DNA of 64,000 nucleotides from Sulfitobacter sp. SK011 (GTDB lineage Bacteria > Pseudomonadota > Alphaproteobacteria > Rhodobacterales > Rhodobacteraceae). The notes under the pieces were generated by a model, which did no database searches, was not told the origin of the DNA, and was given only the letters and a program-made list of their open reading frames with translations. Of this stretch, positions 1 to 64,000 are shown in pieces. The stretch's first letter is position 1. Each line of letters starts with the position of its first letter. The translations under genes were made by a program, and so were the position numbers. Location of the stretch: contig NZ_CP025803.1 in NCBI RefSeq assembly GCF_003352065.1, forward strand, positions 2,707,574-2,771,573, in the 5' to 3' direction.

Positions 1-531
1 CAGAACCGAACCGAGGAAGGTATAAAGAAAGAACTTGAAGCTGGCATAAATGCGGTCCTTGCCGCCCCAGATGCCAATGATCAGGAACATCGGGATCAGA
101 CCTGCTTCAAAGAACAGATAGAAAAGGACCAGATCCAGCGCCATGAACACGCCCAGCATCAGCGTCTCAAGTAGCAAAAACGCAATCATGTATTCTTTGA
201 CGCGGGTCTCCACATTCCAGGATGCGGCAATCACCAGCGGCATCATGAAGGTGGTCAACATCACAAACAGGATCGAAATACCGTCAACGCCCAGACGGTA
301 TTGCATGCCCAGCAGCCATTCGGCCTCGTCCACATGCTGAAAACCCGGATTGCTGGCGTCAAAATCAAACAGCACAAACAGCGAGATCAGGAAAGTCACA
401 GTCGTGGTGATCATCGCCAGCCATTTGGCATTGCGGCCAGCCGCTGCATCATCACCGCGCAGAAACACGGCCAAAATCAATGCCGCGAAGGCAGGCATGA
501 AGGTGATTATGGAAAGCAGGTGATGGTCCAT
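1..531 (-). CDS. nuoM: NADH-quinone oxidoreductase subunit M (partial, C-terminus beyond window)
   Basis: The N-terminal 177 residues of the NuoM antiporter-like membrane subunit of complex I are present; the gene runs off the left edge. The protein starts [15 protein letters not shown] and continues through hydrophobic helices with the family stretch [16 protein letters not shown], typical of the proton-channel subunits NuoL/M/N. The start is ATG at 531, overlapping the TGA of the preceding 77-aa frame. NuoM works in the inner membrane in proton pumping coupled to quinone reduction by NADH. It is the last nuo gene visible here; nuoN would be expected beyond the edge. Confidence 0.97.
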
Positions 532-764
532 CAGAATGCTCCGTTCCACCAGGCCGCAATCAAGAGGATCGGCAGCATGACAATTAGAACCGCGGCAAAA
601 ATCGCGGCATAAAACAGGGTGGCAACAAAGAGACCTGAGCCTCCCATGACAATGCCGACGCGGGCCAGCGCGCGTGTCGATTTGTTCTCGTCACCGAGAT
701 AAAAAGCGGAAAGGCCCATCACCGCGACACAGCCCCCGATGATGAGGTAGAATTCGGTCGGCAT
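531..764 (-). CDS. 77-aa membrane protein between nuoL and nuoM
   Basis: A 77-residue hydrophobic protein (starts [17 protein letters not shown]) with two probable membrane helices separated by a short charged segment ([12 protein letters not shown]). Its ATG shares one base with the nuoL stop (TGATG), and its own stop overlaps the nuoM start, so translation is coupled on both sides. A longer frame reaching to 950 exists only by reading into nuoL in another frame and is rejected. I do not recognise a domain. The position suggests a membrane-arm accessory or assembly protein of complex I in this bacterial family; that is inference from context only. Confidence 0.8.
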
Positions 765-2878
765 CAGTTGGCCCCCCCGCTCATCGACATCCAGGTCACC
801 AGCACAGCGATGCCGATTACCATGGCAAAGGCATAGGTAAAGATATAGCCGGACTGCGCCTTGCCCGCGAGGCGGGTAAAGAACGGGATGATCCCCATCG
901 CCACACCATTGAGCGTGCCGTCGATCACATTGCCGTCCCCGCGTTTCCACAAGAAACGCCCAATTGCTTTAGCCGGGCCGACAAAGATCACATCGTAGAG
1001 CTCATCAAAGTACCATTTGTTTTTCAGGAACTGATACAAGGGCTGCTGGTTTGCCGCCAGGCGCGCCGGCAGACTTGGGTTCCAGATATAGAACCACATC
1101 GCCATTACGAATCCGCCCAGCATCGCAATAAAGGGGCTGACCTTGACCCAGGCCGGTGCCGCATGGGCATCGTCCAGTACATGATTGTCTGGCCCAAAAT
1201 AAATCGCCCCTTCACCCGGCGCGCCGCCAAAGGATGCGTGGTGTTCGCCGCCTCCGGCTGCATCATCACCATGGCCCTCGGTCGCTGCAGCGTCATCATG
1301 GCCTTTCTCGGCACCCTCAGCATGGGCCGTGCCGTCCGCTGCCATCTCAGCCAGTGGGATGTCATAGAATTCCGCGATGTCCTCGGCATGGCCAAAGAAG
1401 CTGTTGTACCAGATCATGCCCGCAAAGATCGCGCCAAGGCTCAACACGCCCAGCGGCACCAGCATGGTCATCGGGCTTTCATGGGCGTGTTCATGGGTGT
1501 GCTTGTCGCCGCGTGGCGTGCCGTAGAACGTCATGAACATCAAGCGCCAGCTATAGAACGAGGTCATTGCCGCCGCCACAACCAGCAACCAGAAACCATA
1601 CATCGACCCGCCTGCCCATGCGGATTCAATAATCGCATCCTTGGACAGGAAGCCGGCAAACCCAAAGTGCGTCAGCGGGATGCCGACACCGGTGATCGCC
1701 AGCGTGCCAATCATCATCGCCGCAAAGGTGTAGGGGATCTTCTTGCGCAGACCACCATAGTTGGTCATGTCCTGCTCATGGTGCATGGCGTGAATGACCG
1801 AACCTGCCCCAAGAAACAGCATCGCTTTAAAGAACGCATGCGTAAAGAGGTGGAACATCGCGGCCGAATACATGCCAACACCTGCGGCCACGAACATATA
1901 GCCCAGCTGCGAACAGGTGGAATACGCAATGACGCGCTTGATATCGGTCTGCACCAGACCCACGGTGGCGGCAAAAAATGCCGTCGACGCCCCGATGACC
2001 GTGACAAATATCATCGCCTCAGGTGCAAATTCCATCAGCGGTGACATGCGGCAGACAAGGAAAACCCCCGCTGTCACCATGGTCGCCGCGTGGATCAGGG
2101 CGGACACAGGGGTCGGACCTTCCATCGCATCGGGCAACCATGTGTGCAGAAACAACTGGGCCGATTTACCCATTGCACCAACAAACAACAAAAAGGCGAT
2201 CAGGTTCGCAGCGTTCCATTCGGACCACAGGAACCCAACGGTTTGTTCGGCCAGCTCAGGTGCTGCGGCAAACACATCGTCGAATTTGATGCTGTCGGTC
2301 AGATAGAAAAGACCAAAGATACCCAGCGCAAAGCCGAAATCACCGACCCGGTTCACCACGAACGCTTTGATCGCTGCGGCATTGGCCGATGGTTTTTTGT
2401 AATAGAACCCGATCAGCAGATACGACGCCACGCCGACCCCTTCCCAGCCAAAGAACATCTGCACAAGGTTGTCGGATGTGACCAGCATCAACATCGCAAA
2501 GGTAAAGAACGAGAGGTACGCAAAGAAGCGCGGTTTGTAGGATTCATCTTCGTTGAAATTCACGTCATGCGACATGTAGCCAAACGAGTAAAGATGCACG
2601 AGGCTCGACACCGTTGTCACCACAATCAGCATGATCGCGGTCAACCGGTCCATGCGAATGGCCCAATCAGTGGAAAGCGTGCCGCTTTCGATAAAGCGCA
2701 ATATCTGGATATGCTCGGTGGGACCGTCGAAGGTCAGGAACACCACCCAGCTGAGCAGGGCCGCAAGGAACAGCAAGCCGGTCGAGACCCACATCGCAGC
2801 GGTCTCTCCGATGATCTTCCAGCCAAAGCCGCAAATCAATGCACCGACAAGCGGGGCAAATAGGATTGTGGTTTCCAT
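764..2878 (-). CDS. nuoL: NADH-quinone oxidoreductase subunit L
   Basis: A 704-aa polytopic protein, the distal proton-pumping subunit of complex I. It contains the conserved antiporter core (about residues 60-420, with [52 protein letters not shown] in two parts, and [11 protein letters not shown]) and a C-terminal extension with the long lateral helix. Between roughly residues 500 and 570 lies a hydrophilic, His/Glu/Asp/Gly-rich insert ([20 protein letters not shown] and following), longer than in E. coli NuoL; whether it binds metal is unknown. Five bases separate it from nuoK upstream. Confidence 0.97.
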
Positions 2879-2883
2879 AGCCC

Positions 2884-3189
2884 TCAGCCCTTCATCACGT
2901 TGACGTCTTCGACAGCAATGGTGCCGCGATTACGGAAGAAACAAACCAGAATAGCCAGACCAATCGCGGCCTCGGCGGCGGCAACGGTCAGCACGAAAAG
3001 GGTAAAGACCTGGCCCACCAGATCGCCAAGGAAACTGGAAAACGCCACAAGGTTGATGTTTACCGCAAGCAGCATCAACTCAATGCTCATCAGCAGAATG
3101 ATCACGTTCTTGCGGTTCAGGAAGAGCCCGAAGATGCCAATGACAAACAGCGTCGCCGCCACTGTCAGATAGTGTTCAAGTCCGATCAT
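2884..3189 (-). CDS. nuoK: NADH-quinone oxidoreductase subunit K
   Basis: A 101-aa membrane subunit, the family's usual length, with three transmembrane helices. Conserved glutamates of the proton path are visible: the one in [20 protein letters not shown] (helix 2) and the one in the helix containing [12 protein letters not shown]. The start [21 protein letters not shown] is standard. A GAGGGA ribosome site lies just upstream of the ATG at 3189. The 254-bp gap to nuoJ upstream is the widest inside this half of the operon and holds a 24-codon ORF. Confidence 0.97.
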
Positions 3190-3291
3190 ATCGTCCCTCG
3201 GTTTGTTCCCCGTTTACCCGGGTCTTTCATACATCGCCCGTTTTCAGGCTTCTTAGTCTTGTTCCACCCCGACTTCCACCGGGATATGGAT

Positions 3292-3366
3292 TTAGCCGAT
3301 CAAGTTGTAGCCGCCGAACAGAATGATCAGCACGACAACCAGCACCACAATTGTATTCCTCGACAT
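3292..3366 (-). CDS. 24-aa single-helix membrane micropeptide between nuoJ and nuoK
   Basis: A 24-codon reading frame in the nuoJ-nuoK gap. It begins MSRNTIVV, has an almost pure Val/Leu/Ile core of about a dozen residues, and ends GGYNLIG followed by TAA. This is the composition of one transmembrane helix with a positively charged N-terminus. An AAGGGA ribosome-binding site lies about 8 bases before the ATG, spaced as for the neighbouring nuo genes. It is 77 bases downstream of nuoJ and 102 bases upstream of nuoK. It could be a supernumerary single-helix peptide of complex I, or a short coupling leader. Homologues were not searched. Confidence 0.6.
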   Translation of the reverse strand: MSRNTIVVLVVVLIILFGGYNLIG

Positions 3367-3443
3367 CGTTTGCGTCCCTTGTCTCGTCCGGTTGCGTTCT
3401 TCTGCACAGAAACGCTCTGGACTATCTCAAAAATGCCGGTGCG

Positions 3444-4046
3444 CTACAGCCCCTGCCCCGGTTTTACGTCTTTCAGTTCCATTGCCGTGGCCGGGTCGCG
3501 CATCATCTGGGCAACCACATCCTGGCGTTTGACATCCACACGGTGGCGCAACGTCAAGACAATCGCACCGATCATCGCCACCAGCAGGATCAGACCCGCC
3601 AGTTGGAAAAGCAGGAAGTATTGGTCATACAGGATCAGACCCAACGCCTTGGTGTTGAACGTATTTGGATCAATCGCTTGCGCGCGCAGCCCTTCGGCGG
3701 CCGCGTTGGTTTCCCATGCGCCAAAGGCCATGACAAACTGCATCAGGATCACCAGACCAATCAGCAAGGCCAGCGGCATATAGCGCGCCATTTCGGCCTT
3801 CAGTTCGGCGAAATCAACGTCCAGCATCATGACGACAAACAGGAACAGCACCGCAACCGCGCCGACATAGACGATGATCAGCAACATCGCGACAAATTCC
3901 GCGCCCAACAGCACGAACAGCCCTGCCGCACTGAGAAACGACAGGATCAGCCACAGCACCGAATGCACGGGATTACGGCTGATCACGGTAAACAGGCCGC
4001 CAGCGATCACGCTGATCGCAAACAGATAGAATGAAAAGACCGTCAT
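3444..4046 (-). CDS. nuoJ: NADH-quinone oxidoreductase subunit J
   Basis: A 200-aa membrane subunit with five predicted helices. The family stretch [20 protein letters not shown] followed by [29 protein letters not shown] is clear; it includes the pi-bulge helix region that links the quinone module to the proton channels. The C-terminal end after [12 protein letters not shown] is hydrophilic. The ATG at 4046 overlaps the stop of the preceding carboxymuconolactone-decarboxylase-like gene by four bases (ATGA). Confidence 0.97.
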
Positions 4047-4459
4047 GCCCCGTCTTCCTTTTTAGTATCCGCCTTTTCATCCAACACCGTCTGCGCCAGT
4101 TCCAGCGCGCGGGTCATGGCGGGGATGCCGGCAAAAACCGACATCTGTCCAATTGTCTCAATGATGTGCTGCTTGGTGGCCCCTGCCTCCAGCGCGTGAC
4201 GGACGGTCTGGCGCATCGCCACATCGTTTTGTGCACCCTGCATGGTCAGCCCGGCCAGCGTCAGCAACAACCGCGTGCGCGCGTCAAGCCCATCAGGGTT
4301 CAGCGTGTTGCCAAAGAAGGTTTCCATCAATTCCTTGGGCATCGTGCCCATCATCGCCTCAAAACCTTTCGGCGAAAACGCATCCATCGCCGGAAACGAC
4401 TTTGCCATTTCCTGCGCCTGTTTCATCATCGCTTCAAAGGGGTTTGTGGGATCTGTCAT
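4043..4459 (-). CDS. carboxymuconolactone decarboxylase (CMD) family protein inside the nuo operon
   Basis: A 138-aa, all-helical protein with one CMD/AhpD-like domain over residues 45-120 ([49 protein letters not shown]). No CxxC redox pair as in AhpD is seen, so peroxidase reductase activity is unlikely from sequence. The N-terminus ([20 protein letters not shown]) is Met-rich and resembles a phasin-like helix. It overlaps both neighbours by four bases (nuoI before, nuoJ after), so it is translated with complex I. Its role is unknown; CMD proteins often act on small carbonyl or quinoid substrates, but that does not establish a function here. Confidence 0.85.
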
Positions 4460-4950
4460 CGGTACGGCGCATCCATTTCAAGGTTCCGGGCAATCTCGGC
4501 CTCCCAGCGGTCACCGTTCTCCAACAGTTTGTTCTTGTCGTAATACAGCTCTTCACGGGTCTCTGTTGAGAACTCGAAATTCGGACCTTCGACAATCGCA
4601 TCCACCGGGCAGGCTTCCTGACAGAAACCGCAATAAATGCATTTGGTCATGTCGATGTCATAGCGCGTGGTGCGACGGCTGCCGTCTTCGCGGGGTTCCG
4701 CGTCGATGGTGATCGCCTGTGCCGGGCAGATCGCTTCGCAGAGCTTGCACGCGATGCAGCGTTCCTCGCCGTTCGGATAGCGGCGCAGCGCGTGTTCACC
4801 ACGAAAGCGCGGGGAAAGCGGCCCCTTTTCATGCGGATAGTTCAGCGTGACTTTAGGCGCAAAGAAGTACCGCATGCCCAGCATGAACGCCTTGGCATAA
4901 TCTTGCAGCAGAAAATATTTTGCCGCGCGGGTATAATCGGTCTGTGCCAT
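4456..4950 (-). CDS. nuoI: NADH-quinone oxidoreductase subunit I
   Basis: A 164-aa ferredoxin-like subunit carrying the two [4Fe-4S] clusters N6a and N6b. The two motifs are [12 protein letters not shown] (Cys65, 68, 71, 75) and [12 protein letters not shown] (Cys104, 107, 110, 114); the fourth cysteine of each set belongs to the other cluster, as is usual. The length and the N-terminal amphipathic segment ([20 protein letters not shown]) match alphaproteobacterial and mitochondrial TYKY homologues. One base separates it from nuoH upstream, and its stop overlaps the CMD-family gene. Confidence 0.98.
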
Positions 4951-4951
4951 C

Positions 4952-5992
4952 TCAGCCCCCTACTGTCCAGCGGGCATAGACGCCCCAGAACCAGTCAAAT
5001 TTCGCCGCAAAGGCCACGAACACCACCCAGAACAATGAGAACGGCAGGAACACTTTCCAACCCAGACGCATCAGTTGGTCATAGCGGTAGCGCGGCGTGA
5101 TAGCCTTGACCATCGAGAACATGAAGAACACCATCAGCATCTTGATGAACATCCACAAGAACCCGTCAGGCAGGAATGGAATGGGTGACAACCAGCCACC
5201 AAAGAACAACAGCGACACCAGCGCGCACATCAGCACAACCGCGACCAGTTCACCAATCATGAAAAGCAGGAAAGGTGTCGAGGAATACTCAACCTGATAA
5301 CCCGCCACCAGTTCTGATTCCGCTTCCGGAAGGTCAAACGGCGGCCGGTTGGTTTCGGCCAAGGCGCTGATAAAGAACAGGATCAGCATCGGGAAATGCG
5401 GCAGGAAGTACCAGTTGAAGATGCCCCAGTCGCCGTCCTGCGCGTTCACAATCGAGGTAAAATTCATCGAGCCCGTCGACAGGATCACCCCGATGATGAT
5501 CAAACCGATGGAAACTTCATATGAAATCATCTGAGCGGCGGACCGCAGCGAGCCGAGGAAGGGGTATTTCGAGTTCGACGCCCAACCGCCCATGATCACA
5601 CCGTAAACTTCGAGCGAGGAAATCGCGAAGACATACAGGATCGCCACGTTGATATCGGCAAGGATCCAGCCTTCGTTAAACGGGATCACCGCCCATGCGA
5701 TCATCGCCATGACAAAGGATATCATCGGGGCCAGGAAAAACACTGGACGGTCCGCACCCGCAGGCACGACCACTTCCTTGACGATGTATTTCAGGAAATC
5801 TGCAAAGGACTGCAACAGGCCAAAGACGCCAACAACGTTAGGGCCACGCCGCATCATCACCGCAGCCCAGATTTTGCGGTCCGCATACATCAGGAACGCC
5901 AGCGCCAACAGCAGCGGCACCACCAGCAGCAACACCTGACCGACAGTCAGCAGGCCAATGCCCAGATATGTGTTGTAAAAGAAGTCAGCCAT
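4952..5992 (-). CDS. nuoH: NADH-quinone oxidoreductase subunit H
   Basis: A 346-aa membrane subunit that forms much of the quinone-binding chamber. Family signatures are present: [19 protein letters not shown] near residues 43-61 and the acidic loop [20 protein letters not shown] around residues 212-231. Eight helices are expected. It starts six bases after the stop of a small lipoprotein gene and is followed one base later by nuoI, so it belongs to the same transcript. Confidence 0.98.
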
Positions 5993-5998
5993 AGTCCC

Positions 5999-6382
5999 TC
6001 ACACCGCCGGAATGCCCTTTTCCGCACAATTCTGTGCGGTTACTTCGGCATCAATTGTCTTCAAGCCCCGTGGCAGGCTTGGCGAGATTGTGTAAACAGC
6101 ATCTGCCCGCCATATGCCAGCCTCTTGGGTCACATTTGTCCGCAGATGACGTGCAAAACCATAGCCACGGATCAGCGTATATTGTGCCGCTGCACATTCC
6201 GCATAGTCCGATACGTCACGCGTTGACAGCGCTTTGGTCATCGCCACGTTGAACTGCACCAGATCGCCGTCAAGCAAGGTGGTCTCTACCCCTTTGTATT
6301 CAGGGATAAAATCCTCTGCCGTTGGCACCTGAGGTTCGCAGGCGGCTAACAGGACAGGGACGAGGGCCAACATGGCCTTCAC
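5999..6382 (-). CDS. small lipoprotein between nuoG and nuoH
   Basis: A 127-aa protein with a short type II signal: [15 protein letters not shown], with the lipobox LLAAC at about residue 15. The chosen start is GTG at 6382 because it overlaps the nuoG stop as GTGA, the coupling style of this operon, and puts a lysine before the hydrophobic core; ATG at 6373 is the alternative. Longer frames up to 6538 only read into nuoG. The mature part holds two more cysteines ([14 protein letters not shown]). I recognise no domain. It is probably a periplasmic, membrane-anchored protein made together with complex I. Confidence 0.8.
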
Positions 6383-8394
6383 TCCGCCGCCATTGGGTTG
6401 GCACGGCGCGCGGCCGCATTTGACGACAATTCCGCCATCAATTCGCTTGCGCGTGCAATCGGGTTCGAGAGGTAAAAATCCGAGAGCGCCGGCGCAAAGC
6501 TGGCTTTGCCCAGTTTGCCCTTGGGCAACGCGGACCATTCGTTTTCCGGCACCTGATCAACATCAGCCAGATGCGGCACATCCTTTACCAGCAACTTGCG
6601 CAATGCCGCAATGGAATCAAACGGCAATGTCGCGCCCATCTCTGCGCTCAATGCCCGCAGGATCGCCCAGTTTTCCTTGGCTTGGCCCGGCGCGAACCCT
6701 GCGCGCGATGCCAGTTGTGGCCGCCCTTCGGTGTTCACAAACAAACCCGGTTCCTCGGTATAGGCGGCACCCGGCAGGATGATATCCGCGCGGTGCGCAC
6801 CGCGATCCCCATGCGAGCCTTGATAGATCACAAACGGGCCCGCAGCGATGTCGACCTCATCCGCGCCAAGGTTATAGACCACATCGGCACCCGACACATC
6901 GTCCATGCCGCCCGGTGCAACCGCACCGATGTCCATCGCACCCACCCGGCCCGCCGCCGTGTGCAGCACCATCAACTTGCTGTCAGTCTTTTCGGCCAGT
7001 TCCATCGCGGCGGCCAGCACAGCGGCACCATCCGCCTCGCGCAGCGCGCCCTGGCCGACGATCACAAGGGACGGCACGTCAAGAACCTGTTTGAATTTGG
7101 TGCCCAGCACCTTGTCCAGCGCCGCGCGGTCAGTGCCCATATGCGCGTATTCGTAGGTCAGATCGACGGCTTCACCGATCAATCCGATATTGGCCCCCCG
7201 CGCCCAAGCCTTGCGGATACGTGCGTTAAGCACTGGTGCTTCAATCGCCGGGTTTGTCCCGATCAACTGGATCATCTGGGCGCTGTCAATGTCTTCAATG
7301 GTTGCGGTCCCAACATAGCCTGAACGGTTCCCCGCTGGCAGTTTGGCCCCATCGGTGCGGCACTCGACAACACCACCCTGCCCCTCGATCATCGTTTTAA
7401 GCGCATAGGCCGCTTCAACCGACACCAGATCACCGACCAAGCCAGCGACCTTCTTATCTTTCATCGCAGCAGCAGCAGCGGCCAGCGCCTCTGGCCATTC
7501 CGCCGGGCGCAGTTTGCCATTCTCGCGCAAATAGGGCGTGTCCAACCGCTGGCGGCGCAACCCGTCCCAGACAAAACGCGTCTTGTCGGAAATCCATTCC
7601 TCGTTCACGCCATCATGGTTGCGCGGCAAGATCCGCATCACTTCGCGGCCTTTGGTATCGACACGGATATTGGACCCCAGCGCATCCATCACGTCGATGC
7701 TTTCGGTCTTGCTCAACTCCCAAGGCCGCGCGGTAAACGCATAAGGCTTGCTGACCAGCGCGCCAACCGGACACAGATCAATGATGTTGCCCTGCAGATT
7801 GCTGTCGAGCGTTTGCCCCAGATACGCTGTGATCTCAGCATCCTCACCCCGGCCTGTCTGGCCCATCTGATGAATGCCCGCGACCTCGGTGGTGAAACGT
7901 ACGCAACGGGTGCAGGAAATGCAGCGTGTCATGTGGGTTTCGACCAGCGGCCCCAGATCCAGATCGGTGCTGGCACGTTTGGGTTCGCGGAACCGGCTGA
8001 AATCAACGCCGTAGGCCATCGCCTGATCCTGCAAATCACATTCGCCCCCCTGATCGCAGATCGGGCAATCCAGCGGGTGATTGATCAGCAGAAACTCCAT
8101 CACGCCCTCGCGGGCTTTTTTTACCATCGGTGAATTGGTCTTTACCACGGGCGGCTGCCCTTCGGGTCCGGGACGCAAATCCTTGACCTGCATCGCGCAG
8201 GATGCCGCAGGCTTGGGTGGACCACCAACAACTTCCACAAGACACATCCGGCAATTGCCCGCAATCGTCAGGCGTTCGTGATAGCAAAAACGTGGGATTT
8301 CCACGCCCGCCAATTCACAGGCCTGAATGAGTGTCATCGCACCCTCGGCTTCGATTTCCTTGCCGTCGATGATGATCTTGCGGATATCGCTCAT
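6379..8394 (-). CDS. nuoG: NADH-quinone oxidoreductase subunit G
   Basis: A 671-aa peripheral-arm subunit. In order: N-terminal [2Fe-2S] ferredoxin domain (Cys37, 48, 51, 66, in [20 protein letters not shown]), the His/Cys cluster motif (His106, Cys110, 113, 119, in [19 protein letters not shown]), a [4Fe-4S] motif (Cys158, 161, 164 in CISCTRC and Cys208), and a degenerate molybdopterin-oxidoreductase domain. The extra N7 cluster motif found in E. coli is not apparent. The C-terminus overlaps the next lipoprotein gene by four bases. Confidence 0.98.
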
Positions 8395-8398
8395 ATGC

Positions 8399-8800
8399 TC
8401 ATTTCGCTTTTAGTAACGAACCTATACGGCTCGATTTTTGAATCTCTGCACGTCCAAAGGCACAATAGCTTTGCGGGTCCGAAGTATCGACCCCCTTTGC
8501 CTTGAAAAATGCAGCTGCTTTTGCCCGTAAACGTGCTTTGTCGGCCTCGCTGTCGGTGTAGGCCTCTATTTCCGCGCTTGTATAGCCCAAAGCCTTGGCT
8601 TCTGATTCTAGTTTTCGGACATAGGTGATGGCCCGAAACACCCGCGCGCTGATTGTTGGACAGTTTTTGCGGACGCGGTCCGCGATCCCCAAATCAAAAA
8701 GCGCATCGTCGATGGCCGCCACCTTGTTCAAGGGCTGTTTGGCCGCGACAGGTGTTCCCAGCAGGCCAACGCTCAACAGTATAATCAATATCTTACGCAT
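8399..8800 (-). CDS. secreted DUF5333-like protein upstream of nuoG
   Basis: A 133-aa protein with a cleavable signal peptide ([20 protein letters not shown], cut after AA). Two cysteines in the mature part (NCPTISAR and SYCAFG) may form a disulfide. The sequence resembles DUF5333, a family I know only from Rhodobacterales at this position. The start at ATG 8800 is supported by a GGAG site seven bases upstream; longer frames to 8872 lack one. Four bases separate it from nuoG. The function is unknown; co-expression with complex I suggests a periplasmic accessory role. Confidence 0.75.
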
Positions 8801-8920
8801 TTTTACGCTCCTCATGTACGCCGGGCACAATGGCCCGATCCGCACATGGGGATTTGCGATGCTGATATGCAATATCAGTGCGCCCTTTGGACAATTGCGC
8901 GCGATATGCCGCGCATCTGA

Positions 8921-9250
8921 TCACTGGGGACAAGTGCCTTGAAAGATCAACTTGTTGTCGCTGATCCGCAGTTGTTCCATGTCTGGTCCGATCGACCAAT
9001 CGATGTCCGAATTACCGTAGTTTTTCACACAATAAGACACGCCTGCATGCCGCCCCGCCTCGCGGGCACCATCAATGGATTTTCCTGGCTCACTGACGGT
9101 CACCAGAAATACATCGCGTTGCTTATCAACTTTGCTGACCTTGGTGCGAAAGTATTTGCCGTCAAACAAAATGCGATCTGATTTCTTGGTGCAGCCCGCC
9201 ATCAGCCCGGCTGTGATCAAAGCCAGAATTACCAAAGTTGATTTCTTCAT
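8921..9250 (-). CDS. small lipoprotein (unknown family) in nuoF-nuoG block
   Basis: A 109-aa protein with a textbook lipoprotein signal (MKKSTLVILALITAGLMAGC, lipobox LMAGC, Cys20). The mature part carries FDGKYFRTKVSKVDKQRDVF and two further cysteines (SYCVKNYG, GTCPQ at the very end), and reads like a small beta-rich domain of a kind common in Roseobacter genomes. The ATG overlaps the stop of the methyltransferase gene (ATGA). A 120-base gap follows before the DUF5333-like gene, so an internal promoter there is possible. I assign no function. Confidence 0.75.
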   Translation of the reverse strand: MKKSTLVILALITAGLMAGCTKKSDRILFDGKYFRTKVSKVDKQRDVFLVTVSEPGKSIDGAREAGRHAGVSYCVKNYGNSDIDWSIGPDMEQLRISDNKLIFQGTCPQ

Positions 9251-9960
9251 TTCTGTACCCTTGAATGTGTCGGTCGCTGTAGTTCTGCCTTGTCGATAAC
9301 GACAATAGAATCATGCACATGCACGCCGCTGAATTCACGCGCCAATGCAGGCACCTGCGGTTTGCCCTTATTGTGATACCACATGTGCATATCATCTATC
9401 ATCCTGCGCACCGTATTAAAGAAATTTCCCGGCTGTTTAAACCCGCCGCCAAACCGCGCGATATAGGAAGTATGCAAATCCTCGATCATATAGGTACCCC
9501 CCATGGTCAGAAGCGGAAATAAAACCTCGAGCGATGTATGAACATGCTCCATCTGGTGGCTGCCATCATCTAGGACCACATCAACACCGCCCATTTCGCG
9601 GACCACATCGGCCAGAAACGCAGGGTCATCCTGTGAGCCAATCCGCACCATCGCAGACTGGCCATCGTACTGAGCACAGTCGGGGTTGATATCAACACCG
9701 CAAATCACAGCATCCTTGCCCAGGTACCGTCGCCACATCTGCAGGCTGCCACCATTGTTCACACCAATCTCAAGGAATTTGACCGGGGTGCCCCGATAGC
9801 GGGAAAAATAGCGATCATAGATCGGCAGATAATGATGCCATTTATGGACTTTCGCCCCCTTGTTGCCCGCATAGATATCAAGCAGATCACCATCAAAGCC
9901 ATAGCGTTCGCGGATGTCTGCAGCCACATCGCCCTCTTGGGGGAACTTGAATTTCCACAT
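9247..9960 (-). CDS. class I SAM-dependent methyltransferase (CmcI/MycE-like)
   Basis: A 237-aa Rossmann-fold methyltransferase. Motif I is KFLEIGVNNGGSLQMW (about residues 61-76), followed by the acidic strand end CGVDINP (residues 87-93) and the metal- or SAM-site stretch VVLDDGSHQMEHV (128-140), as in CmcI/MycE-type enzymes that methylate sugar or small-molecule hydroxyls. The ATG at 9960 with AGG five bases upstream is chosen; the frame is open to a TTG at 10053, which would add 31 poorly featured residues and overlap the DUF3291 stop. The substrate is unknown. It lies in the block between nuoF and nuoG with the DUF3291 genes. Confidence 0.8.
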   Translation of the reverse strand: MWKFKFPQEGDVAADIRERYGFDGDLLDIYAGNKGAKVHKWHHYLPIYDRYFSRYRGTPVKFLEIGVNNGGSLQMWRRYLGKDAVICGVDINPDCAQYDGQSAMVRIGSQDDPAFLADVVREMGGVDVVLDDGSHQMEHVHTSLEVLFPLLTMGGTYMIEDLHTSYIARFGGGFKQPGNFFNTVRRMIDDMHMWYHNKGKPQVPALAREFSGVHVHDSIVVIDKAELQRPTHSRVQK

Positions 9961-10045
9961 CTCAACCTGTCCTGCTCTTGCGGCCGGAGGCGCTAGGTCG
10001 CCCCACTTTATCGTCTTCGCTTCCGTTATTCTGCAAAACGCCGGT

Positions 10046-10540
10046 TCAGGCAACCTTCGCCTGTGTGCACCCGTGGCTTTGCCACATCTGCGCCTGTTTC
10101 AAATGGGACCATCCAAAGGCGTGATCGCTGTCGCCATTCTCACGCAGATGCTCCAGCCGGGCCAATGCCTCATCCAGTGTCGGTTGATGGCCCTTTGGCA
10201 CCCACCACATCACAAAATGCATCGCCCCCAGTACCTCAAACCATTCTTCGCGCTTTTCATAAAACTGCTTGTGGATCGTGCCCCAAACGAATTTCTCCAG
10301 TGTCTCGACGCTTTGCCAGACTGTCAGATTCGAAACATATTGCGGGTCACCCCCAATCGCAGCCTCGGTATTGCCGGTGCCCGGCTCACCTGATCCTTCC
10401 ATCATCCAGACGAATCCCGGCATGCGTTTGCCAAGGCCGTTGATGCGGTCGAGGTTATCCATGAATTCCTTGACGCGCGGATCGTCAGTTGCGGCCAACA
10501 AACGCCCCACATTCAATTCCGCCAGATGCATGTCTTTCAT
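10046..10540 (-). CDS. DUF3291 protein, copy 2
   Basis: A 164-aa protein of the DUF3291 family, a dimeric alpha/beta-barrel-like fold related to antibiotic biosynthesis monooxygenases. Visible family features are HLAELNVGRLLA at the start, PGFVWMMEGSGEPGTGN, LTVWQSVETLEKFVWGTIHK and WWVPKGHQPTLDEA. It is a close paralogue of the gene at 10776-11282, with only a 79-aa membrane protein between them. Its ATG overlaps that gene's stop (ATGA). No enzyme activity can be assigned from sequence; ABM-like folds bind small hydrophobic molecules or haem. Confidence 0.85.
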   Translation of the reverse strand: MKDMHLAELNVGRLLAATDDPRVKEFMDNLDRINGLGKRMPGFVWMMEGSGEPGTGNTEAAIGGDPQYVSNLTVWQSVETLEKFVWGTIHKQFYEKREEWFEVLGAMHFVMWWVPKGHQPTLDEALARLEHLRENGDSDHAFGWSHLKQAQMWQSHGCTQAKVA

Positions 10541-10776
10541 CGTCTCTTCCTCTCTTTTAGCGGTGCCACCCCATCCAGAGCTTTGCGCAAAAATGCGATC
10601 GTCAGATTACCGCCGATATAGACCAGACCCACCAGCGCCGCATAGGCCCAGATCGGTACAATCCCATAGGTGATCGCCTGATGGGTCGCCCAGACGGGGA
10701 CCGCAAAAATCGCAAACGAAAGGATCGCCGCCCCAAGGCTCAGCAATCCATCCCAGATGTTTCGGAAGAATCCCAT
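10537..10776 (-). CDS. 79-aa membrane protein between two DUF3291 genes
   Basis: A 79-residue protein with two hydrophobic helices (LLSLGAAILSFAIFAVPVWA and YGIVPIWAYAALVGLVYIGG) and a basic tail (APLKERKRR), suggesting the C-terminus is cytoplasmic. Start and stop overlap both DUF3291 genes (TAATG upstream, ATGA downstream), so the three form a coupled unit. I do not recognise the family. Confidence 0.75.
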   Translation of the reverse strand: MGFFRNIWDGLLSLGAAILSFAIFAVPVWATHQAITYGIVPIWAYAALVGLVYIGGNLTIAFLRKALDGVAPLKERKRR

Positions 10777-11282
10777 TATGCCGCTGTTCCCTCATCGCAA
10801 CTTTTGGTCTTCCACAGCTGCGCTTGTTTCACATGGGCCCAGCCAAAGGCATGATCACTGTCGCCGTGGTCGCCCAGATGCCGAAACCGCGCCATCGCCT
10901 CGGTCATTGTGGGTTGATGGCCAATCGGCACCCACCACATGGCAAAACGCAGGCTCTCAACCGCATCGTACCATTCTGCCTTGCGATCATAGAATTGCTT
11001 GTGCACCGTGTTCCAAACAAAATGCTCAAGGGATGAGACATCGCGCCAGACCGAAAGCGTGCTCGCCGTGCGAGGATTGCCGCCCAAAGCGCCATCCGAG
11101 GCACGCTGCTCCTGGTTCATCTCATCTTCGGACATCATCCAGATAAAACCGGGGCTGCGTTGCGCCACACCGTTGACCAGATCAAGGCCATCGACAAACC
11201 CCTGCACCCGCGGGTCGTCCCAGTCGTATTTGAGAATACCAAGGTTCAACTCGGCAAGGTGATGGCCTGCGGGTTGTTTCAT
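10776..11282 (-). CDS. DUF3291 protein, copy 1
   Basis: A 168-aa DUF3291-family protein, paralogous to the gene at 10046-10540. Shared blocks include HHLAELNLGILKYDWDDPRV, PGFIWMMSEDEMNQ, LSVWRDVSSLEHFVWNTVHK and FAMWWVPIGHQPTMTEAMAR. The two copies differ most around residues 60-75, where this one has DEMNQEQRASDGALG. It starts MKQPAGHHL at 11282, four bases after the MAPEG gene ends. Role unknown; pairing of two copies suggests a heterodimer, which is inference. Confidence 0.85.
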   Translation of the reverse strand: MKQPAGHHLAELNLGILKYDWDDPRVQGFVDGLDLVNGVAQRSPGFIWMMSEDEMNQEQRASDGALGGNPRTASTLSVWRDVSSLEHFVWNTVHKQFYDRKAEWYDAVESLRFAMWWVPIGHQPTMTEAMARFRHLGDHGDSDHAFGWAHVKQAQLWKTKSCDEGTAA

Positions 11283-11286
11283 GGTC

Positions 11287-11694
11287 TTAGAAAGCCGCGA
11301 TCACGGCCAGCAGGGCCAAACCGACCATGCAGACAAATCCGATCATAAACATCGCAGAACGTGCAGGTTGGTTTTCTGTGCGGATGTGAACAATTGCCAT
11401 AGCGACGCGCGATACGATGAACACCGACGCAAAGAGGTTCACCCAGAACGGCGTGGCCCCGGCAAGTATCGCAGCAATGGTTGCGCCAATGAAGGGACCG
11501 GAATTCTCAATCGCATTCATGAACGCGCGGTCAGCCCGATAGACAGGGTTGGCATAGTCCCGCTTTGGCTTACCACAATCACAACGATTTTCCGGCGTGC
11601 GCCCCCGTGTGGACAGGCCCGCGAGAATGAGACTGATCAAAGCCCACAGACCGAGCGAAGCGATGGCGTGACTGTATTCAGCGAATTGCTGCAT
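11287..11694 (-). CDS. MAPEG family membrane protein
   Basis: A 135-aa four-helix membrane protein of the MAPEG group (membrane-associated proteins in eicosanoid and glutathione metabolism). The family core NPVYRADRAFMNAIENSGPFIGATIAAI (residues about 50-77, read in parts) shows the conserved Arg/Asn/Glu set, and later NLFASVFIVSRVAMAIVHI. An N-terminal insert GRTPENRCDCGKPKRD contains a CxC pair. Bacterial members are mostly uncharacterised; glutathione S-transferase or peroxidase activity is known for some. It lies in the nuoF-nuoG block. Confidence 0.85.
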   Translation of the reverse strand: MQQFAEYSHAIASLGLWALISLILAGLSTRGRTPENRCDCGKPKRDYANPVYRADRAFMNAIENSGPFIGATIAAILAGATPFWVNLFASVFIVSRVAMAIVHIRTENQPARSAMFMIGFVCMVGLALLAVIAAF

Positions 11695-11751
11695 GGTGCA
11701 TTCTCCCTGGAAAAAAGAAACGTGAGGTCCGGTGCCAGTCGCAAATATTGA

Positions 11752-12165
11752 TTAAATGTCCAGCATCAGGCCCACAAGGTTGTCCAAACCAACCCGCCGC
11801 TCAGCCGCCTTGCACACAGCCGGATCAAGGGGGCCACGCGAGGTATCCAATCTAAAAGGCGTGTTGTTCTCAGCATCAAACTCATTCGACAAACGTCGCG
11901 CTGCCGCCGCAACCGAGATGGACTTCACTGCAAAAAATTCGTCCGGCCGGGAAAATCGCAAGGCTGAAACATCCAGCTCGACATCGGCATGCACATCAAT
12001 CCGTGCACAGCCCTTTGCAAGGCGTCTGGCCAAAAACCGTGCCGCCAAAATCTCAGGCACCGGGCCCGCGACCAGAACGCGTTGAAAGCCATCCCGGTTT
12101 GCCTGTGCAAGGGGCATCTGTACGCCTCCGAACACAAAAACGGCAACAACAAGTAGAAATCTCAC
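11752..12165 (-). CDS. secreted protein of unknown function following nuoF
   Basis: A 137-aa protein starting at GTG 12165, which overlaps the nuoF stop as GTGA. It has a signal peptide ([22 protein letters not shown]). The mature part has two cysteines (KGCARIDV and [11 protein letters not shown]) and ends [11 protein letters not shown]. No known domain is recognised. Its antisense strand carries long open frames that are shadows. Position suggests a periplasmic protein made with complex I. A 57-base gap separates it from the MAPEG gene upstream in coordinate terms. Confidence 0.7.
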
Positions 12166-13460
12166 TCCGCCGCCACCGCCGCGCTCACCCGTCCTGTCCG
12201 CTTGTGCTTGATCCGGTCCTCAATCTCATCGCGGAAATGCCGGATCAGACCTTGAATCGGCCAGGCCGCCGCATCGCCCAAAGCGCAGATCGTATGCCCC
12301 TCGACCTGCTTGGTCACATCCAGCAACATGTCGATTTCCTCAGGCTCCGCATCGCCTGTCACCAAACGGTCCATCACCCGCATCATCCATCCGGTACCTT
12401 CACGGCACGGTGTGCACTGGCCACAGCTTTCGTGCTTGTAGAATTTCGACAACCGCCAGATCGCTTTGATCACATCGGTGTTGTTGTCCATCACGATCAC
12501 CGCTGCCGTGCCGAGGCCCGAGCGTTGTTCGCGCAGATAATCAAAATCCATAATCGCATCGCGCATCTGCGCGCCGGGAATCATTGGCACCGACGACCCA
12601 CCGGGGATCACCGCCTTGAGATTGTCCCAGCCACCGCGAATACCGCCGCAGTGTTTTTCGATCAATTCCTCAAACCCAATGCTCATCGCCTCTTCGACGA
12701 CGCAAGGGTTGTTCACGTGACCAGATATCGCAAAGAGCTTGGTACCCGCATTGTTCGGACGCCCAAAGCCCGCGAACCATTCCGGCCCGCGCCGCAAAAT
12801 TGTCGGCACAACGGCAATCGATTCAACGTTGTTCACCGTGGTCGGACAGCCATAAAGACCCGCACCCGCAGGGAACGGCGGCTTCATCCGTGGCATGCCC
12901 TTTTTGCCTTCCAGGCTTTCCAGCAATGCGGTTTCCTCGCCACAGATATAGGCCCCGGCACCATGCGCCAGATAAAGGTCAAAATCCCACCCGGACTTGC
13001 AGGCGTTCTTGCCCAGCAGACCCGCGGCGTAAGCCTCATCAATTGCGGCCTGAAGCGCCTCTTTTTCGCGAATATACTCGCCACGGATATAGATATAGCA
13101 GGCATGCGCGTTCATCGCGAAACTCGCGATCAGACAACCTTCAACCAGCGTATGTGGATCATGGCGCATGATCTCACGGTCCTTACAGGTGCCGGGCTCG
13201 GATTCGTCCGCATTAACCACCAGATAAGAGGGGCGGCCGTCACTTTCCTTGGGCATGAAGGACCATTTAAGACCCGTAGGGAAACCCGCACCGCCACGTC
13301 CACGCAGACCGGATGCCTTCATCTGATCAATGATCCAGTCGCGGCCCTTCTTGATGATGCCGGCGGTGCCATCCCAATGGCCGCGCCCCTGCGCGCCTTT
13401 CAGCGTGCGGTCATGCATACCGTAGATGTTGGTAAAAATGCGGTCTTTATCTTGAAGCAT
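12162..13460 (-). CDS. nuoF: NADH-quinone oxidoreductase subunit F
   Basis: A 432-aa NADH-oxidising flavoprotein subunit. The NADH/FMN site is visible as [12 protein letters not shown] (about residues 52-63), with the glycine-rich [19 protein letters not shown] (167-185). The N3 [4Fe-4S] cluster ligands are Cys346, 349 and 352 (SCGQCTPC) with Cys392 (HTICALGD). The ATG at 13460 ([14 protein letters not shown]) is the family start; 15 upstream residues of the open frame are not needed. It lies five bases after the DUF5337-like gene. Confidence 0.98.
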
Positions 13461-13465
13461 GACGC

Positions 13466-13699
13466 CTACCTTTGGTTTTCTTTGGCGGCCCTGCGGGCCT
13501 GCCACATCTGATAAATCACGACCATTGCCCAGAAAAGCGCCGCCAATGCTGCGAAATCAAACAGCAGGGCAAAGCGCCCAGGCAACCCCATCGCAGGGCC
13601 GACCCATTGTGCCGCCACCCACAAAACCATCGTTACAGCAATGACCAGACCAACTGTCTGGCCTTTGCGTGCAAGTGCTTTGTCGTCGGCGTTGGTCAT
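13466..13699 (-). CDS. DUF5337-like 77-aa membrane protein between nuoE and nuoF
   Basis: A 77-aa protein with a charged N-terminus ([15 protein letters not shown]), two hydrophobic helices ([19 protein letters not shown] and [20 protein letters not shown]) and a basic tail ([12 protein letters not shown]). It resembles the DUF5337 family that I associate with Rhodobacteraceae nuo operons. It sits five bases before nuoF and 18 after the helix-hairpin-helix gene. The function is unknown. Confidence 0.75.
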
Positions 13700-13717
13700 G
13701 GATCACCCTGCCCCGGC

Positions 13718-14662
13718 TCAGGTCTTTTTCTTGCGCTTTGAGAACTCAGTCTCGCCGCCTTTTGCCAATATCTTGGCCTGTGCGATCCAACCGTCCCGCT
13801 CAATCCGGCCTTTGAAACGCAAACGGGCATCGACCCATTCGATTTCCTTTTTGCGCCATCCCGCAACCTGATCGTAATGGTAAACGCCCAATTCGTTCAG
13901 GGTGCCTTCCAGTTTTGGCCCAACACCGCTGATCAGCTTGAGATCATCCGCGCCGCCTGCGCGGGCTTTGCTCAGCATTTCTGGCTTGCCATCCGCCGCA
14001 ACGGGCTTGCGCGCAGGCTTGGCCGCTGCTTTTGGTTTTGCTGCTGCCTTGGCGGGGGCGGCTGCCGCCTTCTTGGATGCAGTTTTTGCAGCCGCTGGCG
14101 CAGCTTCTGCTTTCTTGGCGGTTGCTTTCTTGGCGGCAGGTTTCTTGGCTGCCGGTGCTGCCACTGGTTCGGAACTGGTTGTTGCCGACCCTGCCGATTT
14201 GGCCGCAGTCTTTTTCGCTGTGGTCTTTTCGGCCGGAGCCTTCTTCTTTGCAGCGGGTTTTTTCGCCGCCGTTTTGTTGTCCGGTTCCTTCGCGACAGGA
14301 TCGCTCATCAAGCCCGACGCCGTGGTGTTTTGGTCCGCGTTGGCGGCGGTTGATGCCTTGGCCGCAGCAGGTGCCGCAGCGCCCGCAGTTGTCGCTGTTG
14401 ACGCAACCGCAGCGGACTGGCTTGCCGGGCGGCTTTGCGAGGCTGAACTGCTGGATGCAGATGGCGCTGTTTCAATCCCTGCGCACAGGAAATTCTGCAA
14501 AAGCCATCCTGCGATCACCGCAACGATGATCCCGGCAAAGACGGATGACACGAAGCCCCAACCGCCGATCCCCCACAAAATAAGCGCCAAAAGCAATCCA
14601 ATGCCGCCGCCCATATACCAGCATCGCTTTGTGCAGGCCTCTTTTTCGGATGTGTTACTCAT
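13718..14662 (-). CDS. membrane-anchored Ala/Lys-rich protein with NuoE-tail-like helix-hairpin-helix domain
   Basis: A 314-aa protein in three parts. Residues 1-65 carry two membrane helices (YMGGGIGLLLALILWGIGGW, SSVFAGIIVAVIAGWLLQNF). Residues 66-230 are low-complexity Ala/Lys/Pro sequence with many AAKK and PAAKK units, histone-H1-like. Residues about 232-314 form a domain with ADDLKLISGVGPKLEGTLNE, YHYDQVAGWRKKEIEWVD and GGETEFSKRKKKT, almost a copy of the NuoE C-terminus next door. The GVGPKLE element is a helix-hairpin-helix motif like those in nucleic-acid-binding and ribosomal L21-tail proteins. Its role beside complex I is unknown; the basic linker could also bind DNA or lipids. Confidence 0.8.
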   Translation of the reverse strand: MSNTSEKEACTKRCWYMGGGIGLLLALILWGIGGWGFVSSVFAGIIVAVIAGWLLQNFLCAGIETAPSASSSSASQSRPASQSAAVASTATTAGAAAPAAAKASTAANADQNTTASGLMSDPVAKEPDNKTAAKKPAAKKKAPAEKTTAKKTAAKSAGSATTSSEPVAAPAAKKPAAKKATAKKAEAAPAAAKTASKKAAAAPAKAAAKPKAAAKPARKPVAADGKPEMLSKARAGGADDLKLISGVGPKLEGTLNELGVYHYDQVAGWRKKEIEWVDARLRFKGRIERDGWIAQAKILAKGGETEFSKRKKKT

Positions 14663-14698
14663 GTTTGTCCCTCTCCCCGCTTCTGCGGAAAATGCGGC

Positions 14699-15889
14699 TT
14701 ATTTATAGATGCCGTCTTTCTTTGCGCGTTTCGAAAATTCGGTTTCTTCACCTGAGGCCAGACTGCTGGCCTGATCGACCCAATTGTCCCGGCTCACGCG
14801 GCCTTTGAACCCTTCGAGGTTTTGATCCACCCATGCGACTTCGTCTGCGCCCCATTTGGCGATCTGATCGTAGTGGTAAAACCCCATTGTGTTGAGCAAG
14901 GTCTCAAGCTTTGGGCCAACCCCTCTGATCAGTTTGAGGTCATCCGCACCTGCTTTTCGCGGGGCCTTCATCGTGCGTGGCTTTTTGCCCGGTGTGTCAT
15001 ATTCTTGTACAGCTGTGTCTGCTTTTGCAGGTTTCGGGTCAGATTTTGATGGTGGCTTGGCCTTGGATTGATTCTTGGCCTGTTGCACCGTCACCCCCGT
15101 CGCATCCGCAGGCTGTCCCTTGCTCGGAACGGGCCCTTTGGTGGCTGGCTTGGCTTTCGGTTTCTTTGCCGAATTGGCCGGCTTGCCCTGCCATGGGGCC
15201 AGCAGCGGCACTTCGGTGCCATCAATGCGCTTGACCGTGTCACCAATATCCACCGCCAATTGCACGCTGGCATTATACTGCGTTTTACCGCTGTCATGGT
15301 CTTTCAGGCTGGTCAGACCGCTGAGCGGCTCTGCGGCGTAGCGGCCATTTTGCGGCCCCGGTGTCGGCACCCGGCCCGCAGCCAGTTCATCCAGAATCTC
15401 ATTCAGACGCGCGCTGGTCAGATCCTCATAGTAATCCTTGCCGATCTGGGCCATCGGCGCGTTCGAGCAGGAGCCGAGGCATTCGACCTCTTCCCAGCTG
15501 AATTTACCATCACTGCTCAACTCATGTGCATGCTGGGCGATGCGCTCTTTGCAAACGGCCACCAGATCTTCGGCCCCGCAGATCATGCAGGAGGTGGTGC
15601 CACACACCTGAATATGTGCCACAGAACCAACCGGTTGCAACTGGAACATGAAGTAGAATGTCGCAACCTCGAGACCTCGAATATAGGCAAGGCCCAGCAT
15701 CTCGGACACATGCTCAATCGCCGGACGGCTAAGCCAGCCTTCCTGTTCCTGCGCCCGCCACAACAGCGGAATGATGGCGCTGGCCTGACGGCCTTCGGGA
15801 TATTTGGTGATCTGCGCCTCGGCCCATGCCTGATTGGCGGGGGTGAAGGCGAATGAGGCGGGTTGGTCGGGGTGTAGACGACGGAGCAT
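14699..15889 (-). CDS. nuoE: NADH-quinone oxidoreductase subunit E with C-terminal helix-hairpin-helix extension
   Basis: A 396-aa protein. Residues 1-170 are the thioredoxin-like NuoE domain with the N1a [2Fe-2S] ligands Cys96 and Cys101 (CGTTSC) and Cys137 and Cys141 (ECLGSC). The usual subunit is about 160-240 aa; here residues 180-310 add a Lys/Pro/Ala-rich linker, and residues 314-396 a domain with [30 protein letters not shown] and [11 protein letters not shown]. Long NuoE tails are known in Rhodobacter relatives. The same end domain recurs in the next gene. NuoE passes electrons from NADH/FMN in the peripheral arm together with NuoF. Confidence 0.96.
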
Positions 15890-15921
15890 CAGAATAGGCT
15901 TTCGTGCATGCGGTGGCGACA

Positions 15922-15957
15922 GATGCCTCCGGCGGGAGTATTTTCAGCGAAAAGAAA
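15922..15957 (+). repeat. Roseobacter-type intergenic repeat (GAGTATTTT element), copy 1
   Basis: The 82-base nuoD-nuoE gap contains a block with GCCTCCGGCGGGAGTATTTT followed by a GCGAAAAGAAA stretch. CTCC/GGAG forms a small hairpin at its left end. A related copy lies in inverted orientation at 39352-39390. Short repeats of this type recur between genes in Rhodobacteraceae. It interrupts an otherwise tightly packed operon. Confidence 0.6.
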
Positions 15958-15971
15958 AACGGGGCGGCTGA

Positions 15972-17219
15972 TCACCGATCAATCTCCCCAAACACCACAT
16001 CCATGGTGCCAATGATTGCGGCAACATCAGCCAACTGATGGCCCTTGGAAATGAAATCCATCGCCTGCAAATGCAAAAACCCCGGCGCGCGGATCTTGGC
16101 GCGGTAGGGTTTGTTGGAGCCATCGGCAACGAGGTACACGCCAAACTCGCCTTTGGGCGCTTCAACCGGGCAGTAGACTTCGCCCGCAGGCACGTGGAAG
16201 CCTTCGGTATAAAGTTTGAAGTGGTGGATCAGGCTTTCCATGTCGGTCTTCATCGCGGTGCGGGATGGCGGGGTGATCTTGCCCCGGGCCAGCACATCGC
16301 CCTGTCCTTCGGGCGCGCGCAACTTCTCAATCGCCTGCTGGATGATGTAGGTCGACTGGCGCATTTCCTCCATCCGGCAGAGGTAACGATCATAGCAATC
16401 GCCGTTCTTGCCCACCGGAATCTGGAATTCAAATTCGTCGTAACATTCATAAGGCTGCGCACGGCGCAGGTCCCATGCAAGACCAGAGCCGCGTACCATC
16501 ACACCACTGAACCCGTAATCCAGAATGTCCTGTTCGGTCACCACACCGATATCGGCATTGCGCTGTTTGAAAATCCGGTTTTCGGTCAGCAGCCCATCGA
16601 TATCGACCATGAAACCTTTGAGGAACTGTTCGGCCCATTTTTCAATGTCATCGAGCAATTCCGGTGTCAGGTCCTGATGCACCCCACCGGGGCGGAAATA
16701 GGCGGCGTGCAGACGCGCACCACAGGCACGTTCATAAAACACCATCAACTGCTCACGCTCTTCAAAGCCCCAGAGCGGTGGGGTCAGCGCGCCAACATCC
16801 AGCGCTTGTGTGGTGACGTTCAACAGGTGGTTCAGCACCCGGCCAATTTCGCAAAAGAGCACCCGGATCAGCGAGGCGCGGCGCGGCACCGGCGTATTCG
16901 TCAGCTTTTCAATCGCCAGACACCAGGCATGTTCCTGGTTCATCGGGGCAACGTAATCAAGCCGGTCAAAATACGGCAGGTTTTGCAGATAGGTGCGGCT
17001 TTCCATCAGCTTTTCGGTGCCACGGTGCAGCAAGCCGATGTGCGGATCGCAGCGCTCGACCACTTCGCCGTCCAGTTCCAGCACCAAACGCAACACGCCG
17101 TGCGCCGCAGGGTGCTGCGGGCCAAAGTTGATGTTGAAGTTACGGATTTTCTGTTCGCCGGTTTGGAAATCGGTCGAACCATCGTCATAGGTGTTTGTAC
17201 GAATGTCGCCGTCCATCAT
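15972..17219 (-). CDS. nuoD: NADH-quinone oxidoreductase subunit D
   Basis: A 415-aa 49-kDa-type subunit lining the quinone site. Family stretches are [58 protein letters not shown] and the C-terminal DVVFGEIDR. The His and Tyr residues of the quinone pocket (GPQHPAAHG, and [13 protein letters not shown]) are in place. The start at ATG 17219 is decided by a four-base overlap (ATGA) with the stop of a 42-aa micro-ORF; an upstream TTG at 17246 is less likely. NuoC and NuoD are separate genes here, as in other alphaproteobacteria. Confidence 0.97.
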
Positions 17220-17344
17220 GATCTCACTTTCACCAACTGTTCGCAAACCGTGTACCCAGTGGTCGTTTTAGAAACGGTCATCGCAGCAAGACGGGCTGTC
17301 AGTACTGCAGCCACCACAAAAACGCCGCCAAAAAGCAGTTCCAT
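17216..17344 (-). CDS. 42-aa micro-ORF coupled to nuoD
   Basis: A 42-codon frame, ATG at 17344 with GGAG eight bases upstream. The product has one hydrophobic helix ([20 protein letters not shown]) and a polar tail ending LVKVRS with one cysteine. Its stop overlaps the nuoD ATG (ATGA), and its start shares a base with the stop of the 57-aa frame before it (TGATG). This chain of overlaps in frames compatible with both genes is hard to explain unless it is translated. The frame is open to 17431 but those extra residues overlap the 57-aa gene and are rejected. Confidence 0.65.
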
Positions 17345-17517
17345 CACAGTTTCTCCAACTCTTGCAGCTTCATCCCCATCCACCACAGCAGTGCAATCGT
17401 GCCGAACGGCACCAGACACGCCGCGGCCCAATATTTATTGATGCCAAAGAACGGCAGCAGCTTGACCATCGGGATGGCCGTCAGTGCCGAAAGAATGAGC
17501 CACCACATGCCTTCCAT
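17344..17517 (-). CDS. 57-aa membrane micro-ORF following nuoC
   Basis: A 57-codon frame that fits exactly between nuoC and the 42-aa frame. Its ATG shares one base with the nuoC stop (TAATG at 17515-17519) and its TGA shares one base with the next ATG. The product starts [20 protein letters not shown], continues LPFFGINKYW, and has a second hydrophobic segment with GTIALLWWMGMK before ending ELEKL: two probable membrane helices rich in Trp and Met. I know no named family. It may be a small membrane subunit or assembly factor for the Q-module of complex I. Confidence 0.65.
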   Translation of the reverse strand: MEGMWWLILSALTAIPMVKLLPFFGINKYWAAACLVPFGTIALLWWMGMKLQELEKL

Positions 17518-18118
17518 TATTTCGCATCCGCCTTGTCGTCACCCGGCAGGATGTATTCCGCACCTTCCCAAGGGCTCATGAAATCAAACTGGCGGTACTC
17601 CTGAACCAGTTTCACCGGCTCATAAACCACCCGCTTTTCGACCTCGTCATAACGCACTTCGGTATAGCCCGTGGTCGGGAAATCCTTGCGCAGCGGATAG
17701 CCGCGAAAGCCGTAGTCGGTCAGGATGCGGCGCAAATCGGGGTGGCCGGAAAACAGGATGCCGAACATGTCAAAGACTTCGCGCTCGAACCAATTGGCCG
17801 AGGGGTGCACATCGACCAGCGACGGCACCATGTCCTTTTCCCGCACCGCGACACGCAGACGGATGCGGTGGTTCTGGTACATGCTGAGAAAGTGATAAAC
17901 GACATCAAACCGCTTGGCGCGCCCGGTGTAATCGACCGCCGTGATGTCCACCAGCGTGGAGAACCGGCAGGTGGCATCGCCTTTCAGGAACTCCACCAGT
18001 CCGGCAATGTTGGTCAGCGTCACATCCATGTTCAGCTCGCCCTGGGTCACGTCCCAGGCCAGCACACAATCGGGGCGCTTGGCTTCGATATAGGCGCCAA
18101 GCTCTTGCAGTTGTTCGC

Positions 18119-18122
<4 letters not shown>
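17517..18122 (-). CDS. nuoC: NADH-quinone oxidoreductase subunit C
   Basis: A 201-aa 30-kDa-type subunit of the peripheral arm. The signature is complete: [20 protein letters not shown] and [19 protein letters not shown] (about residues 117-155). The start at ATG 18122 ([18 protein letters not shown]) overlaps the stop of the DUF2158 gene by four bases; the frame stays open to 18503 but that extension merely reads through the upstream genes. The stop is coupled to the 57-aa frame. Confidence 0.97.
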
Positions 18123-19232
<1,110 letters not shown>

Positions 19233-19256
19233 GGGGTGGCTCCTTTAGCGGTGCGT

Positions 19257-19280
19257 GGTCTTTGATCTTGAGCAAAGACC
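19257..19280 (-). promoter_or_regulatory. hairpin in the nuoA leader
   Basis: A perfect eight-base inverted repeat (GGTCTTTG / CAAAGACC) with an eight-base loop lies about ten bases before the nuoA ribosome site. No T-run follows on the minus strand, so it is not a standard terminator for the nuo transcript. It could stabilise the 5' end of the long mRNA, or bind a regulator as DNA. Confidence 0.45.
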
Positions 19281-19302
19281 TGTGCAGAACAGACTTAAAA
19301 CG

Positions 19303-19331
19303 GGTTTAACCGTGGCAGTCAGTGGGGTCAA
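19303..19331 (-). promoter_or_regulatory. possible nuo operon promoter
   Basis: On the minus strand TTGACC (19331-19326) is followed after 17 bases by TAAACC (19308-19303). The -35 match is good and the -10 weak. The only upstream space is the 168-base gap after the ABC-domain gene, so the operon promoter should lie here, but this exact site is a guess. Confidence 0.25.
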
Positions 19332-19400
19332 CGGGCGCAACGGCGGAAAGCGGGGGCTTTTCGGGGTCTGCCCTGCCGATCATCAGGCACATGCGCCATA

Positions 19401-20375
19401 TCAATCCCTCACCTTGTCCATCCATTTGGCAATCATTGTGTGTTGGACGCTGGCCTGTGCATAGACCCGGTAAAAACCAACCAATTCGCGCACCGGGCCC
19501 GAGATGCGGTCAAACCCTGAAATGAACGCGACGATGACGCCAACTTGCGTCTCGCCCATCATCACCATGTATCCCCCGTAAAGCAGCACAGACAGCGGGC
19601 CCAATGAATTGAGCAGGTTGAGAACCGCCTTGAGGACGAACTTGAGCATGTTGAACCGCAATCGGTTCGAGAATATTTTCTTGAGGATCGGCAGATCGCC
19701 ACCCTCTGGCGTGGCGTCAAGTTCGGACACCTCATCACCAAGCGTGCGCATATAGCCCACATGGCGTTCCACAAGTTTGTTGAGATACTTTTGCATAAAA
19801 GGGGTCACAATGATCTGAGGGACCATGAACCCGACGGCAAAAAGGGCAATTGAGGGTTCGACCACAGCCATATAGCCCAGCACGCCCAGCAGCAGCGCCA
19901 CATTGGCACAGGATTGCGACAACCCCTCGCCCACAAAACCGCCAAGTTTGTCCACCTCGGTCCCTATGATAGAGACGACACGGCCGCTGTTTTCGTTGCC
20001 GTCCTCATCAACGGCATTGCCATAAAGGCCCAAAAGATGCTGGCGCGTATAGAGGTTGGTGCTTTCGGTCATCCAGACCTGATAGGTGTTTAACGCAAAC
20101 TTGACCGCCTGATGCAGGACAATGATACCAAGATAGAACATCCCAAACTGCAAAAGCAGCGGCACATTCTGGGTCTCGACAACCTCGTTCACGATCCGCC
20201 GCTGCAATTCAATCGGGGCGAGGTTCAGAACCGCAACCACCACGGCCAGAAGGCAGGCCCAGACCTGATGCCAACGCGTCATCCGCCAGACAAAGGCCAA
20301 CAGCGACGAAACCGCAGCATCGTCGCCGGTTTTTTCGATCTCACGTTCCTTGAAAAGGAAACTCAATAACTTCAT
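19401..20375 (-). CDS. ABC exporter transmembrane domain protein lacking an ATPase domain
   Basis: A 324-aa protein that looks like the type I ABC exporter membrane domain alone. It has six predicted helices and the typical intracellular loop sequence YTRQHLLGLYGNA and GRVVSIIGTEVDKLGGFVGEG, which resemble the coupling regions of fused exporters. Fused exporters continue for about 250 residues with Walker A, signature and Walker B motifs; none is present, and the stop at 19401 is followed at once by the nuo leader. No separate ATPase gene lies alongside. The start is ATG 20375 (MKLLSFLFKERE). It could use an ATPase made elsewhere, or have a non-transport role. Confidence 0.8.
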   Translation of the reverse strand: MKLLSFLFKEREIEKTGDDAAVSSLLAFVWRMTRWHQVWACLLAVVVAVLNLAPIELQRRIVNEVVETQNVPLLLQFGMFYLGIIVLHQAVKFALNTYQVWMTESTNLYTRQHLLGLYGNAVDEDGNENSGRVVSIIGTEVDKLGGFVGEGLSQSCANVALLLGVLGYMAVVEPSIALFAVGFMVPQIIVTPFMQKYLNKLVERHVGYMRTLGDEVSELDATPEGGDLPILKKIFSNRLRFNMLKFVLKAVLNLLNSLGPLSVLLYGGYMVMMGETQVGVIVAFISGFDRISGPVRELVGFYRVYAQASVQHTMIAKWMDKVRD

Positions 20376-20461
20376 CTGAAACCAATCAGCGCAAATCAAA
20401 AAGGAAAGCAGTTTTCGTTAATTAAACAGCTGATCTAGCGATAGCGCTGCCCCGCCAAGCA

Positions 20462-21487
20462 TCAAGCGGCCAGTCGGCGCGCCGCGGCAAAAGAAATCAA
20501 TCGGCGGCTTTTTTCGTCCCACAGATCAAGACTGGCGCATTTCAGGCTTTGCATGAATGTCATCCTGCTGCATTCCACCAATTCGCGGTGGTCATTGAGA
20601 ACCTCAGACAGCCGATAAAACGGGATACGGCTGTAAAGGTGGTGCACGTGATGGATGCCAATATTGGCCGTGAACCAGCGCAGAATGGGCGGCAGGTCAT
20701 AGTGCGAGCTGCCGTGCAGCGCCGCCTCGTGCAACTGCCATGTCTCGTGATTTTCCCAATGGGTCGTCTCAAACTGGTGCTGTACATAAAACAGCCACAC
20801 ACCCACGGACGCTGCGATCAATGTTGTTGGCAAAAACACCAGGAAAAGCGCCTGCAGCCCGCCAAAATAGATGATCACCGTCAGGATTGCGGCAATTGCC
20901 AGATTTGTGGCCATAGCGGACACCCAATAGCGGCCCTGATTCATCAGACCCAATGGTAGGCGGTACTCAAGCATGAACAGATATGCAGGCCCGATCCCGA
21001 ACAATACCAGTGGATGGCGATAGGCGCGGTACAAGAACCGGCCAAAGGCAGTGCGCTGGTGATATTCCTCAACCGTCAGGGTCATGACATCGCCAATGCC
21101 ACGCTGATCCAGATCGCCGGCATGGCTGTGGTGAATGGAATGGGTCCGACGCCAAACATCATAGGGCGTCAAGGTGATCACGCCAAGCGCCCGACCGATC
21201 CAGTCGCTGACATTGCGGTTGCCAAAGAAAGACCCATGGCCACAATCGTGCTGGATGCAGAACAGGCGCAACAGAAACCCGCCGTTCAGCGCAGAAAGCA
21301 AAAAGGCCCCGAGATAGCTGTACTGCGCAACCCAGCATGCTGCGATCCACAGGACAACGAAAGGCACAAGGCTGACTGCCAATTCAAAGCTGCTGCGCAA
21401 CGTGTTTGGTTCACGGTAACTCGCCAGTATTTTGACCCAATCGCGGGCGGCTGCTGCTGCGGGAGTGTTGTGCGATATTTCTGCCAT
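20462..21487 (-). CDS. membrane fatty acid desaturase
   Basis: A 341-aa integral-membrane di-iron desaturase. The three histidine boxes are HDCGH (residues 80-84), HSIHH (116-120) and HHVHH (279-283), with GNRNVSDWIGRALGVITLTP after the first. Box 1 and box 3 forms fit the bacterial acyl-lipid delta-12/omega-3-like group rather than sterol or carotenoid enzymes, though substrate cannot be fixed from sequence. Membrane helices flank the boxes in the usual arrangement. It is preceded by 132 bases with no gene, so it probably has its own promoter, and may adjust membrane fluidity in the cold. Confidence 0.88.
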   Translation of the reverse strand: MAEISHNTPAAAAARDWVKILASYREPNTLRSSFELAVSLVPFVVLWIAACWVAQYSYLGAFLLSALNGGFLLRLFCIQHDCGHGSFFGNRNVSDWIGRALGVITLTPYDVWRRTHSIHHSHAGDLDQRGIGDVMTLTVEEYHQRTAFGRFLYRAYRHPLVLFGIGPAYLFMLEYRLPLGLMNQGRYWVSAMATNLAIAAILTVIIYFGGLQALFLVFLPTTLIAASVGVWLFYVQHQFETTHWENHETWQLHEAALHGSSHYDLPPILRWFTANIGIHHVHHLYSRIPFYRLSEVLNDHRELVECSRMTFMQSLKCASLDLWDEKSRRLISFAAARRLAA

Positions 21488-21619
21488 GACCTGCTTCTTT
21501 TGGTTTTGCCATCCCGGATAGCCTAATGCAGATACATAGCAAGTGTTAAAGCCGCATTGACCGAAAAGACATCCGTTTTAAGGGCATCTGCCGGGTCTTT
21601 TGGGTAACTTTTGCAACGG

Positions 21620-22402
21620 TTAAGTCACCCAGGCGGCCTTGCGTTTGTCGAAAAACGCGCCGATGCCCTCGGCTGCTTCGTCGGTTTCCCACCGCGCGGC
21701 CAGGGCCGCGATGGTGTGGGCCACAACCGCATCGTCAATCCGCGGCCCCAATTCCCGGGCCAGTTTTTTGGCCGCGGCCACAGCCCCCGGCGCACAGGAA
21801 AGATAGGGCGTGACCTCTGCCTCGATGGCCGTATCCAGATCTGCCAGTGGAACGCTGCGCGCCAGCAATCCCAGATCAACGGCTTCAGACGCGCCAAAAA
21901 GCCGCGCAGACATGAACACCCGGCGCGCCCGTCCTTCGCCCATCCGGGCAAGAACGTAAGGCCCGATGGTCGCGGGAATGATCCCCAGCCGGGTTTCAGT
22001 GAACCCCATCTTCAGGGTATCAACGCCAATTGCCACGTCGCAGACGCTTGCCATGCCAACACCACCGCCAAACGCATTGCCCTGCACCCGGCCAATCAGC
22101 GGCTTTGGCAAGGTATTGAGCGCGCCCAGCATCGCGGCCAGCTTGCCCGCTTCTTTTGACCGGGTTGCCGCATCCATATCCGCCTGATCGCGCATCCAGC
22201 CCAGATCGCCACCGGCACAAAACGACGTGCCCGCCCCGGTTAGGACAACCACACGCACGGCAGCATCAGAACCCAGCTGTGTCGCTGCCTGCGTCAGTTC
22301 TGCCAGCATCCGGGCTGACATCGCATTGTGCTTTTCCGGTCGGTTCAGCGTCAAGGTCGCGACACCGCGTCCATCCACATCCAAGCTGATTGTGTCAAAC
22401 AT
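21620..22402 (-). CDS. liuC: methylglutaconyl-CoA hydratase (enoyl-CoA hydratase family)
   Basis: A 260-aa crotonase-fold protein. The oxyanion-hole regions are visible as KHNAMSARML, GAGTSFCAGGDLGWMRDQ (about residues 55-72) and GNAFGGGVGMASVCDVAIG (108-126), and GFTETRLGIIPATIGPYVLAR. As the last gene of a complete leucine-degradation operon it should hydrate 3-methylglutaconyl-CoA to HMG-CoA. The crotonase family is broad, so the assignment leans on context. The ATG at 22402 overlaps the preceding DUF6653 gene by eight bases. Confidence 0.85.
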   Translation of the reverse strand: MFDTISLDVDGRGVATLTLNRPEKHNAMSARMLAELTQAATQLGSDAAVRVVVLTGAGTSFCAGGDLGWMRDQADMDAATRSKEAGKLAAMLGALNTLPKPLIGRVQGNAFGGGVGMASVCDVAIGVDTLKMGFTETRLGIIPATIGPYVLARMGEGRARRVFMSARLFGASEAVDLGLLARSVPLADLDTAIEAEVTPYLSCAPGAVAAAKKLARELGPRIDDAVVAHTIAALAARWETDEAAEGIGAFFDKRKAAWVT

Positions 22403-22928
22403 TGTCCGCTCCTTGCGTTAATTCTGGGGGTAACCCCGGCACCGCGCGCCCGGCTCTTTGCCAATCCTCAAATATCCATACCATCCGGTCTACGAACCAG
22501 ATCTTGGGCAGCATGGCCAAAGCCGTGCCAAACACCGCCCCTTCCCACCACAAACCCCAAAGGCCCCATGTCATGATGACAATGCCCGGCAACGTCAGCC
22601 ACCCCAGCACCAAGGCTGCGCGCTGATGATGGGCGGGCAGCTCTGCTTTATGCTCAAGGTAAATGCGCTCGCCATAAACGCCCTTGCTCATCCAGTTATC
22701 AATGTTGTCGGGTGGCGCGAAAGCGCGCGGGTTGAACCAGATCCACGCAATCGCCACGGCAACCGCAAGCACCGCCCCCCAGCCAAGCCACACACGGCTC
22801 CAGACTGCCAGACTGAACAGTGGCAGGCCCGTGGCCATCCGGGTCCAGCCCGACCAGGGGTTCGCATGACGTGCCCAGACGACATCGTTCATGCCCATCA
22901 ACCGCTCGGCCCAGGCCGCCAGTTTCAT
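22395..22928 (-). CDS. DUF6653-like membrane protein in the liu operon
   Basis: A 177-aa protein with MNDVVWARHANPWSGWTRMA near the N-terminus, then two closely spaced helices (LFSLAVWSRVWLGWGAVLAV, AVAIAWIWFNPRAF) and two more after residue 105 (VLGWLTLPGIVIMTWGLWGL). Trp is unusually frequent. It resembles the DUF6653 family, to which I can attach no function. It overlaps hydroxymethylglutaryl-CoA lyase upstream by four bases and liuC downstream by eight, so it is co-translated with leucine breakdown enzymes. Confidence 0.75.
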   Translation of the reverse strand: MKLAAWAERLMGMNDVVWARHANPWSGWTRMATGLPLFSLAVWSRVWLGWGAVLAVAVAIAWIWFNPRAFAPPDNIDNWMSKGVYGERIYLEHKAELPAHHQRAALVLGWLTLPGIVIMTWGLWGLWWEGAVFGTALAMLPKIWFVDRMVWIFEDWQRAGRAVPGLPPELTQGADNV

Positions 22929-23782
22929 GCCGTTCGCATCATCTGAGCCATCGCTGCGGCATCATCCAGCACAGATTGGTCAAGGCCCGTCTGATAGCCA
23001 AGTGCCGTCAGATGACGGTTCACCGCCTCTGTTGCCACGTTGCCCGGCGAACCGGGGGCATATGGACAGCCTCCAAGCCCACCCACAGCCGCATCAAACA
23101 CCCGCACGCCCATCGACAGCGACGCATCGATGTTGGCCATCGCCCGGCCCTTGGTGTCATGGTAATGCCCGGCCAACCGGCCCGCCGGCACCACGTCGCG
23201 CACCGCCAACAACATGCGTGCAATGCTGTCCGGGGTGCCTGCGCCAATGGTATCGCCCAGCGATATCTCGTAACATCCCATCGAAAAGAGTTTGTCGGCG
23301 ACCTTTGCCACATCAGCCGGGGCAATCGGGCCATCATAGGGACATTCCACCACACACGACACATACCCGCGCACCGGGATATCAACATGCCGCGCCTCTT
23401 CAAGTATGGGTGCAAACCGTTCGAGCGATTCCGCGATACTCGCGTTGATGTTCTTTTGGCTGAACCCTTCGGAGGCGGAGCCAAAAACGGCGATCTCATC
23501 AGCACCGGCGGCCAGCGCGTCTTCGTAGCCCCGCATGTTGGGCGTCAGCGCCGCATAGCGCACGCCATCCGCGCGGGTGATCTTGGCCAGAACCTGTGCC
23601 GAACCTGCCATCTGTGGCACCCATGTCGGGCTGACAAAACTGGCGCATTCGATCCGGAAAAAACCAGCCTGCGACAGGCGATCGACCAGCGCCACCTTTT
23701 TATCTACAGAGATCTCTCGCGCTTCGTTTTGCAGACCGTCCCTTGGACCGACCTCAAAAATCTCACATGGTCCCAAACTCAT
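22925..23782 (-). CDS. liuE: hydroxymethylglutaryl-CoA lyase
   Basis: A 285-aa TIM-barrel lyase that cleaves HMG-CoA into acetyl-CoA and acetoacetate, the last step of leucine degradation. Key features are EVGPRDGLQNE (residues 10-20, with the catalytic Arg and Asp), the metal-binding HYHDTKGRAMAN region and the family signature GLGGCPYAPGSPGNVATE with its catalytic cysteine. Length and motif order match bacterial and mitochondrial enzymes. The ATG at 23782 lies 62 bases after the GST gene stops. Confidence 0.95.
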   Translation of the reverse strand: MSLGPCEIFEVGPRDGLQNEAREISVDKKVALVDRLSQAGFFRIECASFVSPTWVPQMAGSAQVLAKITRADGVRYAALTPNMRGYEDALAAGADEIAVFGSASEGFSQKNINASIAESLERFAPILEEARHVDIPVRGYVSCVVECPYDGPIAPADVAKVADKLFSMGCYEISLGDTIGAGTPDSIARMLLAVRDVVPAGRLAGHYHDTKGRAMANIDASLSMGVRVFDAAVGGLGGCPYAPGSPGNVATEAVNRHLTALGYQTGLDQSVLDDAAAMAQMMRTA

Positions 23783-23844
23783 CGCGTCCCCCTATTTGAT
23801 CCGGCCCTTTTTTCGGACCGATATGGTCAAACCTTAACCTTGCT

Positions 23845-24510
23845 TCATTCGATAGGCCAAGGCGGATAAAAGTCTTTTTCGTATATCCCACCGTTTTGAG
23901 GCAGCGATTTGCCAAAACTCGCACGCTCAGTGATCCGGTCATACCATTCTGAAACCGCCGGATGCCTGTCCAAGGTCACAAAGTAGCGCGACATGTAAAC
24001 CGCCTGACCCACAGAGATATCCGCCGCCGAAAACCCAGAAGTCAGCATGTAGTCGCGGTTTTCAATGGGGGTGCTGAGCCGCGCCTCAAGCGCGTCATAG
24101 CATTTGGCGACCCGCGCTGCCTCCAGCTTCATCACGATGGGGCTGCGCATGTGATCCTCGCGCAGCGCAATGTGTTGCTGTGTCAGGGCGGCCGTATGCT
24201 GGCTGATGGTCTCGGCGAAATGCACCCAGACCAGCCACGCCATCCGGTCGGGCGCATGGACCGGCCTGCCCAGCCGATCCGGGCTGAACCGTTCACATAG
24301 ATATTGCGTGATTGCCCCTGTCTCAAACATCCGCTCGCCGTCGATTTCAAGTGCAGGAACCCGGCCCGCTGGCGACAGGCTGAGGTATTCAGGCTCTCGC
24401 AGGCTTTTGTCAAAGGCATGCAGTTTGACGTGAAACTCGACGTCCAACTCGTGCAACAACCACAAGGTGCGCATCGAGCGGGTTTGGGGGCTGTGGTGCA
24501 ATGTGATCAT
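23845..24510 (-). CDS. glutathione S-transferase family protein
   Basis: A 221-aa GST. The thioredoxin-like N-domain runs to about residue 80 (MITLHHSPQTRSMRTLWLLH, SPAGRVPALEIDGERMFETG with the cis-Pro and the glutathione-binding Glu), followed by the helical C-domain (SGFSAADISVGQAVYMSRYF). The Ser in HHSPQTRS occupies the usual catalytic position. The start at 24510 replaces a longer open frame that reads upstream to 24660. It lies inside the liu operon; whether it shares a substrate with the pathway is unknown. Confidence 0.88.
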   Translation of the reverse strand: MITLHHSPQTRSMRTLWLLHELDVEFHVKLHAFDKSLREPEYLSLSPAGRVPALEIDGERMFETGAITQYLCERFSPDRLGRPVHAPDRMAWLVWVHFAETISQHTAALTQQHIALREDHMRSPIVMKLEAARVAKCYDALEARLSTPIENRDYMLTSGFSAADISVGQAVYMSRYFVTLDRHPAVSEWYDRITERASFGKSLPQNGGIYEKDFYPPWPIE

Positions 24511-24562
24511 AGTTTGTCCATTATAGGCCCCGTATTCCGGTATTGCGCGGATGTGCGGACCC

Positions 24563-26509
24563 TCATGCGGCTGCCGCTTCTTCCGCCTCCAGCCGCACCA
24601 GTGCGGCCCCTGCTTCAACCTGATCCCCCGCGGTTGCCAGCACCTCGGCCACCACACCATCGCGTGCCGCCAGCAACGAATGTTCCATCTTCATAGCCTC
24701 CAGCACCGCCAGCCTGTCGCCTTTTATCACAGCCTGACCCACCTTAGCATCAACACTTCGGACCAGACCGGGCATCGGTGCTTCGACCAGATTGCCATCG
24801 CCATGCGCGCCAGCGGCCCTTGCAAGCGGATCAATCAGGGAAAAAACCATTCCGTGATTTTCAAAGATGGTGATGGTCTGACCCGCGACCGCGACCTGCG
24901 CGGCCAATTGCCCGGCGATCTGCCACTGGCCGCCGATCCGCTCAGCGGTCACATCCTGATCGCCAACCGTCCAGATCTGCGCATCCGGTGACAGCACGCG
25001 CACCTTGATCACCTGTTCCTGATCGCCCCAGGCCAGCATCACCTGCCGTCGCAGGGGCCGCCACAGGGTCAACCCGGTCTCAGGCCCCGTTTCCAACAGC
25101 CCAAGTGCTGCCATGCCCGCCAGTGCCACATGGCGTGGCGCGATGTCAGGCACCTTGGTCAGCGCGTCAATGTCGCGGGCGATCAGCCCGGTATCGACAT
25201 CGCCCTGACCGAACCCTTCATGCCCCGCCAAGGCCCCAAGGAATGCCAGATTGGTCACCGTGCCGCCCACCTGACAGCCCGCCAGCGCCGAGCGCAAACG
25301 CGACAGGGCGATCGCACGGTTTGGTCCATGCACAACGATCTTGGCAATCATCGGGTCGTAAAACGGACTGATCGTATCCCCCGCCCGCACGCCACTGTCA
25401 GCACGGCTATTCGGGGCAAATTTCAGATGCGTCAGCGTTCCGGTTGCAGGCAAGAAACCCTTTGGCACGTCCTCCGCATAAAGCCGCGCCTCAAAGGCAT
25501 GGCCGGTGATGCTCAATTCGTTCTGGCGTTTCGGCAACCCGTCCCCTGCCGCCACCCGCAACTGCCATTCGACCAAATCGACACCTGTGATCATCTCTGT
25601 CACCGGATGTTCAACCTGCAACCGCGTGTTCATCTCCATGAAAAAGAACCCATCCGCGCTGAGCCCGCCGGACCCATCCACAATGAATTCAACCGTCCCG
25701 GCCCCGGCGTACCCAATGGCCTCGGCCGCCTTGACCGCGGCCTGCCCCATCGCCTCGCGCATCGTTGCGGTCATGCCCGGTGCAGGCGCTTCTTCGATCA
25801 CCTTCTGATGGCGGCGCTGCAGCGAACAATCGCGCTCAAACAAATGCACGGCCTGGGTGCCATCGCCAAAAACCTGCACCTCAATATGGCGCGGTTTACT
25901 GACAAATTTTTCAACCAGCACATCCGTATTGCCAAAGGCAGTTTTGGCCTCGGACCGGGCGGATGCCAACGCGCTCTGAAATTCCTTGGCCTTTTCGACC
26001 AAACGCATCCCCTTGCCGCCCCCACCAGCGACGGCCTTGATCAGCACCGGATAGCCGATCTTGTCTGCTTCCGCCTCCAGCAACGCGTCATCCTGATCGG
26101 CCCCATGATAACCCGGCACCACTGGCACGCCTGCCTTGATCATCAACGCCTTGGCCGCGTCCTTGAGGCCCATCGCCCGAATGGCCGACGCCGAGGGCCC
26201 GATAAAGGTCAGCCCGGCCTTTTCGACCGCTTCGACAAAATCAGGATTTTCAGACAGAAACCCATAGCCGGGATGGATCGCCTGCGCGCCCGTATCCAGC
26301 GCCGCCTGAATGATCACATCGCCTTTGAGATAGGAATCTGCCGGGGCCGATCCGCCGACATGCACAGCCACATCTGCCATCTGCACATGTTTGGCCCGCG
26401 CATCAGCGTCCGAATAAACCGCAACACAGCGCACGCCCATCGCTTGCGCCGTTTCCATCACCCGACAGGCAATTTCGCCCCGGTTCGCAATCAAAATCGT
26501 TTCAAACAT
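24563..26509 (-). CDS. liuD: methylcrotonyl-CoA carboxylase, biotin-containing alpha subunit
   Basis: A 648-aa biotin-dependent carboxylase subunit. Order: biotin carboxylase (residues 1-450, with FETILIANRGEIACRV, the ATP-grasp GGGGKGMRLV and RDCSLQRRHQKVIEEAPAPG), a variable linker domain, and the biotin carrier with EAMKMEHS at 604-611, Lys607 being the biotinylation site. With the carboxyltransferase subunit it carboxylates 3-methylcrotonyl-CoA. The same architecture occurs in propionyl- and geranyl-CoA carboxylases; the flanking isovaleryl-CoA dehydrogenase and HMG-CoA lyase genes decide the name. Its ATG and the ASCH gene stop share a base. Confidence 0.94.
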   Translation of the reverse strand: MFETILIANRGEIACRVMETAQAMGVRCVAVYSDADARAKHVQMADVAVHVGGSAPADSYLKGDVIIQAALDTGAQAIHPGYGFLSENPDFVEAVEKAGLTFIGPSASAIRAMGLKDAAKALMIKAGVPVVPGYHGADQDDALLEAEADKIGYPVLIKAVAGGGGKGMRLVEKAKEFQSALASARSEAKTAFGNTDVLVEKFVSKPRHIEVQVFGDGTQAVHLFERDCSLQRRHQKVIEEAPAPGMTATMREAMGQAAVKAAEAIGYAGAGTVEFIVDGSGGLSADGFFFMEMNTRLQVEHPVTEMITGVDLVEWQLRVAAGDGLPKRQNELSITGHAFEARLYAEDVPKGFLPATGTLTHLKFAPNSRADSGVRAGDTISPFYDPMIAKIVVHGPNRAIALSRLRSALAGCQVGGTVTNLAFLGALAGHEGFGQGDVDTGLIARDIDALTKVPDIAPRHVALAGMAALGLLETGPETGLTLWRPLRRQVMLAWGDQEQVIKVRVLSPDAQIWTVGDQDVTAERIGGQWQIAGQLAAQVAVAGQTITIFENHGMVFSLIDPLARAAGAHGDGNLVEAPMPGLVRSVDAKVGQAVIKGDRLAVLEAMKMEHSLLAARDGVVAEVLATAGDQVEAGAALVRLEAEEAAAA

Positions 26510-26925
26510 CAGCCAAAATCCTCAACCATTTTAAACCGCTCACACATCAGCTTCATATCCGGCGCAAACACACCGGCACGCCGAAAATACGCCTCATATC
26601 CTTTGCGCCAATGCTCAAGATCGCGAAACTCGCCTTGGGCGGCGACAAATTCGGCATCCATTTCATCAAAACGGCGCGTTTGCACCTCTACCGTTTCGGT
26701 CATGACCGCTGGCGTCCCATCCCAATTGAGAGCTATGTCCCGACGTCCCACCTCGGGCCATGCATCGCCACCATCGCCGTAAAAGGACGCCGCATCGCAG
26801 GTCGCCGTTTTGTGACCACTGCGCACCAAAGCCAGAATCTCGGCGCACAATTCAGGCCCATCGCCGAACCGAAAGGTTTCCGCGTCCGGATTGGCATCTA
26901 TGATCTGCTGCAACGTTTTTGTCAT
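26509..26925 (-). CDS. ASCH domain protein between the carboxylase subunits
   Basis: A 138-aa protein with an ASCH fold: FRFGDGPELCAEILALVRSG, HKTATCDAASF, NWDGTPAVMTETVEVQTRRF and a C-terminal KGYEAYFRRAGVFAPDMKL. ASCH proteins resemble PUA domains; some are RNA-binding and one bacterial type (YqfB) deacylates N4-acetylcytidine. No specific activity is assigned here. It sits between liuB and liuD, nine bases after the former and overlapping the latter, an odd place for an unrelated enzyme. Confidence 0.8.
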   Translation of the reverse strand: MTKTLQQIIDANPDAETFRFGDGPELCAEILALVRSGHKTATCDAASFYGDGGDAWPEVGRRDIALNWDGTPAVMTETVEVQTRRFDEMDAEFVAAQGEFRDLEHWRKGYEAYFRRAGVFAPDMKLMCERFKMVEDFG

Positions 26926-26934
26926 GGTCCATCC

Positions 26935-28539
26935 TTACATTCTGAAAATGCCGAATTTCGTTTCTTCGATTGGCGCATTCAGCGCCGCAGACAGGCTTAG
27001 AAACAGCACGTCCCGGCTTTTGCGCGGATCAATGACGCCGTCGTCCCAAAGCCGTGCAGACGCATAAAGCGGGTGCGATTGTTCTTCGAACATATCAATT
27101 GTGGGCTGCTTGAACCTGGCCTCATCCTCGGCGCTCCACGTCTCGCCTGCCCGCTCAATCGCGTCCCGTTTCACCGTGGCCAGCACACCCGCCGCCTGCG
27201 GCCCGCCCATGACTGAGATGCGTGAATTGGGCCATGTCCACAAGAACCGAGGGCTATAGGCGCGCCCGGCCATGCCGTAGTTGCCAGCCCCAAACGAGCC
27301 GCCTACCAGCATGGTGATTTTCGGCACATTGGTACAGGCCACCGCCGTCACCATCTTGGCTCCATGCCGCGCGATGCCTTCGTTTTCATACTTTCGCCCA
27401 ACCATGAAGCCGGTGATGTTTTGCAAGAAAACCAAGGGGATGCCGCGTGCTGAGCACAGTTCGACAAAATGCGCGCCCTTTTGCGCGGATTCCGAAAACA
27501 ACACACCGTTGTTGGCGATGATCCCGATGGGACAGCCCTTGAGATGCGCAAAGCCGGTCACCAATGTCTCGCCGAAGCGGGGTTTGAATTCGTCAAAGCG
27601 GGACCCATCCACCGTGCGCGCGATCACTTCGCGGATGTCATAGGGCGTGCGCAGATCGCTGGGCACAACGCCCAAGACCTCATCCGGGTCATAGGCGGGG
27701 TCTTCGGGCGTTTCCCATTGCACTGTCGCGGGTTTGGCGCGGTTCAGTGACGCCACGGCCCGCCGCGCCAAGGCCAGTGCATGGGCGTCATCCTCAGCCA
27801 GATAATCCGCCACCCCGGAAAGGCGCGTGTGCACATCGCCGCCGCCCAGATCCTCGGCCGTCACAACCTCGCCCGTCGCGGCCTTGACCAAGGGTGGTCC
27901 GGCCAAAAAGATCGTGCCTTGTTCTTTTACGATGATCGTCACATCCGACATTGCAGGCACATAGGCCCCGCCCGCCGTACAGGACCCCATCACCACGGCA
28001 ATCTGTGGAATGCCCTTAGCGCTCATCCGGGCCTGATTGTAGAAAATCCGGCCAAAGTGGTCGCGGTCCGGGAACACTTCATCCTGATTGGGCAGGTTGG
28101 CCCCACCTGAATCCACCAGATACAGGCACGGCAGATTGTTCTGTTCGGCAATCTCCTGAGCGCGCAGGTGTTTTTTGACCGTCATCGGATAATATGTGCC
28201 GCCCTTCACCGTGGCATCATTGCAGACCACCATGACCTCAAGCCCGTGCACCCGGCCAATACCCGCAATCACCCCCGCACAAGGGGCCGCCCCATCATAA
28301 AGCCCATGCGCCGCCGTCGCCCCGATCTCCAAAAACGGTGAGCCGGGATCAAGCAGGTTCGCCACCCGTTCGCGCGGCAGCATCTTGCCCCGGCTTTCAT
28401 GGCGTGCACGGGACTTTTCACCGCCGCCGAGCGCTGCGGCTTCGGCGGCTTCTCGGACGGTTTCAAGCGCTTCCAAATGAGCCGCCTGATTGGCCTTGAA
28501 AGCCTCAGAGGATGGGAGAGCTTGGGATATGAGTTTCAT
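26935..28539 (-). CDS. liuB: methylcrotonyl-CoA carboxylase, carboxyltransferase beta subunit
   Basis: A 534-aa acyl-CoA carboxyltransferase with tandem crotonase-like halves. Features include the N-domain [20 protein letters not shown] and [17 protein letters not shown], and the C-domain [19 protein letters not shown] and [20 protein letters not shown], all close to the human MCCC2 pattern. The start [11 protein letters not shown] at 28539 has an AGAGG site eight bases upstream; seven extra residues of the open frame are dropped. It partners LiuD. Confidence 0.95.
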
Positions 28540-28549
28540 TGGATAGCCT

Positions 28550-29083
28550 CTAATTTTCAAATACGGGTGGCATCAACGGGGCTGCACGTGGGTTTCGTTC
28601 CAGCCTCACGATACGGTAGGATAGGAACCTGCCGATCACATAACTTACAGGTGCCGCAACACAAACCGCCAAGATGATCAGCGGCAGTCTGCCACTAAAG
28701 GGATCTTTCCCGCTTTGAATTTGCTCGATGCTACGCAGAATTTCCTCGGTGTTCCTACCATTCCACGAGGGCGGTCCTGCGAGGGCGGACTGGTGCAAAG
28801 CCCAGTTCATAATTGCATAGAAAATCGCGCAGGCTATGACCCAGCATAAAACCTCCAGCTTAACCATCGTTCCCTTAAGGACCCGCAAGTCCATCTTACA
28901 ACTATAGCAGCGGACTTTCCCCAGTTCCGGCTCTTTGTACATCTTAAAGTAGTTTCCGTAACTTTTTACGAAAAACGGCCAAATTCGGTTGATCCAAAGC
29001 AACTTGCGCACATGCCAGTATTCCTGCCGTGATTTGCAATTGGGGCAACGGAAACCTGCAACAAAGTTGAGAAGGCCGGTCAT
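28550..29083 (-). CDS. zinc-ribbon membrane protein of unknown function
   Basis: A 177-aa protein. The N-terminal region contains a likely zinc ribbon formed by [11 protein letters not shown] (Cys13, 16) and [10 protein letters not shown] (Cys59, 62). Two membrane helices follow ([40 protein letters not shown]), and a basic tail ([11 protein letters not shown]). It overlaps the acyl-CoA ligase stop by four bases and ends ten bases before liuB. I recognise no family. Base use looks slightly more A/T-rich than the neighbouring liu genes, which may hint at later insertion. Confidence 0.7.
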
Positions 29084-30594
29084 GCCGCACCCTCCGCCAC
29101 AGCCATCGCCTTCAATTCCTTCCGAATAACTTTGCCCGTCACCGTCATCGGCAGCGCCTCCAGAAACGTGATTTCCCTTGGGTAAGAATAGCTTGCAAGC
29201 CGTTCCTTAACCCAATTTCGCAATTCTTCCGCGCCAACATCAGACCCGGCATTTCTTACAACGTAAGCCTTCACCACCTCGGTTCGCAAAGCATCCGGCT
29301 TGCCCACAACCCCCACCGTCGCCACACCGGGGTGCATCATCAGGCAATCCTCAATCTCTGCCGGGCCGATCCGATAGCCGGCCGAGGTGATCACATCGTC
29401 CTCGCGGCCGACAAAGCGCAGGTAATCGCCCTCCCACAGTCCCCGATCCCCGGTGATCAACCAGTCACCGCGAAACTTGGCGGCCGTTTCATCGGGCCTG
29501 TTCCAATAGCCCAGCATCATTGAGGCCGAGCCCCGGCGCACGGCCACATCGCCTTCGTCCAGCGTGGGCTGACCTGTTTCATCAACCACAGCGACATCAT
29601 GCCCAGGCACCGATTTGCCGATACAACCCGCCTTGGCTGGGAAATCAGCGCCACAACTGCTGGCCACCATGTTGCATTCGGTCTGGCCGTAGAACTCATT
29701 GATATCTAAACCAAATGCGCCCCGGCCCCAGTTCAGCATCTCAGCGCCCAAGGGCTCCCCGCCACTGGCAACAGACCGCAGACCGGGCAATGACACGTTC
29801 GCGGCCTTGAGCATCCGCAGCGCTGTCGGCGGGAAAAACACGTTGCGCACGTCCCCGCGCGCGATCACATCCGCGCAGCCGTCTGGCGAAAATTTCACCA
29901 TCCGCGCCGCCACCACCGGAACGCCCAGCGCCAGCCCCGGCATCAACACATCAAAGAGCCCGCCAATCCACGCCCAATCCGCCGGTGTCCAAAGGCAATC
30001 ACCGGCTTGACCCAAATGATCATGGCTCAGGGCCACCCCCGGCAAATGCCCCGTCAGCACGCGGTGGCCGTGCAGGGCCCCTTTGGGGCTGCCAGTGGTT
30101 CCAGAGGTGTAGATCAGCACCGCAGGATCATCCGGGCCCGTGTCGGCAAAGGCAATCGGATCACCTTTGACACCGGCCTGTTTGACCAGCCAAGGTTCCG
30201 CCAGATCGCCCAGTAATGCGGCCCCTTCATCATCGGTCAGAACCAGCGCCACACCTGCGTCACCGCACCGCGACGACAGGGCATCACGCTTGAAGAGCTT
30301 GAACAAAGGCACTGAAATCGCACCGATTTTCCAGATTGCCAGATGGGCAGCGGCACACCAGGGTGACTGCGACAACAACACACCAACCCGGTCTCCAGGC
30401 TGTACCTTTTGCACAAGCGCGCGCGCCAGATCGTCGGTCATTTCTCCTAGTGCACCAAAGGTCACATCGCGCCGTGTCTCCCCTGTCAGATCAACAACAG
30501 CCAAAGCATCGGCAGGATGTGCCAAACACTGCGCGGCCATGTTCAGCCGCGCCGGAATGTCCCATTGTCCGTTCTGATCCAAGCCCGGCAGCAT
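29080..30594 (-). CDS. AMP-dependent acyl-CoA synthetase (liu operon)
   Basis: A 504-aa adenylate-forming ligase. Motifs: YTSGTTGSPKG (residues 162-172), FYGQTECNM, the GDRG/LRFVGREDD hinge region and the C-terminal catalytic lysine in MTVTGKVIRKEL. TPADWAWIGGLFDVLMPGLA is characteristic of medium-chain or branched acyl-CoA synthetases. In a leucine operon it could activate acetoacetate or isovalerate; it is shorter than classical acetoacetyl-CoA synthetase (about 650 aa). The ATG at 30594 is chosen over an 11-residue longer frame. It lies seven bases after the LprI-like gene. Confidence 0.85.
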   Translation of the reverse strand: MLPGLDQNGQWDIPARLNMAAQCLAHPADALAVVDLTGETRRDVTFGALGEMTDDLARALVQKVQPGDRVGVLLSQSPWCAAAHLAIWKIGAISVPLFKLFKRDALSSRCGDAGVALVLTDDEGAALLGDLAEPWLVKQAGVKGDPIAFADTGPDDPAVLIYTSGTTGSPKGALHGHRVLTGHLPGVALSHDHLGQAGDCLWTPADWAWIGGLFDVLMPGLALGVPVVAARMVKFSPDGCADVIARGDVRNVFFPPTALRMLKAANVSLPGLRSVASGGEPLGAEMLNWGRGAFGLDINEFYGQTECNMVASSCGADFPAKAGCIGKSVPGHDVAVVDETGQPTLDEGDVAVRRGSASMMLGYWNRPDETAAKFRGDWLITGDRGLWEGDYLRFVGREDDVITSAGYRIGPAEIEDCLMMHPGVATVGVVGKPDALRTEVVKAYVVRNAGSDVGAEELRNWVKERLASYSYPREITFLEALPMTVTGKVIRKELKAMAVAEGAA

Positions 30595-30601
30595 TATCCG
30601 A

Positions 30602-31090
30602 TCACCTGTCCGTCGCGGCCAACGCAAGCGCCTGCTGCCCGGTCAATTCCAGCCAGCAGGCCACGGTCGCTGGCCCGCCTCCGGTGCCACCACCCCATTT
30701 GCTGCGCTCATAATCGCAGGATGCATCGCGAAACGTGATCCAGGCGCGTTGCATGGCGCGCAAGGCGCTGGCCTGTGAAGGAACTGTCGCCCCGATAACA
30801 CGCATCTCGGCGTCAATCTGTTTGGCTTCGGCCATCCGCAATTGATAGTTCTGGTTCAGCATCCGGTCCCAAAGCTGCCATTCGGCGTCCAGACACCCGC
30901 CCATGCCCACGGTTGTCCCACCCAATTCTGTGTTCATACAGGCCGACGATGACAGGCCGATACAGGCTGTTTGCGCGTCGGGATCGGCGGCATATTGCAG
31001 GCATTGCAGGGTTTGCACATCGGAATAGGGCCAATCCTGCGCCAAAACCGGGCTGGCCAACAGGGCGGCGATGACACCAAAACCTCTCAC
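30602..31090 (-). CDS. secreted LprI-like (DUF1311) protein
   Basis: A 162-aa exported protein (signal [18 protein letters not shown]). The LprI/DUF1311 pattern is present: [40 protein letters not shown] and [17 protein letters not shown], with paired cysteines. Some members inhibit lysozyme; most are untested. The start is GTG at 31090, overlapping the liuA stop as GTGA. Its co-translation with isovaleryl-CoA dehydrogenase is odd for a periplasmic protein. Confidence 0.82.
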
Positions 31091-32250
31091 CCCATCGCCC
31101 CCATCATCTCGCGACCCACCAGCATCCTGCGAATCTCGGACGTGCCGGCCCCGATTTCCATGAGCTTGGCATCGCGGAAAATGCGACCCACCGGGTTGTC
31201 CGACAAATACCCTGCCCCGCCCATCGCCTGCACTGCCTGATGCGCCTGCACCATTGCTTGCTCTGACGCATAAAGGCAGCAGGCTGCGGCATCCTGACGG
31301 GTTACATCGCCCCGGTCACAGGCCTTGGCTACCTCATAGACATAGGCGCGTGCCGAATTCATCGCGGTGTACATATCGGCCATCTTGCCCTGCATCAGTT
31401 GGAAACTGCCAACCGGCTGACCAAACTGCTTGCGCTCGGCCATATAGGGCATGATTTCGTCCAGGCAGGCCGCCATGATGCCAAGGCCGATGCCCGCCAG
31501 GACGACGCGTTCGTAGTCAAGGCCGGACATAAGCACCCGCACGCCCTTGCCCTCTTCGCCCAACACATTTTCAAACGGCACTTCGCAATCGTCAAAGATC
31601 AGCTCTGCGGTGTTCGACCCGCGCATGCCCAGCTTGTCAAAGTGGTTGCTGGTGCTGAACCCCTTCATCGACTTTTCAATCAGAAATGCGGTGATGCCTT
31701 TTGATCCGGCATCCATATCCGTCTTTGCATAGACCACCAGCGTTTCGGCATCCGGGCCATTGGTGATCCAGTATTTGTTGCCCGATAGCCGGAAATGATC
31801 GTTCCGCTTTTCGGCGCGCAGTTTCATGCTGACCACATCGCTGCCCGCACTTGTTTCAGACATCGCCAACGCGCCCACATGTTCGCCCGAGCATAATTTC
31901 GGCAGATACTTTGCCTTTTGCTCAGCCGTGCCATTCAGCTTGATCTGATTAACGCAGAGGTTTGAATGTGCGCCATATGACAACGATACCGACGCCGAAG
32001 CGCGCGCGATTTCCTCAACCGCAACGGTGTGCGCGACATACCCAAGGCCCGATCCGCCAAATTCTTCGTCAACGGTCATGCCAAGCAAGCCCAGTTCGCC
32101 CATTTCCGTCCAAAGTTCAGCGGGAAATTCATTTTTGCTGTCGATGTCGGCGGCCATCGGCTTGACCCGCTCTTGCGCCCAACGGTGCACCATCTCGCGC
32201 AGCGCGTTAACATCTTCACCCAGATCAAACTGCATGCTGGCGTTGAACAT
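31087..32250 (-). CDS. liuA: isovaleryl-CoA dehydrogenase
   Basis: A 387-aa acyl-CoA dehydrogenase that oxidises isovaleryl-CoA to 3-methylcrotonyl-CoA, passing electrons to ETF. FAD-contact signatures are [18 protein letters not shown] and [19 protein letters not shown]. Glu247, in [10 protein letters not shown], occupies the catalytic-base position used by isovaleryl-CoA dehydrogenases, in contrast to the C-terminal Glu of short-chain enzymes. First gene of the liu operon, with a GGGGGAAG ribosome site before ATG 32250 and a putative operator just upstream. Confidence 0.95.
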
Positions 32251-32269
32251 TGACTTCCCCCAAATTTAT

Positions 32270-32283
32270 TGAACGCTTGTTCA
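32270..32283 (-). promoter_or_regulatory. putative repressor operator ahead of liuA
   Basis: TGAAC-GCTT-GTTCA is a perfect five-base inverted repeat with a four-base spacer, placed between the likely -10 box and the ribosome site of liuA. GAAC/GTTC palindromes are typical of TetR-type operators for acyl-CoA metabolism. No regulator gene is adjacent, so the cognate protein is unknown. Confidence 0.45.
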
Positions 32284-32284
32284 T

Positions 32285-32313
32285 TACTTACGCAACAAGC
32301 CGTTTTCCGTCAA
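32285..32313 (-). promoter_or_regulatory. possible liu operon promoter
   Basis: On the minus strand TTGACG (32313-32308), 17 bases, then TAAGTA (32290-32285). The -35 is one base from consensus; the -10 is weak. The inverted repeat at 32270-32283 would lie around the transcription start, as expected for repression. Confidence 0.35.
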
Positions 32314-32399
32314 GCATTTTGCGCCACACGGAACTGCAAGCGCTGTGTCGTCGTTAGCCCTGCGAAGACGATAACATGATTTAGCAAAGAGAGCAGAAA

Positions 32400-32885
32400 A
32401 TGACCGATACATTGAAAGAGAAATTCTGGGACCGCCTTGAAGACACCCGCACAGGCATGATGGCCGCAGAGGGCGCACGCGCTGTCCCAATGAGCCACTA
32501 TGTCGATGACGACACAAAAGAACCGGTGATCTGGTTTATCACGGCAAAAGGCACCGATCTGGCCAAGGCGGCAACAAAGGGTGCAGCAGGAGAATACATC
32601 ATATCCAGTAATGACGAGGCGCTTTACGCCCGCATTGAAGGTCATGTCAGAATTTCAACCGATGCCGCAAAGCTGGATGAGATTTGGAACGGGATCGCGG
32701 CCGCTTGGTTTGAGGGTGGAAAACAGGATGATGATGTTCAATTGATCCGCTTTGATCTGACCGAGGCCGAAGTCTGGGCAACCGGTGGCAGCCTCAAGTT
32801 TCTGTATGAAGTCGCCAAGGCCCATCTAACCGACAGCAAACCTGACATGGGCGACCATGGCACCATCCATTTCAATGCGGCCTGA
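32400..32885 (+). CDS. pyridoxamine 5'-phosphate oxidase-fold protein (general stress protein 26 type)
   Basis: A 161-aa split-barrel flavin-binding-fold protein. It starts MTDTLKEKFWDRLEDTRTGM and contains PVIWFITAKGTDLAKAATKG, EGHVRISTDAAKLDEIWNGI and WATGGSLKFLYEVAKA, the pattern of the general stress protein 26 group. Such proteins bind FMN, FAD or F420 but are often of unknown activity. It is divergent from the liu operon with 149 bases between them, and a strong hairpin follows its stop. Confidence 0.88.
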   Translation: MTDTLKEKFWDRLEDTRTGMMAAEGARAVPMSHYVDDDTKEPVIWFITAKGTDLAKAATKGAAGEYIISSNDEALYARIEGHVRISTDAAKLDEIWNGIAAAWFEGGKQDDDVQLIRFDLTEAEVWATGGSLKFLYEVAKAHLTDSKPDMGDHGTIHFNAA

Positions 32886-32898
32886 TTTGAAACGTCTC

Positions 32899-32925
32899 AA
32901 CCCTTCTCCGATTTCGGAGGGGGGT
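32899..32925. terminator. bidirectional terminator between convergent genes
   Basis: A hairpin of up to 13 pairs centred on CTCCGATTTCGGAG, extended by AACCC/GGGTT arms with two G-T pairs, fills the 39-base gap between the stops of the PPOX-fold gene and the DegT aminotransferase gene, ending in the latter's stop codon. It can serve both strands. Confidence 0.7.
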
Positions 32926-34121
32926 TATTCTTGCGACTGATAGACTGCGCTTACCTCGGCCCGGATGATCCGGGCGATCAACGCGCAGTCCTCCAGACTG
33001 AATGTCAGCGGCACACGCATATCCACGATCCCGGACAAAATCGCATCGCTTGCAGGCATCCGGGGCGCATCGACATAGCGCCATGAATCGTAACGGCTGG
33101 TAAAGCCAACCGGCTCGGCCCCGCCGAACCATTTCAATTCGACCCCGCGCGCGGCACAGCGTTTCAGCACCTCGCGCACGGCGTCCTCGGCCCAGTCTTT
33201 CAGCAAAAACTGAATGGACGAGCCAACGATCACCTCTTGCGCGGGGCGGTCGATGACCGTCAGGCCCGGCGTGTCGCGCAGCCCTTTCTCAATTTCATAG
33301 TACCGCGCATTCCAACGCGCGCGTTGCGCATCAAGTTTACGCAGCTGCGGACGCAGGATCGCCGCGCGCAGATTGTCCATGCGTCCGGATATATTGGGGG
33401 TTTCATACCGTATGGTCTCAAACGCCTCTTTCGAAGGGCCCGCCGCGTGCCGTTCATAAAGCATGTAGGAGCCCGACAGGATGATCGCCCGCGCCGCAAC
33501 TTCGGCGTCATTGGTCACAAACAACCCGCCCTCGCCGGAATTCACATGCTTGTAGGTCTGGCAGGAATAGCACCCGATTTTGCCTTGGGTGCCTGATGCG
33601 ACCCGGTTCCATGAGGCACCCATCGTGTGCGCGCAATCCTCGATCACCGTGACGCCTGCGGCATCACAAATCGCCATCAACGCGTCCATATCTGCCAGAT
33701 GCCCCCGCATATGGCTGAGCAGCAGCACATCCGCCTGGTCCGCCTTTGCAGCCAGATCATCGAGATCAATCACCAATTGGTCCGTCACCCCGACAAACAC
33801 TGGCACGGCCCCCACGGCGGCAATGGCCCCCGGCACCGGGGCGAGCGTGAACGTATTCGTCAGCACCTTATCACCAGGCTTTACGCCAACAGCGCGCAGG
33901 GCGGTTGCCATGGCATAGCCCCCAGATGCCACCGCAAGGCAATATTTCGCACCAACCTGGGCGGCAAACTCCTGCTCCAACAGCGCGGTTTCGGCCACCT
34001 CTCCCGCTACCGTGTTATAGCGATGCAATCGCCCATGCCGCATCACGGCAATCGCCGCCGCAATCCCGTCTTCGGGAATGGCTTCCTGCTGGGTAAAACT
34101 TCCCTTGAACATCTCATTCAT
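32925..34121 (-). CDS. DegT/DnrJ/EryC1/StrS-family aminotransferase
   Basis: A 398-aa fold-type I PLP enzyme. The PLP-phosphate and ring contacts VIEDCAHTMGASW (Asp162) and the Schiff-base lysine in SCQTYKHVNSGEGGLF (Lys191) are intact. These enzymes transaminate keto-sugars for surface polysaccharides or antibiotics, or act on related cyclitols. No sugar-nucleotide genes sit beside it here; its partner is the HAD phosphatase upstream, whose stop overlaps this start by four bases. Substrate unknown. Confidence 0.88.
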   Translation of the reverse strand: MNEMFKGSFTQQEAIPEDGIAAAIAVMRHGRLHRYNTVAGEVAETALLEQEFAAQVGAKYCLAVASGGYAMATALRAVGVKPGDKVLTNTFTLAPVPGAIAAVGAVPVFVGVTDQLVIDLDDLAAKADQADVLLLSHMRGHLADMDALMAICDAAGVTVIEDCAHTMGASWNRVASGTQGKIGCYSCQTYKHVNSGEGGLFVTNDAEVAARAIILSGSYMLYERHAAGPSKEAFETIRYETPNISGRMDNLRAAILRPQLRKLDAQRARWNARYYEIEKGLRDTPGLTVIDRPAQEVIVGSSIQFLLKDWAEDAVREVLKRCAARGVELKWFGGAEPVGFTSRYDSWRYVDAPRMPASDAILSGIVDMRVPLTFSLEDCALIARIIRAEVSAVYQSQE

Positions 34122-34795
34122 GCCACAGCCTTTCCCATTAACCGTTCAACAATGCCGTGCAGATCTGCATAATCGTCCAGCAGCGCCTCTGGCTCAAGTG
34201 CGGCCATATCACCACCAGCCGGACCGAATGTCACCAGAACACAAGGCACACCCGCCGCCCGCGCGGTTTTGCGGTCGGTGTCCGTGTCACCGATCAAAAT
34301 ACAGCGGGCCGGATCACCGCCCGCCCGCCGCGCGGTTTCAAATAAATGTTCCGGATCAGGTTTGCGCACCGCCAATGTGTCAGCACCAAGCATCGCCCCA
34401 AAGGCATCCCGCACACCCAGACGTGTCAGCAGTAAATCCGCGAGCCTTTCGGGCTTGTTGGTGCAAATTGCCACCCGGTATCCGCCACCTTTCAGCGCCG
34501 CAACCGCATCCATCGCGCCGGGGTAAAGCACCGTATGGGTGTCAATGTCGGCCGCGTAAGCTTCAAGCAATACTGGATAATACTGGTCAATTGTGGCCGC
34601 ATCATCAGCGCGCCCCAGCCGCTGCATCCCTAAGGTCAGCATCGCACGGCCACCGCGCAGGGCGGTGCCTGCATCAGCGGCGGCATCCAGCATATCACCG
34701 GCCCCCATGTCGCGAAAACACACATTGGCAGCAGCGATCAGATCACCACTGGTGTCCGCCAGCGTGCCATCAAGATCAAAAACAACAGTTTCCAT
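34118..34795 (-). CDS. gph: HAD-family phosphatase, phosphoglycolate phosphatase-like
   Basis: A 225-aa HAD hydrolase. Motif I is VVFDLDGTLADT (nucleophile Asp7, acid/base Asp9), motif II the Thr in VAICTNKP, motif III the Lys in VRKPDPEHL, and motif IV ILIGDTDTDRKTAR. The helical cap and length match phosphoglycolate phosphatase, which removes 2-phosphoglycolate arising from DNA repair or oxygenase activity. Related HAD enzymes with other substrates cannot be excluded, and the coupling to a DegT aminotransferase suggests a sugar-phosphate substrate is possible. It is divergent from glmU. Confidence 0.82.
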   Translation of the reverse strand: METVVFDLDGTLADTSGDLIAAANVCFRDMGAGDMLDAAADAGTALRGGRAMLTLGMQRLGRADDAATIDQYYPVLLEAYAADIDTHTVLYPGAMDAVAALKGGGYRVAICTNKPERLADLLLTRLGVRDAFGAMLGADTLAVRKPDPEHLFETARRAGGDPARCILIGDTDTDRKTARAAGVPCVLVTFGPAGGDMAALEPEALLDDYADLHGIVERLMGKAVA

Positions 34796-34937
34796 GTGTC
34801 ATCCCTAATTGGCGGTTACCCGCCGCTTGTGCTCTGCGCGATGTTGCAACCCGCAATCTTGTTTGAACGCCCCGCACTTGCGCCTTTTTGGGAACCGCGT
34901 AAAGAGAATGCAAGAGAAGACCATAAAGAGACTGATA

Positions 34938-36290
34938 ATGAAAACCGCACTGATCATCCTTGCCGCTGGCAAAGGCACACGGATGAATTCGGACCTGCCC
35001 AAAGTATTGCACCCCATTGCCCATGCGCCGATGCTGGAACATGCGATGGCGTCGGGTGCCGTGCTCGACCCTGCGTGCATCGTTGTGGTGGCGGGTCATG
35101 GTGCCGATCTGGTGCGCAAGGCGGCACTGGATTTTCATGAAGGTGCTGAAATTGTTGAACAGGTCGAACAGCTGGGCACCGCCCATGCCGTCGCACAGGC
35201 CAAAGATGCCTTGGCCGGGTTTGATGGTATGGCTTTGGTTTTGTACGGCGATACCCCGTTTGTGCAGCCTCAAACACTTGCGAAAATGCAGACCGCCCTT
35301 GGCAGCCATGACCTTGTGGTACTGGGGTTTGAGGCGGCTGACCCTGCCCGCTATGGCCGTCTGATCCTGCAGGGCGAAACGCTGCAGCGGATTGTTGAAT
35401 TCAAGGACGCAAACGAAGATGAACGCGCCATCACCCTGTGCAACAGCGGCGTGATCGCGTGTAAAGCAGATCTGCTGTTCGATCTGATCGACTCGGTAGG
35501 CAATGACAATGCTTCGGAAGAGTACTATCTGACCGACATCATAGGTATCGCCAATGAACGCGGGCTATCGGCAACTGCCGTCACCTGTGATGAGGCCGAG
35601 ACCATGGGCATCAATTCACGTGCCGACCTCGCCCGGGCCGATGCCGCCTTTCAGGCGCGCGCCCGCGCGGCACTGATGGCAGATGGCGTGACCCTCATGG
35701 CACCCGATACCGTCTATCTGGCGCGCGATACGGTGATTGGCCGAGATACGACCATTGAACCCAACGTCGTTTTCGGCCCCGGTGTGACCGTCGAATCCGG
35801 TGCAACGATCCGCGCTTTTTCGCATCTCGAAGGCTGTCACGTGTCGCGCGGCGGCATCATCGGGCCCTACGCCCGCCTGCGCCCTGGCGCTGAACTGGCC
35901 GAAGATGTCCGCGTCGGCAACTTTGTCGAGATCAAGAATGCGCAGATCGCCGAAGGGGCCAAGATCAACCACCTGAGCTATATCGGTGACGCCACAATCG
36001 GCACCAAATCCAACATCGGCGCAGGCACAATCACCTGCAATTATGATGGCGTGATGAAGCATCACACCCACATCGGTGACCGGGTTTTCATCGGATCCAA
36101 CACCATGTTGGTCGCCCCTGTGTCAATCGGCGACGATGCCCTGACAGGATCGGGGTCTGTGATCACCTCTGACGTGGAACCGGGGGCCTTGGCCCTGTCG
36201 CGTGCGCCACAAGTTGAAAAACCGGGCAGAGCGCGAAAAATGTTCGAAATGTTAAAGGCAAAGAAAGCCAAAGCGCAGCGGAGCAGCTAA
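34938..36290 (+). CDS. glmU: bifunctional N-acetylglucosamine-1-phosphate uridyltransferase / glucosamine-1-phosphate acetyltransferase
   Basis: A 450-aa enzyme that makes UDP-GlcNAc for peptidoglycan and lipid A. The N-terminal nucleotidyltransferase has LAAGKGTRMNSDLPKVLHP; the C-terminal half is a left-handed beta-helix of hexapeptide repeats (for example VVFGPGVTVESGATI, GNFVEIKNAQIAEGAKINHL, HIGDRVFIGSNTMLVAPVSI) with the acetyltransferase site. The ATG at 34938 is the family start; the frame is open to 34809 but has no features there. glmS follows after two bases, so the two successive pathway enzymes are co-made. Confidence 0.97.
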   Translation: MKTALIILAAGKGTRMNSDLPKVLHPIAHAPMLEHAMASGAVLDPACIVVVAGHGADLVRKAALDFHEGAEIVEQVEQLGTAHAVAQAKDALAGFDGMALVLYGDTPFVQPQTLAKMQTALGSHDLVVLGFEAADPARYGRLILQGETLQRIVEFKDANEDERAITLCNSGVIACKADLLFDLIDSVGNDNASEEYYLTDIIGIANERGLSATAVTCDEAETMGINSRADLARADAAFQARARAALMADGVTLMAPDTVYLARDTVIGRDTTIEPNVVFGPGVTVESGATIRAFSHLEGCHVSRGGIIGPYARLRPGAELAEDVRVGNFVEIKNAQIAEGAKINHLSYIGDATIGTKSNIGAGTITCNYDGVMKHHTHIGDRVFIGSNTMLVAPVSIGDDALTGSGSVITSDVEPGALALSRAPQVEKPGRARKMFEMLKAKKAKAQRSS

Positions 36291-36292
36291 AA

Positions 36293-38113
36293 ATGTGTGG
36301 AATTGTTGGGGTATTGGGCAACCACGAAGCAGCGCCTATATTGGTTGAGGCGCTCAAACGCCTTGAATATCGCGGTTACGACAGCGCGGGAATCGCAACG
36401 GTAAACGCCGGAAAACTGGCGCGCCGCCGCGCGGTGGGCAAGCTTGTGAACCTCAGCGATCTGCTGGTCCATGAACCACTGGCAGGCAAGTCCGGCATCG
36501 GCCACACCCGGTGGGCGACCCACGGCGCACCAAGCGTGACCAATGCACACCCCCATCAGGCCGGTGGCGTGGCGGTTGTCCACAATGGCATCATCGAGAA
36601 TTTTCGCGAATTGCGCGCCGAGTTGGCCGAACATGGCGTGAAATTTGTCACGGAAACCGACACCGAAACCATTGCCCTGCTGACCCAGCACTATATCACC
36701 CAAGGTGACAGCCCCATCGAAGCAGCGTCAAAAACCCTCGCCCGGCTTGAGGGTGCCTTTGCACTCGCCTTTCTTTTTGAGGACCACGACGATCTGATGA
36801 TTGCCGCGCGCAAGGGATCACCTTTGGCCATCGGCTATGGCAACGGCGAAATGTTTGTTGGCAGCGATGCGATTGCGCTGTCGCCGCTCACCGACAGGAT
36901 CAGCTATCTTGAGGAAGGCGACAGTGCGGTCATCACCCGAACATCCGTCGAAATCAGGGATGCCAATGGCACGCTGGCCAATCGGGCCATCAAAACCATT
37001 CAAATGGACTCCACCCGCATCGACAAAGACGGCCACAAACATTTCATGGCCAAGGAAATCGCCGAACAGCCCGCTGTGATCGGACAGGCGTTGGCGCATT
37101 ACCTCGGTGAGGATGGCGCGATCAACCTGCCCGGCAAGGGCATTGATTTCACCAGTGTTGACCGCATCACAATGGTGGCCTGTGGCACCGCGTCCTATGC
37201 CTGCCTGACCGCGAAATACTGGTTCGAACAGATTGCCCGCCTGCCCGTTGAGGTCGATGTGGCATCAGAGTTCCGCTATCGTGAGCCACCGATCCCGCCC
37301 CGCACCATGGCGCTCTTTGTCAGCCAATCGGGCGAAACCGCTGATACATTGGCAGCCCTGCGCTACTGCGAAGGCAAGGCCAGCAGCATCACATCGGTGA
37401 TCAACGTGCCGGAATCCTCGATCGCACGCGAAAGCGATCTGGCGCTGCCGATCTATGCAGGCGTTGAAGTGGGCGTGGCCTCAACCAAGGCGTTCACCTG
37501 CCAGTTGACAGTGCTGTTTATGTTGGTGCTCAAGGCGGCCCGTGACCGGGGGGTGCTGGACGAAGACACTATCGCCGATCACATCAGTGCCCTGCGTGGA
37601 TTGCCCTCGGTGATCAACGCCAGCCTTGCACAAAGCGACGCCATGCGCGCGGCGGCGCGCAAGCTTGCCTCGGCCCGCGACGTGCTGTTTCTGGGGCGTG
37701 GCCAGATGTATCCTCTGGCCCATGAAGGCGCATTAAAACTTAAAGAAATCAGCTATATACACGCCGAAGCTTATGCGTCTGGCGAATTGAAACATGGGCC
37801 AATTGCGTTGGTGGATGAAAACGTACCAGTTGTGGTCATGGCACCCCGCGATGCGCTTTTTGATAAGACGGTCAGCAACATGCAGGAAGTCATGGCGCGC
37901 AAGGGCAAAGTGATCCTGATCTCAGACGCCAATGGCTTGGCCGAGGCCAGCGATGGCGTCTGGGCCAGCATTGAAATGCCACCCATTGCTGACGCACTGG
38001 CCCCGATCCTATACGCAATCCCTGCGCAGTTGCTGGCCTATCACACGGCGGTCGCCAAAGGCACCGATGTGGATCAGCCCCGCAACCTCGCCAAATCAGT
38101 GACGGTGGAATAA
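36293..38113 (+). CDS. glmS: glutamine-fructose-6-phosphate aminotransferase (isomerising)
   Basis: A 606-aa enzyme producing glucosamine-6-phosphate. The glutaminase domain begins MCGIVGVLGN with the catalytic Cys2, and shows GHTRWATHGAPSVTNAHPH. Two SIS domains follow (VACGTASYACLTAKYWFEQ; FVSQSGETADTLAALRYCEG; LGRGQMYPLAHEGALKLKEI), and the end is QPRNLAKSVTVE, with the lysine that closes the sugar site. It is in the same operon as glmU. Confidence 0.98.
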   Translation: MCGIVGVLGNHEAAPILVEALKRLEYRGYDSAGIATVNAGKLARRRAVGKLVNLSDLLVHEPLAGKSGIGHTRWATHGAPSVTNAHPHQAGGVAVVHNGIIENFRELRAELAEHGVKFVTETDTETIALLTQHYITQGDSPIEAASKTLARLEGAFALAFLFEDHDDLMIAARKGSPLAIGYGNGEMFVGSDAIALSPLTDRISYLEEGDSAVITRTSVEIRDANGTLANRAIKTIQMDSTRIDKDGHKHFMAKEIAEQPAVIGQALAHYLGEDGAINLPGKGIDFTSVDRITMVACGTASYACLTAKYWFEQIARLPVEVDVASEFRYREPPIPPRTMALFVSQSGETADTLAALRYCEGKASSITSVINVPESSIARESDLALPIYAGVEVGVASTKAFTCQLTVLFMLVLKAARDRGVLDEDTIADHISALRGLPSVINASLAQSDAMRAAARKLASARDVLFLGRGQMYPLAHEGALKLKEISYIHAEAYASGELKHGPIALVDENVPVVVMAPRDALFDKTVSNMQEVMARKGKVILISDANGLAEASDGVWASIEMPPIADALAPILYAIPAQLLAYHTAVAKGTDVDQPRNLAKSVTVE

Positions 38114-38667
38114 TGGCAAAGCAGTTCGACAAGATCAGCGATGATCACGCGGCTTTCATCGCCGCACAGCACATGTTTTTCTGCGGCACTGCTGCTGCGG
38201 ATGGCCGGGTGAACGTCTCGCCCAAAGGGATGGACAGCCTGCGCGTGCTGGGCCCCAACCGGATCATCTGGCGCAACCTGACCGGGTCGGGAAATGAAAC
38301 CGCGGGTCATCTGGCACAGGTCAACCGCATGACGTTGATGTGGTGTGGATTTGAAAAACGCCCGATGATCCTGCGCGCGTATGGCACGGCGCGCACATTG
38401 CATCCGCGGGATGCAGAATTTGCCGAACTGAACGCGCATTTCCCACCTTCAGAAGGCGCGCGTCAGATGTATGATCTGACGGTTGATTTGGTTCAATCAA
38501 GCTGCGGCTATGCCGTGCCGTTCTACGACCATGCAGGTCCACGCGATGTGCTTGCGCAATGGGCCACCAACAAAGGGCCAGAAGGCATTGCCGCCCATTG
38601 GGAAAACAGCAATCAAACCACCATTGATGGCCTGCCCACGCATATTCTCGCCGACGCTGATGATTGA
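38113..38667 (+). CDS. pyridoxamine 5'-phosphate oxidase family protein after glmS
   Basis: A 184-aa split-barrel protein. It opens with FDKISDDHAAFIAAQHMFFC, then VNVSPKGMDSLRVLGPNRI, WRNLTGSGNETAGHLAQVNR and MWCGFEKRPMILRAYGTART, the pattern of the PPOX proteins that bind a flavin. The C-terminal third (SSCGYAVPFYDHAGPRDVL) is typical of one alphaproteobacterial subgroup. Its ATG shares a base with the glmS stop. Function untested; the neighbours do not define it. Confidence 0.87.
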   Translation: MAKQFDKISDDHAAFIAAQHMFFCGTAAADGRVNVSPKGMDSLRVLGPNRIIWRNLTGSGNETAGHLAQVNRMTLMWCGFEKRPMILRAYGTARTLHPRDAEFAELNAHFPPSEGARQMYDLTVDLVQSSCGYAVPFYDHAGPRDVLAQWATNKGPEGIAAHWENSNQTTIDGLPTHILADADD

Positions 38668-39343
38668 AAGGTTTGTCGACCAACTCGTCACGCTTGGCGA
38701 TCCCGCCCGTGCACAAGACATGCGTCGCTATCACAAGGCGGATCGCTTTTACCTGGGGCTCTCGAACCCGCAGATTAACGATCTGACCCAAAGCTGGCGC
38801 AGCGAACTGGATGCCCCGGCCCGTGTCGCCCTGGCCGACGCTTTATGGAAAACAGATGTTTACGAGGCACGCCTTGCCGCCGCCAAACTGCTCACCCAGG
38901 CGCGCATTCGGCCTGACGATGGCCCGGCATGGGATCTCATTGCATCCTGGACACCTGACTTTGACAGCTGGGCCATCGCCGATCACGCCGCAATGGCCGG
39001 GCAAAAACGTCTGGTGGCGGACCCCAGCCGCCTTGACCAGGTGGAGAAATGGGTCGCCTCAGATCACATGTGGACCCGCCGTGCCGCCTTGGTCAGCACC
39101 CTGCCCTGGACCAAACAGAACCACCCAAAACCGGAGGATCTGATCATCCGTGATCGCGTCTTGGACTGGGCCGCAACCCTCGTCCCGGATCGCAATTGGT
39201 TCATTCAAAAGGCCATTGGCTGGTGGCTGCGTGACCTCAGCAAACATGATCCGGACCGGACAAGGGCGTTCATCGCCAACCATGGCCCACAGATGAAGCC
39301 CTTTGCCGCAAAAGAAGCCATGCGGTTGCTGAACAAGCGCTAG
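38660..39343 (+). CDS. DNA alkylation repair protein (AlkD-like HEAT-repeat)
   Basis: A 227-aa all-helical protein of the AlkC/AlkD superfamily: MRRYHKADRFYLGLSNPQIN, then repeat units including SWAIADHAAMAGQKRL, WTRRAALVSTLPWTKQ and FIQKAIGWWLRDLSKHDPDR. AlkD-type enzymes remove alkylated or bulky bases using aromatic and acidic residues on the HEAT concave face; the WFIQKAIGWWLRD segment matches the helix that contacts DNA. The ATG at 38660 overlaps the PPOX gene by eight bases. Final gene of the glmU-glmS operon. Confidence 0.85.
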   Translation: MIERFVDQLVTLGDPARAQDMRRYHKADRFYLGLSNPQINDLTQSWRSELDAPARVALADALWKTDVYEARLAAAKLLTQARIRPDDGPAWDLIASWTPDFDSWAIADHAAMAGQKRLVADPSRLDQVEKWVASDHMWTRRAALVSTLPWTKQNHPKPEDLIIRDRVLDWAATLVPDRNWFIQKAIGWWLRDLSKHDPDRTRAFIANHGPQMKPFAAKEAMRLLNKR

Positions 39344-39351
39344 CCGCCCCT

Positions 39352-39390
39352 TCCCAATTTCTTTTCGCCAAAATACTCACGGGGGGGAAT
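39352..39390 (-). repeat. Roseobacter-type intergenic repeat (GAGTATTTT element), copy 2
   Basis: On the minus strand this gap reads CCCGTGAGTATTTTGGCGAA followed by AAGAAA, matching the element at 15922-15957 over its GAGTATTTT and GCGAAAAGAAA parts. It lies between the convergent AlkD-like and lipoprotein genes, where its hairpin could also act as a weak terminator. Confidence 0.55.
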
Positions 39391-39429
39391 CGCGGCTGGC
39401 CGCGATGGGGGCTGGCCCCCGTCGCCGCA

Positions 39430-39939
39430 TCAGCCTTCCAGCGCAACCTCAACTTCGGTCAAATCCGTCAGCGACGCATCAATCAGTCGGAGTGCCGCCA
39501 AAGACATGCGGCTGCCAGCGGTCGCAGGCCCGTCAATCGGGATCAGCGTCACCAAAGACGACTTGCCATTGGCAAGGTTGGTCACCCGACCCTGCGCTTC
39601 GGCTTTGACCAGCGGTGTCTTTAACCATAATCCGGGTTCTGTCGGACTGCCCAGCGAAGCAATTGTTTTCCCAAGCGCCCTTGTCGGTGCCGTTGCCGGG
39701 GCTGCTGCTGCGGCGCGTTGTTCAGGGGTCGTGGTATCCAAAGCCTCGGCCGTCTTGGCGGCGGCGGGCGGGCGGGGCGCGGCTGTTGCAGGGGTCAAAG
39801 CCGCTTCGGTGACCGGCGTGTCAGCAGGCAAAGCGGTGTCCGGGGCATTCGCCCCACGTCCAATCCCAAGGCGCGCCGCCATATCGCCGCAGCCCGCGAT
39901 GCCGACTACCAAAAGACCAATGATAAAAATACGTGTCAT
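39430..39939 (-). CDS. Ala/Pro-rich lipoprotein
   Basis: A 169-aa protein with a lipoprotein signal (MTRIFIIGLLVVGIAGC, Cys17). Residues 25-95 are Ala/Pro/Thr-rich and probably unstructured, then a compact C-terminal domain includes SLGSPTEPGLWLKTPLVKAE, GRVTNLANGKSSLVTLIPID and SRMSLAALRLIDASLTDL. Similar Rhodobacterales proteins are sometimes labelled galactarate dehydratase, which nothing in the sequence supports. The ATG at 39939 has AGGG eight bases upstream; a TTG two codons earlier is possible. Confidence 0.8.
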   Translation of the reverse strand: MTRIFIIGLLVVGIAGCGDMAARLGIGRGANAPDTALPADTPVTEAALTPATAAPRPPAAAKTAEALDTTTPEQRAAAAAPATAPTRALGKTIASLGSPTEPGLWLKTPLVKAEAQGRVTNLANGKSSLVTLIPIDGPATAGSRMSLAALRLIDASLTDLTEVEVALEG

Positions 39940-40024
39940 GTCCAAACCCTATCCACACCTGCGCACGGCATCAATCACCCAATTGTCGCTTGCCCCTGCT
40001 TGGGCGGGTGATTACCTATGAAGG

Positions 40025-41032
40025 ATGAATGCTCCTTTGATCGACCCCTTTGCACGCGCCATCACCTATTTGCGGGTCTCTGTGACAGACCGCTGCGATT
40101 TTCGCTGCGTCTATTGCATGTCGGAAAATATGACCTTTCTGCCTAAGAAAGAGCTGCTGACCCTTGAGGAACTGGACCGTCTGTGCACCAACTTCGTTGA
40201 TCTTGGGGTGGAAAAGCTGCGCATCACCGGGGGCGAACCTTTGGTGCGGCGCGGCATCATGACGTTCTTTGATGGCATGTCGCGCCATCTTGAGGCGGGC
40301 ACCCTCAAGGAGCTGACCCTGACCACCAACGGAAGTCAGCTGGAACGCTTTGCGGACGATCTTTATGCCGCCGGGGTGCGCCGGGTGAACATCTCACTCG
40401 ACACGCTGGATGATCAGAAATTTGCCGACATCACCCGCTGGGGCCGCCTGCCGCAGGTGCTGCGCGGTGTGGATGCGGCGCAAAAGGCCGGACTGCGGGT
40501 CAAGATCAATGCGGTCGCACTTAAAGGATTTAACGAAGACGAACTGCCCACGATCACCGCATGGTGCGCAGCGCGCGATATGGATCTGACGTGGATCGAA
40601 GTGATGCCGATGGGCGATATCGGCAATGAGGACCGGCTGGACCAATACTGGTCGCTTAAAGATGTGCGTGCGCGCTACGCCGATCATTATACCGTCACTG
40701 ATCTGGCTGAACGCACGGGCGGACCGGCGCGCTATGTAAGGCTTGAGGAAACGGGCCAGAAAATTGGCTTTATCACGCCGCTTTCCCATAACTTCTGCGA
40801 AAGCTGCAATCGGGTGCGGATTACCTGTACAGGCGAGATTTACATGTGCCTGGGTCAAGAGGACGTAGCCGATCTGCGCGCACCTCTGCGCGACCATCCG
40901 CACGATGACACCCCGCTGAAAGACGCCATTCGCGCCGCGATTGATCGCAAACCCAAGGGCCACGATTTCGACTATTCACGCCAGCGGCTGGACGGGAAAA
41001 TGCCCCGCCACATGAGCCACACAGGCGGTTAA
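40025..41032 (+). CDS. moaA: GTP 3',8-cyclase (molybdopterin biosynthesis)
   Basis: A 335-aa radical SAM enzyme that starts molybdenum cofactor synthesis from GTP. The SAM cluster motif is CDFRCVYC (Cys24, 28, 31), the SAM-binding GGEP is in [12 protein letters not shown], and the C-terminal substrate cluster is C-x2-C-x13-C within [12 protein letters not shown] and TGEIYMC. The protein ends in the catalytically needed double glycine (HTGG). An AAGG directly abuts the ATG, so the ribosome site is poorly spaced. It is divergent from the lipoprotein gene; no other moa gene is near. Confidence 0.96.
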
Positions 41033-41038
41033 GGCGTC

Positions 41039-42328
41039 ATGGACGCACCTTTTCTTTATCGTGCCTGGGTGATGGCCAGCAGCCTGATCGTGCCATTTGC
41101 CGCGCGCAGCAGCATCCGCAAACTGCGCGACGCAGGCGTGTCTGTGACCCGCGCCCACGAGAAATTGGGCCATGCCACCGAAGTACGCCAGGGTGGTGGC
41201 CCGCTGATCTGGTTTCATGCCGCATCTGTGGGGGAAAGCCTGTCTGTGCTGGCATTGATCACCCGCATCGGCGTGGCCCTGCCGCGTGCGCATTTTCTGA
41301 TCACCTCTGGCACGGAAACATCCGCGCGTCTGGTGGCACAGCGGATGCCGCCGCGCACGGTGCATCAATTTGCCCCTCTAGACGCGCCCGGCCCTCTCAA
41401 ACGCTTTCTCAAACACTGGCGGCCAGATGCGGCCGTGTTTGTGGAAAGCGAGTTGTGGCCGCAAATGCTGCGCCGGACCTATGCAAGCGGTGCGCGCATG
41501 GCGATGGTCAACGCCCGCCTGTCCGAGGCTTCGATGGCGCAATGGCGCAAAATGCCAAAACTCAGCGCCTATATGCTGGAGGTGTTCGACCTGATCCTGA
41601 CCCAGAATAATGCGATGGCAGGGGCCATGGTGGGATTGAACGCGCCTGCTGATCGGGTGGCGCGCGGCATCAACCTCAAATCCATGGCCGGGCCTTTGCC
41701 CATCGATCATGATGCAGTGTTTGAGGCGCGCGCCGCTTTGAGCCATCGCCCGGTCTGGGTCGCATCCTCGACACATCCGGGCGAAGAGGAAGTGGTGCTG
41801 AGGGCGCATGGGGCCTTGCTCAAGCGCCATCCCGATCTGTGCCTGATCTTGGTGCCCCGCCACCCGGAACGCGGCGACGAAGTGGCGGATCTGATTGCCG
41901 GTGCAGGTCTTAGCCTGACCCGCCGAACGCGCGGCGATGCACCGGGCGGACAGGTGTTTCTGGCCGACACGCTGGGCGAGCTTGGGACCTGGTATGCGCT
42001 GAGCGATGTTGTTTTTCTGGGCGGGTCGCTGCGCCCAATCGGGGGGCATAACCCTTACGAAGTGGCGCAATCAGGATCGGCTGTCCTGTCAGGTATCCAC
42101 GTCACCAATTTCGCCGAAACCTTTGCCGAGATGGAAGGTTTGGGTGCCGCCCAACTGGTCGCAGATGCCGATGATTTGATTGAGAAGCTGGAGGCGTGGC
42201 TGTCCGATGACGCGGCGCGCACAAAAGCCTGTACCGCCGCGCGCGAATTTGCTGATGGTCAAACCGACATATTGGACAGTATCGCCGCGAGGCTGATCAA
42301 AGCCCTGGGGTTGGATACGGATGCCTGA
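41039..42328 (+). CDS. waaA: 3-deoxy-D-manno-octulosonic acid (Kdo) transferase
   Basis: A 429-aa GT-B glycosyltransferase (GT30) that adds Kdo to lipid A precursor at the inner membrane. It shows an N-terminal membrane anchor, the catalytic HAASVGESLSVL (acid residue in SVGE), FVESELWPQMLR, WVASSTHPGEEEVVL and the GGSLRPIGGHNPYEVAQSG Kdo/CMP-binding region. It follows moaA by six bases, probably by chance of gene order, and overlaps the next glycosyltransferase by eight. Confidence 0.95.
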   Translation: MDAPFLYRAWVMASSLIVPFAARSSIRKLRDAGVSVTRAHEKLGHATEVRQGGGPLIWFHAASVGESLSVLALITRIGVALPRAHFLITSGTETSARLVAQRMPPRTVHQFAPLDAPGPLKRFLKHWRPDAAVFVESELWPQMLRRTYASGARMAMVNARLSEASMAQWRKMPKLSAYMLEVFDLILTQNNAMAGAMVGLNAPADRVARGINLKSMAGPLPIDHDAVFEARAALSHRPVWVASSTHPGEEEVVLRAHGALLKRHPDLCLILVPRHPERGDEVADLIAGAGLSLTRRTRGDAPGGQVFLADTLGELGTWYALSDVVFLGGSLRPIGGHNPYEVAQSGSAVLSGIHVTNFAETFAEMEGLGAAQLVADADDLIEKLEAWLSDDAARTKACTAAREFADGQTDILDSIAARLIKALGLDTDA

Positions 42329-43355
42329 GCTTTTTGTTACCAATTACAACCCGCATTTCACCGGCGTCTCGGCCACGACCGCCAATGTGGTGCGCCAGCA
42401 AACCGCGCGCTATGACATGGCTTTGGTAGGACAACCGTTGCCCGCCTGCCCTGCCCCACTAAGCCGCAGCGATGCCCATCGGGCGTCGATGACCGCGCCC
42501 AAGGACAAGCCCTTTGCCATCTGGCATGTCCGCCGCAACCCTGAAATGCGCAGTGCCATCTGGCTGCGTGACGTGCGCCGTGCGCCGATCAAAATCGTCT
42601 TTACCTCTGCCGCGCAGCGGTTGCATTCCGCCTATCCCCGCTGGCTGATTTCCCGGATGGACGCGGTGATTGCCACGACCGATAAAGCCGCCGAATTTGT
42701 CCCCCACGTACGCGCCGTGGTGCCGCATGGCGTAGACACCGACGTGTTCTGCCCCGCCCCGGATCGCGCTGCCGCATGGGCCGATTTAGGGTACAGCGGC
42801 ACCCATGGCATTGCCACCGTTGGCCGCATCCGCCCCGAAAAAGGCACGGATGTCTTTGTTGATGCGATGCTGCGCCTGTTGCCGCAACGACCCGGTGCCA
42901 CAGCATTGGTTGTAGGTCGCGCAGGTGGCAAATTTGAAGGTTTCCTGCAGGGCCTGAAAGACAAAGTGGCAGCGGCTGGCCTTGCCGATAGATTGCTGTT
43001 TGTAGGTGAAGTTCCAGCGTCAGACCTGCCAGCGTTGATGCGTGCCTTGTCATTGGTCATGCAACTGCCGCGTTACGAAGGCTACGGTATGGTCCCCCTT
43101 GAAGGGCTGGCGTCAGGTGTGCCCTTTGTCGGCAGCGACGCCGGATATTACCGCAGCTTTTCGGCTCAGGGACGTGCCGGCAGCATCGTCCCCCTGGACG
43201 CCGAAGCTGCGGCTGCGGCCGCAATGGACTGGCTATCAGCCGACACCCCCGGTGCGCAGGCCATGCAGACCCGTGAGATCGCAGAAACCCATTTCAGCGC
43301 CAAAGCCGAAGCGGATGGCATTGGCGCTGTTTATCGTGCGCTTTGGGACAAGTAA
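42321..43355 (+). CDS. glycosyltransferase family 4, LPS core type (LpcC-like)
   Basis: A 344-aa GT-B fold enzyme with the GT4 pattern: FVTNYNPHFTGVSATTANVV at the acceptor side, VVPHGVDTDVFCPAPDR, ATVGRIRPEKGTDVFVDAML, and the donor-binding MQLPRYEGYGMVPLEGLASG with the E-x7-E element. Rhizobial LpcC, a core mannosyltransferase, is the nearest named relative by pattern. With waaA it should build the inner core of lipopolysaccharide. Sugar and linkage are not deducible. Confidence 0.85.
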   Translation: MPELFVTNYNPHFTGVSATTANVVRQQTARYDMALVGQPLPACPAPLSRSDAHRASMTAPKDKPFAIWHVRRNPEMRSAIWLRDVRRAPIKIVFTSAAQRLHSAYPRWLISRMDAVIATTDKAAEFVPHVRAVVPHGVDTDVFCPAPDRAAAWADLGYSGTHGIATVGRIRPEKGTDVFVDAMLRLLPQRPGATALVVGRAGGKFEGFLQGLKDKVAAAGLADRLLFVGEVPASDLPALMRALSLVMQLPRYEGYGMVPLEGLASGVPFVGSDAGYYRSFSAQGRAGSIVPLDAEAAAAAAMDWLSADTPGAQAMQTREIAETHFSAKAEADGIGAVYRALWDK

Positions 43356-43393
43356 GAGCGGTCGTTAAGGCGGCGCGAGGCCGACCTTGCCTT

Positions 43394-44560
43394 TCAACCT
43401 GACGCCGGCATCCGCTGTTCCACAATCCCGGCCCACCAGCTGCACCCCGCCGGGATCGCCTCATCGTTGAAGTTGTACATCGGATGATGGACCATTGCGC
43501 CGTCGCCGTTACCCATAAGGATATAGGCACCCGGACGCTCTTCGAGCATGAAGGCAAAGTCTTCGCCCCCCATCACCAGAGGTGCCTCGACACAGTCCCC
43601 CGAGACCGAGCGCGCCACATCGGCGGCAAATTCGGTCTGCACATCGTGGTTCACCATAACCGGATAGTTGCGGGTATATGTCACGGTCGCCTTGGCCCCC
43701 AACGAGGTGGCCATGCCTTCGCATATCTCGACAACCCGCTTTTCTGCCAGATCGCGCAGATCATTGCTCAACGTGCGCACGGTGCCCAGCATGTTCACCC
43801 GCTGCGGGATCACGTTGAAAGCCTTGGATGAGGTTTCAAATGATGTGATCGACACCACGATATTGCCAATCGGATCGGCATTGCGGCTCACGATGGTCTG
43901 GAGCGCGGTCACGATGTGGCTGGCGACCACTGTGGTATCAATGGTTTCGTGGGGTTTGGCGGCATGCCCGCCCAGCCCTTCAACTTCAATCTCAAGTAAA
44001 TCTGTTGCGGCAAAGAACGGGCCGGTACGGATGCCAAATTGCCCCGTGGGCATGCCCGGCCAATTGTGCATGCCGTACACTTCCTGAATGCCCCAGCGGT
44101 CCATCATCCCGTCTTTGCACATCTCAAGACCGCCGCCGCCGCCCTCTTCGGCGGGCTGAAAGATGACCACGGCAGTGCCGTCAAAGTTTCGGGTTTCAGC
44201 CAGATATTGCGCCGCCCCAAGCAGCATCGCCGTATGGCCATCATGGCCGCAGGCATGCATCGCATTCGGCGTTTTTGAGGCGTATTCAACCCCTGTCTGT
44301 TCATGGATCGGCAACGCATCCATATCGGCGCGCAGCCCGATGACCTTGCCCGATTTGGTATCCTTGCCTTTGATCACCCCCACAACGCCGGTGCGCCCGA
44401 TCCCTTCAACAACCTCGTCACAGCCAAAGGCGCGCAACTTTTCGGCGACCGTGGCCGAGGTCCGGTGGGTTTCAAACAGGATCTCAGGGTGTTCATGCAG
44501 GTCACGCCGCCATGCGGTGATGTCGTCATGCAATTCTGCGAAACGGTTCTTTACGGGCAT
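43394..44560 (-). CDS. M20 family aminoacylase/amidohydrolase, copy 2
   Basis: A 388-aa metallopeptidase of the M20D group (hippurate hydrolase/aminoacylase type). Metal-site signatures: HACGHDGHTAMLLGAAQYLA, QPAEEGGGGGLEMCKDG and the late MGGEDFAFMLEERPGAYI. It removes acyl groups from N-acyl amino acids or similar amides. It is a paralogue of the next gene, with identical length, and lies last in the leftward operon of the peptide transporter unit. A clear AAGGA site precedes the ATG at 44560. Substrate unknown. Confidence 0.92.
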   Translation of the reverse strand: MPVKNRFAELHDDITAWRRDLHEHPEILFETHRTSATVAEKLRAFGCDEVVEGIGRTGVVGVIKGKDTKSGKVIGLRADMDALPIHEQTGVEYASKTPNAMHACGHDGHTAMLLGAAQYLAETRNFDGTAVVIFQPAEEGGGGGLEMCKDGMMDRWGIQEVYGMHNWPGMPTGQFGIRTGPFFAATDLLEIEVEGLGGHAAKPHETIDTTVVASHIVTALQTIVSRNADPIGNIVVSITSFETSSKAFNVIPQRVNMLGTVRTLSNDLRDLAEKRVVEICEGMATSLGAKATVTYTRNYPVMVNHDVQTEFAADVARSVSGDCVEAPLVMGGEDFAFMLEERPGAYILMGNGDGAMVHHPMYNFNDEAIPAGCSWWAGIVEQRMPASG

Positions 44561-44588
44561 TGAGGTCGTCCTTTTTTGTCAGCGCGGC

Positions 44589-44637
44589 GGGCGATGCGCC
44601 CCCCTACTTGGGTCGGTTTGAGATGGGCATATCGCCC
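44589..44637. repeat. pair of short palindromic repeats between the two M20 genes
   Basis: The 87-base gap holds GGGCGATGCGCCC (44589-44601) and, inverted, a second unit reading GGGCGATATGCCC on the minus strand (44625-44637), 11 of 13 bases alike. The first is itself a palindrome (GGGCG/CGCCC), and the pair could also fold together. The same 13-mer recurs inverted at 47252-47264. Confidence 0.55.
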
Positions 44638-44647
44638 ACCGGTGTTG

Positions 44648-45814
44648 TCAGGCCGCAGGCAGCCGCGTTTCGACCATTTCGGCAAACCAGGAACAGCCCG
44701 CCGGAATGGCATCGTCGTTGAAATCATACTTGGGGTGATGCACCGTTGGCCCATCACCGTTGCCGATCATGATATAGGCACCCGGGCGCGCATTGAGCAT
44801 ATAGGAAAAATCCTCGCCCGCCATGATCGGCGGCGTATCGCGCCAGACACCGGGCGTGATGCTTTCGGCGGCATCGGCAGCAAAAACCGTATTCTCTTCG
44901 TGGTTCACCGTCACCGGATAGCCACCGTGATAGGTGATCTCAGCCGTGCATTGATAGGCCGCCGCCGTGTGGGTCACCACGGCACGCAACCTTTCTTCGG
45001 TCAAAGCACGAATGTCATCGGCCAGCGTGCGCACGGTGCCGCGCAAGATCACCTGCTGCGGCAACACATTATAGCTATCGGTATCGCTGCGCAGGGTGGA
45101 TACCGACACAACCACCTGCTTGATCGGGTCCACATTGCGGCTGGCAATAGATTGCAACGCAACAAGCACATGCGCTGCCGCCAGATTGGCATCAATCGCC
45201 TCGTGAGGTGCAGCGGCATGGCCGCCCTGCCCCTCAATCACAATGTCAAACTGATCTGTGGCGGCCAGCAAGGCACCGGGGCGAATTGCAAACTCGCCCA
45301 CGGGGTGGTCCGGCATATTGTGGATGCTGTACACTTCGTGAATGTCCCAGCGGTCCATCAGGCCATCTTTGACCATCTCATTGCCCCCACCGCCGCCTTC
45401 TTCGGCGGGCTGAAAAATCAAGACGCAGCGGCCATCGAAATTTCGCGTCTCAGCCAGATACTGGGCGGCCCCCAACAACATTGCCGTGTGCCCGTCATGA
45501 CCGCAGGCATGCATTTTGCCCGGTATTTTTGACGCGTATTCAAGGCCTGTCGCCTCATGGATTGGCAGCGCATCCATGTCCGCGCGCAGACCGATGGTGC
45601 GCCCGGATGTGTTGGTCTTGCCTTCGATCACCGCAACAACGCCCGTACGGCCAATGCCGGTGGTGATATCGGTTATGCCAAATTCACGCAGCTTCTGCTC
45701 AACGAATTTTGCGGTTTCATGCACGTCAAACAGCAACTCGGGATATTGGTGCAGATGCCTGCGCCACCCGGTAATCTCGGCGTGCGTTTCAGCAAATCGG
45801 TTCTTGATTGGCAT
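44648..45814 (-). CDS. M20 family aminoacylase/amidohydrolase, copy 1
   Basis: A 388-aa M20D amidohydrolase, tandem paralogue of the gene at 43394-44560. It shows HACGHDGHTAMLLGAAQYLA, LIFQPAEEGGGGGNEMVKDG and MAGEDFSYMLNARPGAYI. Conservation of metal ligands in both copies argues that each is active; differences cluster in the dimerisation lobe (copy 1 has STLRSDTDSYNVLPQQVIL, copy 2 TSFETSSKAFNVIPQRV), hinting at different substrates. GGGGAAA precedes ATG 45814. Confidence 0.92.
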   Translation of the reverse strand: MPIKNRFAETHAEITGWRRHLHQYPELLFDVHETAKFVEQKLREFGITDITTGIGRTGVVAVIEGKTNTSGRTIGLRADMDALPIHEATGLEYASKIPGKMHACGHDGHTAMLLGAAQYLAETRNFDGRCVLIFQPAEEGGGGGNEMVKDGLMDRWDIHEVYSIHNMPDHPVGEFAIRPGALLAATDQFDIVIEGQGGHAAAPHEAIDANLAAAHVLVALQSIASRNVDPIKQVVVSVSTLRSDTDSYNVLPQQVILRGTVRTLADDIRALTEERLRAVVTHTAAAYQCTAEITYHGGYPVTVNHEENTVFAADAAESITPGVWRDTPPIMAGEDFSYMLNARPGAYIMIGNGDGPTVHHPKYDFNDDAIPAGCSWFAEMVETRLPAA

Positions 45815-45838
45815 GTCGCTTTCCCCTGTTCGGCGGGG

Positions 45839-47185
45839 TCAGACGTTCGGCCCCAGCCGCATCGCGCTGCCGTCGGTGAATCGGGTGGCACGCAATCTGC
45901 TCAGATCATGCCCTACCGCGTCACCAGTGACCAGAGCCGCCAGCACCCGCCCCATCGCCGGACCGATGCCAAACCCGTGACCGGACATCCCCATGCCAAT
46001 GGTCAGACCCGGCAATTGCGCACAAACATCCACCACGGGAACGATATCGGGCATTGTGTCGATCATACCCGCCCAAACAGATTTGATCGTAACAGGAGGC
46101 AGCGCCGGAAACATTTCGGCAAAATCACCTGACAAATGGTTGATTTCACGCATGTTTGGTGCCGGATCAAGGATCCGCATGTCCTCAAACGGGGTACGCT
46201 CATCACCGGTCCAGTGCCGGCGTGTCGTCCAGGCATCCGGAAAACCCCTTGGCGCTGCGGGCAGCAACCGCTGACCAAAGGGATCCGCACGCAGTTGTGT
46301 AAGGTATTTGGGTAAACTGCGGAACGCATCCGGCCCGACAAATAAATCTGATGCGCCCCGGCGGGCCAATGTGTATCCACCGTCTTTGCGGCGGCGAAAC
46401 GCCACTTTTTGGTTAGCCGCAGCACCGGCATGAATATCAGGCAAGGGGCCTGTCGCCGCCACATTTTCGCGCACCGAAAGTTGCGGCAACGCCACGCCAT
46501 GGTTGCGCAGAAACAGCGATGACCACGCCCCGCCCGCCAATACAACCTGGGTCGTGCTGATGCGGCCATTCTCCGTGATCACCCCCGCAACCCGGCCAGC
46601 GGCAATGTCCAGCATCCGCACGGCGCAATTCTCGACAATCGCAACGCTGGCCCGCGCGGCAATCGCGGCCAAGGCTGGCACCGCAAGTGTGGGTTCAGCC
46701 TGCATATCGGAAGGCGTCGTCAACGCCCCTGCAAAGCGCTGTGCGCAGTCCGGAAACATCGCCGCCGTTTCACTGGATGACAAAATACGGCTGTTGATCC
46801 CATGGGCGCGCGCATGGGGCAACCACGCCTCGTAACGGTCCAGCGCGCGGGCATCTTTTGCCAGATAGGTCACGCCCTGCTGACGCAATCCTATGTCGAT
46901 ATTGGTCTCGCCCGCCAATGCGCGCCACAACTGCAGCGCCTCCATCATGATCGGGATTTCATCGGGGTCCCGGCCTTGCTGCCGGATCCAACCCCAATTG
47001 CGCGAAGATTGTTCAGCTGCGATGCGGCCTTTTTCAAGCAACGCAACGCTGTGACCGCCGCGCGCCAGGAAAAGTGCCGTACAAACACCAATGATCCCGC
47101 CGCCGATGACAACGACGTCAGCCCGGTCCGGGGCTGGACCCGGATACGTTACGGGGGTCGCAGCGTTGAAGGGAAACGGGGTCAT
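45839..47185 (-). CDS. FAD-dependent amino-acid oxidoreductase (DadA/glycine oxidase-like)
   Basis: A 448-aa DAO-family flavoprotein. The dinucleotide fold VVVIGGGIIGVCTALFLARG lies at about residues 25-44, followed by SRNWGWIRQQGRDPDEIPIM, typical of this group, and ends with the FAD-closing GLTIGMGMSGHGFGIGPAMG. Such enzymes oxidise D-amino acids, glycine, sarcosine or other secondary amines. The ATG at 47185 (MTPFPFNAATPVTYPG) is chosen; the open frame to 47530 overlaps the argE region and has no domain. It lies between the deacylases, suggesting it oxidises a released amino acid. Confidence 0.87.
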   Translation of the reverse strand: MTPFPFNAATPVTYPGPAPDRADVVVIGGGIIGVCTALFLARGGHSVALLEKGRIAAEQSSRNWGWIRQQGRDPDEIPIMMEALQLWRALAGETNIDIGLRQQGVTYLAKDARALDRYEAWLPHARAHGINSRILSSSETAAMFPDCAQRFAGALTTPSDMQAEPTLAVPALAAIAARASVAIVENCAVRMLDIAAGRVAGVITENGRISTTQVVLAGGAWSSLFLRNHGVALPQLSVRENVAATGPLPDIHAGAAANQKVAFRRRKDGGYTLARRGASDLFVGPDAFRSLPKYLTQLRADPFGQRLLPAAPRGFPDAWTTRRHWTGDERTPFEDMRILDPAPNMREINHLSGDFAEMFPALPPVTIKSVWAGMIDTMPDIVPVVDVCAQLPGLTIGMGMSGHGFGIGPAMGRVLAALVTGDAVGHDLSRLRATRFTDGSAMRLGPNV

Positions 47186-47251
47186 TTGACTTGGGCTTTC
47201 TGGGCAAAGTTCAGCCGGCGCGCGCCCCTTGCGTTCTGTGCCAACCAAGAC

Positions 47252-47264
47252 GGGCGCATCGCCC
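47252..47264. repeat. 13-bp palindromic repeat, inverted copy
   Basis: GGGCGCATCGCCC is the exact reverse complement of the unit at 44589-44601, again in a gap of this operon (argE to the FAD enzyme). It can form a five-pair hairpin in the mRNA. Confidence 0.5.
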
Positions 47265-47273
47265 ACCCCGAGG

Positions 47274-48437
47274 TCAGCTTTGCAACCGCGCCACCAGTTT
47301 GCGCATGAAATCATGGCCCGCATTGAACTGCGCCACTTCGATGAATTCGTTGGGCTGGTGGGCCTGCGCGATGTCACCGGGCCCACAAATGACCGCACTA
47401 TACCCCGCCTCCTGAAACTGCCCGGCCTCGGTGCCATAGCTGACCTTATGGCTGGCATTGTCACCTGTGATCTGGCGGACCAGCGTTTCCGCCTCACCGT
47501 CTTCTTCGGGCTCCAAAGCGGGAACATCAAAGCGCGGCGTCACCTCGATGCGGGTATCTGCCACCACCTTTTGCATCTGCTTTTCGACCTCACGCACCTT
47601 CTTGAGATAGGCGGTGCCCCAGGCATCCTTGTTTTCGCCCGGCACCACGCGGAAATCCATCGCGAAAAAGCAATCCTTGGCGGTGATGTTATGCGCCGTG
47701 CCACCCTCAATCATACCGACATGCACGGTGGTGAAGGGCGGATCGAACATCGCCGCCAGCGCGCTTGGTTTGCGGCCCATGTTTTCGGTGTTCATCTCGT
47801 TGGCCCATTCAATCAGCTTGGCCCCCGCCATGATCGCGTTGACGCCGGTGTGCAACAGTGATGAATGAACCTCGAACCCAACCACATGGGTGTTGAAACC
47901 GGTACCCCCCTTATGCCCGGTCACAGCCTGCATGGTTGACGGCTCACCGACAATCACCGCCGACCCTTTGGGCAAAACCGGCTGCATGGCTTTGATCATC
48001 GGCGGCGCGCCGGTACATCCGACTTCCTCATCAAAGCTGAGCGCGATTTGCAGTGGACGTTTCACCCCCGCATGATGCGCCTCAACCAGCGCCCAAAGAG
48101 CCAGCGCGTCGAACCCTTTCATGTCACAGGTGCCCCGCCCGTAGTACTTGCCATTCTTTTCAACCACGCTGAACGGGTCAGTGTCCCATGGCTGGCCGTC
48201 AACAGGCACCACATCCGTGTGACCGGAAAGTACAATTGCGCCTTCTTCCCATGGGCCAACATGGGCAAAAAGTGCATGTTTGGGCTGTTCTGGATCGATG
48301 TAGCGGTGGCTTTCGATCCCGTGACCGTCCAGATAACCGGCAACCCAGTCAATCAGCGGGATGTTGGTATCACGGCTGACTGTGGGAAAGCTGATCAACT
48401 TTTCCATCAACGCAAAGGGGGTCATGCGTTCTGCCAT
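47274..48437 (-). CDS. argE: acetylornithine deacetylase-like M20 enzyme
   Basis: A 387-aa M20A metallopeptidase matching the ArgE/ArgE-like group: VLSGHTDVVPVDGQPWDTDP (metal His and Asp), YYGRGTCDMKGFDALALWAL, LSFDEEVGCTGAPPMI (catalytic Glu-Glu) and GPGDIAQAHQPNEFIEV. ArgE removes acetyl from N-acetylornithine; in organisms that use the ArgJ cycle, as many alphaproteobacteria do, such proteins often serve catabolism of N-acyl amino acids instead. Its place behind the peptide-transporter ATPase and before two aminoacylases favours that second role. Name by similarity only. Confidence 0.85.
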   Translation of the reverse strand: MAERMTPFALMEKLISFPTVSRDTNIPLIDWVAGYLDGHGIESHRYIDPEQPKHALFAHVGPWEEGAIVLSGHTDVVPVDGQPWDTDPFSVVEKNGKYYGRGTCDMKGFDALALWALVEAHHAGVKRPLQIALSFDEEVGCTGAPPMIKAMQPVLPKGSAVIVGEPSTMQAVTGHKGGTGFNTHVVGFEVHSSLLHTGVNAIMAGAKLIEWANEMNTENMGRKPSALAAMFDPPFTTVHVGMIEGGTAHNITAKDCFFAMDFRVVPGENKDAWGTAYLKKVREVEKQMQKVVADTRIEVTPRFDVPALEPEEDGEAETLVRQITGDNASHKVSYGTEAGQFQEAGYSAVICGPGDIAQAHQPNEFIEVAQFNAGHDFMRKLVARLQS

Positions 48438-48463
48438 TGTAGCTGTCCTTTGAATGCCGCTCT

Positions 48464-50296
48464 TCAGTAGCCGCTGTCAGTGGTCAACACGAAATGACCT
48501 TTTTCTACTTCGTCGTAAACCGATGGTTCCGCAACATAGCTTGTCGGATGAATGGGTGACGGTATCGGCTTGAAATTCAAGTCTTTTTCATCTTTGCGCT
48601 TGCGGGGATCGGCGATGGGAACCGCTTTCATCAAGGCCTGCGTATAGGGATGTTGCGGATTCTCGAACACCCGGCCACGAGGGCCCAGTTCCACAATCCG
48701 GCCCAGATACATCACGCCCACCTGATGGCTGACCCGTTCAACCACGGCCATGTCATGGCTGATGAACAGGAACGACAGTTCCATTTCCTGCTGCAATTCC
48801 AGCATCAGGTTCAGCACCTGCGCCTGTACCGACACATCAAGTGCGGACACCGCTTCATCTGCGATGATCAGCTTGGGGTTAAGCGCCAATGCGCGGGCGA
48901 TGGCCACCCGTTGGCGTTGACCGCCCGACAATTCGTGTGGAAAACGCCGCATGAAACTGCGCGGCAATTCTACACGGTCAAACAGCATTTCAACCCGTTC
49001 TGTAACTGCCGAGCCCGTTAATGTATTGAAATTATGGATCGGTTCGGCGACCTGATCGCTCAGCTGCATTTGCGGGTTGAGAGACGCAAAGGGATCCTGA
49101 AAGATCATCTGCATGTCCAGCCGCGCGGTGCGCAGGTCGTGAGAATTCAATGCCATGATGTCTTTGCCGGCCAGATTGATCTCGCCGGTCATCGGTTCAA
49201 CCAGCCGTAATATAGACCGGCCGGCAGTGGATTTACCGCACCCGCTTTCGCCGACAAGGCTCAACGTCTGACCCTTATTGATCGAAAACGACAAGTCCTC
49301 AACCGCATGCACATTTGCAACCGTTTGGCGCAGAAATCCGCCTTTGACCGGGAACCGCGTGGTGAGGTTTTTGACCGTCAGCAGCACCTCGTCGGTCCCT
49401 TTGATCGGCACGATTTCCTTGTCCTTGGTCCCCAAAAGCTTCATCGGCTCCGGGTACGGTTTGCCGGTCATCTCGCCCAATTTCGGCACCGCCGCCAACA
49501 AAGCTTTGGTATAGGGATGCTGCGGGTTCTCGAATATCTCTTCGACGGTGCCCTCTTCGACCTTTTTGCCACGGAACATGACAACAACCCGGTCCGCCAT
49601 CTGGGCAACAACCGCCATGTCATGCGTGATGAACATGACCGCAGTTCCGGTTTCGCGCTTCAGCCGATCCATCAGCGCCAGGATTTCGGCCTGAATCGTC
49701 ACATCAAGCGCGGTGGTCGGTTCATCCGCGATCAACAGACGCGGCTCACAGGCCAGGGCCATTGCAATCACCACACGCTGGCGCATGCCGCCAGAAAGCT
49801 CATGCGGATATTGTTTGAGACGCGCCTCTGGCTCCGGGATACGCACCTGCTTCATCAACGCCAGTGCCCGTTCTTCGGCCTGCGCCTTGTTCATTCCCTT
49901 ATGCAGGCGCAGCCCTTCAGTGAGTTGTTTGCCAACGGTAAAAACCGGATTGAGCGCGGTCATCGGTTCCTGAAAGATCATCCCGATCTCATTGCCGCGA
50001 ATGTGGCGCATCACGTCCTGATCTGTTTTTGCCAGATCAATCTCACCGCCCTCCAGCCGATCAAAAAGCAGGCGACCGCCCGCAATTTCGCCACCCCCAT
50101 ATTCAACAAGGCGCATCAGTGACAGCGAAGAGACAGATTTGCCTGAACCTGATTCGCCGACCACACAGACGGTTTCGCCCGACCGCACATCAAAACTGAC
50201 GTGTTCGACGCCCACCACCGGACCATCTTTGGTCTGAAACTCTACTCTGAGCTCTCTAATCTGGGCGATCGGTGCCGCGTTTGCGTGATCCAGCAT
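48464..50296 (-). CDS. peptide/opine ABC transporter, fused double ATP-binding protein
   Basis: A 610-aa protein with two complete nucleotide-binding domains, i.e. a DppD-DppF fusion. Domain 1 (to about residue 270): Walker A GESGSGKS, signature LSGGMRQR, Walker B LLIADEPT. Domain 2 (about 310-580): Walker A GESGCGKST, signature LSGGQRQR, Walker B LIIADEAVSALD. The oligopeptide-type C-terminal extensions (HPYTKALLAAVPKLG, HPYTQALMKAVPIADPRKR) follow each. It is transcribed away from the binding protein and permeases with which it must work, and towards argE. Confidence 0.94.
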   Translation of the reverse strand: MLDHANAAPIAQIRELRVEFQTKDGPVVGVEHVSFDVRSGETVCVVGESGSGKSVSSLSLMRLVEYGGGEIAGGRLLFDRLEGGEIDLAKTDQDVMRHIRGNEIGMIFQEPMTALNPVFTVGKQLTEGLRLHKGMNKAQAEERALALMKQVRIPEPEARLKQYPHELSGGMRQRVVIAMALACEPRLLIADEPTTALDVTIQAEILALMDRLKRETGTAVMFITHDMAVVAQMADRVVVMFRGKKVEEGTVEEIFENPQHPYTKALLAAVPKLGEMTGKPYPEPMKLLGTKDKEIVPIKGTDEVLLTVKNLTTRFPVKGGFLRQTVANVHAVEDLSFSINKGQTLSLVGESGCGKSTAGRSILRLVEPMTGEINLAGKDIMALNSHDLRTARLDMQMIFQDPFASLNPQMQLSDQVAEPIHNFNTLTGSAVTERVEMLFDRVELPRSFMRRFPHELSGGQRQRVAIARALALNPKLIIADEAVSALDVSVQAQVLNLMLELQQEMELSFLFISHDMAVVERVSHQVGVMYLGRIVELGPRGRVFENPQHPYTQALMKAVPIADPRKRKDEKDLNFKPIPSPIHPTSYVAEPSVYDEVEKGHFVLTTDSGY

Positions 50297-50627
50297 CTTT
50301 TCCCCTATCGCAATTATTTGGAATGCGTTTCTCGTGACGCTAAGGCCAATTCACCAAACAAGTCAAACACCACATAATCTGGCAGCCCAAAGTTACGAAC
50401 TGAACATTTTGCCGGTCAGGGGGCGCTACAAGGGTTGCTTTTTTGTCCAAACCTGTTTCGATGTGCGCATGCGCTTTGGGGAAGCATTGGCAGAAAGCAA
50501 CAAATTCCGCACGATAACGCGAAGTTACCTGTTGTTCTTTGCACAACCCCGGAACGATCATAAACCGGCGGGAACAAACCTGCCCCAATAACGTGACACC
50601 ATAAATGTGTCCAACAAGGAGTGAGTT
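50297..50627. promoter_or_regulatory. divergent promoter region of the transport/catabolic unit
   Basis: This 331-base gap separates the leftward ATPase-deacylase operon from the rightward binding-protein operon. It is visibly A/T-richer than the flanks. It contains a perfect ten-base palindrome GCGCATGCGC (50465-50474) and an AAGGAG ribosome site for the binding protein at about 50617. An 82-codon minus-strand frame here shows no coding character. I could not fix a -10/-35 pair. Confidence 0.5.
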
Positions 50628-52346
50628 ATGAAAATGAGAACCCTACTGATGGGCGCTATTGCATCTACTGCATTTGCGCCTTTCGCCCTTGCGGATGGCC
50701 ATGAAGGCGAACGCGGGCGCGACGGCGAGGTCAAGATCATCTATTGGCAAGCGCCATCGATCCTGAACCCCTATCTGTCCGGTGGTACAAAAGATCTGGA
50801 ATCAGCATCGCTGGTCCTGGAACCGATGGGCCGCTATGACGAAACCGGTGCTTTGGTGCCCTATCTTGCCGAAGAGATCCCGACCGTTGAAAACGGTGGC
50901 GTCAGCGAAGACCTGACATCCATCACCTGGAAAATCGCTGAAGGCATGGAATGGTCAGACGGCACCCCAGTGACCTCTGCTGACCTCGTCTTTACGGCGG
51001 AATACTGCATGCACCCCGAAGGTGGCTGTGCACAGGCGTCCAAATTCGATGGCGTTTCTGGCGTTGAAGCGGTTGATGACCGCACCGTCACAGTGACCTT
51101 CTCTGAGCCCAAGCCGAATCCCTATGGCCCCTTCATGGGTGGCCAGTCGCCAATCCTTCAAAAGGCACAATTCGCGGATTGTCTGGGCGCGAAAGCTCCT
51201 GAATGTACCGAAGCAAACTTTAACCCAATTGGCACAGGTCCGTTCACGGTCACCGAATTCCGTCCAAATGACGTGATCACGATGGCAGCCAACGAAAACT
51301 TCCGCCACGAAGGCAAACCCGCCTTTGCATCGCTGACCTTCAAAGGTGGTGGTGACGCGGTTGCGGCCGGTCGTGCGGTCATGGAAACAGGCGAATACGA
51401 TTATGCCTGGAACATGCAGCTTGCACCGGACGTTCTGGCCAAAATGGCCGAAGCGGGCAAAGGCACACCAATCTCGGCTTTCGGGACATTGGTTGAGCGT
51501 CTTGAGATGAACCTCACAAACCCATCTCCTGATCTGCCAGAAGGCGAGCGGTCAACGGTTGCACACCCGCACCCGTTCCTGAGCGACTTCAACGTGCGCA
51601 AAGCGCTTTCAATGGCGATCGACCGTGAATTGCTGGTTGAAGTGGGCTATGGTCAGGCCGGTCGTCCGACCTGTAACCTCGTGCCTGCCCCTGCGCTTTA
51701 TGCCTCTGACAACACAGAATGTCTGACGCAGGATCTTGACGGTGCCAAGGCGCTGCTGGACGAGGCCGGCTGGGTTGACAGCGATGGTGATGGCGTGCGT
51801 GACAAAGACGGCGTGAAACTATCGATCTTGTACCAGACATCCACCAACGCTGTGCGCCAGGATTTCCAGGCGTTGATCAAAGACTGGTGGAACCAGATCG
51901 GCGTCGAAGTCGAGTTGCGCAATCTGGACGCGTCTGTGTTCTTTGGCGGTGACCCAGGGTCGCCTGACACATTCCAGAAGTTCTATGCGGACGTGGAAAT
52001 GTACGCCAACAACTTTGACGGCACGGACCCGCAGGCATATCTGTCGGCCTACCGTTGCGGCAACGAGCCCAAGCCTTCGAGCCAGTGGCAGGGTGAGAAC
52101 ATCAACCGCTTCTGCAACGAAGAGTACGATACCCTGCTCGACGAATTGTCGCGCACTGGTGAACTCGACAAGCGCGGAGAGATCTCAAAGCGCTTGAACG
52201 AGATCATCACCAAAGAGACAATGACAATTGTCCCATTGGTTGACCGTGGTCGTGTCTCTGCAGCATCAAACACCCTTGGTGGTGTGATCCTGAACACCTG
52301 GGACTCTGAGCTGTGGAATGTGGCTGACTGGTACCGCAAAAAGTGA
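50628..52346 (+). CDS. peptide-type ABC transporter substrate-binding protein
   Basis: A 572-aa periplasmic solute-binding protein (SBP family 5). The signal peptide MKMRTLLMGAIASTAFAPFALA is followed by the SBP_bac_5 domain: IIYWQAPSILNPYLSGGTKD, LVLEPMGRYDETGALVPYLA, LTSITWKIAEGMEWSDGTPV, FNVRKALSMAIDRELLVEVG and the late RGEISKRLNEIITKETMTIV. A calcium-like repeat DSDGDGVRDKDG appears near residue 383. The family binds di/oligopeptides, opines, nickel or modified amino acids; substrate is not deducible, but the deacylase neighbours suggest N-acylated amino acids or peptides. Confidence 0.93.
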   Translation: MKMRTLLMGAIASTAFAPFALADGHEGERGRDGEVKIIYWQAPSILNPYLSGGTKDLESASLVLEPMGRYDETGALVPYLAEEIPTVENGGVSEDLTSITWKIAEGMEWSDGTPVTSADLVFTAEYCMHPEGGCAQASKFDGVSGVEAVDDRTVTVTFSEPKPNPYGPFMGGQSPILQKAQFADCLGAKAPECTEANFNPIGTGPFTVTEFRPNDVITMAANENFRHEGKPAFASLTFKGGGDAVAAGRAVMETGEYDYAWNMQLAPDVLAKMAEAGKGTPISAFGTLVERLEMNLTNPSPDLPEGERSTVAHPHPFLSDFNVRKALSMAIDRELLVEVGYGQAGRPTCNLVPAPALYASDNTECLTQDLDGAKALLDEAGWVDSDGDGVRDKDGVKLSILYQTSTNAVRQDFQALIKDWWNQIGVEVELRNLDASVFFGGDPGSPDTFQKFYADVEMYANNFDGTDPQAYLSAYRCGNEPKPSSQWQGENINRFCNEEYDTLLDELSRTGELDKRGEISKRLNEIITKETMTIVPLVDRGRVSAASNTLGGVILNTWDSELWNVADWYRKK

Positions 52347-52354
52347 TTGGGAAC

Positions 52355-52382
52355 GGCGGGTGCAAACCCGCCAACCCTTTTT
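52355..52382 (+). terminator. hairpin with T-run after the binding-protein gene
   Basis: GGCGGGT-GCAA-ACCCGCC, a perfect seven-pair stem with a tetraloop, followed after five bases by TTTTT. It looks like an intrinsic terminator placed between the binding protein and the permeases, and would make more of the former than the latter. Confidence 0.6.
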
Positions 52383-52386
52383 CTTC

Positions 52387-52414
52387 GCAGGGCGGGGATA
52401 AAACTCCGCCCTGC
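52387..52414 (+). repeat. second hairpin between binding protein and permease
   Basis: GCAGGGCGG and CCGCCCTGC form a nine-pair stem with a ten-base loop, immediately after the terminator-like hairpin. No T-run follows. It resembles the palindromic intergenic units seen at 44.6 and 47.2 kb in style, not in exact sequence. It may protect the mRNA 3' end. Confidence 0.5.
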
Positions 52415-52449
52415 ATTCCCTCAAGACCGATCTGCAAAGGCGCCGCCCG

Positions 52450-53487
52450 ATGTTGACCTTCACCATCCGACGTTTACTACTTTCAATCCCGACGCTTTTG
52501 TTCATCAGTTTCATCATTTTTGGCCTGCTCCAGCTTGCCCCCGGCGATCCGATGGCGCAGGTCCCGTTGACCGTACCGCCAGAGGTCAAACAGAAGATGC
52601 GCGAGGCGCTTGGTCTGGGTCAGGCGTGGTACATCCAGTATTACAAATGGCTTATCCAGTTCTTCTGGATTGAACCGATGGTGTTCATCGACTGGCTGAC
52701 CAACAAGACCACCCTGTTTGGCTGGTTGCCCAACACGTCATTTTCCGAAGGTCAGTTGCGTGTGATCAGCTGGCAGACCCGTTCGCCTGTCATGGATATC
52801 GTGGTCCAGCGGATGCCGCAGACCCTGTGGGTTGTCGGCCTGAGCTATGTTGTCGGCATCGTGATCGCGATCCCCATCGGGATCTATTCCGCTTATCGGC
52901 ATTATTCGCTGTTTGATCAGGCCGGGACATTTGTCACCATGGTCGGCTTTTCGATCCCGCCGTTCTTTACAGGCCCCCTTCTCATCGTGATCTTTTCGGT
53001 TTATTTTGGCTGGTTGCCGTCGATCTATGACACCACCCACGTCGTCAAAGACTGGGCGTCGTTCAAAGTGCAAATCTATCAGATGATCATGCCGGTGATG
53101 GTCTTGGCCCTGCAAACGACCGCACAGATCAGCCGCTACATGCGCGGTGCGATGCTGGACAACCTCAATCAGGATTATGTGCGCACCGCCCGCGCCAAGG
53201 GTTTGAGCGAAAGCGTGGTGGTCATGGTGCATGTTCTGCGCAACTCAATGATCCCCGTCGTCACCGTGATTGCACTTGGCATGCCTGCGATCTTTGGCGG
53301 TGCGATCATCACCGAGAACGTGTTCAAGGTGAACGGTATCGGGCAACTGCTGCTCACCGCACTTTTTGCCAATGACCTGCCGATGGTCATGACCCTGACC
53401 TTTATCTTTGCGATCCTGATCGTGCTCTTCAACCTTATCGCAGACGTGCTTTACGGACTGCTTGATCCGAGGATCCGCTATGACTGA
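52450..53487 (+). CDS. peptide-type ABC transporter permease (DppB-like)
   Basis: A 345-aa inner-membrane permease. It starts MLTFTIRRLLLSIPTLLFIS, typical for DppB/OppB, and contains the EAA loop YVRTARAKGLSESVVVMVHV that contacts the ATPase. Compared with standard DppB (about 306-340 aa) it has a slightly longer first periplasmic loop (IQFFWIEPMVFIDWLTNKTT). The gene follows the two hairpins by 35 bases and overlaps the next permease by eight. Confidence 0.94.
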   Translation: MLTFTIRRLLLSIPTLLFISFIIFGLLQLAPGDPMAQVPLTVPPEVKQKMREALGLGQAWYIQYYKWLIQFFWIEPMVFIDWLTNKTTLFGWLPNTSFSEGQLRVISWQTRSPVMDIVVQRMPQTLWVVGLSYVVGIVIAIPIGIYSAYRHYSLFDQAGTFVTMVGFSIPPFFTGPLLIVIFSVYFGWLPSIYDTTHVVKDWASFKVQIYQMIMPVMVLALQTTAQISRYMRGAMLDNLNQDYVRTARAKGLSESVVVMVHVLRNSMIPVVTVIALGMPAIFGGAIITENVFKVNGIGQLLLTALFANDLPMVMTLTFIFAILIVLFNLIADVLYGLLDPRIRYD

Positions 53488-54478
53488 GCAAGCAATCCCT
53501 GCCAGCCCCATCGAAGCCGATCTGGAAACATTCGGCGCGCTGCAAGACAAAGAGCCGCAAAAGCCGCCGCGTAGCCAGTGGCGCGATGTCTGGGATCAAT
53601 TTCGCAAACACAAAGGTGCGTTGTTTGGCGGCGGCTTTTTGTTGTTCATCACCTGCGCGGTGATCTTTGGCCCCTGGCTTTGGGATGTAGACCCCAAGGG
53701 GTTGGACATCCGCAACAAGAACTGGCGGCCCGTTTATCAGTTGCTCTTTGACAGCGAGGCCAAAGCCGGTTGGGCGCATCCCTTTGGCACAGACCAGCTG
53801 GGCCGCGACATCATGGCCCAGATGATTGCCGGGGGACGTGTGTCCATGGCGGTTGGCTGGCTGGCGATGATTTTGGCATTGCTCATCGGTACGGCCATCG
53901 GGGTCGTTGCAGGATATTTCAAGCGCATAGATTTCTGGCTGATGCGCTTTACCGATCTGGTGCTGTCGCTGCCCATTCTGCCGTTGGTTCTGCTGGCCGT
54001 TACCTTGTTCCGTCAACCGCTGAACGCGAGCTTTGGACCGGAAGGCGGGATGTTTATTCTGATCGTCTCGGTCATAGGTCTGACGTCCTGGATGCAGACC
54101 GCGCGGATTGTGCGCGGTGACATTCTGGCGCTCAAGGAACGCGAATTCATCCTTGCGGCGCGGTCCATCGGTACGACGCCGGGCAAGATCATTCGCAGAC
54201 ATTTGCTGCCCAATGTGATCTCACCAATCATGGTCTCGGCCACTTTGGGTCTGGCAACCGCGATCATCACGGAAAGCGCGTTGAGCTTTTTGGGTGTCGG
54301 TTTCCCGTCCGATTATCCCACATGGGGCAAGCTGTTGGCCGATGCGGTTCAGCGGATGCAGGAGTTTCCTGAGCGCGTGCTGCTTCCCGGTATTGCGATT
54401 TCGCTGACGGTGCTGAGTGTGAATTACCTTGGCGACGGGCTGCGTGATGCGCTTGATCCACGGATCAGAGGCCGCTGA
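53480..54478 (+). CDS. peptide-type ABC transporter permease (DppC-like)
   Basis: A 332-aa inner-membrane permease. An N-terminal polar region (EADLETFGALQDKEPQKPPR) precedes the first helix; GTDQLGRDIMAQMIAGGRVS and the EAA loop LKEREFILAARSIGTTPGKI are standard DppC features, and the end LGDGLRDALDPRIRGR is characteristic. The ATG at 53480 overlaps the stop of the first permease. A terminator follows 22 bases after the stop. Confidence 0.94.
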   Translation: MTEQAIPASPIEADLETFGALQDKEPQKPPRSQWRDVWDQFRKHKGALFGGGFLLFITCAVIFGPWLWDVDPKGLDIRNKNWRPVYQLLFDSEAKAGWAHPFGTDQLGRDIMAQMIAGGRVSMAVGWLAMILALLIGTAIGVVAGYFKRIDFWLMRFTDLVLSLPILPLVLLAVTLFRQPLNASFGPEGGMFILIVSVIGLTSWMQTARIVRGDILALKEREFILAARSIGTTPGKIIRRHLLPNVISPIMVSATLGLATAIITESALSFLGVGFPSDYPTWGKLLADAVQRMQEFPERVLLPGIAISLTVLSVNYLGDGLRDALDPRIRGR

Positions 54479-54500
54479 GTAAAATAAGAACCACAATAGC

Positions 54501-54540
54501 AAATGCATCGCCCTTTGCGGGTGATGCATTTTGTGTATTT
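54501..54540 (+). terminator. terminator of the rightward transporter operon
   Basis: AAATGCATCGCCC and GGGTGATGCATTT pair over 13 positions (one G-T) around a five-base loop, followed by TTTTGTGTATTT. It closes the binding protein-permease operon. Confidence 0.75.
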
Positions 54541-54684
54541 GAAGAACAATGAACTTTAGTCCGGATCCGTCAGAATTTTGGAATATTGTTCTGCTGGGCT
54601 TTGGATCAACATATTCAAACGCACTTGATTACGCGTGAGCAAGGCTTCATCTGGGAAATAATTCTGCTTTTGAGGATTTTTCCG

Positions 54685-55758
54685 ATGTTTGAGTCATTTG
54701 GATTTGAAGACGTCACGACCCGGCAAGCTTCTGTGCTCTTGGCACTGGTGATTGGCACCGCTTTCGGTCTGCTTGCCCAGCGCACCCAATTCTGTTTTCG
54801 CCGTGCCCTTGTTGGCGATGATCGTCGTGCAGCCGCAGGCGTGTGGCTGACCGCCCTGGCAGTCGCGGTGCTTGGCACCCAGGCGGCTGTTCTTGCAGGG
54901 TGGATCACCTTTGCCGATCATCGTTTCATGGTGTCGGACCTGCCGGTGCTGGCGATCGCCCTTGGTGGGCTTTTGTTTGGCGCAGGTATGGTGCTGACAC
55001 GCGGCTGTATTTCCCGGCTCAGCGTGCTGACCGGGTCAGGCAACCTGCGTGCGGGGCTGGTGGTGCTGGTCTTTGCTGTGGTGGCGCATATGACCCTGAA
55101 GGGCATTCTGGCCCCTCTGCGTGTCGCGGTGGGCAGCGTGACCATCGACATCGGTGATATCGTGAGCCTTGCCGCCCTGCCCGGCGGGGCGTTGTTTTGG
55201 GCGGGCCTGATTGCGATCACTGCAATTGCATTTGCATTACGGTCTGGCAACAAGGCGGGATCCCTTCTTTTGGCGGCCCTCATTGGTCTATTGGTCCCGC
55301 TTGCCTGGGTCGGAACCGGCTTTGTGCTCTTTGATGATTTTGATCCGATCGCGATGGAAAGCCTGTCGTTCACATCACCCGGTGCCGAGACACTCTTTTG
55401 GAGCATCGCAAGCAGCGCAATCCCGGCCGGGTTCGGCACCGGGCTTTTGGGTGGCGTGTTTGTCGGTGCGCTGGCGGCCAGCCTGATCTTTGGCGGCTTT
55501 GAATGGCAAAGCTTTACCTCGGCCCGCCAGACCGGACGCTATATGGCGGGTGCGGGCATGATGGGTGTGGGCGGCGTGCTGGCCGGCGGATGCACGCTGG
55601 GAGCGGGCCTGTCAGGCGTGCCGACCCTTTCTGTTGCTGCGATCTTTACGATTGTCATGATTGCGGCGGGTGCGGTTTTGATGAACGTGCTGCTCAGCCG
55701 ATCTTTTTCCGAAGGCGGCGCAGGCTCCACCACACGCCCGCAACAACCGGCAATGTGA
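54685..55758 (+). CDS. YeeE/YedE family (sulfur-compound) transporter
   Basis: A 357-aa multi-helix membrane protein. It has the internal repeat of this family: QRTQFCFRRALVGDDRRAAA, GAGMVLTRGCISRLSVLTGS near residue 95, and GGVLAGGCTLGAGLSGVPTL near residue 310, with cysteines that in YeeE relay thiosulfate. Nine or so helices fit the known fold. The start at ATG 54685 has GAGG nine bases upstream; 33 earlier residues of the open frame lack support. Its 3' end overlaps the convergent DUF3422 gene by 65 bases. Confidence 0.88.
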   Translation: MFESFGFEDVTTRQASVLLALVIGTAFGLLAQRTQFCFRRALVGDDRRAAAGVWLTALAVAVLGTQAAVLAGWITFADHRFMVSDLPVLAIALGGLLFGAGMVLTRGCISRLSVLTGSGNLRAGLVVLVFAVVAHMTLKGILAPLRVAVGSVTIDIGDIVSLAALPGGALFWAGLIAITAIAFALRSGNKAGSLLLAALIGLLVPLAWVGTGFVLFDDFDPIAMESLSFTSPGAETLFWSIASSAIPAGFGTGLLGGVFVGALAASLIFGGFEWQSFTSARQTGRYMAGAGMMGVGGVLAGGCTLGAGLSGVPTLSVAAIFTIVMIAAGAVLMNVLLSRSFSEGGAGSTTRPQQPAM

Positions 55759-56977
55759 TCATCGCGGTCAGCATGCCTTTGCTGACCCCAAAGACCTCGA
55801 CCAGCGGGTAGGCCAGATACCCCACCAGCGACACCGCGTAATAGCTGATGGCAACCACCGACAGCCCCTCAACGGTGTGTTGCAGCCGCAATTGCAGGTC
55901 TGCGCGTTTGTCCATGCTGGCAAGGATCGCCTGATTTTGTGCAGACCGTTCGACATCGACGCGGGTCCGCAACAGCTCGCTGGCCCGGATCGCGCGGGCT
56001 GACATGGATTGCAGCCGGGTATCCGTGGACGCGACGGTGCGCATCGCAGGCTCATAGCGGCGCATCATGAATTCGCCAAAGCCCTGTCGCCCCATAAACC
56101 GTTCTTCGCGCAGCACCTGAATGCGTTGATTGACAATTGCCTGATAGGCCCCTGTTGCGCCAAATCGAAACGCAGATTTCACCGCCAGCGTTTCCAGTTC
56201 GACCGAGATATCCAACAATGCGTGAAGCGTATCTTCGGCCAGCGCCGAAGACCCGCGCATCTGGGCCATCAGATCCGTCAGCTTTGCATCCAGCAGGCTA
56301 AGCTGCGGTCCCATGCCGCGCACCATCTCAAAACCAAGCATCGAAGCGGATTTATACGTTTCAATCTCACATAGCCGCTGCACGATGCGCCCGGTCCTGC
56401 GGCTGCCGGTGGAGGGGTCTACAAACACTGCAATCCGCAAATGCCCGGCAGAATCGATGCGAAAGTCGCTCGCCACCACTGCAGCGCGGTCCAGGACAGA
56501 CGCCACTGCAAGGCTCTCAGGCACAAACCAGTCGGACAGATGATCCGCGATTGCGCCTTCGTCATGCGGCATCGGCATCAGCCGCAGCAGTGCCGAGGTG
56601 ATCCGCCCGCCCGGTGCGGCTTCGAGCCAATAATCGGGAAACACCTCAAACGCGCCGGGATCAAAAGCGCGGTCGCTGACCCCTTCAAGAAAGACGGTGT
56701 AGGTCACAAATTCAGTGTGTTGTTCCCATTTCAGCCAGTATTTCCCCATCTCCCCGTAATAATGGGTCGCTGCGGGGTCGGGCAGCGGCGCACCATAATG
56801 CTCCAGCAGCTGGCTCAGATGTGCGAGGTCAAGCGACTTGTCACGGGCCGCAGCATCATGAGGCTGTTTGACGGACAGGAACACCGCCGTCGAAGGTGCA
56901 TTGAGCGCTGGAAACGGGCGCGCATGCAATTCACCCGTCAGGGCATAGCGGTGCGGATAATCTTTGATCGGGACCAT
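55694..56977 (-). CDS. DUF3422 membrane protein
   Basis: A 427-aa protein of the DUF3422 family. It opens with YPHRYALTGELHARPFPALN, the family hallmark, has a large soluble part with a coiled segment (about residues 270-370, VVSTDTRLQSMSARAIRASE-like and LLRTRVDVERSAQNQAILAS), and ends in two helices (EGLSVVAISYYAVSLVGYLA; MLTAMITLPVVAGVWWSLRR). The arrangement recalls bacterial CorA-like or UPF0118 C-termini but no function is established. The last 65 bases are antisense to the YeeE gene. Confidence 0.88.
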   Translation of the reverse strand: MVPIKDYPHRYALTGELHARPFPALNAPSTAVFLSVKQPHDAAARDKSLDLAHLSQLLEHYGAPLPDPAATHYYGEMGKYWLKWEQHTEFVTYTVFLEGVSDRAFDPGAFEVFPDYWLEAAPGGRITSALLRLMPMPHDEGAIADHLSDWFVPESLAVASVLDRAAVVASDFRIDSAGHLRIAVFVDPSTGSRRTGRIVQRLCEIETYKSASMLGFEMVRGMGPQLSLLDAKLTDLMAQMRGSSALAEDTLHALLDISVELETLAVKSAFRFGATGAYQAIVNQRIQVLREERFMGRQGFGEFMMRRYEPAMRTVASTDTRLQSMSARAIRASELLRTRVDVERSAQNQAILASMDKRADLQLRLQHTVEGLSVVAISYYAVSLVGYLAYPLVEVFGVSKGMLTAMITLPVVAGVWWSLRRLRKKIG

Positions 56978-57174
56978 ATCACCTGTCCGTTAAGCAGCTT
57001 CAATTTGCGGGCCAACATACGCATTTTATCGGGATTGAATAGATAAAAATCCATATATTTCAGGATATTGCGGTGTACATCTGCATACTGAGACACATGC
57101 GCGCGACCATCCTACTGGCCAGCCACACACTGCGGCCTAGATCAAGACGCTGTTGAGTGCGAAAGGATACCGCC

Positions 57175-58584
57175 TTGTCTGACCCGAAAAACGATGACGC
57201 TGATCAAGATAAAAGTCGTGATTTGACCCAAGGACCTGTGTGGCGCGCCCTAGCGGCGATGTCCGCGCCCATGAGTTTTGGGATTTTTGCGGTGCTGAGT
57301 GTCGGGTTGGCGGATGCGGTTTTTCTGGGCCAGATTGGCGGCACCGCCCTTGCCGCAGTCGGGTTTATCTATCCGGTCACAACGGCCATCACCTCCCTGT
57401 CAATCGGGTTAAGTGCCGGTGCCAATGCCGCGCTTAGCCAAGGGGTCGGGCGCGGCGACAGTGACGAGGACACGCGCCGTTTGGGATTGCATGGTATTGG
57501 CCTTGGGCTTGGCCTGTCTCTGCTGGCGGCAGGGTTGGTTTCGCTTTGCTATCCTTGGATTTTCTACGCTTTGGGTGCGGGTGAAGAGGTCAGCGGCAAG
57601 ATTGCTGAATACATGCCGTTCTGGGCACTGAGCTTTCCTTTTCTGGTGACAATGATGATCACCAATGCAGTCTTTCGCGCACACGGAGACAGCATTACAT
57701 CCGCCTGGATCATGGTGCTTGCGGCGGTGGTCAACGTTGGCCTGAACCCCTTGTTGATCTTTGGGCTTTGGGGGTTGCCGGAGCTGGGCGTTCTGGGGGC
57801 TGCGATCGCCACATTGATTGGGCGCATTATTGCTGTTGCCCTTGCCCTATGGATCGCCTGGCGGCGCGGCCTGCTTGGCTGGTGTGGCAAGCTGCTGGAT
57901 GGGGCGGTTGCATCCGCCCGGAATATCCTGAATGTCGGCCTGCCCGCTGCCTTTTCCAACGCGATCAATCCCGCCGGCATGGCGCTTGTGACGGCCGCCG
58001 TTGCGACCATAGGAGAAACCGCCGTGGCAGGCTTTGGTGCCGCAACGCGGGTCCAATCCATGGCCATCGTGCCGCTCTTGGCGTTATCCGCTGGCATCGG
58101 TCCAGTGGTTGGACAGAACTGGGGGGCAGATGCCAAGGACCGCGCGCAAAAAGGCGTTGGCCATACGTTTTGGTTCTGTCTTGGGTACGGGGCCCTTGTG
58201 GCTGTGGTACTGGGTCTTTTCGCCACGCCCCTTGCAAACCTGATCGCCGCCAGCGCAGAGGACGCGTCCTATGCCGCCACCTACCTGCGCTATGTTGGTT
58301 TGTCTTTGTTTGGCTACGGCATTGTGATCACTGCCAATGCGGCGATGAATGCACGCGACAAGGCGCTGTGGTCCATGTCGCTCAGCCTGGGGCGCATCTT
58401 TGTGCTCTATCTGCCTTTGGCGTGGATTGGCGCGTTGACGTTTGGCTATCCTGGGATTGTGGGGGCTGCGGTGGTTGCCAATGTGCTTGGGTCCTGGGGT
58501 GGCCTTGTTGCGACGCGAGCGACCGGGCTGCTGGCGCTGGAATCCTGGCTTGTTGATGTGCCACGTCGCGCCTTGCCCGGTTAA
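57175..58584 (+). CDS. MATE family efflux transporter
   Basis: A 469-aa transporter with 12 predicted helices in two MatE halves. Markers are GPVWRALAAMSAPMSFGIFA, ADAVFLGQIGGTALAAVGFI, VFRAHGDSITSAWIMVLAAV and, in the second half, AGFGAATRVQSMAIVPLLAL. MATE proteins export cationic drugs or metabolites using sodium or protons. The start is taken as TTG 57175 because an AAAGGA site lies about nine bases ahead; a GTG at 57157 is in frame but precedes that site. Confidence 0.9.
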   Translation: MSDPKNDDADQDKSRDLTQGPVWRALAAMSAPMSFGIFAVLSVGLADAVFLGQIGGTALAAVGFIYPVTTAITSLSIGLSAGANAALSQGVGRGDSDEDTRRLGLHGIGLGLGLSLLAAGLVSLCYPWIFYALGAGEEVSGKIAEYMPFWALSFPFLVTMMITNAVFRAHGDSITSAWIMVLAAVVNVGLNPLLIFGLWGLPELGVLGAAIATLIGRIIAVALALWIAWRRGLLGWCGKLLDGAVASARNILNVGLPAAFSNAINPAGMALVTAAVATIGETAVAGFGAATRVQSMAIVPLLALSAGIGPVVGQNWGADAKDRAQKGVGHTFWFCLGYGALVAVVLGLFATPLANLIAASAEDASYAATYLRYVGLSLFGYGIVITANAAMNARDKALWSMSLSLGRIFVLYLPLAWIGALTFGYPGIVGAAVVANVLGSWGGLVATRATGLLALESWLVDVPRRALPG

Positions 58585-58590
58585 ACTGAA

Positions 58591-58620
58591 AAAAGGTGGA
58601 CCTCGAAAGGCCCACCTTTT
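58591..58620. terminator. bidirectional terminator between MATE and pntB genes
   Basis: AAAAGGTGGACCT and AGGCCCACCTTTT form a 13-position stem with one mismatch and a four-base loop. The A and T flanks let it end transcripts from both the MATE gene and the convergent pntB. Confidence 0.8.
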
Positions 58621-58661
58621 CCCTGACTCAAACACGACGGACCCGCGGTCCGCCGCATTCT

Positions 58662-60110
58662 TCAGTCGATCAGCGGGATCAGCTTATCAAGGCTGGCCTT
58701 GGCATCGCCGTAAAACATCCGTGTGTTCTCTTTGAAGAACAGCGGGTTTTCGATCCCTGAATAGCCCGTCCCCTGCCCGCGTTTGGACACGAAAACCGTT
58801 TTAGCCTTCCAGCATTCCAGCACCGGCATACCGGCAATGGGGCTGTTGGGATCGTCCTGTGCGGCCGGGTTCACGATGTCGTTGGAACCGATCACAATGG
58901 CAACGTCCGTCTTGGGGAAATCATCGTTGATCTCGTCCATTTCCATCACGATGTCATAAGGTACCTTTGCCTCGGCCAAGAGCACGTTCATGTGACCGGG
59001 AAGACGCCCGGCAACGGGGTGAATGGCGAACCGCACATTTTTGCCCCGTGCACGCAGTTTCTTGACCAACTCGCTGACCGCCTGCTGCGCCTGCGCCACC
59101 GCCATGCCGTAACCCGGAATGATGATAACCGATTCAGCATCGTTCAACGCTGCAGCGACACCATCCGCTTCGATGGCGATCTGTTCCCCTTCGACTTCCA
59201 TCTGCGGGCCTTTTGTCCCGCCAAAGCCGCCAAGGATCACGTTGATGAACTTGCGGTTCATCGCCTTGCACATGATGTAGCTGAGGATCGCACCAGACGA
59301 GCCAACCAGCGCACCGGTAACAATCAGCAAATCGTTGCCAAGCGTGAAACCAATCGCCGCCGCCGCCCAGCCTGAATAGCTGTTGAGCATCGAGACGACG
59401 ACGGGCATGTCCGCGCCACCAATACCAAGGATCAGATGCCAGCCGATAAAACCGGCAATCAACGTGACCAGCACCATCGTCCAGATGCCAGAACCGTTAA
59501 AGTACATCACGCCCAGGATCAGCGCGACGATCAAGGCTGCGGCATTGAGCATGTGACCGCCCGGCAGTTGCGTTGGTTTCCCATCGACCTTGCCCGCCAG
59601 TTTGCCAAAGGCAATGACCGACCCTGTGAAGGTCACTGCACCAATAAAGATGCCCAGGAACACTTCAACTTTGAGGATCGCAATTTCCACTGCATCCTTT
59701 TTCCAGAGCTTTTCACCAAAGCCCGTGAGATCCGCGTCATAGATCGACAAGCCGCTGTCGCGCATCGCCACCACAGAGCCCAGCATCAGATCAGCATTCA
59801 AGCCGATAAAGACCGCCGCGAGGCCCACGAAGGAATGCAGCGCCGCCACCAGCTGTGGCATATCTGTCATTTGCACGCGGCCTGCCACATAGTGACCGGC
59901 ATAGCCGCCCGCAGCGATGGCGATGAGGATCAGCAGAACGTTGCTGACACCGGGGCCAAAGACCGTGGCAAAGATCGCTACACCCATGCCGACGATGCCG
60001 TACCAAACAGCGCGCTTGGCGCTTTCTTGATTGCTCAACCCACCAAGGCTGAGAATGAAAAGTACCGATGCCGCGATATAGGCGGCAGATGTAATTCCGA
60101 GTGAGAACAT
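58662..60110 (-). CDS. pntB: NAD(P) transhydrogenase subunit beta
   Basis: A 482-aa protein. The N-terminal half is membrane domain II with nine or so helices; the C-terminal part is the soluble NADP-binding domain III, with [60 protein letters not shown] and [18 protein letters not shown]. It couples hydride transfer from NADH to NADP+ with proton entry. It follows pntA after 14 bases. Confidence 0.97.
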
Positions 60111-60124
60111 GGAACCCTACCCCC

Positions 60125-61699
60125 TTAAGATTTCTGGAACATGGCAAGCATCCGACGCGTGACGAGGAACCCGCCCACCACGTTGATAGATGCAATCAGG
60201 ATCGAGATGAAACTGAGCAGGATCACCAGGAAACTGCCAGACCCCACCTGCAACAACGCACCAATGATCACGATGCCGGAAATGGCGTTTGTCACCGCCA
60301 TAAGCGGAGTGTGCAGCGCATGGCTGACGTTCCAGATCACTTGAAAGCCGATGAAACAGGCCAGCGCAAACACGATAAAGTGTTGCATAAAGCTGGCCGG
60401 TGCGAAGGCACCGATCAACAGCATCACAGCACCGCCAACGGCCAGCAAAGTGACCTGAGATTTGGTTGCCGCCTTGAACGCTGCCGTCTCTGCCGCTTTC
60501 TTTTCATCCGGCGTCATCTCTTTGGCGGCGGGTTTTTTCGGCTGGGCTGCGATGGCCGCCACCTTTGGGGGCGGCGGCGGGAATGTGACGGCATTGTCAT
60601 GCGCAATGGTCGCACCCCGGATCACGTCGTCTTCCATGTTGTGATTGATCACACCGTCTTTTTCCGGCGTAAGATCGGTCATCAGATGGCGGATGTTGGT
60701 GGCATAAAGCGTCGAAGCCTGCGCCGCCATCCGGCTGGGGAAGTCCGTATAGCCGATGATCGTCACGCCGTTCTTGGTGACGATCTTTTCGTCCATCACG
60801 GTCAGCTTACAGTTGCCGCCCTTTTCCGCCGCCAGATCGACGATCACCGATCCCGGCTTCATCGCCGCAACCATATCTTCGGTCCACAATTCAGGCGCTT
60901 CGCGGTTCGGGATCAGCGCCGTTGTGATGACAATATCAACTTCAGGGGCCAATTCGCGGAACTTGGCAAGCTGTGCCTCGCGGAATTCGGGGGACGACAC
61001 CGAAGCATACCCACCAGAAGCGGAGCCATCTGCCTGTTCTTCTTCAAAATCGAGGTACACAAATTCGGCACCCATCGATTCAACCTGCTCGGCCACTTCG
61101 GGGCGCACGTCAAACGCCAGTGTGATGGCACCAAGCGATGTCGATGTGCCGATCGCAGCCAAACCAGCGACGCCGCCGCCCACGACAAGCACTTTTGCGG
61201 GCGGCATTTTACCCGCCGCAGTGATTTGCCCGGTAAAGAAACGACCAAAGTTATTGCCCGCCTCGATCACAGCCCGGTAGCCCGCGATATTCGCCATGGA
61301 GCTAAGCGCGTCCATCTTCTGGGCCCGGCTGATACGGGGGATCATCTCCATCGCAACCACGGTGACACCTTTGTCGGCAGCCTGCTTCATCTCTTTTTCA
61401 TTGGCGACAGGGCTGAAGAACGAGATCAGCGTCTGTCCCTCGCGAAGTCTTTTCATTTCTGCGGCATCCGGCGCGCGAACCTTGGCAACCACATCAGCGG
61501 CTTTCCAAAGGGCCGCCGCAGTTTTCACAACCTCAACGCCCGCCGCCTTGTAGGACGCATCATCGAACCCTGCCGCAGCACCCGCGCCCGCCTCGATCAC
61601 ACACTCATGACCCAGCTTTTGCAGTTGCTGCGCTGAGTCTGGCGTCATTGCAACCCGGGCTTCGCCCTCAAAAATCTCTTTTGGTGTTCCGATCTTCAA
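60125..61699 (-). CDS. pntA: NAD(P) transhydrogenase subunit alpha (TTG start)
   Basis: A 524-aa protein with soluble NAD-binding domain I ([40 protein letters not shown] with the Rossmann glycines, [20 protein letters not shown]), a proline/alanine linker ([20 protein letters not shown], about residues 370-390) and four C-terminal membrane helices, i.e. the fused PntAA-PntAB form. The start is a TTG at 61699, with GGGGAA eight bases ahead; the open frame to 61810 has no feature. The downstream pntB completes the enzyme. Confidence 0.95.
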
Positions 61700-61824
61700 T
61701 TCAGAATTCCCCGCATCGATCTGATCGTGTCCCCCGTGGCACGATTTTCCTATCCAGCGATAACGTGCCACGTCGTTTTTCACAAGACACGGGGACAGCA
61801 TGTGAGGCACTTAGCCAACAATAA

Positions 61825-61857
61825 AAAAGGCTGGAACCCATGGATTCCAGCCTTTTT
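61825..61857 (-). terminator. terminator of the outer-membrane protein gene
   Basis: AAAAAGGCTGGAA and TTCCAGCCTTTTT form a 13-pair stem around an eight-base loop with a CCATGG core. On the minus strand it lies 24 bases after the stop of the barrel-protein gene and insulates pntA, which starts 126 bases further on. Confidence 0.85.
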
Positions 61858-61880
61858 ACTTCTTTGATTTGGGCAGCCCC

Positions 61881-62591
61881 TTAAAGACCGGGGAAAACCC
61901 GCGTAAAGCCGCGTTGTTCGAATGTCGCCCCACGCTCGGCACCGAATACGAATTTGCCGCCAAGCCCGACAAAGGGTTCGGTGCCAGATAGACCACCGCT
62001 ACTGGCCTTGGCTGTGCCAAGCTCCACATATAGGTTGACGTTGGGTGCCACGTCCCGGTCCAATTTGACCGCCAATTTGGAAAAGTCCGACCCGGCAGCG
62101 TCAACGTAATCGTACGACCCTGTCACGCCCAGCGCGGTTGCAAATTCATACCGCGCCATAACACCCAGCATGTCGCCATCCGAAGTGGCCCCATCAACCC
62201 GTGCGAGATAGCCTTCAAATTCGAATTGTCCTGCTTCATGACCAGCCTCGATGCCGTAAATATCCGCATCACCGCCCCCATTGGCGTTTTCGTTGGCATA
62301 GAACGCACCAAACGATGTCGCGTCATTCACATGATAGATGCCGTGCAAACCCAAGGTGGTGGTGTTCAGCCCCGTGATGTTGAAGTCACTGTATCCCAAA
62401 TCGACCTGCGCGCTGATGTTCCTGTTAAAACCCAGCTCAACTGACCCGTCGATGCCAACCCGGCTGACGCTCGTGTCTTCGGTGAACGCGGAATAGGACA
62501 GCCCAATGGAGCCACCCGTGACTTCGACCGCATGCGCGGCCTGCATCCACAGGGAAGTTGCGCCGAAAACGGCGAGCGGAAGGATTTTCAT
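61881..62591 (-). CDS. porin-like outer-membrane barrel protein
   Basis: A 236-aa exported protein (signal MKILPLAVFGATSLWMQAAHA). The mature chain is built of alternating polar/apolar strands such as SIGLSYSAFTEDTSVSRVGI, SAQVDLGYSDFNITGL and VAPNVNLYVELGTAKA, with Gly/Asp/Asn turns (ANENANGGGDADIYG). This is the pattern of an eight- to ten-strand beta-barrel. The terminal residue is Leu rather than the usual Phe. It resembles small Roseobacter porin-family proteins; pore activity is unproven. Monocistronic, with its own terminator. Confidence 0.78.
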   Translation of the reverse strand: MKILPLAVFGATSLWMQAAHAVEVTGGSIGLSYSAFTEDTSVSRVGIDGSVELGFNRNISAQVDLGYSDFNITGLNTTTLGLHGIYHVNDATSFGAFYANENANGGGDADIYGIEAGHEAGQFEFEGYLARVDGATSDGDMLGVMARYEFATALGVTGSYDYVDAAGSDFSKLAVKLDRDVAPNVNLYVELGTAKASSGGLSGTEPFVGLGGKFVFGAERGATFEQRGFTRVFPGL

Positions 62592-62821
62592 TTTTACTGC
62601 TCCAATACGGGTTTTTAAAACTGGCCCTGTTTTCAGGTTGCCGTGATGGACATGCTATCTTTCTCAAATCAAAAGAACAATCTGGAATTGTGCCCGCCGC
62701 ATCAGATTGTCGTTAAAGAGCAGCAAGATTGCGATAAAGCGCGTCTCCAGCACCTGAAAACGATCTCTTGCACCTTGGCCCGCTAAGGGCCAGCATCAGG
62801 CCATTCAAAGGGAGGCTATGT

Positions 62822-63574
62822 ATGTATCTGCAAGGCAAACACGCGCTTGTCACCGGCGGCGGGACCGGCATCGGTCTGGCCATCGCGCAGGATCTTGCGG
62901 CCAAAGGCGCGCAGGTGACAATCACCGGGCGGCGTCAGGCGGTCCTGGATGAGGTCGCCACCGACGGGATATCCGGCTTGACGATGGATGTGCGGGATGA
63001 GCAAAGCGTCACTGACGCCATTGCTGCCGCGGTCGCGGCCCGGGGTCCGGTTCAGATATGCATCGCCAACGCGGGCATCGCCGAAGGTAAATCCCTGCAC
63101 AAGACCGACATGGCGTTCTGGCGCAACATGATGGCAACCAATCTGGATGGGGCGTTTCTGACCATCCGTGAAAGCCTGAAAACCATGCGCCAGACCGATT
63201 GGGGCCGGGTCATTGGCGTGTCTTCCATGGCAGGATTACGGGGCCTGCCGGGGGCCGCCTGCTATTCTGCGTCAAAGCACGGGATGATCGGGCTGATCCG
63301 GTCGCTGAGCGAGGATTACATGGGGTCTGCTTTTACGTTTAACGCGCTCTGCCCCGGTTATGTGGACACCCCCATCGTGACACGCAACACAACCTCTATC
63401 GCTGAACGTGCCGGTGTGACCGAAGACAAGGCCCGCGACATGATGATCAAGGCCAACCGCCACCAGCGCCTGATTGAACCCAGCGAAGTTGCCGCCGCCG
63501 CCGCGTGGTTGATCGGACCCGGATCAGGCAGCATCAATGGCCAATGCATCGAGATTGCGGGCGGGCAGATGTGA
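62822..63574 (+). CDS. short-chain dehydrogenase/reductase
   Basis: A 250-aa SDR. The cofactor motif is ALVTGGGTGIGLAIA (residues 9-23), with ANAG at about 81-84 and the catalytic Ser-Tyr-Lys set in GVSSMAGLRGL and CYSASKHG. The Arg-rich GRRQAV after strand 2 favours NADP or mixed use. C-terminal GSINGQCIEIAGGQM is typical of 3-hydroxyacyl- or 3-hydroxybutyrate-type members. An AGGGAGG site precedes the ATG at 62822; an out-of-frame ATG four bases upstream is ignored. Substrate unknown. Confidence 0.9.
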   Translation: MYLQGKHALVTGGGTGIGLAIAQDLAAKGAQVTITGRRQAVLDEVATDGISGLTMDVRDEQSVTDAIAAAVAARGPVQICIANAGIAEGKSLHKTDMAFWRNMMATNLDGAFLTIRESLKTMRQTDWGRVIGVSSMAGLRGLPGAACYSASKHGMIGLIRSLSEDYMGSAFTFNALCPGYVDTPIVTRNTTSIAERAGVTEDKARDMMIKANRHQRLIEPSEVAAAAAWLIGPGSGSINGQCIEIAGGQM

Positions 63575-63644
63575 CGTCATGAGGGGCGGCACCTGTGGCA
63601 TCCGTTAAATGCGCGTTAACCACCCAGACCCTACCTTCGTGCTC

Positions 63645-64000
63645 ATGTCAGACCAAATTCCCAGACGCTGCCCCGGTGGCACCTTCTTTTTCACGATCCG
63701 CCTTGCGGACCGCAGCAGTGACCTGCTGATCCGGCACATTGCGCACCTGCGCACCGCCATGCGCGAAACAAAGCTGCGCCATGCCTTCCAGATCGACGCA
63801 ATCTGCGTATTGCCCTCTGTGATCCACACAATCTGGACCTTGCCAGAGGGCGAAACCGGCTATGCGAATCGCATCCGCATGTTCAAATCCAGGTTTTCAC
63901 GCAGCCAGCCGATGCCTGCCCATCGCACCCTGCATCAAATCCAACGTGGTGAAAAAGGCATCTGGCAACGTCGCCATTGGGAACATCAGATCAACGACAG
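63645..64000 (+). CDS. REP-associated tyrosine transposase (RAYT)-like protein, partial, altered HUH motif
   Basis: The first 118 codons of an IS200/RAYT-type Y1 transposase are present; the rest lies beyond the right edge. Family blocks are GGTFFFTIRLADRSSDLL, FQIDAICVLP, TIWTLPEGETGYANRIRMFK, and GIWQRRHWEHQIND. The metal-binding HUH motif, normally LPDHLHCIW or LPNHVH, here reads LPSVIHTIW: residue 59 is Val, not His; His61 remains. That predicts loss of normal nickase activity or a divergent branch. The ATG at 63645 is chosen by family length; an in-frame ATG at 63609 is possible. No flanking repeats are seen on the left. Confidence 0.75.
   Translation, partial: MSDQIPRRCPGGTFFFTIRLADRSSDLLIRHIAHLRTAMRETKLRHAFQIDAICVLPSVIHTIWTLPEGETGYANRIRMFKSRFSRSQPMPAHRTLHQIQRGEKGIWQRRHWEHQIND

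Follow-up and report, generated by a model that had tools for sequence, protein, structure and literature searches.

The complex I operon of Sulfitobacter sp. SK011 leaves a gap of 254 nt between nuoJ and nuoK. Does this gap encode a membrane microprotein and, if so, would that microprotein belong to complex I? 'URFs' exist in the nuo operons of Paracoccus and Rhodobacter, and we found no account of a nuoJ-nuoK peptide among the open-licence papers listed by our searches. We examined the window, i.e., the whole 64,000-nt stretch of DNA that was analysed, together with the corresponding loci of related genomes.

A free-standing reading frame between nuoJ and nuoK

A prediction made from the letters of the window alone had placed an ORF of 24 codons and a TAA stop at this junction, preceded by an AAGGGA ribosome-binding site. 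The coordinates of the ORF (3292-3366) proved exact, and we assign it to the minus strand, on which the prediction had been silent. We also confirmed the AAGGGA site at 3380-3375, 8 nt ahead of the ATG, and the position of the ORF in the nuoJ/nuoK gap, as both neighbors were identified by Pfam on the same strand (Table 1). The plus strand at 3292-3366 reads LADQVVAAEQ..., and a search of the SK011 genome with the peptide gene gave one match. Among 47 homologues, 45 start with ATG and 2 with GTG, and an SD-like 4-mer lies at -14 to -4 in 42, versus 10% of gap positions.

Table 1. Features at and around the nuoJ-nuoK junction; positions are those of the window, and loci of other genomes are given by their handles
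Feature	Position or loci	Strand	Remarks
Micropeptide gene	3292..3366	minus	24 sense codons + TAA; ATG at 3366, TAA ends at 3292; product MSRNTIVVLVVVLIILFGGYNLIG
AAGGGA ribosome-binding site	3375..3380	minus	8 nt 5' of the micropeptide ATG
nuoJ, upstream neighbor	3444..4046	minus	Pfam Oxidored_q3 PF00499, E 6e-41
nuoK, downstream neighbor	2884..3189	minus	Pfam Oxidored_q2 PF00420, E 2e-30
Spacer, peptide stop to nuoK ATG	3190..3291	minus	small G+C-rich inverted repeats by eye at ~3283-3268, 3249-3236, and 3222-3208
Hydrophobic ORF	~531..761	minus	~77 aa; between nuoL and nuoM
Frame without Pfam/NCBIfam match	5999..6538	minus	179 codons; between nuoG and nuoH
CMD-domain frame	4043..4459	minus	between nuoI and nuoJ; overlaps the nuoJ start
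Type B loci	L017, L020, L026, L034, L132, L246, L269, L277, L278, L294, L333		nuoJ-nuoK gap
Type D loci	L211, L220, L223, L234, L242, L245, L246, L290, L314		nuoJ-nuoK gap

The peptide is strongly hydrophobic and predicted to span the membrane once

The single membrane helix of the original prediction was borne out by hydropathy: the peptide has one strongly hydrophobic stretch, predicted to be long enough to cross the bilayer (best 15-residue Kyte-Doolittle mean 3.15; 19-residue mean 2.68). No other of the 473 window ORFs of 20-40 aa reaches a 15-residue mean of 3.0, and the peptide ORF also has an SD-like 4-mer. The basic start that had been described holds in a modest form, as the single Arg at position 3. 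Peptides of the same genus follow the pattern MSR[NT]TIVVLxVVLIxxxGGY; in 29 peptides picked by eye, M1, S2, L13, G18, and G19 are invariant, and R3, T5, V11, and Y20 are nearly so. Conservation along the peptide lacks helical periodicity (p 0.45) and thus gives no sign of a single packing face.

Searches of Pfam and NCBIfam with the peptide and its relatives returned weak matches only, below every cut-off given. Among the matches listed, the best to Ecr scored 18.3 bits (cut-off 33) and the best to YoaJ 15.1 bits (cut-off 54); the best match of YoaJ among the 29 relatives had an E of 6e-4. No PDB chain matches the peptide profile at E<=10, a run that bears on homology to the cyanobacterial subunits NdhP and NdhQ with the little power that 24 hydrophobic residues afford. 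For the NuoK of the window, the best PDB match differs from the query, so the PDB search turned up no structure of this enzyme.

The reading frame evolves as a protein-coding sequence

The original prediction had named a broken frame, or change without codon bias, in close relatives as its refutation; the outcome of this check favored a gene. In a wider set of 47 loci (46 placed; 42 distinct nucleotide sequences), the synonymous share of single-base codon differences was 0.81 for the 42 distinct sequences versus 0.27 ± 0.06 in 60 column shuffles. The other frames gave 0.17 and 0.04 (forward) and 0.17, 0.59, and 0.03 (reverse); the raised value of 0.59 belongs to the reverse offset-1 frame, which is interrupted by stops in 36 of the 42 rows, against ~0.80 in the gene frame. 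Entropies at the three codon positions were 0.68, 0.25, and 1.42 over the same 42 sequences. By NG86, dN was below dS in 519 of the 524 pairs with dS 0.05-1.5, counts that are not independent of one another, with a median dN/dS of 0.20. The nuoK dN/dS in 512 of those pairs was 0.04, hence the peptide is under weaker constraint than nuoK.

To enter the wider set, a locus had to match a pattern with a hydrophobic run, GG or GW, and Ser as the second residue; the invariance of S2 and GG within that set is a product of the pattern. As these loci had been chosen by their ORF, we reran the coding test within three clades, taken from the nuoJ+nuoK tree, that have an alignable gap and are known peptide carriers (9, 10, and 4 loci; the second taken without L040, which has no peptide, and L160). 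Variable sites fell at 40 of 69 third, 17 of 69 first, and 5 of 69 second codon positions (Fisher p 2e-9), and the sole indel within the peptide codons of the three clades was one whole codon. Overall, the frame varied about as much as the downstream spacer (13/72, 30/66, and 19/69 sites versus 18/103, 38/80, and 13/75, respectively). The coding case therefore rests on codon periodicity and not on slower change, and the spacer downstream of the peptide may itself be constrained. The ORF is very probably a genuine protein-coding gene under purifying selection. The evidence for this comes from the sequence, namely coding constraint, an SD of its own, and, as described below, linkage to nuoK, which together argue for a gene.

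The gene is linked to nuoK but patchily distributed

We looked for NuoK in 98 relatives and found it in 90. From 58 genomes of the same genus, 53 nuoJ-nuoK regions were read; two genomes had no NuoK match, and three were left out whose match was split or lay close to or at the end of a contig. The peptide lies in the gap of 39 of the 53 loci, own locus included, and is missing from 14. It is thus not present wherever the enzyme of the lineage is present; an accessory part may still be optional. A profile search of the 14 genomes without a junction copy gave no convincing copy elsewhere: five weak matches (best E 0.13) sat within frames of 205-323 codons, and we rejected relocation of the gene on these matches. 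One locus without the gene, L007, has an apparent remnant (...NTIVVALSILFGGYNLI) from which the MSR start is missing.

A quick tree of nuoJ+nuoK requires 11 changes of the trait inside the genus, and at least 5 are forced by its starred branches when all 61 rows are counted; the tree leaves 22 of its 58 inner branches open and could be misled by recombination across nuoJ-nuoK. We read the pattern as repeated loss of the peptide gene within the genus, with the proviso that the tree cannot separate gain from loss. In six peptide-less loci from scattered species (L002, L011, L014, L016, L053, and L086), a gap of 73-75 nt is made up of two palindromes such as CCGTTTTCTTCGAAGAAAACGG, and the nuoK leader of the same loci differs. 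The combination suggests that the whole gap was replaced there by recombination. A scan of the window that allowed up to 3 mismatches found no copy of this palindrome.

Across 295 genomes of the family (294 genera), the profile found nine matches at E<=1e-3, and all nine adjoin nuoK; a contig end truncates the peptide of G308, one of the nine. The other 286 genomes gave nothing at this threshold, at which a 24-residue profile can miss divergent copies. Of these, 87 gave matches only at E 0.0018 to 1; two family matches at E ~0.002 (G233 and G158) were not at nuoK and were rejected. A single-sequence search found the peptide in only 5 of the 295 genomes and was too insensitive. Of 80 named loci with NuoK, 2 of which yielded no nuoJ, two show the peptide, one from Palleronia pontilimi and the other from a Roseobacter MAG. 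No peptide was seen in 32 loci of other families in the class, which have nuoJ and nuoK -8 to 27 nt apart, nor in the 12 fetched loci nearest to Paracoccus denitrificans NuoK (88%-91%). A search of 240 class genomes gave, besides the own genome, four matches (E 1.6e-5 to 0.036) that lie in open frames of 319-1656 codons, with neither nuoJ nor nuoK in the fetched locus, and we discarded them as a sign of spread beyond the family. The idea of a conserved, codon-constrained peptide gene beside nuoK is supported, for a gene that 14 of 53 same-genus loci do without and that was detected in few genera.

Different micro-ORFs gather at the nuoJ-nuoK junction

In addition to the peptide, hereafter type A, we found micro-ORFs of other kinds between nuoJ and nuoK, which makes this junction a micro-ORF hotspot within one bacterial family. 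Over 35 loci, 8 of which were chosen as peptide carriers, the nuoK-nuoL gap measures 4-7 nt and the nuoJ-nuoK gap 2-673 nt (median 147). In the family survey, we read 134 loci (128 from the NuoK survey and 6 chosen carriers) and placed nuoJ in 125; the nuoJ-nuoK gap is at most 120 nt in 69 of these and longer than 320 nt in 27.

Small hydrophobic ORFs of several other types occupy the junction in other genera. Sequence patterns served to select types B, C, and D, of which C was spotted by eye and has two pattern matches. Type B is a hydrophobic ORF of ~26 aa that reads ...VLVANGYFGG or ...VLAAFGYFNRR, and type D is an ORF of ~60 aa (...SPAGLAAYAAFWAFKL...) that combines a single hydrophobic segment with a basic tail. 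Like type A, types B, C, and D are small, lie between nuoJ and nuoK, and have a hydrophobic segment, whereas their sequences differ from it. Moreover, type A is free-standing and has an SD ahead of it in 42 of 47 homologues, whereas the starts of B and D often overlap the nuoJ stop codon (8 of 11 and 5 of 9 loci, respectively). Four loci of the same genus (L017, L020, L026, and L034) carry both A and B. The synonymous share was 0.73 for B (11 loci) and 0.60 for D (9 loci), versus 0.28 and 0.29, respectively, in 100 shuffles each. None of the scanned examples of these other ORFs reaches a Pfam cut-off, and the one scanned D gave no match to Pfam at E<=1. Other family members seem to rely on different small membrane proteins encoded there.

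Larger frames were also noted in the gap of five loci (L018, L132, L138, L155, and L156), where ~165-240 aa proteins look secreted. Those of L132, L138, and L155 have a THxSHGGExxHxDLGEGRVMW-like stretch in common.

A possible accessory or assembly role in complex I

Single-pass peptides encoded beside the large subunits that they serve are familiar from CydX, KdpF, and CcoQ-type small subunits. We liken our peptide to them by description, as an operon-encoded single-pass peptide; they belong to other complexes. Nearer to complex I, the cyanobacterial NDH-1 contains NdhP and NdhQ, single-transmembrane peptides of <5 kDa, and NdhP is described as required for the stable assembly of NDH-1L (PMC4131877). 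The peptide would resemble them as a tiny, predicted single helix linked to a bacterial complex I or a relative of it. NdhP and NdhQ, however, are proven subunits of a photosynthetic enzyme, whereas the peptide is shorter and is tied to complex I by operon position alone. In addition, ndhP lies outside a nuo-type operon. The original prediction had reasoned that bacterial complex I has few known single-helix accessory subunits and that a conserved peptide here would be new; no database match of the peptide reaches a given cut-off, but NdhP and NdhQ already set a precedent in NDH-1 (PMC4131877).

Within the Alphaproteobacteria, the 2.3 Å structure of Paracoccus complex I has 14 core subunits plus NDUFS4, NDUFS6, NDUFA12, and PIMT, with amphipathic helices of NDUFA12 at the heel and PIMT on the hydrophilic domain (PMC11522691). 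These supernumerary subunits are likewise accessory parts of an alphaproteobacterial complex I; in the portion of that report drawn on here, none is described as a single short membrane helix (PMC11522691). A 2021 Paracoccus paper states that Nqo7 and Nqo11 were missed by mass spectrometry, likely for being small and hydrophobic (PMC8115037), and a 24-residue helix could therefore be missed too.

We favor, with a probability of about 0.5, the reading that the peptide is the product of a genuine single-pass microprotein gene and would serve complex I as an accessory subunit, or as an aid to its assembly, without being essential. Its association with the enzyme is plausible from its place in the operon, and by analogy the best reading is a role comparable to that of NdhP, i.e., a dispensable single-helix accessory or assembly peptide. 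The nuo mRNA would yield a single-pass membrane microprotein of 23-25 residues, translated from its own ribosome-binding site. Arg3 would hold the N terminus in the cytoplasm, the V/I/L-rich segment would form one membrane-spanning helix, and the GGY tail would point toward the periplasm. Less surely, the helix might insert beside NuoJ/NuoK during their synthesis and might help assemble or stabilize the membrane arm, a role of the kind established for NdhP in cyanobacterial NDH-1. A peptide in complex I would be a very small subunit, and near species with and without it would show the effect of one added helix on assembly, stability, or coupling. Even without such a role, the junction holds a coding gene so small that annotation tends to pass over its like, at a micro-ORF-rich site in a much-studied operon.

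Alternative roles and the evidence that bears on them

The alternative that survives best is a membrane microprotein that acts outside complex I, for example in membrane stress or with another transporter or oxidase, and that is housed in a gap that tolerates insertions and gives steady expression. The varied cargo of the junction fits such a gap (small hydrophobic ORFs of several types, and frames of ~165 aa or more that look secreted), and the peptide is dispensable and patchy even within the genus (14 of 53 loci without it; 11 changes). However, an outside role sits poorly with a gene that has no match at E<=1e-3 away from nuoK in 295 family genomes and no convincing copy elsewhere in the 14 same-genus genomes without a junction copy; moreover, the gathering of diverse small hydrophobic proteins at a single junction hints at a local role that they share. 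We consider a role outside complex I possible, if doubtful.

The variety at the junction also invites an extension of the complex I reading, in which the junction is a site of exchange, among lineages, of unrelated single-helix microproteins (A, B, C, D, and others), each of which would be an accessory helix of complex I specific to its lineage. We put this forward tentatively and think it rather unlikely in so general a form. If true, it would be a bacterial counterpart of the gain of small membrane subunits by the mitochondrial enzyme, with additions, replacements, and losses that can be traced.

Alternatively, the peptide could be a leader or spacer peptide without a later role, whose translation or membrane insertion tunes the translation, processing, or stability of nuoK mRNA. 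The spacer lends this some weight, as it measures 66-107 nt in 38 of 39 same-genus homologues, has small inverted repeats, and is about as conserved as the frame; yet in five loci from other genera it is down to 10-39 nt. Its folding is only mildly stable (52 same-genus spacers folded singly: mean z -1.4, 25 of 52 below -1.5), and an alignment fold of 38 spacers has few pairs. The nuoK SD is mostly paired in the lowest-energy fold of the spacer in 7 of 37 peptide-bearing loci but not in the other 30. No Rfam family reaches its gathering score in 2800-4100. Taken with the codon-biased constraint that runs all along the peptide, these results make a leader peptide improbable. As a separate observation, small G+C-rich hairpins occur in the spacer, and similar motifs are found in some peptide-less loci (L006, L018, and L040).

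Type I toxins of the Ibs/TisB kind are similar to the peptide in size and composition, and the weak sub-cut-off matches are to small membrane proteins, Ecr and YoaJ. A toxin of this type paired with an antisense RNA is nevertheless very improbable for a single-copy gene that runs in the sense direction of a housekeeping operon, with no PADLOC model matching the peptide at E<=1 and no sigma-70-like site on either strand of 2850-3600 (a consensus scan only, and as such a weak test). Finally, a chance ORF without function, which a length of 24 codons amid 473 window ORFs of 20-40 aa and a spacer-like nucleotide variability might suggest, was rejected as having a negligible probability in the face of codon-biased conservation over many species (0.81 versus 0.27; 40, 17, and 5 of 69), the SD in 42 of 47 homologues, the whole-codon indel, and its standing as the only one of those 473 ORFs to reach a hydropathy of 3.0.

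Other reading frames among the nuo genes

Other frames were noted elsewhere among the nuo genes of the window (Table 1). The hydrophobic ORF between nuoL and nuoM has no Pfam/NCBIfam match and one PDB match (E 0.62). The frame between nuoG and nuoH overlaps the end of nuoG, so its true start is uncertain. The frame between nuoI and nuoJ encodes a Carboxymuconolactone decarboxylase-domain protein (Pfam CMD, E 3e-14).
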